NCBI GenBank assembly: GCA_030950925.1
Contig: JAUZQO010000047.1
Span: forward strand, 1 to 59,044
Direction of reading: 5' to 3'
DNA: 59,044 bases
From: Mariprofundaceae bacterium
GTDB lineage: Bacteria > Pseudomonadota > Zetaproteobacteria > Mariprofundales > Mariprofundaceae
The notes beneath the pieces are model-generated. The model did not search any database and had not been told where the DNA came from. It worked only from the letters and a program-made list of their open reading frames with translations. Numbering within the stretch: position 1 is the first letter of the stretch; each line of letters starts with the position of its first letter. The translations under genes were made by a program, and so were the position numbers. Shown here piece by piece: positions 1 through 59,044 of the stretch.

Positions 1-139
1 CGGTATTACAAGCCGCAAAACGTAAAGCACGTGGATACAAATTTGAACATTTCAAAACGATGGCTTACCTAATGACTGGAAAGTTGGACTTTTCCAAGGT
101 CAATAAATTTTGCTTACCCACTTGATTTTCAAAAGAGCC
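1..139 (+). mobile_element. Right end of an ISL3-family insertion sequence (cut by window start)
   Basis: The first 139 bases hold the end of a transposase frame and a terminal repeat. The reverse complement of 125-139 begins GGCTCTTTTGAAAAT, which resembles the GG-TCTTT-type terminal repeats of ISL3 elements. The terminal repeat overlaps or abuts the transposase stop codon. The left end lies outside the window, so neither the repeat match nor a target duplication can be confirmed here. Base 140 onward would be host DNA. Confidence 0.6.
3..125 (+). CDS. ISL3-family transposase, C-terminal 40 residues
   Basis: The frame is open from the window edge to a TGA at 123-125. The translated tail contains AAKRKARGYKFEHFKTMAYL and then TGKLDF, the typical C-terminal signature of DDE transposases of the ISL3 family (the region after the catalytic Glu). 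Only the tail is visible, so nothing can be said about whether the gene is intact. It matters for its neighbour: the receiver-domain gene that follows lacks its first beta strand and may have been cut by this element. Confidence 0.65.
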   Translation, partial: VLQAAKRKARGYKFEHFKTMAYLMTGKLDFSKVNKFCLPT

Positions 140-263
140 ACCGATTTTGTAAAATATTCAGAATAGTCAAAGAGGTATATCGGGGGAAACACAAAAACTA
201 TGGCTTAAATTGGCGGGTCGTGGCGGCTTTAGTCAATATGAGATATGGGTTTATTTAGGAAAG

Positions 264-653
264 ATGTCTATTGATGATGAGGATGCGATCCGCGAACTGA
301 GTGCGTGTATTTTGGAAGATATGAAACTGAATGTGCTGCTTGCAAAAGATGGTGTTGAAGGTTTGGATGTGCTTCAGGATCATCTGAATGATGTGAGTTT
401 GGTGTTGTTGGATATGACCATGCCAAGGATGAATGGAAAACAGTTTTATCATCATATGCAAGCATTTGCCTCTCATATTCCAGTGGTTATTTTGTCAGGT
501 TATACAGAAATCTACATGCAGACGCATTTTATGGAGGATTCGATAGAGTCCTCTGCTCATCCATTAAGCTTTGTTGAAAAACCATTTTCTCCTGAGATGT
601 TGAGGTTGCTGGTTGAGAAGCAATTGAGTGGTAAGCGTGCGCCAGTGGTGTAA
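264..653 (+). CDS. Response-regulator receiver domain, probably 5'-truncated
   Basis: This is a 129-residue CheY-like receiver with no output domain. The acidic pair is at D4-D5, the phosphoacceptor at D50 in LLDMTMP, the switch serine at S78 (LSGY) and the conserved lysine at K106 (EKPF). The ATG at 264 follows AGGA, but the usual hydrophobic first beta strand (ILVVDDE) is missing: the protein would begin directly at the acidic pocket. An upstream TTG at 210 adds 18 residues that do not look like a receiver N-terminus. The end of an ISL3 element lies 124 bases upstream. The most likely reading is the remnant of a hybrid kinase or regulator beheaded by the insertion. A degenerate stand-alone receiver is the alternative. 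Confidence 0.5.
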   Translation: MSIDDEDAIRELSACILEDMKLNVLLAKDGVEGLDVLQDHLNDVSLVLLDMTMPRMNGKQFYHHMQAFASHIPVVILSGYTEIYMQTHFMEDSIESSAHPLSFVEKPFSPEMLRLLVEKQLSGKRAPVV

Positions 654-692
654 GCGTTTGCGCAAATCAAAAGCCCTTGCCACAATGCGGGC

Positions 693-1583
693 ATGAATCC
701 AACAACTTCTGCTCAAATTCTTGATGGTAAGGCACTTGCCGCACGTATGCGTACCGCCATGCGTGATGAAAGCACCCAACTCAAAGACACACATGGTCGC
801 GCCCCTGGTTTGGCTGTCATTATTGTCGGCAATGATCCTGCATCCCATGTGTATGTTAAAAATAAAAAAATAGGCTGTGAAAAAGTGGGTATTGCGTCTT
901 TTTCTTATGAGTTGGATGCCGAGACCACGCAACAACACTTATTGGGTTTGATTGGTGAATTGAATGCCGACCCGAAAGTTGATGGTGTGTTGGTGCAGCT
1001 GCCTGTACCTGAACATATTGATACCAATGCGATTTTAAGTGCCATTGATCCGAGTAAAGATGTGGATGGTTTTCATCCCTACAATGTCGGTTGTTTAACG
1101 GTGCGTCAGCCTGCGCTTCGCTCTTGTACACCCTATGGCTGCATGAAGTTGCTTGAAGAAACAGGGCAAGATTTACACGGTAAAGAAGCGGTGATTGTCG
1201 GGGCATCGAATATTGTGGGTCGCCCCATGGCCATGGAGTTATTGCTCGCTGGCGCAACGGTGACGGTTTGCCATCGTTTCACCAAGAATCTACAAAGCCA
1301 TGTGGAGCGTGCGGATATTGTGGTCGCGGCGGCAGGCAAACAGGGTTTAATTAAAGGGGCTTGGATTAAAAAGGGTGCAACCGTGATTGATGTGGGAATT
1401 CATCGCCGTGAAGATGGCTCGCTAACAGGCGATGTAGATTTTTTTGAAGCATCAAAACGCGCCGCTTGGATTACACCAGTCCCTGGTGGTGTCGGACCGA
1501 TGACCATTACCATGTTGCTCGCCAATACGATTACAGCATTTAAATTACATGTCGGCGATGATTCGGTGCAAGCCTCTTCATGA
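693..1583 (+). CDS. folD: Bifunctional methylenetetrahydrofolate dehydrogenase / cyclohydrolase FolD
   Basis: At 296 residues this is the normal FolD length. It interconverts 5,10-methylene-, 5,10-methenyl- and 10-formyl-tetrahydrofolate with NADP in the cytoplasm. The catalytic tyrosine and lysine are at Y54 and K58 (YVKNK), Q102 lies in VQLP, and D125 lies in DVDGF. The Rossmann segment [10 protein letters not shown] starts near residue 175, and the C-terminal signature [10 protein letters not shown] is at about 262-271. Its last four bases overlap the start of the aminotransferase gene. It heads a run ending in the glycine cleavage genes, so it would draw off the methylene-THF that glycine cleavage makes. 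Confidence 0.95.
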
Positions 1584-2758
1584 CTGCTTCTTTTTATCCA
1601 CCCCAACGCACCTTGATGGGACCAGGACCTTCGGATGTTTCGCCTCGTGTTTTATCTGCGATGGCTCGCCCCACCATTGGGCATCTTGATCCACTGTTTG
1701 TAGCCATGATGGATGAAGTCAAACAGTTGCTTCAATATGCGTTTCAAACGAAGAACACCCTCACTATTCCAGTGTCTGCGCCTGGTTCTGCGGGCATGGA
1801 AACGTGCTTTGTCAATTTGATTGAAGCGGGTGACACGGTGATTGTGTGTCAAAATGGTGTGTTTGGTCTGCGTATGCAAGAGAATGTTGAACGCTGCGGT
1901 GCGAAGGCTGTGTTGGTGCAAGATGAGTGGGGGCGAGCGTGTGACCCTCAAAAGCTGGAAGATGCGTTAAAAGCCAATCCCGATGCAAGGTTTGTGGCTT
2001 TTGTTCATGCTGAAACATCAACAGGCGCGAGTACGGATGTCAAAGCCATGTGTGAGGTGGCGCATCGTTATGATTGCCTCACGATTGTGGATGCTGTGAC
2101 TTCATTGGGTGGAAGCCCACTTGATGTGGATGATTGGGATGTGGATGCCGTGTACTCTGGCACGCAAAAATGTCTTTCTTGCACCCCTGGTTTATCGCCC
2201 ATTTCATTCAATGAGGTCGCCTTGGATGTCATCAAGCATCGTAAAACCAAGGTGCAAAGTTGGTTTTTGGATTTGAATCTTGTCATGGCGTATTGGGGGG
2301 AAGGTGCAAAACGCGCGTATCATCATACTGCGCCCGTCAATGCGCTATATGCCTTGCATGAATCCTTGTTGATATTGAAAGAAGAGGGCTTAGAGCAGGC
2401 TTGGGCAAGACATCAAACCCATCATCAAGCACTCAAAGCAGGGCTGGAAAGCTTGGGTTTGAATTTTGTTGTGCCTGAATCGGAACGTTTACCGCAACTG
2501 AATGCGGTACGGATCCCTGATGGCGTGAATGATGCCCAAGTGCGCGCCATGTTACTGCAAGATTATCAGTTGGAAATTGGCGCGGGTTTGGGTGTGATGG
2601 CGGGTAAAGTATGGCGCATTGGTTTGATGGGCTATGCGTGTCGCAAAGACAATGTTTTAACATGTGTATTGGCATTGAGTGAGGTGCTGGGTCGCCTTCA
2701 TATCCCTTTTGCCCATAAAGACGTGATGGCTGCAACTTTGGCAGCATACGGAGAATAA
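1580..2758 (+). CDS. Class V aminotransferase, alanine/serine-glyoxylate type
   Basis: This 392-residue pyridoxal-phosphate enzyme is of the alanine-glyoxylate / serine-glyoxylate aminotransferase family. PMGPGPSDV-like residues sit at the N-terminus, GSAGMET at about 69-75 binds the cofactor phosphate, DAVTS at 171-175 holds the cofactor-ring aspartate, and SGTQKCLS places the Schiff-base lysine at K197. The start overlaps folD by four bases (ATGA), and the stop is followed immediately by gcvT. Placed between folD and the glycine cleavage genes, it most likely makes glycine from glyoxylate. The amino donor (alanine or serine) cannot be decided from the sequence. Confidence 0.85.
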
Positions 2759-3862
2759 ATGTCTGATTTATTGAAAACCCCATTGTTTGATGCGCATGTG
2801 GCATTGGGCGGTAAAATCGTACCTTTTGCAGGTTATGAATTGCCTGTGCAGTATAAAAATGGTGCGCTTAAAGAATATACAGCGGTGCGTGAAGGCGCAG
2901 CGGGTATTTTTGACATCACACACATGGGGCAAGTGCGTGTTGAAGGCGTTGAGGCGTTGATATTTCTTCAATATGTCAGCACCAATGATGTAGCCAAATT
3001 GGTTGATGGGCAGGTACAATATTCGGCATTATTGAATGAACAGGGTACATTTATTGATGATATAACCACCTACAAAATCAATGATAAAGCATATTATTTG
3101 TGCATCAATGCGGTGAATCGCCATAAAGATGTGGCGCATTTGCAGGCTGAGGCAGTGAATTTTGATGTGAGCATTACCGATGAGTCTGATGAAACAACAT
3201 TGTTGGCATTACAAGGTGCGAAAGCTCAAGCTACATTGCAGGCATTGACCGAAATAAATTTGGAAAGTATTGGATATTACAAGTTCGCGCGTGGAAAGAT
3301 TGGGCTCGCTGAAAACATCTCTGGCGGGATCATTTCACGCACAGGTTATACAGGTGAAGATGGTTTTGAGATTTATATTCCCAATGCGATGGCCGTTGAG
3401 GTTTGGGATGCATTGTTAGAGCAGGGTGCTGTGCCGATTGGCTTGGCGGTGCGTGATATGTTGCGCACAGAAATGGGTTATGCGCTTTATGGACATGAAA
3501 TATCCGATAAAGTGACACCTGTTGAAGCCAAGTTGATGTGGATAACCAAGCTTGATAAAGGTGATTTTATTGGAAGAAATGCCGTGAAAGCGCGGAAAAC
3601 TGAAGGTGCTAAGAAACGTTTGATTGCATTGAAACTTACCGAACGCGGCATACCACGCGAACATTATAAAGTGTTTGTTGATGGCATAGAAAGTGGTGAA
3701 GTGACATCAGGTATGCATTCGCCCATGGCTGGTGGTGTGGCACTGGCTTATGTGTTGCCTGAACATGCGACTGAAGGCAATGTCAGCATTGAAATTCGTG
3801 GTAAACAAGTGCCAGCTGAGCGGACATCGCTGCCATTTGTTCGATCCAATGTGCAAAAATAG
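2759..3862 (+). CDS. gcvT: Glycine cleavage T protein (aminomethyltransferase)
   Basis: This 367-residue protein is full length for GcvT. It takes the aminomethyl group from lipoylated H protein, releases ammonia and forms 5,10-methylene-THF. The N-terminus LKTPLFDAHVALGGKIVPFA and the internal ISRTGYTGEDGFEIY are characteristic folate-binding barrel segments. VTSGMHSPM begins the C-terminal barrel domain motif. Its ATG directly follows the aminotransferase TAA, so the two are surely translated from one message. gcvH follows after six bases. Confidence 0.95.
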   Translation: MSDLLKTPLFDAHVALGGKIVPFAGYELPVQYKNGALKEYTAVREGAAGIFDITHMGQVRVEGVEALIFLQYVSTNDVAKLVDGQVQYSALLNEQGTFIDDITTYKINDKAYYLCINAVNRHKDVAHLQAEAVNFDVSITDESDETTLLALQGAKAQATLQALTEINLESIGYYKFARGKIGLAENISGGIISRTGYTGEDGFEIYIPNAMAVEVWDALLEQGAVPIGLAVRDMLRTEMGYALYGHEISDKVTPVEAKLMWITKLDKGDFIGRNAVKARKTEGAKKRLIALKLTERGIPREHYKVFVDGIESGEVTSGMHSPMAGGVALAYVLPEHATEGNVSIEIRGKQVPAERTSLPFVRSNVQK

Positions 3863-3868
3863 GAGAGC

Positions 3869-4246
3869 ATGATGAGTATTCCAGCAGGTTTAAAATATAC
3901 CAAAGAACATGAGTGGGTACGCATTGAAGGTGATATTGCCACATTTGGTGTGAGCGACCATGCTCAAGAAGCCTTGGGTGATATTGTGTTTGTTGAGTTA
4001 CCTGAAATCGGGCGCAAGGTGGATGCAGCGGAAGCTTATGCCGTGGTCGAATCGGTGAAAGCAGTTTCTGATATTTATGCGCCTGTGGCAGGTGAAATCA
4101 TTGAAGTGAATGAAACGCTTGAAGGCGAGCCAGAAAAAGTGAATACCGAGCCTTATGGTGCGGGCTGGATTGCCAAAGTGAAAATATCGGGTCATAGCGA
4201 TGAACTGATGTCTGATGATGAATATACCACTTTTTTAGAAGAATAA
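3869..4246 (+). CDS. gcvH: Glycine cleavage H protein (lipoyl carrier)
   Basis: This 125-residue carrier has the lipoyl-attachment motif VVESVKAVSD with the modified lysine at K64. KYTKEHEWVR near the N-terminus is the family signature. It shuttles the aminomethyl intermediate between the P, T and L proteins. Two adjacent ATG codons (3869 and 3872) follow AGGAG. The first is used here and the choice changes only one residue. A 210-base gap carrying a mobile-type repeat separates it from gcvPA. Confidence 0.95.
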   Translation: MMSIPAGLKYTKEHEWVRIEGDIATFGVSDHAQEALGDIVFVELPEIGRKVDAAEAYAVVESVKAVSDIYAPVAGEIIEVNETLEGEPEKVNTEPYGAGWIAKVKISGHSDELMSDDEYTTFLEE

Positions 4247-4281
4247 AAATATGAACGAAGCAGATAGAGAGCGCAAAGCTA

Positions 4282-4409
4282 TATAGTCGTTCAAGTATGG
4301 GGCGGCATAAGGTTATCGACACGCGTCACCCTCGAGTGCTTGTATCGAGGGTCAATCATTAGATCCCCGATAAAAGATTTCGGGGATGACGGTAGACTTA
4401 TACTTGAAC
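4282..4409. repeat. Dispersed TATAG-type element, copy A (between gcvH and gcvPA)
   Basis: The left terminal repeat TATAGTCGTTCAAGTAT is at 4282-4298. The right terminal repeat is only partly kept (ATACTTGAAC at 4400-4409). Between them lie two inverted hairpin modules: GTCACCCTCGA...CGAGGGTC and GATCCCCGA...TCGGGGATGAC. No open reading frame is present. It splits an otherwise tight gcv gene run and would place a double hairpin in the message. Confidence 0.8.
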
Positions 4410-4456
4410 CTTTACCTTTTTTGTGCTCTTTTTCTTTTGTGAATTGAGAGCGAATC

Positions 4457-5815
4457 ATGAGATTTTTACCCCATACAGATAGTGATCGCACGACCATGTT
4501 GGAAAGCATGGGCATGGATGCGATGTCTGATTTATTTACTGATATTCCCAGTGAGTTTCATATTAAAGAAGGCTCACTAAACTTGCCTGATGCTTTATCA
4601 GAAGCGGCAATTGTGCGTAAATTTACCCAAGCATCCGAGCAGAATAGACATGCTGGTAATACCCGTTGTTTCTTGGGCGGTGGCACTTACCACCATTTTG
4701 TACCTGCGGTGGTGGATTATATTATTTCGCGTGGTGAGTTTTTAACCGCATACACGCCTTATCAGCCTGAAATTTCGCAAGGAACATTGCAAACTTTGTT
4801 TGAATTTCAAACCATGATTGCGCGTTTAACAGGCATGGATGTGTCCAATGCTTCGATGTATGAGGCGGCAACGGCAACGGCTGAAGCAGCGTTGATGGCA
4901 CGCCGTATCACCCGTAAATCCAAAGTGGTCATGGCAGGTTCTGTGAACCCACGTTATCGCTCCGTGACACAAAATTATTTATCCCGCCTTGAAGGGGAAT
5001 ATATTGAAGTGCCTATGGGTAACAAGCAGGATGGTTTTGGCACAGATTTAAGCAAAGTGATTGCAGCCATTGATGAGGCAACGGCCTGTGTGATGGTGCA
5101 ATATCCTGATTTTTATGGTTCGGTGTATGATTTGGCTGAATTACGCGTTGCTTGTGATGCTGCAAAATGTCTGATGGTGATTGTATTCTCTGATGCAACT
5201 GCCTTTGCATTGATTCGATCCCCAGGTGAATGTGGTGCAGATATTGCTGTGGGTTCAGGGCAATCTTTGGGTATTCCAATGGGCTTTGGCGGCCCACATT
5301 TAGGGCTATTCACCTGCAAACAAAAATATGTTCGTCAAATGCCAGGGCGTGTGTGTGGGATGACTTCGGATGCCGATGGAAAACGTGGATTTGTATTAAC
5401 GTTATCGACCCGTGAACAACATATTCGCCGTGAAAAAGCGACATCGAATATTTGCTCCAATCAAGGTTTGATGTGTACGGCGGCGGCGACTTATATGACC
5501 CTGATGGGTGATGAAGGATTGAAAGCAGTCGCGCAGCGCTCAGCAGCAGGCTTACACAAGCTTATATCTTCTTTGCCTGCCAGTGTATCTGCTGCACAAG
5601 GCGCACATTTCCATGAAACTGTATTGAGCTTTTCAAGCCAAGCGACACGGGACTTATTCCTTCAAGAAGCACGTAAGCGTGACATTTTTGCAGGCATTCC
5701 ACTTGAGCAGTTGAATGATGCGGTGGAGCATAAACATCTTTTGGTAACCACCACAGAAATGATTGAAGCGGCTGATATTCAAGATTATATCGCAGCCTTG
5801 GAGGTGGCGGTATGA
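4457..5815 (+). CDS. gcvPA: Glycine dehydrogenase (decarboxylating) subunit 1
   Basis: This 452-residue protein is the N-terminal half of a split P protein. MRFLPHTDSD at the start and LGGGTYHHFVPAVVDYI are family hallmarks, and GFGGPHLGLF is the conserved glycine-rich segment. With gcvPB it forms the heterodimeric P protein that decarboxylates glycine and passes the aminomethyl group to GcvH. It overlaps gcvPB by four bases (ATGA), which supports coupled translation and a fixed subunit ratio. Confidence 0.95.
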   Translation: MRFLPHTDSDRTTMLESMGMDAMSDLFTDIPSEFHIKEGSLNLPDALSEAAIVRKFTQASEQNRHAGNTRCFLGGGTYHHFVPAVVDYIISRGEFLTAYTPYQPEISQGTLQTLFEFQTMIARLTGMDVSNASMYEAATATAEAALMARRITRKSKVVMAGSVNPRYRSVTQNYLSRLEGEYIEVPMGNKQDGFGTDLSKVIAAIDEATACVMVQYPDFYGSVYDLAELRVACDAAKCLMVIVFSDATAFALIRSPGECGADIAVGSGQSLGIPMGFGGPHLGLFTCKQKYVRQMPGRVCGMTSDADGKRGFVLTLSTREQHIRREKATSNICSNQGLMCTAAATYMTLMGDEGLKAVAQRSAAGLHKLISSLPASVSAAQGAHFHETVLSFSSQATRDLFLQEARKRDIFAGIPLEQLNDAVEHKHLLVTTTEMIEAADIQDYIAALEVAV

Positions 5816-7296
5816 GTGTCGATGATACTTTAAACACCTATTCCGCAGTTGGCGGTATCCAGCATGAAGAACCTTTATTATTTGAGCATGCCCATGAAGC
5901 CGCCGAAGCCATTAGCTTGCCTGGTGTTCAGGGTGATATTTCGGCTGAATTAAAGGCTTTTTCGCGTAAGAAATCAGCCAATATCCCTGGTTTGTCTGAG
6001 CCTGAAACGGTGCGTCATTTTGTGCGCATGTCGCAATGGAATCACGGCATTGAAACGGGCTTTTATCCACTTGGATCTTGCACCATGAAATACAATCCAC
6101 GGGTCAATGAGCAGGTCGTTCGCTTATCTGGTCTGGCAAATATTCACCCTGATCAGCCCGTCGATAGTGTGCAGGGTGTGTTGGCATTATTGCATGAACT
6201 GCAAACATGGTTATGCGAAATTGCAGGCTTTTCTGATGTCACCCTACAACCTGCCGCAGGCGCACATGGCGAACTGGTTGGTTTGATGATGATTCGTTCC
6301 TGCCTTGATGCGCGTGGACAGCAACATCGCAAGAAAGTGCTGGTTCCTGATTCAGCACATGGAACCAACCCCGCTTCAGCAGCCTTGTGCGGTATGCATT
6401 GTGTTGAATTAAAGTCGGGTGCAGATGGTCGTATTGATTTGGAGGAGTTGAAAAAACACCTCGATGATGATGTTGCAGCGTTGATGATGACCAACCCGAA
6501 CACGGCAGGCGCATTTGAGTCGGATATCAAAGAAATCTGTCAGTTGGTGCATGATGCAGGCGGTTTGGTGTACGGTGATGGTGCGAATTTAAATGCCCTA
6601 GTTGGTGTAGCGCGTCCAGGTGATATGGGTATTGATTGCCTGCATATCAATGTGCATAAAACCTTTTCCACACCCCATGGCGGTGGTGGTCCGGGGGCAG
6701 GGCCTGTGGTAGTGAATGATACCCTTGCGCCCTATTTACCTGTACCGCGTATTGTCAAAGCGGGTGATTTATACCGTATTGAAACACACGATGAACAATC
6801 CTGTGGAACGATTTTAGGCTCGATTGGGCAAGTTGGGGTTTTACTACGCGCCCATGCCTATATTGCTGCTTTTGGGGCGAATTATTTGCATAAAATTGCC
6901 CAAGACGCAGTTCTCAATGCCAATTATGTGTTGCACCGCCTTAAAGATGCTTATCACGTACCCTTTGAGGGATTGTGTAAGCATGAGTGCTTGCTTACCG
7001 ATGAATATCAAAACAAACACGGCGTGAAAACCTTGGATGTTGCCAAACAATTGATTGATTTGGGTTTCCATCCGATGACGATTTATTTTCCGCTCATTGT
7101 ACATGGTGCCATGCTCATTGAGCCGACTGAAACCGAATCCAAAACAACCTTGGATAGTTTCTGCGATGCCATGCTTGAAATCGCTGCACAATGTGAGGCA
7201 GGCGATACACAAGTGCTGCATGATGCGCCTGTGAAACCCATTCGTAGACGTTTGGATGAAACTCAAGCTGCGCGTAAACCACGCTTGGTTTGGTGA
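5812..7296 (+). CDS. gcvPB: Glycine dehydrogenase (decarboxylating) subunit 2
   Basis: This 494-residue protein is the C-terminal half of the split P protein and carries the cofactor. The pyridoxal-phosphate lysine is K283 in HINVHKTFSTPHGGGGPG. SAHGTNPASA at about 181-190 and GDGANLNAL at about 255-263 are further active-site segments. The start overlaps gcvPA by four bases. The lipoamide dehydrogenase (L protein) is not in this window and must be encoded elsewhere. No convincing terminator hairpin is visible directly behind the gene. Confidence 0.95.
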   Translation: MSVDDTLNTYSAVGGIQHEEPLLFEHAHEAAEAISLPGVQGDISAELKAFSRKKSANIPGLSEPETVRHFVRMSQWNHGIETGFYPLGSCTMKYNPRVNEQVVRLSGLANIHPDQPVDSVQGVLALLHELQTWLCEIAGFSDVTLQPAAGAHGELVGLMMIRSCLDARGQQHRKKVLVPDSAHGTNPASAALCGMHCVELKSGADGRIDLEELKKHLDDDVAALMMTNPNTAGAFESDIKEICQLVHDAGGLVYGDGANLNALVGVARPGDMGIDCLHINVHKTFSTPHGGGGPGAGPVVVNDTLAPYLPVPRIVKAGDLYRIETHDEQSCGTILGSIGQVGVLLRAHAYIAAFGANYLHKIAQDAVLNANYVLHRLKDAYHVPFEGLCKHECLLTDEYQNKHGVKTLDVAKQLIDLGFHPMTIYFPLIVHGAMLIEPTETESKTTLDSFCDAMLEIAAQCEAGDTQVLHDAPVKPIRRRLDETQAARKPRLVW

Positions 7297-7402
7297 ATTT
7301 AGGATGTATTGATGAGCGGTGTTTTTTTGTGTGTTTTAAAAACGGGTTAGACCATTGCCCATAAATTTGCATAGTACGCCTTTTAAAAAACAGAGGTGAT
7401 TT

Positions 7403-7681
7403 ATGTCAAGAGCATGTGCCCGCCATATTTTGGTGGATTCAGAAGAAAAATGTTTGCAGTTAAAAACTGACATTGAAGGAGGCGCAGATTTTGCAGATGT
7501 AGCGAAAGCAAATTCAAGCTGTCCTTCAAGCCGTCAAGGTGGTGATTTGGGTGAGTTTGGCCCTGGTCAAATGGTACCTGAATTTGATGAAGTGGTTTTT
7601 TCTGCGGAAGTAGGTTCGGTTGAAGGCCCTGTGAAAACACAATTTGGTTATCACTTATTGGAAGTCACAAGCCGCCGTTAA
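7403..7681 (+). CDS. ppiC: Single-domain parvulin-type peptidyl-prolyl isomerase
   Basis: This 92-residue protein consists of one parvulin domain, close in length to E. coli PpiC (93 residues). The family signatures are ARHILV at the start, GGDLGEFGPGQMVPEF in the middle and the C-terminal QFGYHLLEV. It has no signal peptide, so it is probably cytoplasmic. A good ribosome site (AGAGGTG) precedes the ATG. It stands alone, closed by the hairpin at 7695-7735. Confidence 0.9.
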   Translation: MSRACARHILVDSEEKCLQLKTDIEGGADFADVAKANSSCPSSRQGGDLGEFGPGQMVPEFDEVVFSAEVGSVEGPVKTQFGYHLLEVTSRR

Positions 7682-7694
7682 ACGCAATGACTGA

Positions 7695-7735
7695 CCCACT
7701 TCTACCCATTTTTGTGCGGTGGAAGTGGGGCTTTT
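7695..7735 (+). terminator. Rho-independent terminator behind ppiC
   Basis: CCCACTTCTACC (7695-7706) pairs with GGTGGAAGTGGG (7718-7729) over 12 positions with one wobble. The loop is 11 bases and CTTTT follows. The hairpin argues against an upstream ATG-like start at 7687 for the next gene. Confidence 0.8.
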
Positions 7736-7797
7736 ATGCTGTATCGCGCTTGTTGATGTGCTTGACCATCACTTGTTTGCTTTCTAACATTCGCTGC

Positions 7798-8214
7798 ATG
7801 TTACGCTCGAATAAAAAAAATAAACCATGGCTATTGGCTTTTTCAAAGTCATTCCTTGTACTTTTTATTGCGCAACTATTGGTTTCTGCAGTCTGTATTT
7901 CAACGGCTCAAGCAGATACAACGATTCGTGTTGCGCCTGTGACTGCCCATTGCAACACTATTCTTATCAGTGATGATCTGGTGAATACTGATGCTCATCA
8001 TGTGTCTTGTACCCATTGTGATACACCTGAATCAGCTGTATCAGTATATGCTCCCTTGATGTCGGATAGCGCAGTATCTGTTTTGTTGGCAATCATTATA
8101 TTGCCTCAAGTATCTGAGCTGTCATTTTTGCAACACATGGCATCTTCGGATGGATATACTTCGCCACACAGTGCCACCCTTCTTTATCAAACCACCCGTC
8201 GTATTTTAATTTAA
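7798..8214 (+). CDS. Exported hypothetical protein with Cys/His cluster, ahead of the Cus-type operon
   Basis: I do not recognise a family. From the ATG at 7798 the 138-residue product starts with a clean signal sequence (basic MLRSNKKNK, a hydrophobic stretch, then STAQA as the likely cleavage site). The mature part holds HC near its start, HHVSCTHC in the middle and a second hydrophobic stretch (VLLAIIILP). The frame stays open upstream to 7687, but that region covers a terminator hairpin, so the later start is preferred; 7756 is a possible alternative. Position and Cys/His content resemble the small exported proteins often found ahead of copper efflux operons. Metal binding is inferred only. 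Confidence 0.6.
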   Translation: MLRSNKKNKPWLLAFSKSFLVLFIAQLLVSAVCISTAQADTTIRVAPVTAHCNTILISDDLVNTDAHHVSCTHCDTPESAVSVYAPLMSDSAVSVLLAIIILPQVSELSFLQHMASSDGYTSPHSATLLYQTTRRILI

Positions 8215-8314
8215 CTAGCCCCTTCTGCTCTTTATCGCATCGCCATGATGTGATGTGTTGTTGCGTGCTTTTTTAGCCCCAACCTCACAAAGAACATTGT
8301 AGGAGGTTCCTTGA

Positions 8315-9685
8315 ATGCGACATTCAAGAGGTTTGATCCCATATACATTTGTTTTTTTGATAGGCTTATCCCCCCAATCGCTTTCGGCGGCAGAGTCCAA
8401 TCTTCCGCTATTACAAGTGGATTCAGAATTACAGGATAATACACCCATACCGCACGCCCATGATATTCTGACACTTGCCGCTGCGGAAGGCATGGCTTTA
8501 AAGGATAATTCAGGGCTTGCAAGCATGGCAAGTCGAGCCAAAGCAATGGCTCAAATACCACCTCAAGTAGGGACATTGCCCGACCCCCACCTTTCTTTTG
8601 ATGTGATGAACCTGCCAGTGAATACGTTTTCCACCACACAGGAAAATATGACGCAGTTGAAATTTGGTTTGTCACAGGACATTCCTTTCCCCGGTAAACT
8701 TAAAGCCAAAGAAGAAGCCGCACAATTTGAGGCGGAATCAGCCTTGTATGATGTGGGCGAAACCCGTCTAAGGTTGCTTCGTAATGTGGATATTGCATGG
8801 TGGAATCTGTTTTATTTGGATCGCGCTTTGGAAATCGTTAAACGCAATCAGGCATTGCTTCGACAGTTCATTCGTATTGCCGAAACCAAGTACAAAGTCG
8901 GTGAGGGTTTGCAGCAAGATGTTTTGCTCGCTCAGGTCGAACTTTCCAAGCTACTGGATGTGGACATACAGCTTGTTGGCGCACGAAAAAACACAACATC
9001 CAGTTTAAACAAATTATTGAATCGAGCCACCTATTTGGCGATTACCTTGCCGAATAAGGTGATGGAAACATTGCCGAAACTGCCGACTGAAATCGAATTA
9101 CATCGACTCGCTGTAAACAATCGCCCCTTGCTTGCCAGTCAAAACGAACGCATCAGTGCTGCGAGAAAAAGAGTCGATTTGGCTCAACTGGATTACTATC
9201 CTGATTTTAAATTGGGTGGTGGATGGGGTATCCGTAATGGGACAAATCCAGCCAATGGACAAACTCGAGCAGATTTGGCAAGCATTGGTATCAGTTTGAA
9301 TCTACCCATTTTTACATCAACCAAACAAGATCGCGCCCTTGACCAACAGAAAGCAAATGTCGCAAAAGAACAATTTTCCTTACAAGACCAAACCGAAGCA
9401 GTCTGGGCTGAGGCCTCGACAGCATTGGCTGATTTTATCAAAACCAGAGATCAGGCATCCTTATTTAAAGAAGGGATTATTCCACAAGCGAGTCAAACCG
9501 TGGACTCCATGCTGGCAGGCTATCAGGTGAACAAGGTGGATTTTCTTAATCTTGTTCGTTCCCAAATCACACTTTATAACTACGAAACGCTGTATTGGAA
9601 GGCTCTCACAGGCGCAAACCAAAGTTTGGCACGTTTAGAAGCAGCTGTTGGTAAAAAGATTTCTAAGGAGACTGAAGATGAATAA
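8315..9685 (+). CDS. cusC: Outer-membrane efflux protein, CusC/CzcC type
   Basis: This 456-residue TolC-family protein has a signal peptide (cleavage near SLSAAES) and the alternating helical repeats of the family. SQDIPFPGKLKAKEE is the typical segment after the first strand pair, and LPIFTSTKQDRALDQQ repeats the pattern in the second half. A strong AGGAGG precedes the ATG. It forms the outer-membrane channel for the adjacent adaptor and RND pump. It overlaps the adaptor gene by eight bases, so this is a normal C-B-A operon order. The cus symbol rests on the companion pump. Confidence 0.85.
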   Translation: MRHSRGLIPYTFVFLIGLSPQSLSAAESNLPLLQVDSELQDNTPIPHAHDILTLAAAEGMALKDNSGLASMASRAKAMAQIPPQVGTLPDPHLSFDVMNLPVNTFSTTQENMTQLKFGLSQDIPFPGKLKAKEEAAQFEAESALYDVGETRLRLLRNVDIAWWNLFYLDRALEIVKRNQALLRQFIRIAETKYKVGEGLQQDVLLAQVELSKLLDVDIQLVGARKNTTSSLNKLLNRATYLAITLPNKVMETLPKLPTEIELHRLAVNNRPLLASQNERISAARKRVDLAQLDYYPDFKLGGGWGIRNGTNPANGQTRADLASIGISLNLPIFTSTKQDRALDQQKANVAKEQFSLQDQTEAVWAEASTALADFIKTRDQASLFKEGIIPQASQTVDSMLAGYQVNKVDFLNLVRSQITLYNYETLYWKALTGANQSLARLEAAVGKKISKETEDE

Positions 9686-11072
9686 AAATACCATAGGCAT
9701 TGCGGTACTTGCTTTAACCTTGGGTTTGGGTGGTGGCTACTGGTTTTCATCCCAAAATAAATCGGTGACTCTGGAAAGCCAAGGCGGCAAGGTAACAACT
9801 GAACGAAAACCTTTGTTTTATCGCAATCCGATGAATCCATCGGTCACGTCGCCTGTACCAGCCAAAGATAATATGGGCATGGATTATATTCCTGTTTTTG
9901 CAGATAACGCAGCGTCTTCCAATGAGCCTGCGGGTACGGTGACGATTGATCCTGTAACCGTGCAAAACATTGGCGTGCGTACAGCTTTAGCGGAGAGAAA
10001 AACACTAACACGCGAAGTGCAAAGTGTGGGGCGTGTGGATTATGATGAAAAACTCATTACTCGCTTACACCCGAAAACCGAGGGCTGGATTGGCAAGTTG
10101 CGTGTGGATGAGACGGGCGAACCCGTTAAAAAAGATCAAATTCTGTTATCCATATACTCCCCTCAACTGGTATCCACGCAAGAGGAATATCTCTTGGCTC
10201 TGAATAATATGCAAACATTAAAAAACAGTCCTTTTCCAGATATTCGCCGTGGTGCAAAGAATTTATTGCGTTCCACACGTGAAAGGCTTGAGCTATTGGA
10301 TGTTCCAGAACATCAAATTAGAAAACTAGAGAGAACGCGCAAGGTGATGAAGTTTCTACACATTCATTCACCCTTTGATGGCATTGTTGTCAATATTGGT
10401 GCCCGTGATGGGCAATTTGTCACGCCGCAAACAGAACTTTATATGATTGCCGATTTATCCAATGTATGGACGTATGTGGATGTTTATGAATATGAATTGC
10501 CATGGATCAAGCTTGGGGATGAGGTAGATATGCGACTTGCTTCCCTACCTGGTGAAAAATTTTCGGGTAAAATAACCTATATTTACCCTTATTTGAATGC
10601 CAAGACACGCACCATCAAGATACGTCTGGAATTTAAAAATCCCGACATGAAATTGAAACCCAATATGTTCGCCGATGTGACTATTCATGCCAGCAAGCAG
10701 ATCAATGCGATTGTTATTCCGAGCGAAGCTGTGTTGCGAACTGGGACACGAAATGCCGTATTTGTGGTGCGTGGCCCAGGTAAGTATGAACCGCGTGATG
10801 TGAAGCTTGGCATCAGCTCAGATGGGCTTGTGCAAATTCTTGAGGGTGTCAAGGCGGGTGAGGAAGTGGTGACCAGCGCCCAATTCTTGATTGATTCTGA
10901 ATCTAAATTGCGTGAAGCCGCTGCTAAAATGATGGAAGCGAAAAAACCAACACCTGCTGATCCACGCCCTGCGATGGATATGGAAGGCATGGATATGAAA
11001 GGCATGGACGGTATGGATATGGGTGGTATGGACATGAAGGGCATGAATATGAAAAAAGGGGGCGAAAAGTAA
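9678..11072 (+). CDS. cusB: Periplasmic adaptor, CusB type, with heavy-metal-binding segment and Met-rich tail
   Basis: The 464-residue membrane-fusion protein starts at the ATG at 9678 behind AAGGAG. Residues 1-25 anchor it. Residues 47-74 (YRNPMNPSV, then DNMGMDYIPV) form a heavy-metal-binding domain in which the usual Cys are replaced by Met. Lipoyl/beta-barrel segments follow (YDEKLITRLHPKTEGWI, HSPFDGIVVNIGARDGQFV). The last ~30 residues are a run of MDM/GMD units, a probable soft-metal-binding tail. It would hand Cu(I)/Ag(I) from the periplasm to CusA. It lies six bases upstream of the pump gene. Confidence 0.88.
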   Translation: MNKNTIGIAVLALTLGLGGGYWFSSQNKSVTLESQGGKVTTERKPLFYRNPMNPSVTSPVPAKDNMGMDYIPVFADNAASSNEPAGTVTIDPVTVQNIGVRTALAERKTLTREVQSVGRVDYDEKLITRLHPKTEGWIGKLRVDETGEPVKKDQILLSIYSPQLVSTQEEYLLALNNMQTLKNSPFPDIRRGAKNLLRSTRERLELLDVPEHQIRKLERTRKVMKFLHIHSPFDGIVVNIGARDGQFVTPQTELYMIADLSNVWTYVDVYEYELPWIKLGDEVDMRLASLPGEKFSGKITYIYPYLNAKTRTIKIRLEFKNPDMKLKPNMFADVTIHASKQINAIVIPSEAVLRTGTRNAVFVVRGPGKYEPRDVKLGISSDGLVQILEGVKAGEEVVTSAQFLIDSESKLREAAAKMMEAKKPTPADPRPAMDMEGMDMKGMDGMDMGGMDMKGMNMKKGGEK

Positions 11073-11078
11073 ACAGCC

Positions 11079-14000
11079 ATGATTCAGGCAATTATTGATG
11101 GTTCACTGAAAAATAGGTTTCTGATACTGATTGCGACGCTCTTTCTGATTGTCGCAGGCTATTGGGCCGTAAAAAATACACCACTGGATGCGATTCCTGA
11201 TTTATCTGATGTGCAGGTCATCGTGTTTACCGAGTACCAAGGGCAAGCACCGCAGGTGGTCGAGGACCAGGTGACTTACCCACTCACGACGGCCATGCTA
11301 GCTGTGCCATTTGCCAAAGTGGTGCGTGGTTATTCCTTCTTTGGCTATTCGTTCGTTTATATTCTCTTTGAAGATGGGACGGATATGTATTGGGCGCGTT
11401 CCCGTGTACTGGAATATCTGAATTTTGTGAGCGGTAAGTTACCTGCTGAAGTCAATCCTACCTTAGGCCCCGATGCGACAGGTGTGGGTTGGGTCTTTGA
11501 ATATGCATTGGTCGATAAAACAGGTAAACACGATCTCTCACAGTTACGCTCTATTCAGGATTGGTATTTGCGTTATCCCTTGCAAACCGTGGATGGTGTA
11601 TCTGAGGTCGCTTCTGTTGGTGGCTACGTCAAACAGTATCAGGTGGAAGTGGATCCCAATGCGCTACAGGCTTTTCATATTCCGCTATCCAAGGTGAAAC
11701 GTGCGATTCAACGCAGCAATAGCGATGTGGGCGGCAGGCTGATTGAGCGTGGTGAAACCGAATTTATGGTGCGTGGTCTTGGTTATATAAAATCATTGGA
11801 TGATATAAGAAAGATTGCCATAAGCGTGGATAAAAATGGCACCCCCATTCGTTTACAGGATGTTGCCGATGTTCACCTAGGGCCCGAATTGCGCCGTGGT
11901 GTGGTTGATCTTAACGGTGAGGGTGAAGTGGCGGGTGGTGTGATTATCATGCGTTACGGAGCCAATGCGCTTGCCACCATTGATGCCGTCAAAGAAAAAT
12001 TGAAAGAGCTTACAAAGGGCTTGCCCGAAGGCGTGGAAATCGTGCCTGTTTATGATCGCAGTCATTTGATCGAACGCGCCGTGGATAACCTCAAAGATAA
12101 GCTGATTGAAGAGTCCATTGTTGTTTCGTTGATTTGCTTGTTGTTTTTGCTGCACGCACGTTCGGCACTGGTGGCGATTCTTTCGCTTCCTGTGGGTATT
12201 CTGATCGCCTTTATGATTATGCAATGGCAGGGCATTAACGCCAATATCATGAGCCTTGGGGGTATTGCGATTGCCATTGGTGCGATGATTGATGGGGCTA
12301 TTGTGATGATTGAGAATGCACATAAACACTTGGAACATGCCGTACGCGATAAAGGCAGCGAGCTTAATGCCAAAGAGCGTTGGTTGGCAGTAGGGACGGC
12401 CTCTCGAGAAGTGGGCCCTGCCCTGTTTTTCTCCTTGCTGATTATTACGGTGTCATTTTTGCCTGTATTCACATTGCAAGCACAAGAAGGCCGTTTGTTT
12501 GCACCCTTGGCATTCACCAAGACCTACGCTATGGCTGGTGCTGCCATTCTAGCCATCACCCTTGTGCCTGTTTTAATGGGTTATTTTTTACGCGGGAAAA
12601 TTCCTGCGGAAGATAAAAATCCCGTCAATCGCTTTTTGGGTTTTATTCACAAGCCAGCTTTGGATAAAGTCATTCAATGGCGTTGGAAAAGTGTGATAGT
12701 CGCCCTATTGCTATTGAGTGCGACAGCGTATCCGTTATCCAAAATTGGTAGTGAATTTATGCCACCATTGGATGAAGGTGATGTGTTTTACATGCCAACG
12801 ACCTTTCCTGGCATATCCATCACCAAAGCCAAGGAACTGATGCAGCAGACGGATAGAATATTAAAAACCTTTCCCGAAGTGAAGTCGGTGTTTGGTAAAG
12901 TGGGGCGTGTTGAAACTGCGACTGATCCAGCACCCTTATCGATGTTGGAAACCACTGTGCAGCTCAAACCCAGAGATGAGTGGCCCGATCCCGACAAAAC
13001 GACCAAAGCCTTGATGCATGAAATGGATCAGGCGATTAAATTTCCGGGTGTCGCCAATGCTTGGACGTATCCGATTAAAACACGGATTGATATGCTCTCG
13101 ACAGGTATCAAGACTCCGATTGGTATTAAGTTATCAGGGCCTGATCTGGCCGTACTGGAAGAGAATGTTAAAAAAATCGAGCAGGTGCTGAAAAAGCTGC
13201 CCGATACCTTATCAGCCTTTGGAGATCGTACGGTGGGTGGTTATTACTTTGATTTTGATATCAACCGTGATGCGATTGCGCGTTATGGGCTGACTATTGG
13301 CGATGTACAGGATGTGATTCAGTCGGCCATTGGTGGGGTGAATGTCACCCAGACGGTGGAAGGATTGGAACGCTACCCTGTCAATTTGCGCTATCCGCGT
13401 GAATTGCGTGATAACCCAGAGCAACTGGGGCGTGTGCTTGTTTCGACACCGACAGGTGCTCAGATACCACTCTCTCAATTGGCAACGATTAGCACCCGAC
13501 AAGGGCCGCCTTCTATTAAATCGGAAAATGCGCGCCCCAACGCATGGATTTATGTCGATGTGACCACCAGTGATATTGGTGGGTATGTTGCCAGAGCCAA
13601 GAAGCTGATTGAGAAAGAGATTGATTTACCCTCGGGTTATACGCTCGCATGGTCGGGTCAATTTGAGTACATGGAACGCGCCAATGAACGTTTGCGCGTT
13701 GTTGTACCCTTTGCTTTGTTTGTCATCTTTCTACTGCTATATCTGAATTTTGGGAACATCGTTGCACCGTTGGTGGTGATGCTCTCCATTCCATTTGCGC
13801 TGATTGGCGGCTTTTGGTTGGTCTGGTGGCTTGGTTTCAATATGAGTGTGGCCGTGGCCGTTGGTTTTATTGCCTTGGCGGGTGTGTCGGCTGAAATTGG
13901 GGTGTTGGTTCTCACCTTTATCAATCACAAAATCAGCAAGCTACGCCGAGAAAAAGGGCGTTTATTGCAGTCAGAAGAGATTATGGGGGCTGTGCTTGAT

Positions 14001-14240
14001 GGAACCTCCCAACGGGTACGTCCTATTGCCATGACAGCAACAGCGATTATCGCGGGTTTATTGCCCATCATGTGGAGTTCAGGAACGGGTTCAGAAGTGA
14101 TGCAACGCATTGCCGCACCGATGGTTGGCGGCATGTTAACTGCGACGCTGCTGTGTTTGTTGGTCTTGCCTTTGATCTATGGCTTGATTCTTCAATTTCA
14201 AGAGAAGCGTCAGGTAAAACGTATGGAGAAGAAAGCGTAA
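11079..14240 (+). CDS. cusA: Heavy-metal RND efflux pump, Cu/Ag (CusA) type, copy 1
   Basis: This 1053-residue inner-membrane proton-driven pump shows twelve-segment RND architecture. The three methionines that carry Cu(I)/Ag(I) in E. coli CusA are present at M572 (YMPTTFPG), M622 (SMLETT) and M672 (RIDMLSTG). The proton-relay acids lie in GAMIDGAIVMIEN (D405, E412). GEGEVAGGVIIMRYG and GSEVMQRIAAPMVGG are family signatures. The Met triad favours monovalent copper/silver over zinc, cobalt or nickel. It closes the C-B-A operon. A short hairpin (14258-14284) lies behind it. Confidence 0.92.
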   Translation: MIQAIIDGSLKNRFLILIATLFLIVAGYWAVKNTPLDAIPDLSDVQVIVFTEYQGQAPQVVEDQVTYPLTTAMLAVPFAKVVRGYSFFGYSFVYILFEDGTDMYWARSRVLEYLNFVSGKLPAEVNPTLGPDATGVGWVFEYALVDKTGKHDLSQLRSIQDWYLRYPLQTVDGVSEVASVGGYVKQYQVEVDPNALQAFHIPLSKVKRAIQRSNSDVGGRLIERGETEFMVRGLGYIKSLDDIRKIAISVDKNGTPIRLQDVADVHLGPELRRGVVDLNGEGEVAGGVIIMRYGANALATIDAVKEKLKELTKGLPEGVEIVPVYDRSHLIERAVDNLKDKLIEESIVVSLICLLFLLHARSALVAILSLPVGILIAFMIMQWQGINANIMSLGGIAIAIGAMIDGAIVMIENAHKHLEHAVRDKGSELNAKERWLAVGTASREVGPALFFSLLIITVSFLPVFTLQAQEGRLFAPLAFTKTYAMAGAAILAITLVPVLMGYFLRGKIPAEDKNPVNRFLGFIHKPALDKVIQWRWKSVIVALLLLSATAYPLSKIGSEFMPPLDEGDVFYMPTTFPGISITKAKELMQQTDRILKTFPEVKSVFGKVGRVETATDPAPLSMLETTVQLKPRDEWPDPDKTTKALMHEMDQAIKFPGVANAWTYPIKTRIDMLSTGIKTPIGIKLSGPDLAVLEENVKKIEQVLKKLPDTLSAFGDRTVGGYYFDFDINRDAIARYGLTIGDVQDVIQSAIGGVNVTQTVEGLERYPVNLRYPRELRDNPEQLGRVLVSTPTGAQIPLSQLATISTRQGPPSIKSENARPNAWIYVDVTTSDIGGYVARAKKLIEKEIDLPSGYTLAWSGQFEYMERANERLRVVVPFALFVIFLLLYLNFGNIVAPLVVMLSIPFALIGGFWLVWWLGFNMSVAVAVGFIALAGVSAEIGVLVLTFINHKISKLRREKGRLLQSEEIMGAVLDGTSQRVRPIAMTATAIIAGLLPIMWSSGTGSEVMQRIAAPMVGGMLTATLLCLLVLPLIYGLILQFQEKRQVKRMEKKA

Positions 14241-14266
14241 GTACGTGTTTTTGTGATGTGTAGGGC

Positions 14267-14297
14267 TTGACTTATGCCCTGCACATAGCGTTAAACA
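14267..14297 (+). promoter_or_regulatory. Candidate MerR-type promoter upstream of the second pump gene
   Basis: TTGACT at 14267 and TAAACA at 14292 are separated by 19 bases, longer than the usual 17. The block GCTTGACTTATG is identical to the one before the P-type ATPase gene. The spacer dyad is imperfect here. A competing reading is that GTGTAGGGC/GCCCTGCAC (14258-14284) is simply a hairpin behind the first pump gene. A repeat element lies between this site and the gene it would serve. Confidence 0.4.
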
Positions 14298-14305
14298 TGT
14301 CGCGT

Positions 14306-14496
14306 TATAGTCGTTTAGGTATGAATAACTACATGATGTAGTCGTCACCCTCGAATGCGTGTGTCGAGGGTCTATCGATAGATTCCAGACACAAGCACTC
14401 TGGAATGACGGTGGTTTAATACTTAAACGACTATATCGATAGATTCCCGATAAAAAATTTCGGGAATGACGGTAGTTTCATACTTGAATCACTATA
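14306..14496. repeat. Dispersed TATAG-type element, copy B (full unit plus extra right half)
   Basis: A complete unit runs from 14306 (TATAGTCGTTTAGGTAT) to 14435 (ATACTTAAACGACTATA), with hairpins GTCACCCTCGA...CGAGGGTC and GATTCCAGA...TCTGGAATGAC. It is followed at once by a second right half (hairpin GATTCCCGA...TCGGGAATGAC, end ATACTTGAATCACTATA at 14480-14496). This looks like a second element cut at its centre, comparable with the nested copy at 27054. It fills most of the 334-base gap between the two pump genes. The rest of that gap holds the promoter-like site and the ribosome site AAGGAGG. Confidence 0.8.
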
Positions 14497-14574
14497 GATG
14501 GTGTAGTAGAAAAATATGTGCAGTTATTTGCTGGTGAAACATTGAATAACTGCGCGATATGGTAAGGAGGGGAT

Positions 14575-17500
14575 ATGATTAAAAGTATTATTGATGGTTC
14601 GTTGAAGAATGGCATGTTGGTATTCATGGCGACAGCTTTTTTGATTTTGGCGGGTGCGTGGTCGGTAAAGAATATCAAGCTCGATGCCATTCCAGATTTA
14701 TCTGATGTTCAGGTTATTTTGTTTACCAAATTCCCAGGGCAAGCACCGCAGGTGGTGGAAGATCAAGTGACTTATCCTTTAACCACCACCATGTTACAGG
14801 TTCCGGGTGCCAAACTGGTGCGTGGTTATTCGTTTTTTAATTACTCCTTTGTTTATATTATTTTTGAAGAAGGCACGGATATGTATTGGGCGCGTTCGCG
14901 CGTGCTGGAATATGCCAATACAGCGGCACAGAGCCTGCCCGCTGGTGTGAAACCAGTGCTTGGGCCTGATGCCACAGGTGTGGGTTGGATTTATGAATAT
15001 GTGTTGGTCGATAAAACGGGCAAACATGATTTGGCAGAGTTGCGCAGCTTGCAGGATTGGGTGCTTCGTTATCGCCTAGAAACCGTTAAAAATGTATCTG
15101 AAGTTGCTTCCGTGGGTGGTTTTGTCAAACAGTACCAAGTGGAAGTTGATCCCAATATTTTATTGGCCTACAACATTCCACTGTCCAAGGTGAAACACGC
15201 CATCATGCGTTCGAATAACGATGTGGGTGGTCGCTTGGTTGAGATGGCGGAAACTGAATTTTTGGTGCGCGGTTTGGGTTATATCAAATCCGTGGATGAT
15301 CTGAATCAAATTCCTGTCGGTGTGGATAAAAATGGTACACCCATACGATTGATGGATGTGGCGCATGTGCATCTAGGCCCAGAGCTCAGGCGTGGTGCGG
15401 TGGATTATAACGGCGAAGGCGAAACTGCTGGCGGCATCGTGGTCATGCGTTTCGGAGAAAATGCCTTAACCACCATTGAAGCTATTCGTGAGAAGATTGC
15501 AGAATTACAAAAAATTATGCCCGAAGGTGTAGAAATTGTGCCCATGTATGACCGTGGCGCATTGATTGAACGCTCGGTCGATAACCTTAAAGAAAAATTG
15601 TTTGAAGAATTTATTGTGATTGCCTTGGTGTGCATGATTTTTCTATTGCATGCTCGCTCTGCTCTCGTAGCCATTATCACCCTACCCATGGGCATGTTGA
15701 TGGCCTTTATTCTGATGCAATGGCAGGGTTTATCTGCCAATATTATGAGTCTTGGCGGTATTGCGATCACGCTCGGAGCCATGGTGGATGGGGCGATTGT
15801 GCTGATTGAAAATGCCCACAAACATCTTGAACATGGCGAGAAAAAGAAGGGCTCGGAATTAACGATTCCTGAGCGGTGGACGGCGATCAGAAATGCTTCG
15901 CAAGAAGTGGCACCCGCGCTGTTCTTTTCATTGTTGATTATTACATCCTCTTATTTGGTGATATTCACGCTTGAAGAACAATCTGGACGATTATTCAAAC
16001 CCCTAGCCTTTACTGCGACTTATATCATGGCTGCGGCAGCGGTGCTTGCGGTCACCTTGGTGCCATTGTTGATGGGCTATTTTATTCGGGGCAAGATTAT
16101 CCCTGAAGAAAAAAATCCCGTGAACCGATTCCTTAAATTTCTGCATGGCCCAAGCCTTGCCAAGGCACTGAAATATAAAGGTGTCACGCTTACCATCGCT
16201 TTGGCAGTACTACTGAGTGTGATATATCCGCTGGGTAAACTGGGCAGTGAATTCATGCCACCCTTGGATGAAGGTGATATTTTGTATATGCCGACAGCGA
16301 TTCCCGGTATCTCCATTACCAAATCGAAGGAGATGATGCAGCAGATGGATAAAATCCTGATGACCTTTCCCGAAGTGCAATCTGTGTTTGGTAAAAATGG
16401 GCGGGCCGAAACATCCACCGATCCTGCTTCGCTGGCGATGACGGAAATTACCATTCGCGTGAAACCACGGGATCAGTGGCCAGACCCTTCCAAAACCACA
16501 GCTGAATTGAAGCTGGAAATGGACAAAGCCATTCAGTTTCCCGCTGTGGCAAACGCTTGGGGATTTCCCATTAAAACGCGCATTGACATGCTTTCAACGG
16601 GCATCAAAACCCCCGTTGGGGTCAAGATTATTGGACCCGATTTGCTTGTGCTACAACGCCTTGGTAAGCAAATTGAAGGTGTGTTGAAGATGTTGCCTGA
16701 TACCAAATCCGCCATGGGTGATCGTGCTATGGGTGGCTACTACTTGGATTTTGATATTGATCGTAAGAAAGCAGCGCGCTATGGGCTAACGACGGGTGAT
16801 GTTCAGGATGTGATTCAATCGGCGATTGGTGGCATGGATATTACCGAAACCGTGGAAGGACTGGAGCGTTACCCTGTGAATCTGCGTTATGCACGCGGTC
16901 TGCGTAGTACACCTGAAGAGCTGAAACGTATGTTGATTTCGACACCCACAGGTGTGCAGATTCCCATTGCTCAAGTCGCAAACCTTGTGATTCGGCGTGG
17001 TCCACCTTCCATCAAGAGTGAAAACTCGCTGTCTGATACTTGGATTTATGTCGATATTAAGACATCGGATATTGGTGGTTATGTTGAGAAAGCCAAGCAG
17101 GCTGTTGAGGCTAAAGTGAAAATTCCGCCAGGGTATGAGGTGCTATGGTCAGGGCAGTATGAGTATATGCAACAGGCCAATGAACGTATGCAGTTGGCTG
17201 CGCCGCTGGTGTTGGTGCTGATTTTCTTGCTGCTGTATTTCAATTTCAAAACACTGGTTGAGCCGATGGTGGTCATGGCTTCCGTGCCGTTTGCACTGGC
17301 GGGTGGTGTTTGGTTGATTTATTTGATGGATTACAATCTGAGTGTGGCCGTGGATGTGGGATTTATTGCACTGGCAGGCGTGGCTGCTGAAATTGGCGTG
17401 CTGGTGCTGACGTTTATTGGACAGGAAGTGGCGCGTAAGCGTGAAGAGTTGAAACGCTCGCTGACCTCAAAAGAAATCTTTGAAGCCGTGCTTAATGGTA

Positions 17501-17733
17501 CATCTCAGCGTGTGCGTGCGATTGCAATGACAGCCGCCGCCATTATCGCGGGTCTATTGCCGATCATGTGGAGTTCAGGCACAGGATCAAGCGTCATGCA
17601 GCGCATCGCAGCTCCGATGGTTGGGGGCATGCTAACCACACTTATTGTGTGTTTAATCGTGATGCCCGTGTTTTACTGCATCATTTTACAATCCAAAGAA
17701 AAACGTGCCATGCGTCGTGCTGAAAAAGCTTAA
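14575..17733 (+). CDS. cusA: Heavy-metal RND efflux pump, Cu/Ag (CusA) type, copy 2
   Basis: This 1052-residue pump is collinear with copy 1 almost residue for residue in its first 680 positions but clearly diverged, so it is an old duplication or separate acquisition. All three metal-relay methionines are kept (M572 in YMPTAIPG, M622 in AMTEIT, M672 in RIDMLSTG), as are the acids in GAMVDGAIVLIEN. AAGGAGG lies just before the ATG. It has no CusB or CusC of its own, so it must share the adaptor and channel of the first operon or use distant ones. A PII-like gene follows after 19 bases. Confidence 0.9.
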   Translation: MIKSIIDGSLKNGMLVFMATAFLILAGAWSVKNIKLDAIPDLSDVQVILFTKFPGQAPQVVEDQVTYPLTTTMLQVPGAKLVRGYSFFNYSFVYIIFEEGTDMYWARSRVLEYANTAAQSLPAGVKPVLGPDATGVGWIYEYVLVDKTGKHDLAELRSLQDWVLRYRLETVKNVSEVASVGGFVKQYQVEVDPNILLAYNIPLSKVKHAIMRSNNDVGGRLVEMAETEFLVRGLGYIKSVDDLNQIPVGVDKNGTPIRLMDVAHVHLGPELRRGAVDYNGEGETAGGIVVMRFGENALTTIEAIREKIAELQKIMPEGVEIVPMYDRGALIERSVDNLKEKLFEEFIVIALVCMIFLLHARSALVAIITLPMGMLMAFILMQWQGLSANIMSLGGIAITLGAMVDGAIVLIENAHKHLEHGEKKKGSELTIPERWTAIRNASQEVAPALFFSLLIITSSYLVIFTLEEQSGRLFKPLAFTATYIMAAAAVLAVTLVPLLMGYFIRGKIIPEEKNPVNRFLKFLHGPSLAKALKYKGVTLTIALAVLLSVIYPLGKLGSEFMPPLDEGDILYMPTAIPGISITKSKEMMQQMDKILMTFPEVQSVFGKNGRAETSTDPASLAMTEITIRVKPRDQWPDPSKTTAELKLEMDKAIQFPAVANAWGFPIKTRIDMLSTGIKTPVGVKIIGPDLLVLQRLGKQIEGVLKMLPDTKSAMGDRAMGGYYLDFDIDRKKAARYGLTTGDVQDVIQSAIGGMDITETVEGLERYPVNLRYARGLRSTPEELKRMLISTPTGVQIPIAQVANLVIRRGPPSIKSENSLSDTWIYVDIKTSDIGGYVEKAKQAVEAKVKIPPGYEVLWSGQYEYMQQANERMQLAAPLVLVLIFLLLYFNFKTLVEPMVVMASVPFALAGGVWLIYLMDYNLSVAVDVGFIALAGVAAEIGVLVLTFIGQEVARKREELKRSLTSKEIFEAVLNGTSQRVRAIAMTAAAIIAGLLPIMWSSGTGSSVMQRIAAPMVGGMLTTLIVCLIVMPVFYCIILQSKEKRAMRRAEKA

Positions 17734-17752
17734 TGTTGATAAGGAGAGTTTT

Positions 17753-18088
17753 ATGAAGACAAACGCTGTGATTGCCATTATTCGTACCGATGCACTGGAG
17801 CAAGTGGAAGCCTGCTTGCAGGAGCTTGGTATCGAAGGGGTCAGCATCAGTCAGGTCAAGGGTTATGGAGAATACGAGAATTTTTATAGTCAAGATCATA
17901 TGACGGTGCACATTCGTATCGAGATATTTACGGCTGAATCAAAAGCTGAAGAAGTCGCACATTGTATTATGAAGGCGGCGCATGTAGGGCAGCCTGATGA
18001 TGGCATTGTGACGATTTCACCCGTGCATAAATTTTATCGTATTCGGACACAATCAGAAGTTGCATATCATGATGGTTGCTGTGATTGA
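17753..18088 (+). CDS. PII-like protein associated with metal RND pumps
   Basis: This 112-residue protein has the PII/GlnB fold pattern: a beta-strand start (AVIAIIRTDALEQVEACLQE), a T-loop region around GYGEYENFY, and GIVTISPVHKFYRIRT in place of the usual nucleotide-binding C-terminal strand. ATG 17753 follows AAGGAG. A frame-open upstream start at 17705 would overlap the pump gene and is not favoured. PII-like proteins next to CusA/CzcA-type pumps are a known subgroup (PII-NG). Its ligand here is unknown. The tail HDGCC adds two cysteines that could bind metal. Confidence 0.75.
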   Translation: MKTNAVIAIIRTDALEQVEACLQELGIEGVSISQVKGYGEYENFYSQDHMTVHIRIEIFTAESKAEEVAHCIMKAAHVGQPDDGIVTISPVHKFYRIRTQSEVAYHDGCCD

Positions 18089-18132
18089 TGAGCTTGTTGT
18101 ACACATGTTGGAAAAAATAAAAGGAGTGTCTT

Positions 18133-18276
18133 ATGAACGTGAAATATAGTCTGTTGGGTTTGTTTTTGTTGGGTTTATTGAGTTTAAATGGTTGCATGAT
18201 GTTGGGTGATGGTATGTCTGATATGCCCATGATGAATATGGGTGGCGATGGTGGAGGGCATGAACATGATGATTAA
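18133..18276 (+). CDS. Small Met-rich lipoprotein (47 aa)
   Basis: A short frame starts at ATG 18133 behind AAGGAG with good spacing. Residues 1-20 are a signal sequence ending in the lipobox LNGC (Cys 21). The 27-residue mature part is rich in Met, Asp, Gly and His (GMSDMPMMNMGG, then HEHDD). It overlaps the start of the DUF411 gene by 11 bases. Length, lipobox, ribosome site and spacing support a real gene. A metal-binding surface lipoprotein is inferred from composition. I know no named family. Confidence 0.65.
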   Translation: MNVKYSLLGLFLLGLLSLNGCMMLGDGMSDMPMMNMGGDGGGHEHDD

Positions 18277-18745
18277 AAAAGCACCATTATTTTTAGGTAT
18301 CATGCTTACCTTTGGCGTATCTTATACGGCGGTGGCAGATGCTTTACCCAAGCAAGCTTCTTACGCCCAGTATTCGCTTGATATGTATAAATCACCCACT
18401 TGCGGATGTTGTGGAAAATGGGCGGATCATTTGCGTCAATCAGGCTTTGAGGTGATTGAACATAAACGTGATGATATGACTGCTGTAAAGGCACAATATG
18501 GCGTACCCAATAAACTTTCTTCTTGCCATACGGCCTTGATTGATGGCTATATTATTGAAGGTCATGTGCCTGCGGAAGATGTGGATCGTCTCTTAAAAGA
18601 GCGTCCAAATATTGCAGGTTTAACAGCCCCCGGTATGCCGATGAAATCACCAGGGATGCAGGCTGTGGATCAACAACCGCAGGGCTATGATGTTTTGGCT
18701 TTTACCCACGATGGAACAACCACGATTTTTCATCATTACCCATGA
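18266..18745 (+). CDS. DUF411 periplasmic metal-binding protein
   Basis: The ~159-residue protein has a signal peptide (MMIKKAPLFLG... cleaving near AVADA) and the DUF411 core. MYKSPTCGCCGKW provides the Cys cluster, SSCHTALIDGYIIEGHVPA is the second signature, and GLTAPGMPMKSPGM is the Met-rich segment before the end. Several ATGs (18260, 18266, 18269) are possible; 18266 best fits the GGAGGG upstream. DUF411 genes are usually found in copper-resistance clusters, where the proteins are thought to handle Cu. The gene overlaps both neighbours, so it is translated as part of one operon. Confidence 0.8.
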   Translation: MMIKKAPLFLGIMLTFGVSYTAVADALPKQASYAQYSLDMYKSPTCGCCGKWADHLRQSGFEVIEHKRDDMTAVKAQYGVPNKLSSCHTALIDGYIIEGHVPAEDVDRLLKERPNIAGLTAPGMPMKSPGMQAVDQQPQGYDVLAFTHDGTTTIFHHYP

Positions 18746-19305
18746 AATCTTATGTTTTTCTCGTCATGAGCCTGTCGTTGGCGGTGTTTTTATCAGGGTG
18801 TAGTGATGAAAAGGTTATGGCTTTGCCTGAAAAAGGCAAGGTCATGCCCGTATTCACCATGATTTCTTTATCGGGTGAAAAGATCAGTAGCAAGGCACTC
18901 TTTAAAGATAAAGTGGTGGTATTCAATGTTTGGGCAACATGGTGTCCACCTTGTCGTGATGAAATGCCTGATTTAATCAAATTATCTGAGATGTTGCCCA
19001 AGGATAAATTTTTGGTTGTGGGTTTAGCCACAGATCAGATGCTTCAACATGTCAAAGATTTTGTCAAAGAACACCACGTTTCTTTTCCCATTTATTGGGA
19101 TGATGGCGGCAAAGCCATTGCGTTGGATGTTTTGGGTGTAGCGCGTTACCCCGAAACCTTTGTCTTGAATCGAAAGGGTGTGCTTGTTGAAAGAGTCGTG
19201 GGTGGCTTCCCTTGGGCATCACCTCAAATTAAAGTCATTCTCGAAGCCATTTATAATACAGGTGCAGTGCCAACCGTTCAACATAAGGAGATCAAAAAAC
19301 CATGA
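18742..19305 (+). CDS. TlpA/ResA-like thioredoxin lipoprotein
   Basis: This 187-residue exported protein has a lipobox (LSGC, Cys 20) and a thioredoxin fold. The redox motif is WCPPC in NVWATWCPPCRDEMP, and the cis-proline is in ARYPETFVL. Such proteins reduce periplasmic disulfides, often in cytochrome c or copper-site maturation. It overlaps the DUF411 gene by four bases and the b561 gene by four. In this context it may keep the Cys metal sites of DUF411-type proteins reduced, or help mature the monoheme cytochrome further downstream; that is an inference. Confidence 0.85.
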   Translation: MKSYVFLVMSLSLAVFLSGCSDEKVMALPEKGKVMPVFTMISLSGEKISSKALFKDKVVVFNVWATWCPPCRDEMPDLIKLSEMLPKDKFLVVGLATDQMLQHVKDFVKEHHVSFPIYWDDGGKAIALDVLGVARYPETFVLNRKGVLVERVVGGFPWASPQIKVILEAIYNTGAVPTVQHKEIKKP

Positions 19306-19916
19306 CAACACAAGATACTTTAGAGGATTATCACGCAACCACCCGATGGTTACATGCAGGTCTAGCCATTGGCGCATTGTTACAACTTGCCAGTAGCTTG
19401 CTGATGAGTCATCCCGATGACCCTGAGACACCTATGGGTAAATTAATCATGATATTTCATCAACTGGATGGTTTGCTGATTGCAAGCATTGTGTTGGCAA
19501 ATTTGATATGGGCCATTGTGCGTCGAGGTGAAGAATCCAAACGGCAAATTGGGGTTCTTTTTTCTTTACATCATTGGCAAGAGGCTGGGCTTGTGGTGAA
19601 AAAATTACCTGCTGCACTGATGGGTAAAACTGCGTTTATCAGTGCTGGAAATAGTTTGGCCATGATCATTGAAATGTTGGGTTTGTTGACCATGGTAGGG
19701 ATGGCAACCACAGGCACTGCCGTTTGGTTTTTGCATGATGGTGCAAGTCGTATTGTTGAGGATCATGTATCACCGACCATGGAACTATTGCTCAGCACCC
19801 ATTCAGGATTGTCCAACTTACTTTGGTTGTATGTCTTGGGGCATGTTTCCATGTCTTTGATGCACATGCGAGCAGGTCATCGCCCTTTTGCACGTATTTC
19901 ACCCTTCAAAAAATAA
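19302..19916 (+). CDS. Cytochrome b561-type integral membrane protein
   Basis: This 204-residue protein has about four to five hydrophobic segments. Conserved histidines sit at RWLHAG in segment 1, FHQLDG, SLHHWQE and LGHVSMSLMHMRAGH at the end. This is the pattern of bacterial cytochrome b561/b-type dihaem proteins, which pass electrons between quinol and periplasmic partners. It overlaps the TlpA gene by four bases and ends the operon that begins with the second pump gene. Presence in a metal operon suggests a redox step in metal handling, but the partner is not evident. Confidence 0.75.
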   Translation: MTTQDTLEDYHATTRWLHAGLAIGALLQLASSLLMSHPDDPETPMGKLIMIFHQLDGLLIASIVLANLIWAIVRRGEESKRQIGVLFSLHHWQEAGLVVKKLPAALMGKTAFISAGNSLAMIIEMLGLLTMVGMATTGTAVWFLHDGASRIVEDHVSPTMELLLSTHSGLSNLLWLYVLGHVSMSLMHMRAGHRPFARISPFKK

Positions 19917-19950
19917 ATAAAGGAGAACGTATGATGTCCATTCACTAAAT

Positions 19951-20089
19951 TATAGTGATTCAAGTATTAAATCACCACGTCATTCCCGAAATATTTTATC
20001 GGGAATCTAATGGTAGATCCTCGATACAAGCATTCGAGGATGACGATTGGGGAATATGGAAATGATAGTTCTATACTTGAATGACTATA
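19951..20089. repeat. Dispersed TATAG-type element, copy C
   Basis: This is a complete 139-bp unit: TATAGTGATTCAAGTAT at 19951-19967 and ATACTTGAATGACTATA at 20073-20089 are inverted with one mismatch. Hairpin 1 is GTCATTCCCGA...TCGGGAATCTA. Hairpin 2 is GATCCTCGA...TCGAGGATGAC. It is nearly identical to copy G (32123-32259). It separates the b561 operon from the next gene. Confidence 0.85.
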
Positions 20090-20149
20090 TACCCTAATTT
20101 TTACATGAAAATTTCAATGGGCTACAAGCCCCCAAGTAGGAGTAAAACC

Positions 20150-20641
20150 ATGAAAAAAACAATATTATTGGCAGCAAGTTTATTATTGAGTAGTTCCATA
20201 GCATTCGCACATGGTGATGAGGGTCATCAAATGAATATGGAACATAATCCATGTTCCATGCAAAAGATGGATGGTCATATGGGATCTATGAAAAATATGA
20301 CAGGTATGAAAGGCATGTTTCTCAAGAAAAAAGTGATTGATGGCTATGAAGTCAGTTTTCATGTGATGAAAGCCCCTGAAGGTATGGCACATGGTGGCAC
20401 CCACCACCTGATGGTGAAGGTTGAAAAATCGGGTGATATTATCACCCTGCAAGCCGTGAACTCTAAAGTGACCCACCCCAATGCTAAGTCAGAATCCAAG
20501 ATGATGATGAAAATGGGTGATTGGTATATGGCAAGCTATGATTTAGGGCATGCTGGAACACATGAAATCATGATTCTATTCAAAACAAACGATGGAAAGA
20601 AACACTTTGGTGGCATCACATATCCTGAAAAAAATAAATGA
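20150..20641 (+). CDS. Exported Met/His-rich protein, paralogue of 31125-31580
   Basis: The 163-residue product begins at ATG 20150 behind TAGGAGT. It has a signal peptide (cleaved near AFAHG), then a Met/His-rich segment (HGDEGHQMNMEH, MKNMTGMKGM), then a ~110-residue domain with YEVSFHVMKAPEG, THHLMVKVEKSG, SESKMMMKMGDWYMASYDL and a closing HFGGITYPE. The domain recurs in the lipoprotein at 31125. It has the look of a small beta-sandwich related to YtkA/FixH-type periplasmic domains, but I cannot assign it firmly. Periplasmic copper binding is inferred from Met/His content and location. Confidence 0.65.
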   Translation: MKKTILLAASLLLSSSIAFAHGDEGHQMNMEHNPCSMQKMDGHMGSMKNMTGMKGMFLKKKVIDGYEVSFHVMKAPEGMAHGGTHHLMVKVEKSGDIITLQAVNSKVTHPNAKSESKMMMKMGDWYMASYDLGHAGTHEIMILFKTNDGKKHFGGITYPEKNK

Positions 20642-20650
20642 AAGCAGGCA

Positions 20651-20675
20651 CTGCACCTCATGATATGGGGTGCAG
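20651..20675 (+). terminator. Hairpin behind the Met/His-rich gene
   Basis: CTGCACC (20651-20657) pairs with GGTGCAG (20669-20675) around an 11-base loop. The T-run that follows is weak (GGCTTTTG), so it may only attenuate transcription into the kinase gene. Confidence 0.4.
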
Positions 20676-20701
20676 AGTTGGCTTTTGATAGGCTGTTTTT
20701 T

Positions 20702-22207
20702 ATGAAAATTGAACATTTGGTCAGCCAACACCTATCGATTAAAATAGGGTTATGGCTTATGATTATTTTCATCATGGTGGCCATGTTTGGCTGGGATATA
20801 CTTCAAGATATGAAGCGTTTACGCTTTGAAGCGAGTATTGTTGAGGGTAGCAATCATAAAAGTCATGAATTGCATAATCTTGAAATCTCGATTAACCGTT
20901 ATATTGATCCGATGAAAGAGTTTTTGATTACAGGCGATTACCGTCTTGAAGCATACTTTAATCAACGCCATCAAAGCTTATTATCATCCATTCAGACATA
21001 TGAACACCACTATGCTGATGATTCTTTTCGGCGCATTTCAGATCAGCTTCAGCGCATCTATGCTTTAAGCCATCGTATTTTCGCATTGCCGTTTGCAGTG
21101 GGCAATATGGAAGGGCCTATTTTATTAAAAGAAGTAAATGAACATGGAAAAATTGCTGTTTTACAGTTATCTGAGCAACATCAAAACTTAGATATTCAAG
21201 TCAATGATGCCATGCGTATGATGGATGGTTTAAGAATGGATATGCGTGATGATGCCTTGGTTTTGCTGCTTATTCTTCTGATGACATTAATATTTTTAAC
21301 CCATTTTATTTACAGCCAAATTGTTTTACCATTGGTTCGGATGCGTAAAGCAGCACAACAAATTGGTGAAGGGGATTTTACCCAGCAGAGTCCTGTCACT
21401 TCCCAAGATGAAATTGGCGAATTAGCCAGTGCCTTAAATACCATGGGGCAGGCATTGCAAGAAAGAGATAAACACCTTGATCATGCCCGAAATTTATCCG
21501 CATATCAGGAAAAAATGAATGCCTTGGGCTTTATTGCAGCAGGTATTGCGCATGAAATTGGTAACCCCTTGGCAGCCATTTCTGTTTCGTTGCAAGTGGC
21601 TCAAAAGAAATTAGGCAAGAAAGATCATCATATTGACCATCATATTGAAGCTGCGCTTGTGGAAAGTGAGCGTATTGAATCCATTATTCAGATGATTCTT
21701 AATTTTTCTAGGCATGACCCACACCGTCACTTACATTTTTTCAAACTTCAACCTGTGATTGATAATGCAGTTTATTTGGCGCAAATGTCACCCGATAAAA
21801 AAACAATCCATGTTAGTACAGATATAGATGCTCATTTACCCGTTGTTTACTCCGATGAAAGCATTGTGCTTCAAGTGTTAATCAACCTTATTCTCAATGC
21901 CATTGATGCTTGTAAGGGTGGTGGAAGTATCATCATTCATGCGTTTGAAGGGATGAACGGGGTCATGCTGAATGTGAAAGATACAGGCAGTGGGATTCCT
22001 ACTGCTGTGCAACAAGCTATTTTTGAACCGCATTTTACAAGCAAACCGCGTGGTCAAGGTACAGGGCTTGGCTTGGCAATCAGTCGAGAGTTATTGCATA
22101 GCATTCAAAGTTCTTTGCAGCTTATTCATAGTGATGAGCATGGTAGTTGCTTCCAAATTTATTTACCGATGAGTGAAAAGGAGCTGCATGAAACTGTTAA
22201 TTGTTGA
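20702..22207 (+). CDS. Sensor histidine kinase (NtrB/ZraS-like)
   Basis: The ~502-residue kinase has a first membrane segment at about 11-31 and a periplasmic region of ~155 residues. A second membrane segment at 186-206 and a HAMP linker (LPLVRMRKAAQQIGEGDF) follow. The phosphoacceptor is H284 in GIAHEIGNPLAAIS, and ATP-lid motifs NLILNAIDA, DTGSGIP and GTGLGLAI complete it. ATG 20702 is preferred to 20660, which overlaps a hairpin. Its 3' end overlaps the regulator gene by 20 bases. The sensor domain has scattered histidines but no recognised ligand-binding motif, so the signal is unknown; metal or redox stress fits the setting. Confidence 0.85.
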   Translation: MKIEHLVSQHLSIKIGLWLMIIFIMVAMFGWDILQDMKRLRFEASIVEGSNHKSHELHNLEISINRYIDPMKEFLITGDYRLEAYFNQRHQSLLSSIQTYEHHYADDSFRRISDQLQRIYALSHRIFALPFAVGNMEGPILLKEVNEHGKIAVLQLSEQHQNLDIQVNDAMRMMDGLRMDMRDDALVLLLILLMTLIFLTHFIYSQIVLPLVRMRKAAQQIGEGDFTQQSPVTSQDEIGELASALNTMGQALQERDKHLDHARNLSAYQEKMNALGFIAAGIAHEIGNPLAAISVSLQVAQKKLGKKDHHIDHHIEAALVESERIESIIQMILNFSRHDPHRHLHFFKLQPVIDNAVYLAQMSPDKKTIHVSTDIDAHLPVVYSDESIVLQVLINLILNAIDACKGGGSIIIHAFEGMNGVMLNVKDTGSGIPTAVQQAIFEPHFTSKPRGQGTGLGLAISRELLHSIQSSLQLIHSDEHGSCFQIYLPMSEKELHETVNC

Positions 22208-23495
22208 AGATGAGAAACATATACGGCAAGGGATTGTTGATATGTTGCTGTTGGAAGGCTTTGATGTTTACGAAGCGGATTCGGTGAGCCAAGCCTTGAA
22301 CCGACTACACCATGAAAGCATGGATGCGGTGTTGTGCGATCATCACTTACCTGATGGGGAAAGTTTTGATGTATTATTGGCATTATCAGGAGAATACCCC
22401 ATTCCATTGATTATGATGACAGCCTTTGGCAATCGAGAATTGGTATCCAAAGCCTTTGCAGCAGGTGTTTATGATTATGTATCCAAGCCGATTCGCTTTG
22501 ATGAATTGCTCGCACGCCTTGGTCGTTTGGAAGAAAAACTCTTATTGCGCCATCGCATTCGTGAAAGTGAAAAAGAATTTCAAGATAGGGGCGAGCTGGC
22601 AACCTTGGGGGCATCCACAGCGATGCAACAAGTTCAACGCTTTATTGAAAAGGTAGGCGCAAGCCAAGTTCCTATTTTATTGCAAGGTGAAACAGGTGTG
22701 GGCAAAGGCATGGTTGCACGTTTATTGCATAGCCGTTCACAGATGAAAGAGCAGCCCTTTGTACGGGTGAATTGTGCTGCTATTCCGCAGGAGCTTTTGG
22801 AATCAGAATTGTTTGGTCATAAAAAGGGGGCTTTTTCAGGTGCTGACCAACATCGACAGGGTTTATTGGCGAGTGCGGGAAAGGGGACTGTATTTCTCGA
22901 TGAATTGGTGGAGTTGCCATTAAATATGCAATCCAAATTGTTGCATGTTTTGGATGAACGTAGTTTCCGCCCTGTGGGTGATGATAAGGAATACACCTTT
23001 CATGCACGTGTGATTGCAGCAAGTAATTATAATTTTGAGCAAGCGGTCAAAGATGGAAAGTTTCGAGAAGATTTGTATTTTCGCTTGAATGTCATGCCCT
23101 TATCGATTCCACCGCTGCGAGAAAGAACAGGTGATATTGTACCTTTGGCACACCGTTTATTGTCACAGATATGTTCAGAATGGGGAAGAAACACCCCCGA
23201 ATTTACCCCAGAACAGGGTGTGTGGTTGGAGTCACAAACTTGGCGCGGCAATGTTCGAGAGTTACGCAATGTACTTGAGCGAGGTTTATTGATGGGTGAT
23301 GACAATCACTTGGAACTTTCCGAAGCGACAAATATTCATGTTTCTGAGGCATTAAAGCTTGCCGATGCCTGCCATGATTTTGAAAAACGATATATTCAAC
23401 AAGTCATTGAGAAGGCATCAGGGGATAAAGCCAAAGCAGCACAAATGCTGGGTATAGGCATATCGACATTGTACAGAAAATTGGACGCGACATGA
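22188..23495 (+). CDS. Sigma-54-dependent response regulator (NtrC/ZraR-like)
   Basis: The 435-residue regulator has a receiver with acidic residues E7-D8, phosphoacceptor D51 and K100. An AAA+ domain follows, with Walker A GETGVGKG (167-174) and the sigma-54 contact loop GAFSGA (214-219, the common GAFTGA variant). It ends in a Fis-type helix-turn-helix (AKAAQMLGIGISTLYRKL). ATG 22188 follows AAGGAG inside the kinase gene. It activates sigma-54 promoters; the nearest candidate is the site at 23642 ahead of the cytochrome-porin gene. Confidence 0.9.
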   Translation: MKLLIVEDEKHIRQGIVDMLLLEGFDVYEADSVSQALNRLHHESMDAVLCDHHLPDGESFDVLLALSGEYPIPLIMMTAFGNRELVSKAFAAGVYDYVSKPIRFDELLARLGRLEEKLLLRHRIRESEKEFQDRGELATLGASTAMQQVQRFIEKVGASQVPILLQGETGVGKGMVARLLHSRSQMKEQPFVRVNCAAIPQELLESELFGHKKGAFSGADQHRQGLLASAGKGTVFLDELVELPLNMQSKLLHVLDERSFRPVGDDKEYTFHARVIAASNYNFEQAVKDGKFREDLYFRLNVMPLSIPPLRERTGDIVPLAHRLLSQICSEWGRNTPEFTPEQGVWLESQTWRGNVRELRNVLERGLLMGDDNHLELSEATNIHVSEALKLADACHDFEKRYIQQVIEKASGDKAKAAQMLGIGISTLYRKLDAT

Positions 23496-23641
23496 GATTA
23501 TTATATTTGAACAAGCTCTGATGCGTTTATGATCACTTATGGGAATTCAATCGTCAGAAAAATAAATGATTTTTCATCTAATTCATTGTTTTATTAAGAT
23601 TTATTTTCCTTATTCACCTCAACCTATGTGTCAAAAGATCA

Positions 23642-23657
23642 TGGCATCAAGCTTTCT
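23642..23657 (+). promoter_or_regulatory. Candidate sigma-54 promoter for the cytochrome-porin gene
   Basis: TGGCAT, five bases, then TTTCT resembles the -24/-12 consensus TGGCAC-N5-TTGCW with one mismatch in each box. It lies 57 bases before the ATG at 23714, directly behind a sigma-54 activator gene. The -12 GC is not perfect, so this is a suggestion rather than a firm call. Confidence 0.4.
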
Positions 23658-23713
23658 ATTCCTCAATCTGTTATTTCTTTTAACACACGTATAACGATTG
23701 AGGAGGAACACCC

Positions 23714-25069
23714 ATGAAAAAAATATTATTTTTAGCCAGTGCATTTGCATTTGTTGCTGTATCGAGTGTGGCACTTGTGCCGACAGAAGCCGAAGCGATT
23801 CCAGTCTTTGCAAGAAAATATGGTATGGCGTGTAGCTCTTGCCATACCATGTTTCCAAAATTGACCAAGATGGGCGTAGCATTCCGTGAACGTGGTTTCC
23901 GATTTTCGGCTGGACGCGATGATATTGATAGCCAAGATGATCGTGGTGCCAACTTTGATGCAGGCGATCATTCAGTGTTTGCATCGTCTTTCCCATTCAC
24001 AGTGAGAACGCAAATTTTAGCCACAAGTGCAGGACCAACGGTTGATTCTGCTGGCACGCCTGTGATGCCAGGTCATCGCCCTGGTATGTTGGATGGTGCA
24101 GCACCGGGTACATTTAAGGTGGGATCAGGTGAATTTGGTCTGATTTCAGCAGGTTCGTATGATAACTTCTCTTGGTGGATGGATTCCAGTCTTTTGGGTG
24201 GTGTTGCCATGTTGGAAGGCGTGTATTATGTGAATGATTTACTGAAAATTCGCTTTGGCCGTGTACAAAACAACGTGGGTTATGGTATGACCATGATGTC
24301 CAAACGCTCTTTGGGTTATGGTTGGAATGATTCAGCACAAATGGCAGGCGGCACGATGTTGATGATGGCAGATGGTATCAGTATTCATGGTACAACCAAT
24401 GGTGATTCAGGTGTGGGAACATACTATGACTTTACAGTAGGAACGTATGGTCAAGATACTAAAACTGGAAGTAAATCTAGCAGTCTTTATGGTCGTGTCG
24501 CACAAGAAATTGCAGATAACTATATTATTGGTGCGTATGCGTATAAAGCGACCAATTATACCTCTGATGTTTTTGGCGCAACATCCCCAATGCAAATGGC
24601 GATGGGCGCAGTGGGTGCAACCACTGCAACCGATATGTCCTTCAAAGATGTGAGTCGCTATGGTGTTGATTTTGCCTTGAATTATGGTGAGCCGCTTCAA
24701 TTTTGGGGTGCATATACAACAGGTAAACAAACCAGCTATGCCAACCAAAACTTGAATGTGATGGCACTCACGCTTTCCAGTGAATGGAAGTTTGCAGAGT
24801 CAGATTTGATTGGTGTTAAATATGATGCCAGTCGTGCTGATTTACAAATGATTATGGCTAAAGGCATGACAGGAAGTGTGACAACGCCAAGCACAACCAG
24901 CAATATGACATTGTTTGGTATTCATGAAATCGCTGAAAATGTTCAAGGCATTTTATCAGTAACCCGCACCAGTAATCAAGTGGATTCTATGGGGCTTGCA
25001 GCAGGTAAAACGATTGCTCGTCAAAGTAGCTTTACCACTGGTATGTTCTTAATTGATATAGCGCTGTAA
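23714..25069 (+). CDS. Porin-fused monoheme cytochrome c (Cyc2-like)
   Basis: The 451-residue protein starts with a signal peptide (cleaved near AEAIP). Directly after it is one haem c site, CSSCH (C40, C43, H44), in the context PVFARKYGMACSSCH and FPKLTKMGVAFRERGFRF. The remaining ~380 residues alternate polar and hydrophobic positions with many aromatic girdle residues and end in a beta strand (FTTGMFLIDIAL), as in outer-membrane barrels. This is the layout of Cyc2-type fused cytochrome-porins that move electrons across the outer membrane. It is not the textbook iron-oxidising clade motif, so the substrate is open. AGGAGGA precedes the ATG, and a terminator follows at 25081. Confidence 0.8.
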   Translation: MKKILFLASAFAFVAVSSVALVPTEAEAIPVFARKYGMACSSCHTMFPKLTKMGVAFRERGFRFSAGRDDIDSQDDRGANFDAGDHSVFASSFPFTVRTQILATSAGPTVDSAGTPVMPGHRPGMLDGAAPGTFKVGSGEFGLISAGSYDNFSWWMDSSLLGGVAMLEGVYYVNDLLKIRFGRVQNNVGYGMTMMSKRSLGYGWNDSAQMAGGTMLMMADGISIHGTTNGDSGVGTYYDFTVGTYGQDTKTGSKSSSLYGRVAQEIADNYIIGAYAYKATNYTSDVFGATSPMQMAMGAVGATTATDMSFKDVSRYGVDFALNYGEPLQFWGAYTTGKQTSYANQNLNVMALTLSSEWKFAESDLIGVKYDASRADLQMIMAKGMTGSVTTPSTTSNMTLFGIHEIAENVQGILSVTRTSNQVDSMGLAAGKTIARQSSFTTGMFLIDIAL

Positions 25070-25080
25070 TTGATATGAAA

Positions 25081-25112
25081 AACGGTGGGGTATGCGCCTC
25101 ACCGTTGTTTTG
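25081..25112 (+). terminator. Rho-independent terminator behind the cytochrome-porin gene
   Basis: AACGGTGGGG (25081-25090) pairs with CCTCACCGTT (25097-25106) over ten positions with one wobble and a six-base loop, followed by GTTTTG. It isolates the cytochrome-porin gene as a single-gene unit. Confidence 0.8.
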
Positions 25113-25116
25113 TGAT

Positions 25117-25267
25117 CTGATGTTACGCACCTTGTAAAAAAACAGCGTCATCCCCGAAATCTTGTGTCGGGGATCTATGATTTGAAACAAAAGACCCTCG
25201 ATAAAAGCACTCGAGGGTGACGTACTGGAGAATAAGCATGTATTTCATGCCAAATGCGTAACATCAG
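25117..25267. repeat. Variant dispersed element, copy D, with a different 13-bp terminal inverted repeat
   Basis: CTGATGTTACGCA (25117-25129) and TGCGTAACATCAG (25255-25267) are perfect inverted repeats. Inside are the same two hairpin modules as in the other copies (GTCATCCCCGA...CGGGGATCTA and AGACCCTCGA...TCGAGGGTGAC). The usual TATAG ends are absent. The hairpin core therefore occurs with two kinds of ends. Confidence 0.75.
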
Positions 25268-25305
25268 TTATGATATTAAAAAATAAACATGAATAAAGGA
25301 ATGAT

Positions 25306-26010
25306 ATGAATGAACTAGGCACTGCGTTATCACCCGTGCGTCATGGCATTGCCATGGGGCTTCTGGCGCTTATTTTGGGTGTATGTTGGGTTGCATATAT
25401 TGCGACTCACCATGAAAAACTACATGGCGGCTTTGAACAAGCTGAAGTACAAATCAAACAAGCACATGAACAAAAAGAAATGAAAGCCATGCAAGCTGAA
25501 ATGAGCATGGATCAGATGGATATGGAAAAATCACCGCATAGCCATGCAAAAGGTGAAGCAACGCATCATGATGAAGCCTCTGGACATGCCCATCAAGGTC
25601 AAGGGCATGGACACGGTGAAATGCATCAACATAGTCATTCAGGAAGTTTGGCAACCGATGCTATGCAGCGTTTGATTCGTGGGCATATTCATTTTATGGG
25701 TATTGGTCTGTTGGTGATTTTAATGTTGGGTCTTGTGGCAGCTACCTCCTTAAAAACATGTTGGAAAAGCGTATTTGCATGGACATTTGGTTTGGGTGCA
25801 TTGATGTATCCACCTGCATGGATTTTGATGGGTTTTCGTACCGTTGAGCTAGGGCCTGAAGCTGCGGAAGCCAGTGTGATGTGGTTGTTTGGCCCAGGTG
25901 TTGCATTATTGCTTGGCTCACTGATTGCTTTGTTTTGTGTGTTTATGTTGGAGTCTTGTGGGTGTAAAAAATCAAATTTATTTTCTTGGGCTTTTGAAAA
26001 AACTGAATAA
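25306..26010 (+). CDS. His/Met-rich membrane protein of unknown family
   Basis: This 234-residue protein has one N-terminal membrane segment (17-34). A ~90-residue soluble stretch is packed with His and Met (MSMDQMDMEKSPHSH, HAHQGQGHGHGEMHQHSH), and about three more membrane segments follow. A C-terminal LESCGCKK motif closes it. AAGGAATG precedes the ATG. I do not recognise the family. The His/Met stretch points to divalent or monovalent metal binding outside the membrane. It lies between the cytochrome-porin gene and the repeat-motif gene and may share a message with the latter. Confidence 0.65.
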   Translation: MNELGTALSPVRHGIAMGLLALILGVCWVAYIATHHEKLHGGFEQAEVQIKQAHEQKEMKAMQAEMSMDQMDMEKSPHSHAKGEATHHDEASGHAHQGQGHGHGEMHQHSHSGSLATDAMQRLIRGHIHFMGIGLLVILMLGLVAATSLKTCWKSVFAWTFGLGALMYPPAWILMGFRTVELGPEAAEASVMWLFGPGVALLLGSLIALFCVFMLESCGCKKSNLFSWAFEKTE

Positions 26011-26069
26011 CTAGAAAGGACTGTGTGCCTTGTGACATAGGCATGCAGTTATTTCATTTAGGAGATGTC

Positions 26070-26384
26070 ATGATATACACTTATATGAAAGGTGCATTGT
26101 TAAGCGCAAGTTTATTGGCAGCATCGTTTGCCTATGCGGATGAAAACCACACCATGTCTGATACCCAACATCAAAAAACCATGAGTGGTATGCATCATCC
26201 AGTATCATCTCAAGCTCAATATGGTGAGTCAGATACTGCTGTGATGGGAGATGCTCAACATCGAAAAACAATGACAGGCATGAAACATCAACACAGTGCC
26301 AACGAGAAGGATCATGAAAAAGAAAGCAAGATGTCCGATGCTCAACATCGAAAAACAATGGGCGGCATGCATCATTCTGATTAA
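26070..26384 (+). CDS. Exported protein with three QH-KTM-GM-H repeats
   Basis: The ~104-residue product starts at ATG 26070 behind AGGAG (26085 is an alternative). It has a signal peptide (cleaved near SFAYADE) and a mature part built from three copies of a 15-residue unit: SDTQHQKTMSGMHHP, GDAQHRKTMTGMKHQ and SDAQHRKTMGGMHHS. Linkers between them are hydrophilic. Each unit carries His and Met at fixed positions (H4, M9, M12, H14 and often H15), a pattern suited to copper or silver. I know no named family with this unit. It ends the unit that starts at 25306. Confidence 0.65.
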   Translation: MIYTYMKGALLSASLLAASFAYADENHTMSDTQHQKTMSGMHHPVSSQAQYGESDTAVMGDAQHRKTMTGMKHQHSANEKDHEKESKMSDAQHRKTMGGMHHSD

Positions 26385-26402
26385 CTGATTGGATTCAGAT
26401 GC

Positions 26403-26577
26403 TATAGTGATTCAAGTATTAACCCACCGTCATTCCAGAGTGCTTGTGTCTGGAATCTATTGATAGACCCTTGATACAACCCTCGACACAAGCATTCGAG
26501 GGTGACGTGCGTGGGGGTGTTGCATTCGAGGCTGGCGACAAGTATCAATGTAGTATCCATACTTGAACTACCCTATA
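26403..26577. repeat. Dispersed TATAG-type element, copy E (extended)
   Basis: TATAGTGATTCAAGTAT is at 26403 and a looser right end (ATACTTGAAC...CCTATA) is at 26559-26577. The first module is GTCATTCCAGA...TCTGGAATCTA and the second is ACCCTCGA...TCGAGGGTGAC. About 35 extra bases with a partial third half-module (GCATTCGAGGCTGGCGAC) make it longer than the others. It lies directly before the merR gene. Confidence 0.75.
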
Positions 26578-26602
26578 TTGCTTGTCCTTAAGGTGTAAAA
26601 AT

Positions 26603-27010
26603 ATGATGACGGTTCATGAAGTGGCTAAAAAAATAGGCATAACATCCGATGCGGTTCGCCATTATGTGCGTATCGGTTTGTTACACCCCAAGCGAAATCC
26701 TGATAATGGTTACCGACTTTTTAGTGATGTCGATCAACATCGCTTGAGTTTCATGGTACGCGCCAAGCAGTTTGGTTTCACGCTTTCAGATATGAGAAAA
26801 ATATTTTTAGATGTGGAAGCAGGCACTTCTCCTTGTCCGCGTGTGCGTGAATTGTTGGAGAAACGTATGATGATGAACCAACAAAAAATAACTGAATTAC
26901 TGGTGATGCAAGAACGTATGCAACAAGCTCAACAAGCATGGACGGATATACCTGATGCCATGCCCAGTGATAAAATGTTGTGTCATTTGATTGAAAAAAT
27001 GGATGCTTGA
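26603..27010 (+). CDS. MerR-family metal-responsive regulator
   Basis: The ~135-residue regulator has a MerR winged helix-turn-helix (TVHEVAKKIGITSDAVRHYV, GLLHPKRNPDNGYR) and a dimerisation helix. It has a cysteine at C77 (counted from the second Met) in GTSPCPRVREL, matching the sensor Cys at that place in MerR/ZntR/CadR. A second cysteine, C126, is near the end. The two-Cys loop that CueR uses for Cu(I) is not evident, so the metal is uncertain. Start 26603 or 26606 follows AAGGTG. Three promoters in this island with MerR-type spacing are the likely targets; one overlaps this gene's stop codon. Confidence 0.85.
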   Translation: MMTVHEVAKKIGITSDAVRHYVRIGLLHPKRNPDNGYRLFSDVDQHRLSFMVRAKQFGFTLSDMRKIFLDVEAGTSPCPRVRELLEKRMMMNQQKITELLVMQERMQQAQQAWTDIPDAMPSDKMLCHLIEKMDA

Positions 27011-27038
27011 CCTATGTGTAAGGCATTGCCCTTAAAGT
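27007..27038 (+). promoter_or_regulatory. Candidate MerR-type promoter overlapping the merR stop codon
   Basis: TTGACC (27007-27012) and TAAAGT (27033-27038) are separated by 20 bases. The block GCTTGACCTATGTGTA matches the site before the P-type ATPase gene except for one base. It would drive the APC-type transporter / CopA / CopB unit starting at 27359, reading through the nested repeat between them. Confidence 0.5.
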
Positions 27039-27053
27039 AGCGGCAGCTACTAC

Positions 27054-27340
27054 GATAGCGGTTTAAGTATAGAATCACTCCTTTAGACCTTGATCCAAAT
27101 TGTCACTTCCGTCGTCACCCCCGAATGCTTGTGTCGGAGGGCTATAGTCGTTTAAGTATGAATACTACATTATGTTGCTGTCACCCTCGAATGCTTGTGT
27201 CGAGGGTCTATTGATAGATTCCAGACACAAACACTCTGGAATGACGGTGGTTTAATACTTGAATCACTATATGACTGGATGTCCGATAAAAGATTTCGAG
27301 TAGGATGGGAGAAGGGTGCATTGATACTTAAACGACTATA
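27054..27340. repeat. Dispersed element, copy F outer: older unit interrupted by a younger unit
   Basis: The outer ends are GATAGCGGTTTAAGTAT (27054-27070) and ATACTTAAACGACTATA (27324-27340). Removing the inner unit (27143-27271) and one TA joins CGGAGGGCTA to TGACTGGATGTCC. That restores the usual module order (GTCACCCCCGA...CGGAGGG, centre, GTCCGATAAAAGATTTCGAG). The outer copy is more diverged than the inner, as expected of an older target. With the promoter at 27007 and the transporter's ribosome site (AAAGGA), it accounts for nearly all of the 348-base gap before 27359. Confidence 0.75.
27143..27271. repeat. Dispersed TATAG-type element, inner nested copy
   Basis: This is a complete 129-bp unit with ends TATAGTCGTTTAAGTAT and ATACTTGAATCACTATA. 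Its modules are GTCACCCTCGA...CGAGGGTC and GATTCCAGA...TCTGGAATGAC. It sits at the centre of the outer copy, flanked by TA on each side, consistent with insertion into a TA dinucleotide that was duplicated. Confidence 0.8.
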
Positions 27341-27358
27341 TATGAAAGGACATATAGA

Positions 27359-28525
27359 ATGAAAGAACAGACCGATTTGAATCCATCCGAATATCGAACC
27401 TTTCGACAAGTCATGCCTGCCATGAGCATCCCCTTAGCCTCTATTTTTGGCAGTGGTTTTTTGGTGATTGTCCCCGTGTTGGTGAGCAGTGTGGGCGCGT
27501 ATGCTGCACTGGCGATGTTGGTGGTGGCTTTGGTCGCCTTTCAGGCAGGGGCTGTGGTTCGTCATAATATTATTTATGCAGAACCTGTGTTGGCAGCAGA
27601 AGAAAATCGCATGGCATTGATGGTGGAACGCTTATCATCGTTGGCACTTGTGGCTGCTTATGTTGTCTCGGTATGTTTATATATTCATATTTTAAGTTCG
27701 TTTGTATTGAGTGCTTTTGCTATGGATTCTGATTTTAACAAAAGCTTGCTGACCAGTATGGTGATTGGTTTTATCACCATGATGGGTGTGATGGGTGGCT
27801 TAAAACCCTTGGAAAAAATGGAAAGTATCGCCTTGTATGTCACTTTGGCTATTTTAACCGTATTACTTTTGGGCTTTGCCCTTTACGACATCAATCACTA
27901 TGTGAATGTGGGAAGTTTTACCATGCCAGCCATGCCCCAACGTTCCACTTGGGAGATGATTACCATTGTGGCTGGTACATTGATTGTCGTGCAAGGCTTT
28001 GAAACCACACGTTATTTGGGGCGACAATTTGATGCATGGACACGGGTTTTGGCTTCGCGTTACTCTCAATATCTATCACTCACGGTGTATGTGGTATTTG
28101 TGGTCTTGGCTTTGCCCGTTGTGAGCATCCTGCATGGTGATTATGAAGGCAATAGTCTGATTCTTTTGGCCGCAGAGGTCTCCGCACTGTTGGTTTCTCC
28201 CTTGATTGTTGCGGCCGCTTTATCTCAGTTTTCTGCCGCCGTCGCCGATACCTTAGCCGCTGCTGAAAATATGTCGGAAATCACCCATAATCGTATCAGG
28301 CAACGCTGGGGATATGTGATGGTGGGTAGCATTGCCATCATGTTGGCATGGTCTGGATCTATTTTTGAAATTATTACCTTAGCATCGCGAGCCTTTGCTT
28401 TGTATTATTTTCTTCAATGTATTGTGGGTTTTATCGTCTCTGAAAGTCAGTTTGAACGGGGGCGTTGTGTGCTTGTTGGATTGGCGCTGTTGTTTGTGCT
28501 GATTTTTGCTGTTCCCGCAGGATGA
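27359..28525 (+). CDS. APC-superfamily-like transporter of unknown substrate
   Basis: This 388-residue protein has about ten to eleven hydrophobic segments. The broken first helix SIFGSGFLVIVPVL (glycine-rich, like the GSGxx of LeuT-fold transporters) and segment 6 with VVQGFETTRYLG resemble the amino-acid/polyamine/organocation superfamily. No cytoplasmic domain is present. AAGGA lies nine bases before the ATG. The next gene, the multicopper oxidase, starts 24 bases after its stop, so the two are surely cotranscribed. A transporter of this fold in a copper unit could import a ligand or metal complex. I cannot name a family. Confidence 0.6.
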   Translation: MKEQTDLNPSEYRTFRQVMPAMSIPLASIFGSGFLVIVPVLVSSVGAYAALAMLVVALVAFQAGAVVRHNIIYAEPVLAAEENRMALMVERLSSLALVAAYVVSVCLYIHILSSFVLSAFAMDSDFNKSLLTSMVIGFITMMGVMGGLKPLEKMESIALYVTLAILTVLLLGFALYDINHYVNVGSFTMPAMPQRSTWEMITIVAGTLIVVQGFETTRYLGRQFDAWTRVLASRYSQYLSLTVYVVFVVLALPVVSILHGDYEGNSLILLAAEVSALLVSPLIVAAALSQFSAAVADTLAAAENMSEITHNRIRQRWGYVMVGSIAIMLAWSGSIFEIITLASRAFALYYFLQCIVGFIVSESQFERGRCVLVGLALLFVLIFAVPAG

Positions 28526-28549
28526 ATGCGTATCAAAAAGGAGAGATGG

Positions 28550-30247
28550 ATGAATCAAAAAAATAATCCCCTACGATCTAGTCGGCGAACCTTTGTAAAA
28601 GGCATGGCAACGGCGGCTGCCTGCTTGCCTTTGATGGGCGCACTGTCTCCTTTGGCTTGGGCAGGTGAGATGCTCTCCTCCCAAACGGCATTAAGGGGTA
28701 GCGTGTTTGATTTGGTGATTGCGCCGATGCGGGTCAATTTAACGGGGAAAGAAAGTATGGCCACAACCGTCAATGGACTGCTTCCAGGTCCTGTCATCAC
28801 CCTTAAAGAAGGTGATGATGTGACCATTCGCGTCACCAATCGCTTGGATGAAATGACCACCATTCACTGGCATGGCATTATTCTTGATTCGGGTATGGAT
28901 GGCGTACCAGGTATTAGTTTTCCAGGCATTGCACCTGGGGAAACCTTTGTGCATCACTTTAAAGTTGTTCAACATGGTACCTATTGGTATCACGCCCACA
29001 CACTCGCTGAACAAACAGGTGTCTATGGTGCGCTGATTATTGAGCCGCGCGATGCTTCGAATGATATGACATTTGATCGGGATTACCCAATTGTACTCAG
29101 TGACTGGACAGATGAAAACCCCGTGGATGTTTTTTTGAACCTGAAAAAATTGGGGGGCTATTATAATCAGCGCAACTTGACGGCATCGGATTTTTTCGAT
29201 GATGCCACTCACCTTGGTTTAGGGGCAGCGTTTGCCAAAAGAAAGGTATGGAATGAGACACGCATGAGTCCGAATGATTTTAGTGATGTTTCGGCTGCGA
29301 CCTATACATATTTGATGAATGGTCACAGCCCCAATGGAAATTGGCATGGTATGGCGAAAGCAGGAGAGCGGGTGCGTCTGCGCCTGATTGGTGCGGCGAC
29401 AGCAACCTTCTTTGATGTGCGCATTCCAGGTCTAAAAATAACGGTTATTGCGACAGATGGTCAGCCAGTGAAGCCAGTGGTGGTGGATGAGTTGCGTATT
29501 GGATCGGGTGAAACCTATGATGTGATGGTGACGATTCCTGATAAACAAGCCTATACGATTTTTGCGCAATCCATGGATCGTTCGGGTTATGCTTGTGGTA
29601 CTTTATCCGCAGAAAAGGGGGGGAAAGCTGCCGTGCCTGCTTTGGATCTACCTGTACCGCTGGACATGGTGGATATGATGGGTGCGATGTCACAACAGGG
29701 AAAATGGAAACAGATGGCGATGCAACACAAACCCAATCATTCACGCGATGAATATGGGGCAGGTGTGGATATGCGTGTAGATTACCCGAGGGTCAACTTG
29801 GATGATCCAGGTCCTGGGCTGCGCAACAATGGACGGCGTGTGCTGAGTTATGCAGATTTGAAAAGTATCCATACACCGCGTGATACGCGTCCACCAACGC
29901 AGGAAATCGAATTGCATTTAACGGGCAATATGGAGCGTTTTATTTGGTCGATGGACGGCTTAACCTTGAATGAAGCTGCCCCCATTCACTTTCGCAAAGG
30001 TGAACGTATTCGTGTTATTTTTCATAATGACAGCACCATGATTCACCCCATGCACTTGCATGGTATGTGGTCGGATTTAGAATCTCCTGAAGGTGGTTTC
30101 CAAGTTCGCAAACATACCATTGCTGTGCAACCTGCGCAGCGTGTGAGCATGTTGGTGACGACCGATGCGGAAGGGCGTTGGGCTTTTCATTGTCATCTTT
30201 TATATCACATGGCAGCGGGTATGTTTCGTGAGGTGGTGGTCGCATGA
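28550..30247 (+). CDS. copA: Multicopper oxidase CopA/PcoA (Tat-exported)
   Basis: The 565-residue periplasmic enzyme starts at ATG 28550 behind AAGGAG. The Tat signal SRRTFVK is at 10-16. Copper-site motifs in order are IHWHG, YWYHAH, HPMHLHG and HCHLLYHMAAGM, giving the type 1, 2 and 3 copper ligands. It oxidises Cu(I) to less toxic Cu(II) and can sequester copper. Unlike the plasmid PcoA/CopA proteins it lacks long MGGM repeats. It overlaps copB by four bases. This CopA is an oxidase and is not the P-type ATPase of the same name encoded at 32422. Confidence 0.92.
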   Translation: MNQKNNPLRSSRRTFVKGMATAAACLPLMGALSPLAWAGEMLSSQTALRGSVFDLVIAPMRVNLTGKESMATTVNGLLPGPVITLKEGDDVTIRVTNRLDEMTTIHWHGIILDSGMDGVPGISFPGIAPGETFVHHFKVVQHGTYWYHAHTLAEQTGVYGALIIEPRDASNDMTFDRDYPIVLSDWTDENPVDVFLNLKKLGGYYNQRNLTASDFFDDATHLGLGAAFAKRKVWNETRMSPNDFSDVSAATYTYLMNGHSPNGNWHGMAKAGERVRLRLIGAATATFFDVRIPGLKITVIATDGQPVKPVVVDELRIGSGETYDVMVTIPDKQAYTIFAQSMDRSGYACGTLSAEKGGKAAVPALDLPVPLDMVDMMGAMSQQGKWKQMAMQHKPNHSRDEYGAGVDMRVDYPRVNLDDPGPGLRNNGRRVLSYADLKSIHTPRDTRPPTQEIELHLTGNMERFIWSMDGLTLNEAAPIHFRKGERIRVIFHNDSTMIHPMHLHGMWSDLESPEGGFQVRKHTIAVQPAQRVSMLVTTDAEGRWAFHCHLLYHMAAGMFREVVVA

Positions 30248-31092
30248 AGCTATTAAAAAGTTTGGCTCTTTTGAGCATGGCTGGTGGTTTATGGGTGGCT
30301 TCTGCTTCGGCTGAAGGCATGAATATGCAAGGGCAAGTGATGAAAGGTTCCATGCAAGGCGGTAGTGCGCCTATGGGTGCGCGCAGTTCGAATTACTCGG
30401 ATGGCTATAAGTATCGCCACATGAAAGGTTGGGAAGAAACCGATACCATCCGTATTGATAAAGTGTTGGCAGATCAAACAGAATACCGTGTCAATAACCA
30501 TGGTAACAATAGTTTACGCTATGATACACAAGCTTGGCGAGGTACGAATTATCATAAGTTGTGGTTGAAACTGGAAGGCTCGGATGAGGTGACAACGAGA
30601 GCAGGTAATATGGAATTACAGGTGTTGGATAGCCGCTCGATTGATTCATTTTGGGAATTACAAATGGGTTTGAGATATGATCGGGTGTATAGCCCCATCA
30701 TCACCCGTCAACGCTTGCTGGCAGTGATTGGTTTTCAAGGTTTAGCACCGTATTGGTTTGATGTTGAACCTGCGCTATTTATCAGTGATAAAGGTGATGT
30801 ATCGGCGCGTGTGAGAGCAACGTATGATCTTTTATTGACACAGAAGTTGATATTGCGACCGCGTTTAGAAATCAATGCTGCCATGCGTGGAAGCTCGCAA
30901 TTTGATGTCGGTCAAGGTCTTAATGATGTTCAATGGGGCTTGCGTTTGCGCTATGAAATCACGCGTAAATTTGCACCGTATATTGGTATCGCCAAGCAGC
31001 AACAATTTGGTGCAACGGCCAACTTATTGCGTGCAGCAGGTGGAGCAAGCAATAATATATCTGTGATAACAGGTGTGCGCTGGTGGTTTTGA
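30244..31092 (+). CDS. copB: Outer-membrane copper-resistance protein CopB/PcoB
   Basis: The 282-residue protein has a signal peptide (cleaved near SASAEG), a short Met-rich N-terminal stretch (GMNMQGQVMKGSM) and a beta-barrel domain with the CopB pattern. WLKLEGSDE, QMGLRYD, FQGLAPYWFDVEPALFIS and GLRLRYEITRKFAPYIG are characteristic, and it ends in WWF as outer-membrane barrels do. It accompanies the multicopper oxidase, with overlapping stop and start (ATGA). The Met-rich region is much shorter than in plasmid PcoB. Confidence 0.88.
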   Translation: MKLLKSLALLSMAGGLWVASASAEGMNMQGQVMKGSMQGGSAPMGARSSNYSDGYKYRHMKGWEETDTIRIDKVLADQTEYRVNNHGNNSLRYDTQAWRGTNYHKLWLKLEGSDEVTTRAGNMELQVLDSRSIDSFWELQMGLRYDRVYSPIITRQRLLAVIGFQGLAPYWFDVEPALFISDKGDVSARVRATYDLLLTQKLILRPRLEINAAMRGSSQFDVGQGLNDVQWGLRLRYEITRKFAPYIGIAKQQQFGATANLLRAAGGASNNISVITGVRWWF

Positions 31093-31124
31093 GTATAAAT
31101 AATTGAGATAGATAGGTGGGTAAA

Positions 31125-31580
31125 ATGAAAAAAATCATCATGTTGGTGGCAATCATGGGCTTGATGGCCGCTTGTTCCACCACACCAAAGCTTGAGAAAA
31201 GTGATGAATCGAAACACAGCAATGTAAAGCAAGTGATGGATCATATCCATTCTTTTTATGTATCTCGGATTGGGCTTGATGATGGCTATGAAGTTATTTT
31301 TCATGTCATGCCTGCGCCTGAAGGTGAGAGTTTTAGTCGTGAAAATTATCATTTGATGGTGAGTATTAAAAAAGATGGGAAAATCATGGAAGGTTTAAAA
31401 GTTTATTCGGAAATTCATCATGCCGATGGTACATCTGAATCCAAGGTGTTGATGATGGTGATGAATGCGTGGTATATGACAGCTTACCATTTGGCGCGTG
31501 ATTCAGGCAAACATGAGATGATTGTTTCATTTGAACATGATGGTCGCGCATATTTTTCAGGGATTAAGTACCCAGAATGA
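31125..31580 (+). CDS. Lipoprotein paralogue of the 20150-20641 Met/His-rich protein
   Basis: The 151-residue lipoprotein has a lipobox MAAC (Cys 17). The start at 31125 follows AGGTGGG; 31116 is an alternative. The mature domain matches the product of 20150 position by position: DGYEVIFHVMPAPEG, YHLMVSIKKDGKIME, SESKVLMMVMNAWYMTAYHL, KHEMIVSFEHDGRAYFSG and a final IKYPE. The Met-rich N-terminal stretch of that protein is missing here. One is soluble and one is membrane-anchored. The function is not known. Its stop overlaps the start of the epsilon-like gene by four bases. Confidence 0.65.
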   Translation: MKKIIMLVAIMGLMAACSTTPKLEKSDESKHSNVKQVMDHIHSFYVSRIGLDDGYEVIFHVMPAPEGESFSRENYHLMVSIKKDGKIMEGLKVYSEIHHADGTSESKVLMMVMNAWYMTAYHLARDSGKHEMIVSFEHDGRAYFSGIKYPE

Positions 31581-32023
31581 CATGTTCAACAATGGATGTT
31601 CTGATTACAACGGTGAAGAAAGAAATTTACCGTCATCGAGCTTGTTCGGTAACGGCAACAACGGCTGAGGGTGAGTTGAAAATCATGCCTTCGCATGCGC
31701 CTTTATTGGCGGTTTTAAGGCCTGGTATTCTGATTGTTGAATGTATGCCTGATTGCCAAGGTGCAGACGTTCGATGTGATTCGATGGTTGTTTTGGGTGG
31801 GTTTATAGAAGTTCAACCTGATAGCGTCATTGTGCTTGCTGATAGTGTTGAACGAGCCGATAATCTAAATGAACAGATGGCAGCACAGGCTGTTGAACAA
31901 ACGAAAAAAGATTGGGAAGTGGCTTCAAAAGAAGAACAGGAAAAACAAAGACAAGCACATATCGCATTGGAAATTGCATTGGCTAAAATGTACCTTGTTA
32001 AAAATCGGTTGAAAAAAATGTAA
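31577..32023 (+). CDS. Orphan ATP-synthase epsilon-subunit-like protein with extra cysteines
   Basis: This 148-residue protein follows the F1 epsilon pattern closely. A beta-sandwich has AEGELKIMPSHAPLLAVLRP and then GGFIEVQPDSVIVLADSVER, followed by a C-terminal pair of charged helices (MAAQAVEQTKKDWEV..., ALEIALAKMYLVKNRL). No other ATP synthase gene is nearby. It overlaps the preceding lipoprotein gene by four bases inside a copper unit. It carries five cysteines (MTCS, RACS, VECMPDC, RCDS), several in the loop between the two signatures. A regulator or inhibitor role towards an ATPase, or a metal-sensing variant, are inferences. Confidence 0.75.
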   Translation: MTCSTMDVLITTVKKEIYRHRACSVTATTAEGELKIMPSHAPLLAVLRPGILIVECMPDCQGADVRCDSMVVLGGFIEVQPDSVIVLADSVERADNLNEQMAAQAVEQTKKDWEVASKEEQEKQRQAHIALEIALAKMYLVKNRLKKM

Positions 32024-32127
32024 TGTTTCTTCTCTTGGTGGCACTGGGTTCAAGTGGTTTCCTTAATGGATGTTACACACTTCAGCTTTATCCTCGTTCC
32101 CATACTCCTGCGTGGGAACGGATATAG
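32023..32127 (+). pseudogene. Short lipoprotein frame probably truncated by repeats
   Basis: ATG 32023 overlaps the previous stop by one base. The 34-residue frame has a signal-like start MFLLLVALGSSGFL with lipobox LNGC at Cys 17. It then runs into the CGTTCCCA hairpin (32095-32120) and ends at the TAG made by the first bases of repeat copy G. The last ten residues are thus encoded by repeat DNA. The likely reading is a lipoprotein gene whose 3' part was lost or displaced by these insertions. It could also be a chance frame. Confidence 0.4.
32095..32120. repeat. CGTTCCCA...TGGGAACG palindrome
   Basis: Perfect 8-base arms (32095-32102 and 32113-32120) surround a 10-base loop. Hairpins of this CGTTCCCA/TGGGAACG kind are scattered in many proteobacterial genomes. 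Here it abuts repeat copy G by two bases, so one element lies at the edge of another. Confidence 0.65.
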
Positions 32128-32259
32128 TGATTCAAGTATTAAATCACCACGTCATTCCCGAAATATTTTATCGGGAATCTAATGATAGACCCTCGATACA
32201 AGCACTCGAGGGTGACGATTGGATGATAGAAATGATAGTTCTATACTTGAATGACTATA
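32123..32259. repeat. Dispersed TATAG-type element, copy G
   Basis: This is a complete 137-bp unit with ends TATAGTGATTCAAGTAT and ATACTTGAATGACTATA. It is almost the same as copy C (19951-20089), but the second hairpin has C32190 and G32212 where copy C has T20018 and A20040, so the pairing is kept. It occupies the middle of the 398-base gap before the P-type ATPase gene. The rest of that gap holds the CGTTCCCA palindrome and the promoter at 32331. Confidence 0.85.
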
Positions 32260-32330
32260 TGTCTGAACGAGCATATCAGTTGTATGTACAAATATACTCA
32301 AAATCCATGCCATAAGTGATGGATGAACGC

Positions 32331-32362
32331 TTGACTTATGTGTAGGACATAAGCTTTATACT
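32331..32362 (+). promoter_or_regulatory. Candidate MerR-type promoter of the P-type ATPase gene
   Basis: TTGACT (32331-32336) and TATACT (32357-32362) are 20 bases apart. CTTATGT and ACATAAG form a perfect 7-base dyad between them, with a 5-base centre. Long spacers with a dyad between -35 and -10 are the mark of MerR-activated promoters. It is the best of three such sites in the island. The ATPase ATG lies 60 bases downstream behind GGAGG. Confidence 0.6.
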
Positions 32363-32421
32363 TTTCCCATTGTAAGCGTCATGATTGCGGCACTACGTTT
32401 GATGATATATGGAGGTCAACC

Positions 32422-35001
32422 ATGGTATATATCGACCCTGTTTGTGGGATGAATGTCAAAGAAGGTTCAGAACATGAACGCCAATTCCGTGGTGTGGATT
32501 ATCATTTTTGTAGTGGACACTGCTTGGATAAGTTTGGTCATTCACCCGAGGACTATCTCGGTGATCATATAAGCCATGATCCTGTCTGTGGCATGAAGGT
32601 GAGCCGTGAATCTATCAACCATATTCAACACAACGAACATGATTATTATTTTTGCTCTCACCATTGTGTTGAAAAGTTTTCTAAAAGCCCCATGGACTAT
32701 GAAGGCAAAGATAAGGCATGTGAACATCATCATACTCCGAAAAAAACACAGTCTGACAACCCCGATGCCATGTATTTTTGCCCGATGTGTCCAGGGCAAG
32801 AACAGAAAGGTGCGGGGACGTGTAAGGTATGTGGTATGGCTTTGGAGCCCATGGCTGCGCCGAGTTTAAACGAAACAACAGAGTATTTTTGCCCCATGCA
32901 CTTGGATGTTGTGAGCGATGCACCCGGTTCATGCCCAAAATGTGGTATGTCATTGGAGGCAAGAACCATTTTAGGAGAAGAAAAGAACGAAGAGCTTGAT
33001 AATATGAGCCGACGTTTGAAATTTAGTACGCTTTTATCGGCACCTATTTTTCTATTGGCGATGGTCGCGGATTTAGTACCATCATGGTTGCCTAGTGGTT
33101 TAAGCATGCGCAGTGTGCAATGGATTGAGTTTGCTTTGGCAACGCCTGTCATTTGGTGGGGTGGCTGGCCATTTTTTGAACGCTTTGCTTTATCGGTCAA
33201 AACTTGGAATTTGAATATGTTCACCTTGGTGGGTTTGGGTGTGGGTGTGGCATGGTTTTATAGTGTTGTCGCACTTCTCTTCCCCAGTTTTTTTCCTCCT
33301 GTCATGCAATCAGAAGAAGGGTTGGTGGGGGTGTATTTTGAAGCGGGGGCAGTGATTACAGCCTTGGTATTGTTGGGGCAAGTACTGGAGCTTCGCGCTC
33401 GCTCACGCACCAATGAAGCGATCAAGATTTTACTGGGTATGACACCGAAAACAGCACGTTTGGTGAAAAAAGATGGTTCTGAATCCGATGTATCACTCGA
33501 AGATGTGGTGGTGGGTGATATGTTGCGTATTCGTCCTGGTGAAAAAGTACCTGTGGATGGCGTGGTGTTGGAAGGAACAAGCCTTGTTGATGAGTCCATG
33601 GTCAGTGGTGAGCCATTGGCCGTTGAAAAATTATCAGGCGAACCTTTGATTGGTGCGACAGTGAATGGCAATGGGGCATTGTTGATGCGTGCTGAAAAAG
33701 TAGGTGCAGATACTTTGCTATCGCAAATTGTTAGCATGGTTGCGGAAGCACAACGCTCACGCGCACCTATTCAAAAAATGGCGGATACTGTGGCAGGTTA
33801 TTTTGTACCTGCGGTTGTGGGCGTGGCATTGCTCACCTTTGCCGTATGGATGTTGATGGGGCCTGATCCACGTTTGGCACATGCGATTGTCAATGCTGTG
33901 GCAGTGCTGATTATTGCTTGTCCATGTGCTTTGGGTTTGGCAACACCGATTTCAATCATGGTTGGAACAGGGCGCGGCGCAACGGCAGGTGTTTTGATTA
34001 AAAATGCTGAAGCTTTGGAAGTGATGGAAAAAGTAAATACTGTGGTGGTCGATAAAACAGGCACATTAACCGAAGGTAAGCCCTCATTGACAACCATCAA
34101 GACGGTGGGAGGAATGAGCGAACATGATGTGTTGCAGTTTGCTGCCAGTTTGGAGCGTGTGAGTGAGCATCCATTGGCAGCCGCGATTGTGGCAGGGGCA
34201 GAAGAAAAATCGCTCACACTGTTGGATGTGGATGACTTTTTGGCAGTGACAGGGAAGGGCGTGCAAGCTCATATCATCCATGATGGGCAGGGCAAACGTA
34301 TCAGTTTGGGCAATGCCAAGATGATGCAAGCCTATGGTGTCGATATTCTAACCGTGAAAAACATGGTGGAAGCGCATCAAAAAACAGGTGAAACTGTGAT
34401 GTATTTGGCTGTGGAAAAAGAATTGGTGGGAATATTGGGCGTATCTGACCCCATTAAATCTTCGACACCTGAAGCGATTCAAGCCTTGCATGCGGAAGGC
34501 ATTGAGGTGGTAATGCTTACAGGGGATAATCATCATACAGCTGCAGCAGTCGCAGAAAAGCTAGGCATCCAGCGTTTTGAAGCCGATGTCCTGCCCGATC
34601 AAAAAGCAGCGGTGATCAAAGCTTTGCAAGATGAAGGGAAAACAGTGGCGATGGCAGGTGATGGTATCAATGATGCACCCGCTTTGGCGCAAGCGCATGT
34701 CGGCATTGCCATGGGCACGGGTACGGATGTGGCGATGGAATCCGCAGGTATTACACTTGTGAAAGGTGAGCTAACAGGCATTTTACGTGCTGTACGTTTA
34801 TCACGTGCGACCATGAAAAATATTCGTCAAAATCTTTTCTTTGCCTTTATTTATAACTCGGCTGGTGTACCGATTGCTGCGGGTGTCCTTTATCCCTTTT
34901 TTGGTTTGTTATTGTCGCCCATGATTGCAGCGGCTGCGATGAGTTTTAGCTCTGTATCGGTGATTAGCAATGCGCTTCGTTTGCGCAAGGCGAAATTATA
35001 A
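32422..35001 (+). CDS. copA: Copper-type P1B ATPase with two YHS and two heavy-metal-binding domains
   Basis: This 859-residue inner-membrane pump has four metal-type modules before the first membrane helix. There are two YHS domains (DPVCGMNV at 5-12 with [14 protein letters not shown] at 53-60 with FCSHHC) and two heavy-metal-binding domains (CPMCPG...CKVCGM at 120-139; CPMHLD...CPKCGM at 157-176). Transport and catalysis motifs are CPC at 500-502, the phosphorylated D544 in DKTGTLT, and [10 protein letters not shown] near the end. CPC with the YHS set points to Cu(I)/Ag(I) export. The CBS gene begins at the base after its stop. Confidence 0.93.
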
Positions 35002-35664
35002 ATGTTTACCGTTTATGGACCAGGTTTTGCAGACCCGATTCGCTTGGAAAAATTATTACAACGCCCCGATGTGAGTAAATTATCGGCAACGCAAGCCAGC
35101 CGTGCGATGGATGCTCAAGATATTCCTGCCAAGGAATCATGGGCAGATATTTCAATCAAACCCAAAGATGAAAAAAAACAAAGGCATCAAAAACAAAGGC
35201 ATCAAGCGTTGCCCACTTACACCACTTCACAACCGAAAGCGCCTGTATTCAAAGCAGAACAAGTGATGACGAAACCAGTGGTTTTTGTATATCCCGATAC
35301 GCCTGCGATGGAAGCATGGAAAATGTTTGATCATCATGGTTTTCGACACCTTCCTGTATTATCCGAAGAGAAGAGGTTGCTTGGCATTCTATCGGATAGG
35401 GATTTGATGCGATGTCGTTGTGAACATAGTGTTTGTATGCACTGTGGACAAGATAAAGAGGAGCTGTTGGTGGATGCTTTGATGCATGATCGGGTTGTGA
35501 CGGCAGAGTTGGAGACCGATGCTCGTGCCATTGCCCGCCTTTTTGTCGAAAGCCGTATCGGTGCAGTGCCTATTGTGGAACATCAACAGCTTAAGGGTAT
35601 TGTCACACGCAGTGATTTACTTCGAGCGGTGATGCATGATTTTCATTTGAATGTTTGGATGTAA
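35002..35664 (+). CDS. CBS-pair protein with a Cys cluster, coupled to the P-type ATPase
   Basis: This 220-residue soluble protein has a ~85-residue N-terminal part rich in charge (KDEKKQRHQKQRHQ), then two CBS motifs (VMTKPVVFVYPDTPAMEAWK to GILSDRDLMR; ALMHDRVVTAELETDARAIA to GIVTRSDLL). Between them is CRCEHSVCMHCGQ, a CxC...CxxC group that could bind metal. CBS pairs usually bind adenine nucleotides. Start codon and preceding stop are contiguous, so expression is tied to the ATPase. A nucleotide- and metal-sensing partner of the ATPase is an inference. The CBS assignment itself is secure. Confidence 0.8.
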   Translation: MFTVYGPGFADPIRLEKLLQRPDVSKLSATQASRAMDAQDIPAKESWADISIKPKDEKKQRHQKQRHQALPTYTTSQPKAPVFKAEQVMTKPVVFVYPDTPAMEAWKMFDHHGFRHLPVLSEEKRLLGILSDRDLMRCRCEHSVCMHCGQDKEELLVDALMHDRVVTAELETDARAIARLFVESRIGAVPIVEHQQLKGIVTRSDLLRAVMHDFHLNVWM

Positions 35665-35692
35665 GCCTTCATGATTTGAGTTGTAAAATAAT

Positions 35693-35720
35693 TTGACATT
35701 GGAGCAAGGGTACATAGGAT
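35693..35720 (+). promoter_or_regulatory. Likely promoter of rplM-rpsI
   Basis: TTGACA (35693) and TAGGAT (35715) are 16 bases apart. The leader behind it holds a small hairpin CAAGC-TTCG-GCTTG (about 35734-35747), a candidate for ribosomal-protein autoregulation. No target site is proven. Confidence 0.45.
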
Positions 35721-35781
35721 GCGCAACCCAATCAAGCTTCGGCTTGTTATGGATGATTGTATTTAATCTATGGAGATAACC

Positions 35782-36213
35782 ATGAGCACATGGACTGTCC
35801 GCCCTGGCGACATTGAACGTAAATGGTATATTGTTGACGCTCAAGATTTGATCTTGGGACGCATGTCCACTGAAGTAGCAAGGTTACTTCGTGGTAAACA
35901 TCGTCCAGAATATACCCCTCATGCTGACTGTGGCGATCATGTGATTGTGATCAATGCTGAAAAAGTAAAAGTCACTGGTCGCAAAGAAGCACAAAAAATG
36001 TACTACCGTCATTCACAATATGCAGGTGGTCTTAAAAGCATTACCCTTGAAAAACAACGCGAACGTTTTCCAGAACGCATTATTGAGTTGGCTGTGAAAG
36101 GCATGATGCCAAAGAACCCATTGGGTCGCGCAATGCTTAAAAAATTAAAAGTTTATGCAGGTTCAGATCACCCACATGCTGCACAGCAGCCTGAAGCTCT
36201 GAAGCTGAACTAA
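35782..36213 (+). CDS. rplM: 50S ribosomal protein L13
   Basis: The 143-residue protein starts at ATG 35782 behind GGAG; the in-frame start at 35770 would add four residues unusual for L13. [34 protein letters not shown] and [15 protein letters not shown] are family signatures. It binds 23S rRNA early in large-subunit assembly. The gene is the first of the standard rplM-rpsI pair, and the change of gene content marks the end of the metal island. Confidence 0.96.
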
Positions 36214-36226
36214 GAGGTTGATGAAA

Positions 36227-36619
36227 ATGGCTGATAACTTTATTCGTGGTACAGGTCGTCGCAAACGCAGTATCGCACGTGTGATGTTGAAAACTGGTTC
36301 TGGTGAAATTTCTGTCAATGGTCGTAGCATGGAACATTACTTTCCAATCGCGATTATTCGTCAAGAAGCGTTGCGTCCTTTGAAACTGACTGACAATGTC
36401 AGCAGCGTTGATATTCGTATCAATGTTCAAGGTGGTGGTGTTTCAGGTCAAGCTGGCGCAATTCGTCATGGTATTTCACGTGCGTTGCTTGAATACGATT
36501 CAAGCCTTCGTGCCCAATTAAAGGAAGCAGGTTATTTGACCCGTGATGCCCGTAAGGTTGAACGTAAGAAACCTGGTTTGAAGAAAGCACGTCGCGCACC
36601 TCAATTCTCCAAACGTTAA
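36227..36619 (+). CDS. rpsI: 30S ribosomal protein S9
   Basis: At 130 residues this is the standard S9 length when started at ATG 36227. Earlier in-frame ATGs (36218, 36221) lie too close to the AAGAGG ribosome site. [31 protein letters not shown] and the C-terminal [12 protein letters not shown], whose last residues reach the P-site tRNA, identify it. It is 13 bases downstream of rplM and closed by the terminator at 36643. Confidence 0.96.
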
Positions 36620-36642
36620 TTCGAGTTGTTGTAAGATGTATG

Positions 36643-36673
36643 AAAAAAGGGAGGCTTTTGCCTCCCTTTTTTT
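36643..36673 (+). terminator. Rho-independent terminator of rplM-rpsI
   Basis: GGGAGGC and GCCTCCC form a strong stem around a TTTT loop, flanked by A and T runs. The A run upstream means it can also act on transcripts coming from the other side, such as the apt message. Confidence 0.9.
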
Positions 36674-36764
36674 GTTTGATTTAAATGTTTTGGATGGGTT
36701 TTATTGCTTGTTTTTTCACCCAGTATGATGATATTCCATCAGATCAGAGGGGGCTATATGATGT

Positions 36765-37289
36765 TTAATAGGCGAGAATATGATGAACGGGTGTACCCTC
36801 TAGGCGCTTGCGACCTTCTAAAAATTCCAGTTCAATGACAAAAAGGCAAGCGGATACTTGTGCACCAAGTTGCTTAACCAAGTCGATGGTGGCTTCTGCT
36901 GTGCCACCTGTTGCCAATAAATCATCAATAATCACAACTTTATGTCCAGCCGAAAGTGCATCGCGGTGGATCTCTAAACGATCCATACCATATTCCAGCT
37001 CATAATCAATGGCATGCACATCAGCTGGTAATTTTCCAGGTTTTCGAACAGGGATAAACCCTAGCCCTGTCAATTGGGCCAAAGCTGCGCCAAATAAGAA
37101 TCCTCTTGATTCAATGCCAACAATAAAATCAACATCATTCTCAATCAGGCAAGACAATTCGGATACACACGCAGCAAAGGCATCACCATTGGCAAGCAGC
37201 GGGGTAATATCTTTAAATGTAATGCCTACTTTTGGGAAGTTGGGAATATCGCGAATAAAATCCCGTAGGTGTGTTGCTGTTTGGCTCAT
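36765..37289 (-). CDS. apt: Adenine phosphoribosyltransferase
   Basis: This 174-residue salvage enzyme makes AMP from adenine and [21 protein letters not shown] is the N-terminal Apt signature, [13 protein letters not shown] holds the base-site loop, and [14 protein letters not shown] is the PRPP-binding loop. Its start overlaps the end of rpoS by four bases, an uncommon partner for apt and a sign that both may be read from one message. Confidence 0.94.
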
Positions 37290-38134
37290 GAAATCATCTC
37301 CTCGAAGCTGATGTGGTCGTCATCCACAAGTTTACGGAGTTTTTTCAAAGCCACCACCTGAATTTGGCGAATGCGTTCACGCGTGACCCCAAGATGTTCA
37401 CCAATGGCTTCCAGCGTCCATATTTCATGGTCTCGTTCCAAACCAAAACGTAAACGAACCACTTTTTGCTCATTGCTCCCCAGTTGATTTAACCATGTAT
37501 GTAGTAATTTCGCCCGAATGAAATGATCCATTTGAACATCAGGGCGTTCTACGCTTTCATCTTCGGTAATGTCATAAATCGTGAAGTCGCCATCTTGATA
37601 TAGCATTTCATCGGCATTTTCGGTGGTGATAGATGTTGCCAACAGGGTTTGAATACGTGCGGTTGTTTTGCCCATGTGAAGCGCAATCTCATTTTCTGAA
37701 GGCTCTCGCCCAAGTGTGGCACTTAAATGCCGACTGGAACGCAACATGGAATAATACTCTTTACCGACATGAACGGGTAAACGAATCATGCGACCTTGGT
37801 TGAGAATAGCACGCTCGATGGATTGGCGAATCCACCAAGTTGCATAGGTTGAGAAACGACAGCCATGTTGGGGGTCAAATTTCTCAACCGCACGCATTAA
37901 ACCAATGTTTCCTTCTTCAATCAGGTCTGACAAGGGTAGGGAGCGGTATAAATAGCGTCGGGCAATTTTTACAACCAAGCGTAGGTTGGCTTGAATCATT
38001 GTGGTGCGAGCTGATTCATCGCCGTTATGAACTCGGTTGGATAAATCAATCTCAGATTGGGCTGTGAGGAGTTCATGCTGTGAAATTTCACGCATATAAA
38101 TATTGATGGGATCCATGCTATGAGACTGCACCAT
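37286..38134 (-). CDS. rpoS: RNA polymerase sigma factor RpoS-like (sigma-70 family)
   Basis: This 282-residue group-2 sigma factor has region 1.2 ([10 protein letters not shown]), region 2 ([23 protein letters not shown] and [19 protein letters not shown]) and region 4 ([30 protein letters not shown]). RpoS rather than RpoD or RpoH is supported by its length and by the neighbours: nlpD-like and pcm genes lie upstream in the same order as in enterobacteria. It would direct the stationary-phase or stress response. A degenerate repeat core lies in its upstream gap. Confidence 0.88.
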
Positions 38135-38243
38135 GATGATACTCCGTTACCTTGACAATTCTTGAGAAGTGTGCATGTTAATAAGGTATAGTGTGAAAAC
38201 ATATCGCATGTTTATGTGATATGAAAGTTTCAATGCTTCGCTC

Positions 38244-38313
38244 CCGTCATATTTGAAAACTTTTATCGGGTATCTTATCGTAAGACCCCCGACAGAAGCA
38301 CTCGGGGGTGAGG
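38244..38313. repeat. Degenerate copy H of the hairpin core
   Basis: CCGTCAT...TTTTATCGGG-ATCTTA and AGACCCCCGA...TCGGGGGTGAG resemble the two modules of the dispersed element. Terminal repeats are not recognisable and the first hairpin is broken. It sits between the nlpD-like stop and the rpoS start (both on the minus strand). Confidence 0.6.
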
Positions 38314-38325
38314 ATTCGAAATACC

Positions 38326-39084
38326 TTATCTTTTAGGTAGATAGAGCAGTGGGTTGACGGGGTTTGTACCTATGCGGATCTCAAAATGTAGGTGAGAACC
38401 TGTGGAGTGACCAGAGTGTCCTGATTTGGCAATGACTTGACCTGCTCTGATACGATCCCCCACTTTTACAAGCAATTGTTGGTTGTGTGCATAGGCGGTA
38501 AACAACTGGTCTGAGTGACGAATGATAATCAATTTTCCATAGCCCGAAAGGCGTGCGCTGGAATGGACGACGATACCATCGGCGGCGGCATGAACAGGTG
38601 TTCCATCTTTCACAGCAATATCAATACCATCATGCATACGGCTTCCTCTTCGTCCAAAGGGGCTGCTCACAGTGCCTTGAACGGGCCAGCGTAAATGAAT
38701 ATTATTTAAAGACTTGCGGTGTGTTTTCTTAGTAAGATGCGGTTTTTTGACATGCTTATGTTGGGTGAGTTTTTTTCTTGTATGTTGAGATGGGGTGGAC
38801 AGATAAATTTTTTGCCCCACATAAATGGTATAGGGGTAATGCAAATGGTTACGTTTTGCTAAGGTGCGATAGGGCACCCTAAACTGTTGCCCGATTTTAT
38901 ATAAAGAGTCACCTTTTCTAACAGTATGGTAGGTCTTATTCGAGTACGATTTTGTATGTTTTTGGCTGGACTTTTGATGATGTGTGGCGTGCGAAATTGT
39001 ATGAATATCGCGGTTTGAATGAAAACATCCTGAAGTGGATAGCATCAAACAAAATAAGATAATCCACCTTAATTGAGTAGCCAT
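38326..39084 (-). CDS. nlpD: LysM / M23 peptidase lipoprotein, NlpD-like
   Basis: The 252-residue lipoprotein starts at the ATG at 39084 (minus strand), with a lipobox at STSGC. A LysM domain (YHTVRKGDSLYKIGQQFRVP) and a basic linker follow. The M23 domain has HDGIDIAVKDGTPVHAAADG, AHNQQ and SHLHFEIR, so the zinc-binding H...D and HxH residues are kept. E. coli NlpD lacks these and only activates an amidase, whereas this protein may be an active endopeptidase. It sits just ahead of rpoS as nlpD does, and overlaps the DedA gene end by 16 bases. Confidence 0.88.
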   Translation of the reverse strand: MATQLRWIILFCLMLSTSGCFHSNRDIHTISHATHHQKSSQKHTKSYSNKTYHTVRKGDSLYKIGQQFRVPYRTLAKRNHLHYPYTIYVGQKIYLSTPSQHTRKKLTQHKHVKKPHLTKKTHRKSLNNIHLRWPVQGTVSSPFGRRGSRMHDGIDIAVKDGTPVHAAADGIVVHSSARLSGYGKLIIIRHSDQLFTAYAHNQQLLVKVGDRIRAGQVIAKSGHSGHSTGSHLHFEIRIGTNPVNPLLYLPKR

Positions 39085-39680
39085 AAACCGAAAAATCCCA
39101 ATATAACCAGCACTGCAATGCCCAAGGTTGCCCACTCAAAGTAGCGTTCAACCCAAGCACGCAGGCGATCTCCCCCCCAGCGTAGCAAAGCCCCTTCCAA
39201 AAAGAACCGAGCGCCGCGCGATAGCAAAGCAGTCAGAATAAAACCGATAAAAGGCAAGCCAAATGCACCCGCAGCAATGGTGATGACCTTGAATGGAATG
39301 GGGGAGAATCCTGCAATCAATACCAGCCATAACCCCCAATCAGAAAACCAAGACTCTACCTCATGAAATTGTGTCATCATGCCATAAGCTTGTAGCAAAG
39401 GCTCTGCAATACTGGCAAAAAGAAAAAAACCAATGGCATAACCGATGGCTGCCCCAACAGTCGATCCCGCTGTGCAAATACTGGCAAAACGCAAAGCCAG
39501 ATCTGGACGACCCAATGCCAATGCCAACAATAAAATATCGGGAGGAATGGGGAATACACTGGCTTCAATCAAAGCAATCATAAACAATGCCCATTGAGCT
39601 TGTGGATGGTCAGCCCATGCCAGTGTCCAATGATAGGTACGACGTAACCATGAATCTGAAGGTTTTTGTTCGGTATTCAT
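39069..39680 (-). CDS. DedA/VTT-family membrane protein (YqaA-like)
   Basis: The 203-residue protein starts at the ATG at 39680, behind an AGGAG site and overlapping the pcm stop by four bases. It has four to five hydrophobic segments and the family motifs EASVFPIPPDILLLALALGRP and FSPIPFKVITIAAGAFGLPF, with LSRGARFFLEGALL near the end. DedA/VTT proteins act in membrane phospholipid flipping and envelope homeostasis. It interrupts the usual pcm-nlpD pair, as is seen in several proteobacteria. Confidence 0.85.
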   Translation of the reverse strand: MNTEQKPSDSWLRRTYHWTLAWADHPQAQWALFMIALIEASVFPIPPDILLLALALGRPDLALRFASICTAGSTVGAAIGYAIGFFLFASIAEPLLQAYGMMTQFHEVESWFSDWGLWLVLIAGFSPIPFKVITIAAGAFGLPFIGFILTALLSRGARFFLEGALLRWGGDRLRAWVERYFEWATLGIAVLVILGFFGLWLLN

Positions 39681-40333
39681 CCGTATTCTTCTCCTGATAA
39701 AAGGGGGACAAAGGAGCAATCATCCAAGTAAGATGTTTGTATGCCTGTTGCTTTTTTTTCTCGACGTACCAAACAATGTTGTCCTGCTTCACCTTCTGGC
39801 ATCAATAAGACACCACCTTCACGCAATTGTTGTATCCAAATATCTGAAGCAAAGCCACCCGCTGTTACAATGATCGCATCAAATGGGGCATATTGAGCCC
39901 AGCCCAAGCGCCCATCGCCGCATTTAAGAGAGGTATTATCAATGTTCGCTTTGAGTAGATTTTGTAGGGATTTTTGGTGCAATATTTCAATGCGTTCAAT
40001 GCTATAAACATGCTGGCATAAACAGGCGAGTATGGCTGTTTGATAGCCACATCCTGTACCAATTTCTAAAACACGTTCATGACCTTGTAGCTTAAGTAGT
40101 TCAGTCATGCGAGCAACCATAAAGGGCTGCGAAATGGTTTGGCCTGCACCAATGGGCAGTGCCGAATTTTGATATGCACGTGCGACCAAAGGTGGGTCTA
40201 CAAAAAGGTGACGATGCACGTGATACATCGCATCCAAGACGTGTTGGCTTTGAATACCCGCAGGCAGCAATTGTTTTTCAATCATGCGGCGACGAGGAAG
40301 TTCAAATGAGAGTGAAATCGGGGGGTTAGACAT
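39677..40333 (-). CDS. pcm: Protein-L-isoaspartate O-methyltransferase
   Basis: This 218-residue cytoplasmic repair enzyme methylates L-isoaspartyl residues in aged proteins using S-adenosylmethionine. The SAM-binding motif is VLEIGTGCGYQTAILA, the second motif is YAPFDAIIVTAGG, and PIGAGQTISQPFMVA is the substrate-loop signature. With the nlpD-like and rpoS genes downstream it forms the stress-survival cluster known from gammaproteobacteria. Confidence 0.93.
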   Translation of the reverse strand: MSNPPISLSFELPRRRMIEKQLLPAGIQSQHVLDAMYHVHRHLFVDPPLVARAYQNSALPIGAGQTISQPFMVARMTELLKLQGHERVLEIGTGCGYQTAILACLCQHVYSIERIEILHQKSLQNLLKANIDNTSLKCGDGRLGWAQYAPFDAIIVTAGGFASDIWIQQLREGGVLLMPEGEAGQHCLVRREKKATGIQTSYLDDCSFVPLLSGEEYG

Positions 40334-40388
40334 GCAAGAGAATCCAAACAGTGTAGTGAGACATTGAAGTCATAGAAAAATATATGAA

Positions 40389-40465
40389 TGGTCGGGACGA
40401 CAGGATTTGAACCTGTGACCCCCACACCCCCAGTGTGGTGCGCTACCAAGCTGCGCTACGCCCCG
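40389..40465 (-). tRNA. tRNA-Pro (anticodon GGG)
   Basis: Read on the minus strand, the 77-nt sequence folds as a full cloverleaf. The acceptor CGGGGCG pairs with CGTCCCG. The anticodon arm is CCACA-CTGGGGG-TGTGG with GGG at 34-36. The T arm is ACAGG-TTCAAAT-CCTGT, and CCA is encoded at the 3' end. It lies 61 bases downstream of ihfA on the same strand. Confidence 0.93.
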
Positions 40466-40526
40466 TTGATTCATATATGAATGTCGGCAGACTAATTCCT
40501 TGTTGATGAGACGCAACAAGCTTGTG

Positions 40527-40814
40527 TCATGGTGCATCTTTTTCAAGCAAACTTTGCTTGAAATTTTTGCTAGGGCGGAAGGTAATGACATGGCGAGCCG
40601 TGATTTCAGCCCTTTGACCTGTTCTTGGGTTACGCCCAATACGTGCCGATTTTTGGCGTACCATGAAGTGTCCAAAACTTGAAATTTGAACATCTTCCCC
40701 CGCGTTTAATGTGCTAGAAACCTTCTCTAAGATGCTATCAATCACCATTTGTGACATTGTTTTACTCAAGCCAACTTGTTGATGAAGGGTGCGTACAATA
40801 TCTGCTTTGGTCAT
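40527..40814 (-). CDS. ihfA: Integration host factor alpha subunit
   Basis: At 95 residues this is a DNA-bending HU/IHF-family protein. MTKADIVRTLHQQVGLSK, ISSFGHFMVRQKSARIGRNP and the wedge proline in RNPRTG identify it. ITARHVITFRPS matches IHF-alpha better than HU or IHF-beta. IHF assists sigma-54 activators, so it could act at the candidate sigma-54 promoter at 23642. The start overlaps lolD by four bases, and pheT, its usual partner, is not present. Confidence 0.88.
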   Translation of the reverse strand: MTKADIVRTLHQQVGLSKTMSQMVIDSILEKVSSTLNAGEDVQISSFGHFMVRQKSARIGRNPRTGQRAEITARHVITFRPSKNFKQSLLEKDAP

Positions 40815-41527
40815 AAAGACTCCTCAGAAGTTGAAATTTGAATCAGTTGACCATGATGAAGCCGTAGCATGCGATCAGCTTGTGCTGCAAGTGCTGAACT
40901 ATGGGTGACCATCATGACGGCTGCACCTTCATCCAATGCAAGTGCTTGCATGGCTTGAAAGACTGTTTGTGCTGTGGCTTCATCCAAGTTGCCTGTGGGC
41001 TCATCGGCTAGTAAAAGTATGGGTTTGGTCACCAATGCACGTGCGACGGCGACACGTTGAGCTTCGCCCCCAGAAAGGCGTGTGGGTGGATGTTGTAAAC
41101 GTTCTTGTAAATGTAATCGGGTTAAGATCTCTTCAGAACGAAGCTGGGCTTCATGCCTTGTCATGCCCTGAATCAATAGGGGAAGCATGACATTTTCTAA
41201 TGCTGTGAGTTCGGGAATAAGATGGTGTTCTTGGTAAACAAAACCGATGCTTTGATTACGAAGTTTGGCCTTTTCGCTTTCGGATAATTTGAAAATAGAG
41301 ACACCATGAAGCTGAACTTCACCCGCATCACTGCTATCCAAGGTACCCAAAAGTTGTAATAAGGTACTTTTCCCTGATCCTGATTCACCAACAATGGCTA
41401 AAAATTCACCTTGATGTAGTTCAAGTGAAACCTGATGTAAAATATCAAGTGTTCCTGATGGAGCTGTATAACTCTTACATAAACCTTGAACGTCCAGTAA
41501 AGCTGTGGATTTTGTTTCAGTTCGCAT
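40811..41527 (-). CDS. lolD: Lipoprotein-releasing ABC transporter ATPase LolD
   Basis: This 238-residue ATPase has Walker A GESGSGKST, signature LSGGEAQRVAVARAL and Walker B LLADEPTGNLD. The LolD family motif follows the Q-loop (YQEHHLIPELTALENVMLPLL). With the LolC/E permease encoded further upstream it extracts lipoproteins from the inner membrane. A TPR/cyclic-nucleotide-type gene separates the two, and ihfA overlaps its end. Confidence 0.92.
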   Translation of the reverse strand: MRTETKSTALLDVQGLCKSYTAPSGTLDILHQVSLELHQGEFLAIVGESGSGKSTLLQLLGTLDSSDAGEVQLHGVSIFKLSESEKAKLRNQSIGFVYQEHHLIPELTALENVMLPLLIQGMTRHEAQLRSEEILTRLHLQERLQHPPTRLSGGEAQRVAVARALVTKPILLLADEPTGNLDEATAQTVFQAMQALALDEGAAVMMVTHSSALAAQADRMLRLHHGQLIQISTSEESL

Positions 41528-41531
41528 GGGT

Positions 41532-42734
41532 TTAGGTACGCTCCATCAATGTGCGGATGGTGTCTTGAACACGTTGCTTTTGAAAGCGCGCAACGACACG
41601 TTTGACGGATGGAAAGCGTTCAACAATGTGATCGAAATCTTTTTTTCTTAACTCCATCAGTTCGAGAGGACAGCGTGCAATCACGGAAGCAGTTCTTGGT
41701 TTGCCTGTGAGCAGTGAGACTTCACCAAAAAATGAACCTTCATGAATTTCACCCAAATCAATCAAACGATTGGGGATTTTGGGACTGGTCATGATGACTT
41801 TGACATGACCCGAACGAATCAGAAAAATGGAATCGCCTGGGGTGTTTTCACGGATGACTTCATCCCCCATTTTATAATGACAAAGCTTGAAATTATCAGC
41901 CAAGCGCATGCGTACATTGACAGGGATTTCTTTGAAAATAGGGCTGATGGCTAAAATGCGCGCCAACACCCGTTCGGAATAAAAGGATTCAACCGTGCTT
42001 TGAATATTGGGATAGCTGGCGACCCAAGTATCGAAGGTATCACGCTTGATGGTAAGAATTTTTACTTCGCTTTCAGCGATGGCTGTATCAACACGTGAAG
42101 TGCGTGACATAAATGCTGCTTCACCGAAAAAATCGCCGTCACTCAAATGAGCATAAGTAGCATCGGCATTGTTTCCCGCTTCTAAGCGAACCTTACCCAT
42201 GCCAATCAAATAAAGGTTTCCACCTGAATCTCCAGGTTGGTAAATGGATGCCTCTTCCTGATAAGTTTTTAGTGATAAGGATGCAATAAAGTCTTGGAGT
42301 TCATCACCCGATAACATGGATAATAGTGGTGTGCGTTCAAAATTGAATTTTTTATCTTCAGAAACAGGGGATGTGGGTTCATAGTCTTGGGGTATTAAGG
42401 TACGAATCGCCCAATCATCCCCTCTTTTTTCAGATAGAGACCTTAAATGATTCTGAATTTCTGTGCGGCTGGGATCAATCCGAAGTATGATTTTACTGAT
42501 AGCAATAGCTTGTACGACAAAGCCATCATTGGCATAACTTTCAGCGATATGGATGAAATCACGTACGGCACCTTTTTTATCACCATTTTTTTCTCGTACT
42601 TCAGCAAGTTTTACAAAAATGCGTAAATCTTTGGGATCTTGTTGGTGAAGCTGCTCAAAAATAGGCAAGGCCTTATCAAATTTACCTGTCATCCAAGCTT
42701 CTTTCGCTTTTCTTCGTAAATCACTGATTGACAT
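41532..42734 (-). CDS. TPR protein with two cyclic-nucleotide-binding-type domains
   Basis: This 400-residue protein has a TPR-like N-terminal ~95 residues (AWMTGKFDKALPIFEQLHQQDP, then the AVRDFIHIAESYANDG repeat). A linker and two CRP-type beta-barrels follow: LKTYQEEASIYQPGD...DGDFFGEAAFMSRTSRVDTAIA, and CHYKMGDEVIRENTPGDS...EGSFFGEVSLLTGKPRTASVIA. Each keeps the FFGE...R-T/A phosphate-binding cassette in some form. No DNA-binding or membrane domain is seen. It lies with three- and four-base spacing between lolC/E and lolD, so it is part of that operon, but its role is unknown. Confidence 0.8.
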   Translation of the reverse strand: MSISDLRRKAKEAWMTGKFDKALPIFEQLHQQDPKDLRIFVKLAEVREKNGDKKGAVRDFIHIAESYANDGFVVQAIAISKIILRIDPSRTEIQNHLRSLSEKRGDDWAIRTLIPQDYEPTSPVSEDKKFNFERTPLLSMLSGDELQDFIASLSLKTYQEEASIYQPGDSGGNLYLIGMGKVRLEAGNNADATYAHLSDGDFFGEAAFMSRTSRVDTAIAESEVKILTIKRDTFDTWVASYPNIQSTVESFYSERVLARILAISPIFKEIPVNVRMRLADNFKLCHYKMGDEVIRENTPGDSIFLIRSGHVKVIMTSPKIPNRLIDLGEIHEGSFFGEVSLLTGKPRTASVIARCPLELMELRKKDFDHIVERFPSVKRVVARFQKQRVQDTIRTLMERT

Positions 42735-42736
42735 GC

Positions 42737-43978
42737 TTATTCATACCTCAATGCATCAGCTGGTAACACATGTGCTGCCCGCCATGCAGGATAAAAAGTT
42801 GCGAGCATACCCAATAATAAGCTGGTGACCACAATGGCAGCAATAGATATAGGGTCAATCACGGAAGGGACATGGTCAATGTAATAGACATCACTGGATA
42901 AAATAGTGATGCCAGTCGTATGTTCAAACCACCGCAATAAAACATCCAACTTCCATGCTAAAAGTAAACCTAAACTTGTGCCTATAAGTGTACCCAATCC
43001 ACATAAAAGCATGCCCATCATCAGGAAAATACGCATGACTGAAGCATGGGTTGCGCCCAAGGTTTTGAGAATGGCAATTTCTTTGCGGCGCTCCATGACC
43101 ACCATCACCAAGGATGAGACCATGTTAAAGACTGCTACAAGCACAATCAAAGATAGAATAATACCCATGACCACCCGTTCCATTTTAAGTGCTTTGAAAA
43201 AAGAACGGTGGCGATGCATCCAATCGGTGACCCAAGCATTGGCAGGTAAAATCATGCGTGCTTCTGCTGCGACAACACTGGCTTGATTGCGATCATACAA
43301 GTGTAGTTCAATACCCGTGATTGCATCACCTGTACGGTTCAAACGCTGGACAGCCAACATGGGTGCGACAATTAAACCCACATCGTATTCATAGAAACCT
43401 GAATCGAAGATGCCAACCACACGAAAGGCGCGCATGCGTGGTGAAATACCCGAGGGTGAAATGCCACCAGAGGGAGAAAGAAGACGAACAGTATTACCGA
43501 CATCCACATGGAGTTTTCGTGCCAAATCTTTGCCCAAGACCACTTCAAAAGGTGAGCCTTGCTCACCCGAATGAATAAACCTGCCATAAGTGATATGGGC
43601 GGCAATTTGTGGTTCACGGGATGGATCAACACCTTTGAGAATCGCGCCCGTAGAATGATGACCATGATTCGCCAACACTTGGCTACTCAAATAAGGCGCA
43701 GCTTTGGCAACACCTGTGAGCTTTTCAGCTTGTTTTAGCCAAGGCTGCCAGTGTTTCAAGGTGTCATCAGGGCCTTGAATATCGACGTGTGATGAAAAGC
43801 CTAAAATTTTATTTTTAAGTTCAGCATCAAAGCCATACATGACGGATAAAACAACAATCAAAGCAGCGACACCAATGGCGACACCCGCAGCAGAACTCCA
43901 ACCAATCAGAGATACAAAACGATCATCCCTGCGTGATTTGAGGTAGCGGCGTGCCAGCATCCATTCATAAGCTTTCAT
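42737..43978 (-). CDS. lolC: Lipoprotein-releasing ABC transporter permease LolC/LolE
   Basis: This 413-residue permease has one N-terminal and three C-terminal membrane segments around a large periplasmic domain. EWMLARRYLKSRRDDRFVSLI and VVMERRKEIAILKTLGATHAS are the family signatures. VLPADALRYE is the MacB/FtsX-type end. Only one permease gene is present, so it probably forms a homodimer (LolF type) or has a distant partner. The symbol is approximate. It is seven bases from the transporter gene upstream. Confidence 0.88.
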   Translation of the reverse strand: MKAYEWMLARRYLKSRRDDRFVSLIGWSSAAGVAIGVAALIVVLSVMYGFDAELKNKILGFSSHVDIQGPDDTLKHWQPWLKQAEKLTGVAKAAPYLSSQVLANHGHHSTGAILKGVDPSREPQIAAHITYGRFIHSGEQGSPFEVVLGKDLARKLHVDVGNTVRLLSPSGGISPSGISPRMRAFRVVGIFDSGFYEYDVGLIVAPMLAVQRLNRTGDAITGIELHLYDRNQASVVAAEARMILPANAWVTDWMHRHRSFFKALKMERVVMGIILSLIVLVAVFNMVSSLVMVVMERRKEIAILKTLGATHASVMRIFLMMGMLLCGLGTLIGTSLGLLLAWKLDVLLRWFEHTTGITILSSDVYYIDHVPSVIDPISIAAIVVTSLLLGMLATFYPAWRAAHVLPADALRYE

Positions 43979-43985
43979 CGAGTCG

Positions 43986-45341
43986 TTAGCTTAAATAGCG
44001 CAGGTAAAGATAAATATGAGCGATACCGATGGTCAAAAGCATCAAACCAAAGGCATGTTTCATAAAGGTAAGAAAAGCAATGGGTTGACCTGCACGTTGT
44101 GCAAAGCCTGCCACAATCAAGTTGGCCGATGCACCAATCAAAGAACCATTGCCACCCAAACATGCACCCAAAGCCAAAGCCCACCATAAGGGCTCAATGG
44201 CCTCCGCACCACCAAAGGTTGGTGCCATGCTATGAATCAACGGAATCATGGTGGCAACGAAGGGGATGTTATCAATCAATGCCGAAGCAATGGCAGAAAC
44301 CCATAAGACAGTGGCGGCTGTAGCAGCAAAGTCACCACCTGTCAGTGCCAGTGTTTTTTCAGCTAGAATATTGATAATACCCGTATGTTCTACGCCCGTA
44401 ACAATGATAAATAAACCGACAAAGAAGAAAATAGTCGTCCATTCGACTTCCGCCATAATGCCTTCGTAGGCATGATCTTTTTCTTCCACGCTTTGCCCAA
44501 AGGTTTGCAGCAACAATAGAACAGCTGCGCCAAACATGGCAATGGTGGCAGGCTCTAAATGCAAGCTATGGGATACCGTAAAGCCAGCAATGACAGAAAA
44601 AAGAACGAAGAGGCTTTTTATCAATAAAGGCACATCTTTGATGGCGGCATTTTCATCAAATTGCATAATCAGTGCTTTTTTCTCATCAGTGGCGTGCAAA
44701 TCACGTCCAAACATAAACCAAATCACTGCAATCACTACGATGAAAATGACGGGGATAATCGGCGTTAAATTGACCAAAAAATCTGTGAAACTTAAATGTG
44801 CAGCAGAACCAATCATGATATTGGGAGGGTCACCAATTAAAGTCGCAGTACCACCAATATTGGATGCCAAAATAAGTGCAAACAAATAAGGATAAGGGCG
44901 AACACCCAAAGCATCGGTAATCAACAAAGTAACAGGGGCAATCAATAAAACCGTGGTGACATTATCCAAAAGTGCAGAAAATACAGCGGTAACCATAGAT
45001 AGCATCACCAAAATCCACCATGGTTCTCCCTTGACTAATTTGGCAGCTTTGATGGCAACATATTGAAACATGCCTGTTTTTTGACTAATGGCGACAATCA
45101 CCATCATACCTGTGAGTAAACCAATGGTGTTGAAATCAATACCAGCCACAGCTTGTTGTTGATTCAACACGCCACATAAAATCATCAAGCCTGCACCCAA
45201 TAAGGATAACACAGCGCGATTGAATTTTTCCGACATAATCACGCCATAGACCAGTAATAAAATGGCAACAGCGACCCATGTTGGATCCCATCCAAAAATT
45301 ACAGTGGAAGCTGCGCTTTCAACATTATGCATCGTTTGCAT
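43986..45341 (-). CDS. NhaD/ArsB-superfamily ion transporter
   Basis: This 451-residue membrane protein has about eleven to twelve hydrophobic segments. Two inverted-repeat signatures are present: SALLDNVTTVLLIAPVTLLI with SNIGGTATLIGDPPNIMIGS, and SALIDNIPFVATMIPLI with GACLGGNGSLIGASANLIVA. These mark the ion-transporter superfamily of NhaD, ArsB and the P protein. Na+/H+ or anion exchange is likely, but the substrate cannot be fixed. Its start overlaps a CBS-protein gene, which suggests regulation by that protein. The start could be 45332 (second Met). Confidence 0.82.
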   Translation of the reverse strand: MQTMHNVESAASTVIFGWDPTWVAVAILLLVYGVIMSEKFNRAVLSLLGAGLMILCGVLNQQQAVAGIDFNTIGLLTGMMVIVAISQKTGMFQYVAIKAAKLVKGEPWWILVMLSMVTAVFSALLDNVTTVLLIAPVTLLITDALGVRPYPYLFALILASNIGGTATLIGDPPNIMIGSAAHLSFTDFLVNLTPIIPVIFIVVIAVIWFMFGRDLHATDEKKALIMQFDENAAIKDVPLLIKSLFVLFSVIAGFTVSHSLHLEPATIAMFGAAVLLLLQTFGQSVEEKDHAYEGIMAEVEWTTIFFFVGLFIIVTGVEHTGIINILAEKTLALTGGDFAATAATVLWVSAIASALIDNIPFVATMIPLIHSMAPTFGGAEAIEPLWWALALGACLGGNGSLIGASANLIVAGFAQRAGQPIAFLTFMKHAFGLMLLTIGIAHIYLYLRYLS

Positions 45342-45798
45342 CCCCTGCTTGGATAGAATTTAAAAATTCCAAGATGTCACCCGTAGAAATGATGCCCAAT
45401 AGGTGTAGAGTAGGATCAACCACCAAGGCATATTCATGCTTTCCAGAGCTAATTAATGAGGCTGAAACAGACAAAAGTGATTCATTTTTTGAAATCAATA
45501 AGGGCGCCCTTTCCATCACCGTTGAAACATGTTTGCGGGCTTGTTCAGAATAATGTTTTTTCAGAATACCCATGTCGGGCGCATAAGAAACTTGATCCAA
45601 ATCACCACTGACAATGTAATCGGGAACAATATGGGATAATACTGAAAATGTTGATACAACGCCCGCAACTGTTTGATCTGAATTGAGTATTGGCAGCATG
45701 CGTAGCTCTGCTTGGCGCATACGTACCAATACATCGCTAATAGATTCATCCACGTGTGCTGTGACCAGATGGGTCATCATGATTCGTTCTGCGAGCAT
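45325..45798 (-). CDS. CBS-pair protein
   Basis: This 157-residue protein consists of two CBS motifs and little else: IMMTHLVTAHVDESISDVLV to AGVVSTFSVL, and VMERAPLLISKNESLLSVSA to GIISTGDILEFL. It overlaps the start of the ion-transporter gene by 17 bases. CBS pairs often bind AMP or ATP and gate transporters, so a regulatory subunit for the neighbour is a fair inference. Confidence 0.82.
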   Translation of the reverse strand: MLAERIMMTHLVTAHVDESISDVLVRMRQAELRMLPILNSDQTVAGVVSTFSVLSHIVPDYIVSGDLDQVSYAPDMGILKKHYSEQARKHVSTVMERAPLLISKNESLLSVSASLISSGKHEYALVVDPTLHLLGIISTGDILEFLNSIQAGDANDA

Positions 45799-45846
45799 GA
45801 TTTCTCCTAGAAAATTAATAGAGCAAACGCACTGAATGCATTGGTT

Positions 45847-47373
45847 TTATTCAGGGCGCATATGGGGAAACAACAATACATCACGAATGGAATGCTGCTC
45901 AGTCAACAACATGACCAAGCGATCCACACCAATACCCACACCTGCTGCAGGTGGCATGCCAAATTCCAAGGCGCGCAAATAATCTTCATCGACACCTGTC
46001 GCTTCATCATCACCAGCATCTTTGGCTTGAGCCTGTGCCACAAAACGTCCGCGTTGATCATCGGGGTCATTCAATTCTGAAAATCCATTGGCGATTTCAC
46101 GCCCAGCTACAAAGAGTTCAAAGCGATCGGTCACCGTTTCATCTTCATTGTTACGCCGCGCCAAGGGGGATACATCGACAGGATAATGGGTAATAAATGT
46201 CGGTTGTTGCAAATGAGGTTCAACCAAAGTTTCGAACAATTCCAATAAATAATGTCCAGATTTCCATGTTAGTAAGGGTTTGACATCGGGTTTTTCTTGC
46301 AAACAAACAGTGGCTAACAAGGCCTTGTCATTGGCATGTCCACGCAAATCAGGACGTTTTTCAAAGACAGCTTCATCCATGCGGATACGTTGAAAAGTTT
46401 GGGTTAAGTCAACGTCAACCCCTTCCCACGTGACTTGAGAAACATTCAATCCTTGAGCAATATCACGAATCAAACCTTCGGTGTGATCCATAGCATCGGT
46501 GAAATCGGCATAAGCCTGGTAAAATTCAACCATCGTGAACTCTGGATTATGTGTGGCATCCAAACCTTCATTGCGAAAGTTGCGATTGATTTCAAACACC
46601 CGTTCAAAACCGCCGACCAATAAGCGTTTGAGATATAGTTCAGGCGCAATGCGTAAAAACAAGTCCATATCCAAGGCATTATGATGGGTGATAAAGGGTT
46701 TGGCAGCCGCGCCACCCGCTTGCGTTTGTAGCATGGGGGTTTCTACTTCCATAAAACCGCGTGATTCCAAGCCTTGGCGTAACAGAGAAACGACTTTAGA
46801 GCGAGTACGGAAGATATGGCGTGATTCAGGTGACACCATTAAGTCGACATAGCGTTGACGGTAACGGGTTTCAATATCACTCAAACCATGCCATTTTTCA
46901 GGTAAGGGGCGCAAACATTTGGTGACGATTTCAATATGGGACACCTTCACGGATAGTTCGCCTGTTTTGGTGATGAAAAGCGTGCCTTTCGCACCAATCA
47001 CATCACCCAAGTCCCATTTTTTGGTGGGATTGTAAACATCTGCACCACCTAAGGCATCACGATTCAAAAACAGCTGTAGTTCACCTTCGCCATCTTGAAT
47101 TTTGGCAAAGCTGGATTTTCCCATCACACGATGCCCCATCATCCGACCTGCGACAGTGACTTCAATCGCCTTTTCAGCCAAAGCTTCGGCCTCACACTCA
47201 CCATATTGCTTGCGAATAGCAGTCAATGTGGTGTTGGTGCGCCAAGTATTGGGATAAGCAAGACCCTGCTCACGCTGAAGGCTGAGTTTTTCACGGCGTA
47301 CTGCCATTTGTTCAGGCATAGCGGATTGTTGCTTACTTTGTTTCGGGGAATCTACAACTGTTGAATCGCTCAT
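45847..47373 (-). CDS. lysS: Lysyl-tRNA synthetase, class II
   Basis: At 508 residues the protein has an N-terminal OB-fold (VTVAGRMMGHRVMGKSSFAKI). The class II motifs are RYRQRYVDLM (near motif 1), RIAPELYLKRLLVGGFERVF with FRNEG (motif 2) and GVGIGVDRLVMLL (motif 3). It charges tRNA-Lys in the cytoplasm. lysS next to the lol genes is a frequent arrangement. ndk lies five bases upstream, so both are probably cotranscribed. Confidence 0.95.
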   Translation of the reverse strand: MSDSTVVDSPKQSKQQSAMPEQMAVRREKLSLQREQGLAYPNTWRTNTTLTAIRKQYGECEAEALAEKAIEVTVAGRMMGHRVMGKSSFAKIQDGEGELQLFLNRDALGGADVYNPTKKWDLGDVIGAKGTLFITKTGELSVKVSHIEIVTKCLRPLPEKWHGLSDIETRYRQRYVDLMVSPESRHIFRTRSKVVSLLRQGLESRGFMEVETPMLQTQAGGAAAKPFITHHNALDMDLFLRIAPELYLKRLLVGGFERVFEINRNFRNEGLDATHNPEFTMVEFYQAYADFTDAMDHTEGLIRDIAQGLNVSQVTWEGVDVDLTQTFQRIRMDEAVFEKRPDLRGHANDKALLATVCLQEKPDVKPLLTWKSGHYLLELFETLVEPHLQQPTFITHYPVDVSPLARRNNEDETVTDRFELFVAGREIANGFSELNDPDDQRGRFVAQAQAKDAGDDEATGVDEDYLRALEFGMPPAAGVGIGVDRLVMLLTEQHSIRDVLLFPHMRPE

Positions 47374-47378
47374 ATCAG

Positions 47379-47810
47379 TTACGCTAAACGGCTTTGTAAA
47401 TCCAAATCGCTAAAGAAAAATGCAATTTCATTGGCCGCATTTTCTTCAGAATCAGAACCATGAACAGCATTGGCATCAATCGAATCAGCATGATCGGCGC
47501 GAATGGTGCCTGCTTCTGCTTCTTTGGGGTTGGTTGCACCCATCAATTGACGGTTCAATGCCACTGCATTTTTGCCTTCTAAAACCATGGCTAATACAGG
47601 TCCTGAACTCATAAATGAGCATAAATCTTTGTAGAATGGACGTTCTGCATGAACAGCATAGAAACGCCCTGCTTCAGCAGCGCTCAAGTGAGTCATGTTG
47701 GTGCCAATGACAGTTAAACCATTTTCTTCAAAACGGCGGATGATATCACCAATCACATTTTTTGCGACAGCGTCAGGTTTGATAATTGATAGTGTACGTT
47801 GAACGGCCAT
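47379..47810 (-). CDS. ndk: Nucleoside diphosphate kinase
   Basis: At 143 residues this is the normal Ndk size. [12 protein letters not shown] is the start signature, and the active-site histidine is in [18 protein letters not shown]. It equilibrates nucleoside di- and triphosphates. AGAGGA precedes the ATG on the minus strand. The 233 bases between it and mnmA show no gene; only a small AGCCT/AGGCT hairpin near 48002-48014 is seen. Confidence 0.96.
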
Positions 47811-48043
47811 AATTTCCTCTACTTAACTTATGTTACGATTTATTTTTTAATCACTCAACCTGCGTGATGCACTTTTATGAGGCTTGCAAAGATAAGTGAT
47901 TCCCAGCCCACCTTACGATGGGTGCGGCACTCTAGGAGTCTGTTGGACTTAGGCAACTATCACGCGTTGAGTGGGCTTGAGATAATTTTTAGCTTGATCC
48001 AAGCCTGATAGGCTACGAAGAATCGGCTTTGCAGGTGGCGAAT

Positions 48044-49171
48044 TTAACCCAATACCTTGGAAACAATCCCTCCGCCCAAAAGTTCATCGCCGACATAAAA
48101 TGCGGCGACTTGCCCTGGTGCAGTGGGTTTTTGAGGGAGGTCAAAAAGGATATGAACAACATCGTTGACGACATTAATGTTACAAGCAGCGGGTTGCATT
48201 TGATAGCGCACTTTGGCGGTGATGATTTCATCGTCACTTTTGTCTCGTAGCCAAGTGACTTCAGAGACTTCCACCTGACGAATCAAGGCATCTTCAGGAT
48301 GTGCGACGACCACGCGCGCTGTGACACCATCCAAGGATACCACATGCCAAGGACCATCGGGTAGACCCAAACCTTTGCGTTGCCCCAGGGTATAATGGGC
48401 AATGCCATCATGCCTACCCAACTGCTTGCCCTCACGGTCAACAATATCACCGGCACGAAAGCCAGATGTTGCCCCTTCGCGTTTAAGAAAAGCAATACGA
48501 TCACCCGCAGGTATAAAACAAATATCCTGACTTTCATGTTTAAACGCGGTCATTAAATCATAATGTTGTGCTAAAATTCGCGTGCCATCTTTTTGCAAGT
48601 GTCCGACGGGAAATAAAATCCGCACAACTTGCTCGCGCCCTGTGGTGGCAAGAAAATAGCTTTGATCTTTTTTGTTATCATTACCCTTATAAATATGCAC
48701 GCCTGTGTCATCATCACGCCGTTGTACATAATGACCCGTGGCAACATATTTAGCTTCAAGCTGATCGGCAGCATCCAAAAGACTACCGAACTTCACAAAG
48801 CGGTTGCATCGCTCGCAAGGGTTGGGCGTGCGTCCTGTTTCGTAATCTTCAATAAAAGGTTCAATGACATCACGACGAAAATTATCGCGCATGTCCATAT
48901 TGTAGAACGGAATACCAATTTGGTCACACACGCGTCTGGCATCATAGGCATCATCTAGCGAGCAGCATGAACCTTGCCCTGCCACATCTTCACGGCGGTA
49001 TTCCCAAACATTGAGAAAAACACCAATCACATCCGCACCTGCTTCTTTAAGCAGTGCCGCCATGACAGAGGAGTCCACGCCACCACTCATGGCAGCAATC
49101 ATCCGCACCCCTTTAAGGTGGGATAAATCAGGCTTTAATGATTCAATATATTCATCGGAAAAATTAGACAT
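48044..49171 (-). CDS. mnmA: tRNA-specific 2-thiouridylase MnmA
   Basis: The 375-residue enzyme adds sulfur to U34 of Lys, Glu and Gln tRNAs. The PP-loop is AAMSGGVDSSVMAALL. The catalytic cysteines are in TPNPCERCNRFVKFG and SQDICFIP. HDGIAHYTLGQRKGLGL is a family signature. A Cys pair in GQGSCCSLDDA is also typical of the family. The next gene upstream, yaaA, is separated by 36 bases on the same strand. Confidence 0.95.
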   Translation of the reverse strand: MSNFSDEYIESLKPDLSHLKGVRMIAAMSGGVDSSVMAALLKEAGADVIGVFLNVWEYRREDVAGQGSCCSLDDAYDARRVCDQIGIPFYNMDMRDNFRRDVIEPFIEDYETGRTPNPCERCNRFVKFGSLLDAADQLEAKYVATGHYVQRRDDDTGVHIYKGNDNKKDQSYFLATTGREQVVRILFPVGHLQKDGTRILAQHYDLMTAFKHESQDICFIPAGDRIAFLKREGATSGFRAGDIVDREGKQLGRHDGIAHYTLGQRKGLGLPDGPWHVVSLDGVTARVVVAHPEDALIRQVEVSEVTWLRDKSDDEIITAKVRYQMQPAACNINVVNDVVHILFDLPQKPTAPGQVAAFYVGDELLGGGIVSKVLG

Positions 49172-49207
49172 GTGGCGAAGTGTGGCAGGAAAAAGCTTAT
49201 GTGGCTT

Positions 49208-49978
49208 CTATTGTTGGCGTGTAAACACCATTTGTTGTGATGTGGAAAGGTGTTCATTCCAGTGATAACCTTGAAGATTAAATGCTTTGAGCTCATCAGG
49301 TGTTTGCAATTGATGCTGAATGATAAAGCGGCTCATCAAACCACGCGCACGTTTGGAATGAATACCAATGACCTTGTATTGTCCGTTTTTCCATTCTTTA
49401 AAGCTCGGCGTGATGATGTGAGCTTGTAAAAACTTTGGGCGAACAGCTTTAAAATACTCTTGGGAAGCAAGGTTAATCAGAACATCATCACCTTGTTGCA
49501 CCAAGGCACCTTGGATGGACTCTGAAATAATGTCACCCCAAAACGTGTATAAATCCTTGCCGCGTGGATTTTTTAGGCGTGTTCCCATTTCAAGCCTATA
49601 TGCTTGCATCCAATCCAAAGGACGCAGAAGCCCATAAAGTCCAGATAATATACGCAAATGGCATTGTGAAAATTGGACATCTTCAGTAGAGAAAGAAGCT
49701 GCATCTAAGCTTTGATAAACATCACCTTGGAATGCCCATAAAGCTTGTTTGGCATTATCTGCATCAAAAGGTGTCTGCCAATGTTGAAAACGTTGGCTGT
49801 TCAAATCTGCCAAAGGCATGGATAATTTCATCAGTTCAGCAATGCCAAAGGCATCTTTATCACGCAAAACATCGATCAAAGCTTGGCTATGGCTTAAAAG
49901 TTCAGGCTCTTGGGCAGGAAAACCTGAACCAAAAGGTGTCATATCAAGTTTTTTGGCAGGTGAAATAAGAATCAGCAT
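49208..49978 (-). CDS. yaaA: YaaA/DUF328 family protein
   Basis: This 256-residue protein is of the UPF0246 family, close to E. coli YaaA (258). MLILISPAKKLD at the start, YGLLRPLDWMQAYRLEMG in the middle and SKRARGLMSRFI near the end are the conserved blocks. In E. coli YaaA lowers intracellular iron and protects DNA during peroxide stress, which would suit a metal-exposed organism. No partner gene is obvious. Confidence 0.93.
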   Translation of the reverse strand: MLILISPAKKLDMTPFGSGFPAQEPELLSHSQALIDVLRDKDAFGIAELMKLSMPLADLNSQRFQHWQTPFDADNAKQALWAFQGDVYQSLDAASFSTEDVQFSQCHLRILSGLYGLLRPLDWMQAYRLEMGTRLKNPRGKDLYTFWGDIISESIQGALVQQGDDVLINLASQEYFKAVRPKFLQAHIITPSFKEWKNGQYKVIGIHSKRARGLMSRFIIQHQLQTPDELKAFNLQGYHWNEHLSTSQQMVFTRQQ

Positions 49979-49993
49979 GATTTATGCATTTTT

Positions 49994-50515
49994 TTATTGG
50001 CGACGTTGAAGCTTCTTTTCAAGCTTTTCACTTTTGACCCAGTGGCGTAAAATCATCAAACGCTTGCCGCCGCGTTTTTCTTCACATTCAGGACAAGTGA
50101 GGTAACTAAGATAAAGTTCTTTGGGTAATAAACCTTCATCCAATAGTTCAGATTGCATGGCGCGAATATCTTGCCGCATATTGCTGACATCACCATGAAA
50201 GAGGCGAACACGGAGGTTAAAAGGGGAAGGAAGAATACGAATGTTGTGTGCAGGAGAGTGTTCTTCTTGGAGTGGGCAGATCATTTGCCCACGAAACGCA
50301 CCTGTACGTGTTAAATTAAAGCCAGGCCATATTTCATGTAACTCCAAGCGTTCAATATTATTTTTTTGTTTGAGTAAATAGTTTTCATAACCAATGGGCA
50401 TGTGTATAAACATCGGGATACCAAGGTCGTGTACCAATTGACCACCCAAATCAATATCACCATTGCGCCAATCAGGGTAGGTGGCGGGGCAGCCGCAAGC
50501 GAGACGTTCACTCAT
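49994..50515 (-). CDS. Hypothetical protein with CGCP and CPEC motifs
   Basis: The 173-residue product starts at the ATG at 50515, overlapping the oxidase-like gene stop by four bases; an earlier start would lie inside that gene. ERLACGCPATYPDWR at the N-terminus and LTCPECEEKRGG near the C-terminus give two Cys groups that could hold zinc or iron. The middle part (GGQLVHDLGIPMFIHMPIGYE, LPSPFNLRVRLFHGDVSN) has no motif I recognise. The basic end KLEKKLQRR is polar. Tight coupling to the heme-copper-oxidase-like protein suggests a role in its assembly or regulation. Confidence 0.6.
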   Translation of the reverse strand: MSERLACGCPATYPDWRNGDIDLGGQLVHDLGIPMFIHMPIGYENYLLKQKNNIERLELHEIWPGFNLTRTGAFRGQMICPLQEEHSPAHNIRILPSPFNLRVRLFHGDVSNMRQDIRAMQSELLDEGLLPKELYLSYLTCPECEEKRGGKRLMILRHWVKSEKLEKKLQRRQ

Positions 50516-51048
50516 GATTTTTTCTTGTACAGCCCTTTGACGGACAGCAAAACATTGGCGAGATAGACCCAAAAACCAATGGCAAGACCTGTTGCAGCAA
50601 CGGAAATAACAGGACCATAAAAGCGATGAATAGCAGGGATGTCTTCAGGGTGGGTCAACCAAAGTGTGCCTTCCCAAATACCAAAAATCATCAACGCGGT
50701 ATAAAAAACAGCCACACCGATTGCAGTCCACCAAAAGGAGTGTTCTGCCATACGCTTGGAATAAAGTGGGCGACCCGTGATTTTGGGTAATAAATAATAG
50801 GTCACAGCCATACCAAGAATGGTCACACCACCGACAAGGTTGATATGGGCATGGGCAAGGGGGTCAATCATGTGTCCAGGTCCACCATAAGGGCTACCGA
50901 TGGAATCAAGCCAAGCTCGAATACCAGGGATGACTTGTAGTACACCGTGGACAGTGCCTACAAAGAAAGATAGGACAGATGTAATGAGAAATTTAGCCAG
51001 ATAACGGTTTTCATCGATTTCGGTGGATGGGGGAGGTGTTGAAGACAT
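50512..51048 (-). CDS. Stand-alone heme-copper-oxidase-subunit-I-like membrane protein
   Basis: This 178-residue protein has four hydrophobic segments. GHMIDPLAHAHINLVGGVTILGMAVTYY resembles helix II of CcoN/NorB with a haem-binding histidine (HAHINLVGG). FHRFYGP-like residues (IHRFYGPVISV) and SFWWTAIGVAVFY match neighbouring helices. The copper-site helices (HxxxY) of the full subunit are absent. It may be a small b-haem protein or sensor rather than an oxidase. It is divergent from the radical-SAM gene and coupled to the Cys-motif gene downstream. Confidence 0.65.
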   Translation of the reverse strand: MSSTPPPSTEIDENRYLAKFLITSVLSFFVGTVHGVLQVIPGIRAWLDSIGSPYGGPGHMIDPLAHAHINLVGGVTILGMAVTYYLLPKITGRPLYSKRMAEHSFWWTAIGVAVFYTALMIFGIWEGTLWLTHPEDIPAIHRFYGPVISVAATGLAIGFWVYLANVLLSVKGLYKKKS

Positions 51049-51112
51049 GTGCGAAGCGTATCGTCAACGGCATAAAAAAGAAGAAGTAGGCAAACCATGT
51101 AAGTAATTTACG

Positions 51113-51142
51113 CTTGCGCCGACTCAACTTGCGCCGACTCAA
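51113..51142. repeat. Two tandem copies of a 15-base unit
   Basis: CTTGCGCCGACTCAA occurs twice head-to-tail (51113-51127 and 51128-51142) in the gap between the divergent oxidase-like and radical-SAM genes. It could be a repeated regulatory site or a simple duplication. Confidence 0.7.
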
Positions 51143-51163
51143 GATTAAAACATGGAGGTGCAT

Positions 51164-52120
51164 ATGCACGATTGTCGCCCGCTTTTAGAAAAAACAGATT
51201 TCCCTGCCATTCGCAGAGGAAAACTGACAACCTTGCAAGTTAATTTGGGTTATGTGTGCAATCAAACCTGTATCCACTGTCATGTTGATGCAGGACCTCG
51301 CCGTACTGAAATTATGCAGCGTGAAACGATAGATACGATTTTAGATTTTTTGCGTGCATCGGATGTTAAAACTTTGGATTTAACGGGCGGCGCACCTGAA
51401 ATGAACCCTGATTTTCGTTATTTGGCCTATGAAGCGCGTCAACTGGATATTAAAATAATTGATCGTTGTAATTTAACTATTCTTAGTGAAGTCGGTTATG
51501 AAGGATTGGCGGAGTTTTTGGCAGAACATCAGGTTGAAGTTTCGGCTTCATTGCCTTGTTATTTGAGTGATAACGTCGATGCGCAACGTGGAAATGGTGT
51601 GTTTGCACGCAGTATTGCGGGTATTCAGGCATTGAATGCCTTGGGATATGGTCAAGAAGGCAGTGATTTAACGTTAAACCTTGTTTACAATCCAACAGGT
51701 ACATCCTTGCCCCCTTCACAAATTGAATTGCAAGCCGCCTATAAAAAAGAATTGAATGAACGTTTTAACATTTATTTCAATCAGCTGTTTACCATCACCA
51801 ATATGCCCATCAAACGTTTTGGTAGTTACCTTATTTCACAAGGTCAATTTGAGCCTTATATGCAGCAACTTAAAGAACATTACTTAGAAGCCAATCTTGA
51901 GTCGGTGATGTGTCGTTCGTTGCTTAGTATTGATTGGCAGGGTTATGTGTATGATTGTGATTTCAATCAAATGTTGGATTTGCCGTATGCAAACCAAGGT
52001 CGATGTCATGTATCAGATTTGTTAAATGTGAATGTGGAAGGAACACCTATAGCTATTATGGATCATTGCTATGGTTGTACGGCAGGGCAAGGCTCAAGTT
52101 GTGGTGGTGCTTTGGATTAA
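51164..52120 (+). CDS. Radical SAM protein, ArsS-like (arsenosugar biosynthesis type)
   Basis: The 318-residue protein starts at ATG 51164 behind GGAGG; 51152 is an in-frame alternative. The radical SAM cluster is C32-x3-C36-x2-C39 (NQTCIHCHVDAGPRR). LDLTGGAPEMNPDFR binds SAM. The C-terminal part (MCRSLLSIDWQGYVYDCDFNQ, HCYGCTAGQGSSCGGALD) is the Cys-rich extension of the ArsS / DUF3641 family. ArsS acts in arsenosugar formation with an ArsM methyltransferase, which is not seen here, so the substrate is not settled. Confidence 0.82.
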   Translation: MHDCRPLLEKTDFPAIRRGKLTTLQVNLGYVCNQTCIHCHVDAGPRRTEIMQRETIDTILDFLRASDVKTLDLTGGAPEMNPDFRYLAYEARQLDIKIIDRCNLTILSEVGYEGLAEFLAEHQVEVSASLPCYLSDNVDAQRGNGVFARSIAGIQALNALGYGQEGSDLTLNLVYNPTGTSLPPSQIELQAAYKKELNERFNIYFNQLFTITNMPIKRFGSYLISQGQFEPYMQQLKEHYLEANLESVMCRSLLSIDWQGYVYDCDFNQMLDLPYANQGRCHVSDLLNVNVEGTPIAIMDHCYGCTAGQGSSCGGALD

Positions 52121-52139
52121 TCATATCAATATAGGTCAG

Positions 52140-53624
52140 TTATTGTTCTGATTTCGACATGAAGAGCAAGTCAGCAGCTTCAATACATTTGGGTAATAAA
52201 TGAAAATTATCAATATGATAACGAGCATCGCTTAATCCATTTTCGCCAACCGTTAATTGATAAATATTGATAAATTTACACCCACCTTGAAGGGCATAGT
52301 GTTGCAATGCTTGGTTGAATATATACACAATATTTTTCAATAGTTCCATGGTTTCGTCAGGGGCATCTTTGAGTAAACGAGGTGCAGGTACACCATAAAA
52401 ATACACATCAAGGTTCTTTTGGGATGTTTGCTCCAGTGCGTAGGCGACATAAGCTTTGACTTGCGCTTGAATCATGATGGATAAATCTTTGTTTCCTTTC
52501 AAAAACGCGGGTAAAATACCTTCAGTGGCGCGGCAATCAATTTCACCGAACATCAGAATGATAGGGCTGGAATCAGGAATGGATTCAATGGCATCATTGA
52601 AAGATTTTTTGAAGATATTGGGGTAACCAGCTGTTAAGTGAAATGTTTTGCCACCAATACACAAACGCGTTTGAGCTAGGTAATGCTGTTGATTCAAGCA
52701 TAGTATTTGATGGGTGTTGCTAAGACTGTGGCTGTCGCCAACCATGTAGATATTTTTATGGCAGGTTTGAATGCTGGGATTATTTTGCCTGTAAATAAGC
52801 AGTTCTTGAATAAAATGGCGATATGATAATAGTGAAAGGTTGACGAGATTGGCTTCAAAACCATCAAGCCATTGCTTGCTAACATCAATGCTTTGTTGAC
52901 ATGCTTTAAATTTACCCGCCTGCCATTCTGCGATGGCTTTATAAATAGTGATGCGCATGGAGTAGTTGAGTGTTAAGTTTTTCTTGAGGTATGTCGATAT
53001 TGTATTGAGTTCTACTTGAATAGTATGCTGGCGCTGAATAGCATTGAGTGATGTCCAGAGTACTTCTTGATTTTCAGGGTATAAATCTAAGGTGAGAGAG
53101 CAGATTTTATTGCTTTCATCAAGCTCCCCCATATCTAAGTATAATTGGGCAATGTTTGAGTAAGTTTTTTCTGAGTGATGCGGGATCATTAACAGTTTTT
53201 TCAATGCGTCTTTGGCTTGTTTATATTGATGCTTTTTAAAGTATGTATAAGCTAAATTATACCATGCCAAGCCCATGTTTTTATCAATGGCAACAGCATG
53301 TTGATAGGATTCTATGGCGAGATCGTGTAATTTTAGTTCTCCCAAGATAACAGCATAGTTATAATGGGATTCTGCATTATTATAACCCAATTGAATGGAT
53401 GTGAGCATCAATGAACACGCAGTTTTAAATTCATTGAATTCTTTGGCAACAAGAGCAAGGCAATGGTAAGCTCCCGCATGTTTGGGATCCATGGTTAAGA
53501 TTTTTTGCAGTAGCGGTTCTGAATTCACAAAATCTTTTTGATCTTGGAGGCTAACAGCCTGCTCCAGTAGATTTTGAATTTTCTTTTTTTTCATTTTTGA
53601 TGTTTTTTTCTTTTTTATCGTCAT
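52140..53624 (-). CDS. TPR protein with SGNH-like C-terminal domain
   Basis: This 494-residue protein has a very basic start (KKKKTSKMKKKKIQ). About five TPR units follow between residues 17 and 190 (YHCLALVAKEFNEFKTACSL, AWYNLAYTYFKKHQYKQAKD). The C-terminal ~210 residues have GDSHSLS, MFGEIDCR and YHIDNFHLLP at the spacing of SGNH/GDSL-type hydrolases. Such TPR-SGNH proteins often modify glycans or other polymers. It lies divergent from the flagellin gene, so modification of flagellin or a surface polymer is possible. The codon use looks more AT-rich than that of its neighbours. Confidence 0.7.
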   Translation of the reverse strand: MTIKKKKTSKMKKKKIQNLLEQAVSLQDQKDFVNSEPLLQKILTMDPKHAGAYHCLALVAKEFNEFKTACSLMLTSIQLGYNNAESHYNYAVILGELKLHDLAIESYQHAVAIDKNMGLAWYNLAYTYFKKHQYKQAKDALKKLLMIPHHSEKTYSNIAQLYLDMGELDESNKICSLTLDLYPENQEVLWTSLNAIQRQHTIQVELNTISTYLKKNLTLNYSMRITIYKAIAEWQAGKFKACQQSIDVSKQWLDGFEANLVNLSLLSYRHFIQELLIYRQNNPSIQTCHKNIYMVGDSHSLSNTHQILCLNQQHYLAQTRLCIGGKTFHLTAGYPNIFKKSFNDAIESIPDSSPIILMFGEIDCRATEGILPAFLKGNKDLSIMIQAQVKAYVAYALEQTSQKNLDVYFYGVPAPRLLKDAPDETMELLKNIVYIFNQALQHYALQGGCKFINIYQLTVGENGLSDARYHIDNFHLLPKCIEAADLLFMSKSEQ

Positions 53625-53717
53625 GGGTTAAACCTCTTTGATGGTTTGGTATGTCGTCCTTCAATAAGGGAGCATGTATCATACCAATTGATATGTTTTA
53701 TGCTTTTGAAAAGTGAT

Positions 53718-53744
53718 TAAAGTCTTACGAATAGCCTGCGATAG
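53718..53744 (+). promoter_or_regulatory. Sigma-28-type promoter 1 upstream of flagellin
   Basis: TAAA (53718), 15 bases, then TGCGATAG (53737) matches TAAA-N15-GCCGATAA with small differences. With the site 80 bases downstream it forms a direct repeat that continues as ATTGAA. Confidence 0.6.
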
Positions 53745-53797
53745 ATTGAATGTTGGCAAAATCTTAATGTACTTGAGAAAATAAATGTTTTTTTTAC

Positions 53798-53824
53798 TAA
53801 AGTCCTTTAAATACTCGCCGATAG
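53798..53824 (+). promoter_or_regulatory. Sigma-28-type promoter 2 upstream of flagellin
   Basis: TAAA (53798), exactly 15 bases, then GCCGATAG (53817) is one base off the sigma-28 consensus. The leader to the flagellin ATG at 53935 is about 105 bases. Together with promoter 1 this accounts for the 310-base gap before the gene. Confidence 0.8.
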
Positions 53825-53934
53825 ATTGAAGTGTACAAGGGAGAACATGGAAGTTCTTTTATCCTGCAAGGATGCAGGGCGTGACAAGGCATGAAGTCGT
53901 TCACGAATCAAACACATACTACGGAGAGATTAAA

Positions 53935-55182
53935 ATGCTATCAGTCCAAACCAACCTCGGCGCTAATACCGCACTTAAAAACTTAAACACCAATACTGTC
54001 AATATGAATAATTCGATGAATAAACTTTCATCGGGTTTTCGTATCAACAGTGCTGCTGATGATGCTGCAGGTTTCGCAGTCTCATCAAAATTGGATTCGC
54101 AAAGCATGCGTTTGAAAGCAGCATCTTTGAATGCAACACAAGCACAAGCCATGGTGAAAATGGCGGATGCAGGTGTGAATGAAATTCAAAATATGGTCAA
54201 TCGTATTCAAACATTGGCAACACAAGCTTCCTCTGCAAACAATCAGGGTGAGTTGGGAAAATTGGATGCGGAACGTTTGAAATTAGAATCTGCCATTGAT
54301 AAGATCGCCAATGGTACAAACTTCAATGGTATCAACTTATTGAATGGTCAGGATGCCGCAAAAGCTGCGGTAACAGGCACATTGTCAACTAGAGGTACTA
54401 ACGGTGATGGTACATCTACTGCGACAGGAACTGTTGCTTATGCTACAACGGGTACCTCCGCATTCACCGAAAATGCTTCTTTTAATGTGAGTGTTAATGC
54501 AGCAGGTACGATCACGAGTGTGACCAGTAATGTTGATTTGCATGCTGTAGACGGCACATTATTGGCGAGTGCAGGCGATAATCTTGCGGCAGGAACGGGT
54601 GCTAGCGTTGTTGCTGGGACTGGGACTGGGGCAGCCGCAACATCAGCCGCAACATTGAATACTGCCGTTGGTCTGGTTATTACAGCCACAAATGGCGCAG
54701 CTGTCGTTGCTGGCACAGCGACTTTATCGGGTGCTGTGACAGGTGGTTCGCAATTTCAATTGCATGCTGATGCAACAACTGCGGTTAAGTTTCAAGTGGG
54801 TGCCAATAACAATTCCACAGATCAACTGAGTGTCAGTTTAACCAATAAGTATACCTCTACTTCATTGGGCTTGGGTGGCACAGGGAATCTGTTAAGCCAA
54901 GCTGCAGCTCAAACGTATATGACCACAGCAAAAAATGCATTGAATACAGTGGTCAGTCAACGTGCTGATTTGGGTGCGACTCAAAATCAAATTGGTTTTA
55001 TTCAATCCAATTTAGCAACCAGTATTGAGCAAACCACCGCATCGGTATCGGCGATTCGTGATACGGATATGGCGGCTGAAATGGCGAACTTCACCAAGAA
55101 TAAAATCTTGTCTCAAGTCGGTACATCCATGCTTGCGCAGGCCAATCAAGCTGCGCAAAATGTCATGTCTCTATTCAGATAG
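53935..55182 (+). CDS. fliC: Flagellin
   Basis: The 415-residue filament protein starts at ATG 53935 behind GGAGAG. The conserved N-terminal coiled-coil (LGANTALKNL, MNKLSSGFRINSAADDAAGF) and C-terminal coiled-coil (SAIRDTDMAAEMANFTKNKI, QANQAAQNVMSLFR) are intact. The middle ~190 residues are rich in Ala, Thr and Gly with near-repeats (GTGASVVAGTGTGAAATSAAT) and form the exposed variable domain, perhaps glycosylated. The gene is driven by the two sigma-28 sites upstream and ended by the hairpin at 55199. Confidence 0.95.
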   Translation: MLSVQTNLGANTALKNLNTNTVNMNNSMNKLSSGFRINSAADDAAGFAVSSKLDSQSMRLKAASLNATQAQAMVKMADAGVNEIQNMVNRIQTLATQASSANNQGELGKLDAERLKLESAIDKIANGTNFNGINLLNGQDAAKAAVTGTLSTRGTNGDGTSTATGTVAYATTGTSAFTENASFNVSVNAAGTITSVTSNVDLHAVDGTLLASAGDNLAAGTGASVVAGTGTGAAATSAATLNTAVGLVITATNGAAVVAGTATLSGAVTGGSQFQLHADATTAVKFQVGANNNSTDQLSVSLTNKYTSTSLGLGGTGNLLSQAAAQTYMTTAKNALNTVVSQRADLGATQNQIGFIQSNLATSIEQTTASVSAIRDTDMAAEMANFTKNKILSQVGTSMLAQANQAAQNVMSLFR

Positions 55183-55198
55183 GCTGAATAAAATCATT

Positions 55199-55224
55199 CT
55201 CTTTCTTGTTTCGGCAAGGAGGAG
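55199..55224 (+). terminator. Hairpin behind flagellin
   Basis: CTCTTTCTTG (55199-55208) pairs with CAAGGAGGAG (55215-55224) with two wobbles and a six-base loop, followed by GTTGATTTT. It probably lowers read-through into flaG-fliD. Its right arm resembles a ribosome site but no good start follows. Confidence 0.5.
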
Positions 55225-55300
55225 AGTTGATTTTACATAACTTGGATGTTTTATATCTTGATTATGTTAAGTCATAAACTTTTACAAGGAGGTTGAAGTC

Positions 55301-55681
55301 ATGGAAGCTATTTCTCAAATTTCAAATCAATCCTCAGCGGTATCAGCCTCTTTGGGCTCATCTTTATCATCATCGGTAGCGTCGTTTTCAAATCGACAAC
55401 AGACTCAATCATCGGTTGCACCTTTACAAAAAATATCTGAAGCAATGATGAGTGAACAAGCCGTGAAAGGTGCGATTAAACAGGCGAATCAAGCTTTACA
55501 AAGTCAAAATATACAATCCTCTGTTAGTTTTGGTTATGAAGCGAAGTTGGGGCAAATGTTTGTACAAATTCATGATGGGGAAACTGGATCAGTGATTGGC
55601 GAGTTCCCTTCCAAAAGTTCACGTGCTTTGCAGATTGCCATGAATGAGATAGTTGGCTTACTCCTTGATAAGAAAGGATAA
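55301..55681 (+). CDS. flaG: FlaG-family flagellar protein
   Basis: This 126-residue protein has a Ser/Gln-rich N-terminal half and the FlaG domain in the C-terminal half (VSFGYEAKLGQMFVQIHDGETGSVIGEFPSKSSRALQ). FlaG influences filament length and usually sits between fliC and fliD, as here. AAGGAGG precedes the ATG, and fliD follows after five bases. Confidence 0.85.
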   Translation: MEAISQISNQSSAVSASLGSSLSSSVASFSNRQQTQSSVAPLQKISEAMMSEQAVKGAIKQANQALQSQNIQSSVSFGYEAKLGQMFVQIHDGETGSVIGEFPSKSSRALQIAMNEIVGLLLDKKG

Positions 55682-55686
55682 ATATT

Positions 55687-58032
55687 ATGCCAAATGCTAT
55701 TGCAAGTTCAGTATTGGGTGTTGTAGGTTTTGATACAAAAGCAGCCGTTGATGGTTTGCTTGCGTTTGATAAGTTAGCGATCACTCAAGCGCAAAAAAAA
55801 CAAACGAATCAAACAGCCAAGCAGGATGCCTTTGCCGTCATCAATGATGCCATGCTGGCATTTAAATCCACAGCTTTATCCATGGCAGATAGCACCAAGT
55901 TTTTTGCCTACAGTGCAGCCTTAACCAGCAATGATCCTGCGGTGGCAGCAGGTACTTTATTGGATGTGACAGGCACCGATGCAGTATCGGCTGGAACACA
56001 TAAAATTATTGTGCAACAAGTGGCTCAAGCGCAACGTTTGTCATCAGGTCAGGGTGTTACTGATAGCTTGGGATCTGTGGTGAGTAGTGATCAAACAGCA
56101 TTGAGTATGGTCGGTTCTTTTAATGTGGGTGCTGCAAGTATTTCGGTGATTGGGACTGATACACTGCAAGATATTGCCAGTAAAATTAATCAGCAAAATA
56201 CAGGCGCGACTGCGACAGGTGTATCCGCGTCCATTATCAAAGTGGGCAACAATGATTTTCGCTTGGTGTTGGCATCGGATCAAACAGGTGCGACAGGTTT
56301 CACATTAACGGGTGCTGCTTTGGATGCAGGTGGGGCTTTGGCCAATTTACAATTGGGTTCAGGCGTGCCGAATGCTCGCAATTCAATCCAACAAGGCTTG
56401 GATGCTCAGGTCAGTATTGATGGTTTAAGTATTTTTCGTAGCAGTAATACGATTTCCGATGCCTTAAATGGTGTGACCCTAACCTTGAAACAAGCCAACC
56501 TAGCTGAAGTGAGTATGAATATCAGCGTTGATACCGCATCGTTAAGAAACAATGTACAATCCTTTGTGGATGCGTACAACAAAGTACAAGGTTTGGTCAA
56601 TAGTCAGTTTTCTTTAGATCCTAAAACAGGAACAACAGGTATTTTAGCGAGTGAATCCGTGTTGACATCCATTCAAAGCACCCTATCGAGTAGTCTCTTA
56701 CAGAGTATTCCTGGTTTAGCCAGTGATCGAAATACCATGGTGTCGGTGGGTATTGAGCCTGATGCAAAAGGGGTGTTAACCATTAACCCCACCTTGTTTG
56801 ATAAATTTATTACCACAGATCCGACTGCGATTCGGGATGTGTTTGTTGCCAATGGCATATCCTCCAATCAGCAAGTTCAGTTTTTAACGAGTGGCTTGAA
56901 TACGCCTTCAGGCACCTATCAAATCAATATTTCACAAGCGGCCAGTAAAGCTTCGGTGAGCAGCAGTGCCACAACTGATCTTGTAAATGCAACTTTGGCA
57001 AGTCCTGAAACACTCACCATCACAGATTCAGCCAGTCAAAGGCAAGCCATTGTCAATTTAACAGCAGGTATGAATCAAGCTTCGATTCTGACGGCATTGA
57101 ATACAGAATTTTCCAAACAAACAACAGATATTCATCAATTATCAGGCAGTTTAGGGGCAGGTCTGACCGTATCCAATAGCCTTACCAGTTTGGGCAAAGG
57201 AATTGCAGCAGGCGATACCATTACGATTTCAGGAACCAATCGACAAGGTGGTACTGTGAATGGTTCTTTTTCGGTGTTAGATCCTGCTACTGATAATATA
57301 TCGACGCTTTTATCAGCGATCCAATCCACCTTTAACCAACAAGTGGTGGCAAGCTTGGATACTGCGACTGGTAAAATTCAAGTATCGGATGTGCAATCGG
57401 GTGATAGCTTGTTGACAGTCAATTTGACAGCGAATAATCAAGGTGGTGGTTCATTAAATTTAGGTACAGATACTGTACTAAAAGAAGGGCGTTATGCCAT
57501 GAGTCTTGCGGCGATAGCTCAAGGCAATGGTATTAGTATTCAAGGTAAAAGTTTTGGTTCAAGTTCAAATTTTTCCATCAACCAAAGTGTGAATGGTTTG
57601 GGTATCGTGAATCAAAATGCCAGTGGTCAAAGTATTATAGGAAGTATCAATGGCATATCAGCCCGAGGTTCAGGACAACTTTTAATCGGCAATAGTGGAA
57701 AAATTGATGGTCTTGGAGTTCTGTATACTGGGGCTTCTACGGGAAATATTGCGAGTGTTACCGTGGGTGTAGGGCTGGGTGCAAAAATGGAAGGTCTATT
57801 GGATTTGTTTGCCAATCCTTTTACAGGTTTGATCCAATCCAGTATTTCATCATCACAGTCCATCTTTGATACATTAACCACTCGCATTGCAGATATGGAA
57901 CGGCAAATGGCACAAAAAAAGACTTCTTTGGATAAATCTTTTTTGGCGATGCAACAATCTTTATCGGTGTTGAATCAAGCGGGTAGCTTTTTAACGCAGC
58001 AAGTGAATGCACAGAATGCAAGAACAAATTAA
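55687..58032 (+). CDS. fliD: Flagellar filament cap protein FliD (long form)
   Basis: At 781 residues this is much longer than the ~470 of enterobacterial FliD. The N-terminal FliD domain (VLGVVGFDTKAAVDGLLAFDKLAIT) and a C-terminal coiled coil (FDTLTTRIADMERQMAQKKTSLDKSFLAMQ) are present. A conserved SFVDAYNKVQGLVNSQF block lies near residue 300. The extra ~300 residues between about 400 and 730 are beta-rich with hook-associated-protein-type repeats (SPETLTITDSASQRQAIVNL, AAGDTITISGTNRQGGTVNG). FliD caps the filament and folds flagellin. AAGGATAA precedes the ATG. Confidence 0.92.
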   Translation: MPNAIASSVLGVVGFDTKAAVDGLLAFDKLAITQAQKKQTNQTAKQDAFAVINDAMLAFKSTALSMADSTKFFAYSAALTSNDPAVAAGTLLDVTGTDAVSAGTHKIIVQQVAQAQRLSSGQGVTDSLGSVVSSDQTALSMVGSFNVGAASISVIGTDTLQDIASKINQQNTGATATGVSASIIKVGNNDFRLVLASDQTGATGFTLTGAALDAGGALANLQLGSGVPNARNSIQQGLDAQVSIDGLSIFRSSNTISDALNGVTLTLKQANLAEVSMNISVDTASLRNNVQSFVDAYNKVQGLVNSQFSLDPKTGTTGILASESVLTSIQSTLSSSLLQSIPGLASDRNTMVSVGIEPDAKGVLTINPTLFDKFITTDPTAIRDVFVANGISSNQQVQFLTSGLNTPSGTYQINISQAASKASVSSSATTDLVNATLASPETLTITDSASQRQAIVNLTAGMNQASILTALNTEFSKQTTDIHQLSGSLGAGLTVSNSLTSLGKGIAAGDTITISGTNRQGGTVNGSFSVLDPATDNISTLLSAIQSTFNQQVVASLDTATGKIQVSDVQSGDSLLTVNLTANNQGGGSLNLGTDTVLKEGRYAMSLAAIAQGNGISIQGKSFGSSSNFSINQSVNGLGIVNQNASGQSIIGSINGISARGSGQLLIGNSGKIDGLGVLYTGASTGNIASVTVGVGLGAKMEGLLDLFANPFTGLIQSSISSSQSIFDTLTTRIADMERQMAQKKTSLDKSFLAMQQSLSVLNQAGSFLTQQVNAQNARTN

Positions 58033-58046
58033 TGTTATGAAAAAAT

Positions 58047-58073
58047 TATAGTTGGTGTCTAAATCGGCGATAG
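58047..58073 (+). promoter_or_regulatory. Candidate sigma-28 promoter upstream of fliS
   Basis: TATA (58047), 15 bases, then GGCGATAG (58066) resembles the sigma-28 consensus and the ATAGAT context of the flagellin promoters. It lies 60 bases before the fliS ATG, so fliS could be transcribed both with fliD and alone. Confidence 0.45.
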
Positions 58074-58133
58074 ATAAAAGTGTGACAGGTGATGCGAGGA
58101 ACGCATTATTCATTGGAAAGCAAGGAGGCAGGA

Positions 58134-58571
58134 ATGAGTGCATATCAAACATATCGTGGTAATCAAATCAATACAGCAGGTCCTTTGGGTTTGATCTTAT
58201 TGAGTTATGATGCCTTATATCAATCGTTGGGTCGGGCTGTTCATGCGATTCATGGTGGAGATTTAGCTGCTGAAGCGGATCATTCAGCGCGGGCATTGGA
58301 GGCATTGATTGAACTTTCAAGCAGCTTGAATATGGAAGATGGTGGTGAAATATCACAAGATTTATCAACGCTTTATGCTTATATGATGCAGCGTGTGACC
58401 GATGGTATGTGTACATGCTCCACAGACGCAGCTGAAGAAGTGATGTCACTGGTACTGACGTTACGTGAAGGCTGGGCAGGGTTGGCAGAGGTTCAAGCTC
58501 AACCACGTGCTTCAGGATATGCACCTACAGCAGCATCTGGAATTTATTCGGCGGCCACAGCGTATGGGTGA
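58134..58571 (+). CDS. fliS: Flagellin export chaperone FliS
   Basis: The 145-residue protein starts at ATG 58134 behind AAGGAGG (an upstream frame from 58089 has no such site). AYQTYRGNQINTAGPLGLILLSYDAL is the FliS signature, and a four-helix bundle pattern follows through LNMEDGGEISQDLSTLYAYMMQR. It binds flagellin C-termini before export. The C-terminal AQPRASGYAPTAASGIYSAA tail is low in complexity. It overlaps the next gene by eight bases. Confidence 0.92.
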   Translation: MSAYQTYRGNQINTAGPLGLILLSYDALYQSLGRAVHAIHGGDLAAEADHSARALEALIELSSSLNMEDGGEISQDLSTLYAYMMQRVTDGMCTCSTDAAEEVMSLVLTLREGWAGLAEVQAQPRASGYAPTAASGIYSAATAYG

Positions 58572-58881
58572 AACTGTGAAGTTTTTAGCCTATCAACAGG
58601 CATTGGAATGCATTCAGATCGTTGTATCGCAACGGAAATGGGATGATTTGGTACCCAAAACAGTGTGTTTAAACACGGCAAAAAATGAGTTGCAGAGTTA
58701 TTTAAAGAATTGTGAAATGAATGATGACCTGAGACATCAATTGGAACACCTTTCCATCAAACATCGTCGTGTGATGCGGCAACTTAGTGAACAGATGCAT
58801 CAAACAGAAGATGATTTGAATCACGTCAATGAAGGGTTGCGTCATATTCATCGTGTGCAGGATTTCAGTCTTAGTTTATAG
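58564..58881 (+). CDS. Small helical protein after fliS, FliT-like by position
   Basis: The 105-residue protein starts at ATG 58564 within the fliS end. It is almost wholly helical, with heptad-like patterns (LRHQLEHLSIKHRRVMRQLSEQMHQTEDDLNHVNEGL). Position after fliS and size match FliT, the chaperone for FliD, but the sequence match to the FliT family is too weak to assert. A second in-frame Met further up would extend it within fliS and is not favoured. Confidence 0.6.
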   Translation: MGETVKFLAYQQALECIQIVVSQRKWDDLVPKTVCLNTAKNELQSYLKNCEMNDDLRHQLEHLSIKHRRVMRQLSEQMHQTEDDLNHVNEGLRHIHRVQDFSLSL

Positions 58882-58903
58882 AAATTTGATTTATCAGCCG
58901 TAT

Positions 58904-59044
58904 CTTGACATCCTCCCCATGAATAAATTCAGGGGATTCGATTAGCATGATGCTAATGCAGGTTCCTGCTTCATTGTGGTTGCTATTGCATCCACTCCAC
59001 AGGCTGAAACGGCAATGTCCTGCCGCCATGATTCTAAAATGTTC
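58904..59044 (-). mobile_element. Terminal part of an IS200/IS605-type element
   Basis: A subterminal imperfect hairpin (CCCC at 58915-58918 and GGGG at 58932-58935, with TGAAT/ATTCA inside) lies seven bases from a TnpB-like stop codon read on the minus strand. This is the usual right-end arrangement of IS605-family elements, where the same DNA encodes the 3' part of the guide RNA used by TnpB. The exact element boundary is not certain, but it must lie near 58904 or a little before. Confidence 0.6.
58942..59044 (-). CDS. tnpB: TnpB (IS605 OrfB) C-terminal fragment
   Basis: The minus-strand frame is open from the window edge to a TAA at 58942-58944, giving 33 residues ending in DIAVSACGVDAIATTMKQEPALASC. 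The C-terminal xKQEPxxA motif after a CG(V/D)-containing stretch is typical of TnpB/OrfB proteins of IS200/IS605 elements. The nuclease core lies outside the window, so activity cannot be judged. Confidence 0.6.
   Translation of the reverse strand, partial: NILESWRQDIAVSACGVDAIATTMKQEPALASC

Follow-up and report, generated by a model that had tools for sequence, protein, structure and literature searches.

The genome of this Mariprofundaceae bacterium carries, in addition to the epsilon gene of its ATP synthase operon, a second F1 epsilon gene embedded in a copper-resistance locus. Sequence comparison identifies this orphan epsilon as an old zetaproteobacterial paralogue of the subunit, present in some of these iron-oxidising marine bacteria and marked by a cysteine-bearing loop. 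We place about even confidence in the reading that it serves the housekeeping F1Fo-ATP synthase as an accessory epsilon, is produced under stress and responds through its thiol loop. The gene lies at positions 31577–32023 on the forward strand of the window, the whole 59,044-nucleotide stretch of DNA analysed here, and encodes 148 residues.

The product matches the Pfam family PF02823 over residues 6–90 (E=3.5e-19), its 69 bits exceeding the gathering score of 27, as expected of the beta-sandwich of AtpC. It also passes the NCBIfam equivalog cut-off of TIGR01216 (ATP_synt_epsi), with 85 bits against 67.25. The AF2 model (mean pLDDT 92.5) comprises ten strands and two C-terminal helices at residues 99–115 and 121–147, and its top Foldseek match is the E. 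coli epsilon structure 1AQT (TM 0.83/0.90). The orphan epsilon is thus predicted to be a complete epsilon fold, with a beta-sandwich and a two-helix C-terminal arm. It has its fold, length class, core motifs and two-helix arm in common with canonical F1 epsilon (AtpC; E. coli 1AQT, Bacillus PS3 2E5Y). Unlike AtpC, it resides outside the atp operon, coexists with a canonical copy and has stress operons as neighbours.

The original prediction described an epsilon-like product with five cysteines, three of them in one loop, and no other ATP synthase genes nearby. Pfam, NCBIfam and the translation, which places the cysteines at C3, C23, C56, C60 and C67, agree with the first statement; the second also holds, as the remaining ATP synthase genes lie on contig 25 of an assembly of 75 contigs (96.9% complete). 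The one further PF02823 gene is located there too, at C25:18113, where it comes next after atpD within a complete atp operon. This is the true atpC, and the orphan gene, which neither follows atpD nor is the only epsilon of the genome, is rejected as sole atpC. Matches to PF00006 comprise one alpha/beta pair and two others, whose size and place fit FliI and Rho. With a separate canonical atpC and a single F1, the orphan gene is an extra epsilon.

N-type F1Fo ATPases likewise bring a second epsilon into a genome, since each of their operons encodes an epsilon and may be transferred horizontally. We nevertheless regard a remnant of such a second operon as next to impossible, and reject it on the score of 15.9 bits with the N-type epsilon model TIGR03166, far below its cut-off of 100.1. 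In contrast to an N-type epsilon, the orphan gene is not accompanied by other ATPase genes and the genome has no second beta, while the tree described below joins it to canonical zetaproteobacterial epsilons.

A profile built from orphan epsilons (A1) and searched against 78 zetaproteobacterial genomes recovered 28 orphan genes in 26 genomes, each of which also has a lower-scoring canonical copy. Full-length orphans score 154–233 bits, whereas no other copy exceeds 141; 27 of the 28 are full copies, the remaining one (G087) being cut by a contig end. When 398 genomes from across the phylum were searched with this profile, the listed matches from other lineages reached no more than 115 bits, and two peptide patterns applied to 84,980 species genomes found orphans only in Zetaproteobacteria. 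In a tree of 90 rows that includes 27 long orphans and 56 canonical zetaproteobacterial epsilons, all 27 orphans form one clade (support 100/99) adjoining the 56 canonical sequences, and none of 500 shuffles was as clustered. This arrangement is consistent with a single early duplication, after which copies were lost or moved, with transfer also possible. The dN/dS estimates in three orphan pairs (approximately 0.13, 0.11 and 0.12) indicate that the gene is under purifying selection, while its patchy presence marks it as dispensable. One Mariprofundus MAG (S139_64, G083) has three orphan epsilon genes (L079, L087 and L090) in three different contexts.

Two routes of spread were considered and rejected. 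For a plasmid-borne family, a tblastn search of plasmids gave 29 records, many of them of chromosome size, of which all 29 fall below 60% identity and none resembles the clade. A recent transfer of the copper island between G000 and G005 does not hold, as the atp region of the two genomes is about as similar as the locus itself (about 93–96% identity in each case), so the low dS at the epsilon locus is not special.

The paralogue may also be a redundant duplicate, a spare epsilon for F1 assembly or dosage that rides in accessory islands, its cysteines forming a structural metal site only. Such a reading draws on lone extra epsilons without a common context in three other Pseudomonadota genomes, and on tandem copies in three gammaproteobacteria. 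Against it stand the age of the zetaproteobacterial clade, its own conserved loop, the purifying selection and the recurrence in related stress operons, and we consider it quite unlikely. The tandem second epsilons follow atpC in an Alteromonadaceae MAG, Pokkaliibacter plantistimulans and Marinomonas ostreistagni (L154, L155 and L156); they are duplicated epsilons like the orphans, but lie inside the atp operon, occupy a separate tree branch and have no cysteine loop. The lone copies (L177, L178 and L179) have no beta nearby. In six other Pseudomonadota genomes with two epsilons, beta adjoins nine of the 12 loci, the other three being these lone copies.

What sets the clade apart from AtpC is an insertion in the beta6-beta7 loop, which makes the cysteine-bearing loop 5–7 residues longer than that of canonical epsilon. 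After the RI(x) motif, canonical zetaproteobacterial epsilons have 7–8 loop residues and orphans 12–20. In the window, the loop reads C56-x3-C60-x6-C67 (31742–31777, forward strand) and is situated between the strands at residues 50–55 and 68–72 of the AF2 model. At least one loop cysteine is present in 26 of the 27 orphans and at least two in 24, compared with none in any of the 56 canonical loops. Cysteines make up 62 of 376 loop residues versus 22 of 3548 residues elsewhere (Fisher p 8e-47, kinship ignored). The first cysteine, C56, is kept in 24 of 27 orphans, and the spacing of the others varies, with C-x5-C-x2-C-H in part of the group with PPK2 neighbours and C-x3-C-x-C at two copper loci.

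A fourth thiol is possibly contributed by Cys3 (31583–31585, forward strand), since a comparable N-terminal cysteine (MKCM or MRCM) is found in nine relatives. Within a 14-member subclade, the N-terminal cysteine is associated with a three-cysteine loop (7/2/0/5, Fisher p=0.02, kinship uncorrected), which hints at a four-thiol site common to its members; the window's epsilon, with C3 and three loop cysteines, matches this count. C23 is present only in part of the clade.

The genes around orphan epsilons differ from locus to locus. Copper genes occur at four of the 27 loci (G000, G005, G011 and G092), which form one subclade (support 99/91). Arsenic genes occur at four (G013, G025, Mariprofundus sp. 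EBB-1 and M. erugo P3, the last by its ArsP permease), in varying sets of ACR3, ArsP, ArsR, ArsJ with its GAPDH, a thioredoxin-like protein, cytochrome c' and an ECF sigma factor. PPK2 is near the orphan at seven loci, at six of them downstream on the same strand, although two of the seven frames are broken in the assemblies. The binomial chance of seven such neighbours, 8e-10, is rough and indicative only, as it assumes four PPK2 genes per genome and the loci are not independent; the window's genome has one PPK2 gene. Phosphoketolase accompanies the orphan at four loci, three of them with acetate kinase, the order in G039 being phosphoketolase-epsilon-acetate kinase. Ion transport is represented by MarC at six loci and an ion channel at three. 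The loci of G026, G090 and G096 have no stress neighbour.

In the window, the genes surrounding the orphan epsilon are all on the forward strand. A membrane protein, listed as a transporter in the order of the unit and without a Pfam or NCBIfam match, is its first gene (27359–28525). It is followed by a CopA-type multicopper oxidase (28526–30247; TIGR01480, 762.9 bits, cut-off 478.95), the copper resistance protein CopB (30244–31092; PF05275, E=4.4e-75) and a small lipoprotein (31116–31580) that belongs to no known family and has a homologue near the orphan epsilon of G011. The lipoprotein stop overlaps the epsilon start by four bases (ATGA), and the orphan epsilon is probably the last gene of this unit. 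A copper P-type ATPase (32422–35001; TIGR01511, 584 bits, cut-off 397), with two YHS and two HMBD metal-binding domains (PF04945, PF19335), starts 398 bases 3' of the epsilon gene, and a two-CBS-domain protein (35002–35664; PF00571 twice) lies beyond it.

A MerR-family regulator (26582–27010) precedes the unit, and a MerR-type operator/promoter-like site, TTGACCTATGTGTAAGGCAT, is found before the unit at 27007–27026. A second operator-like copy, TTGACTTATGTGTAGGACAT, lies before the P-type ATPase at 32331–32350. This sequence has two exact matches in the window, versus 0.03 expected by shuffling. The site at 27007 is probably the MerR-type promoter of the unit that holds epsilon, and a separate promoter appears to serve the P-type ATPase. 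Scans for consensus promoters and terminators around the orphan epsilon gave nothing above shuffles. Both copies of the operator-like sequence, TTGACYTATGTGTARGRCAT, lie roughly 20 bases from a -10-like box.

On this basis, the placement of the gene inside a copper operon probably holds for the CopA/CopB unit but would not extend to the P-type ATPase with its apparently separate promoter. The original prediction further proposed a copper-sensing epsilon that tunes ATP synthase, or a domain re-used elsewhere. Our analysis favours an additional epsilon that either tunes ATP synthase or has been re-used; the copper-specific part of the proposal is not supported beyond the closest relatives. Neither of the two checks that could have refuted the proposal did so, as the genome has a separate canonical atpC and loop cysteines are kept among relatives. 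This conserved thiol cluster (24 of 27) is not tied to a metal context, and the copper setting recurs only in the nearest subclade (four loci) while the other loci differ.

A copper-specific sensor of ATP synthase would account for the three loop cysteines of all four copper-locus members, two of them with CxC, and for a possible metal-responsive promoter at the head of the unit. However, loops with two to four cysteines also occur at PPK2 or phosphoketolase loci without a metal gene, the arsenic members have 1, 0, 2 and 2 (the pair G013 and G025 accounting for the 1 and 0), and the MerR regulator is nearest ZntR rather than CueR and below every equivalog cut-off. Cysteine number therefore does not follow the metal setting, which points away from copper sensing and towards a more general function involving thiols, metals or redox. 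We find no support for copper-specific tuning as what the family does in general, any copper reading being limited to the window's subclade, and we consider a dedicated copper sensor very unlikely.

The settings of the orphan epsilons are all ones in which respiration or the proton gradient would be impaired or ATP would be made by another route, and hence a costly time for F1Fo to run in reverse. One reading covers these settings most simply, namely an extra brake expressed along with those operons. When the stress operons are on, the paralogue would compete with or replace canonical epsilon on gamma and the c-ring. Once bound, it would keep F1 from running backwards and consuming ATP for as long as respiration or the proton gradient is compromised. 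The thiol loop (C56, C60 and C67, perhaps with C3) may change stability or conformation upon soft metal binding or oxidation, with copper as one possible trigger among several.

Of the 65 columns fixed in canonical epsilons, 31 are kept in orphans, including H40, P42, G74-G75, E78, Q80, P81, D89 and R93, and these retained core motifs fit continued docking to F1. The other 34 are changed and may leave room for a role detached from F1. In that alternative, the epsilon fold has left F1 and now acts as a binding or sensing module, with transporters or regulators encoded nearby among its conceivable partners. The change of neighbours between loci and the alteration of half of the canonical-fixed columns are in keeping with it, and the PDB integrative model 9a4b, titled ABRB-ATPE and with an epsilon-fold chain, hints at other partners. 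Conversely, F1 docking and inhibition use the two-helix arm, which is intact here, and the conserved motifs PGHAPLL, GG.EVQP and LAD..ER, and no single neighbour is common to all loci; we consider a detached adaptor unlikely.

The accessory brake draws on established properties of the subunit. The C-terminal helices of epsilon can insert into F1 and halt ATP hydrolysis. In Bacillus PS3, epsilon binds ATP through an I/L-D-x-x-R-A motif; this motif is degenerate in the orphan epsilon (LNEQMA), but canonical zetaproteobacterial copies also do not have its arginine, so the motif speaks neither for nor against ATP sensing. ATP synthase of P. aeruginosa, expressed in E. coli, hydrolyses more ATP and synthesises less once the epsilon arm is removed (PMC12796488). 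The Zn-capped Fo of the same ATP synthase is an earlier example of such an enzyme being influenced by a metal ion that it binds, although its Zn site is on subunit a and not on epsilon (PMC12796488).

More specifically, and tentatively, the epsilons may be exchangeable and thiol-gated, with canonical epsilon swapped for the paralogue under metal, redox or energy stress and the loop reading soft metals or redox state to set the strength of the brake. If so, this would constitute a condition-specific exchange of a rotor subunit in a bacterial ATP synthase. Although the bacterial subunit has been studied extensively as an F1 inhibitor, when cells apply that brake is still debated. A natural second epsilon offers a genetic handle on this question: one enzyme would have two brakes, of which one is apparently controlled by stress. 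Gating of the brake by the loop, if it occurs, would connect metal or redox stress directly with ATP synthase. Searches of open PubMed Central full text found no account of epsilon genes that are orphan or have a cysteine loop, and we provisionally regard a second epsilon with a cysteine loop as not previously described.

Several further features of the copper locus merit mention. The CBS protein at 35002–35664 bears a CxCx4-5CxxC insert between its CBS domains (CRCEHSVCMHC), kept in G005 and G092, and is possibly a second energy-sensing module in the copper locus. Positions 32056–32290 of the window hold approximately 234 bases that are missing from the otherwise collinear G005; they contain a MITE-like intergenic repeat with more copies in the window at 19951, 4408, 27272, 14437 and 26403. 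Finally, an uncharacterised family of His-rich membrane proteins, whose window copy (25306–26010) has no Pfam or NCBIfam match, is found near the orphan epsilon in three genomes, the other two copies being at L025 878–1510 and L026 10249–10923.
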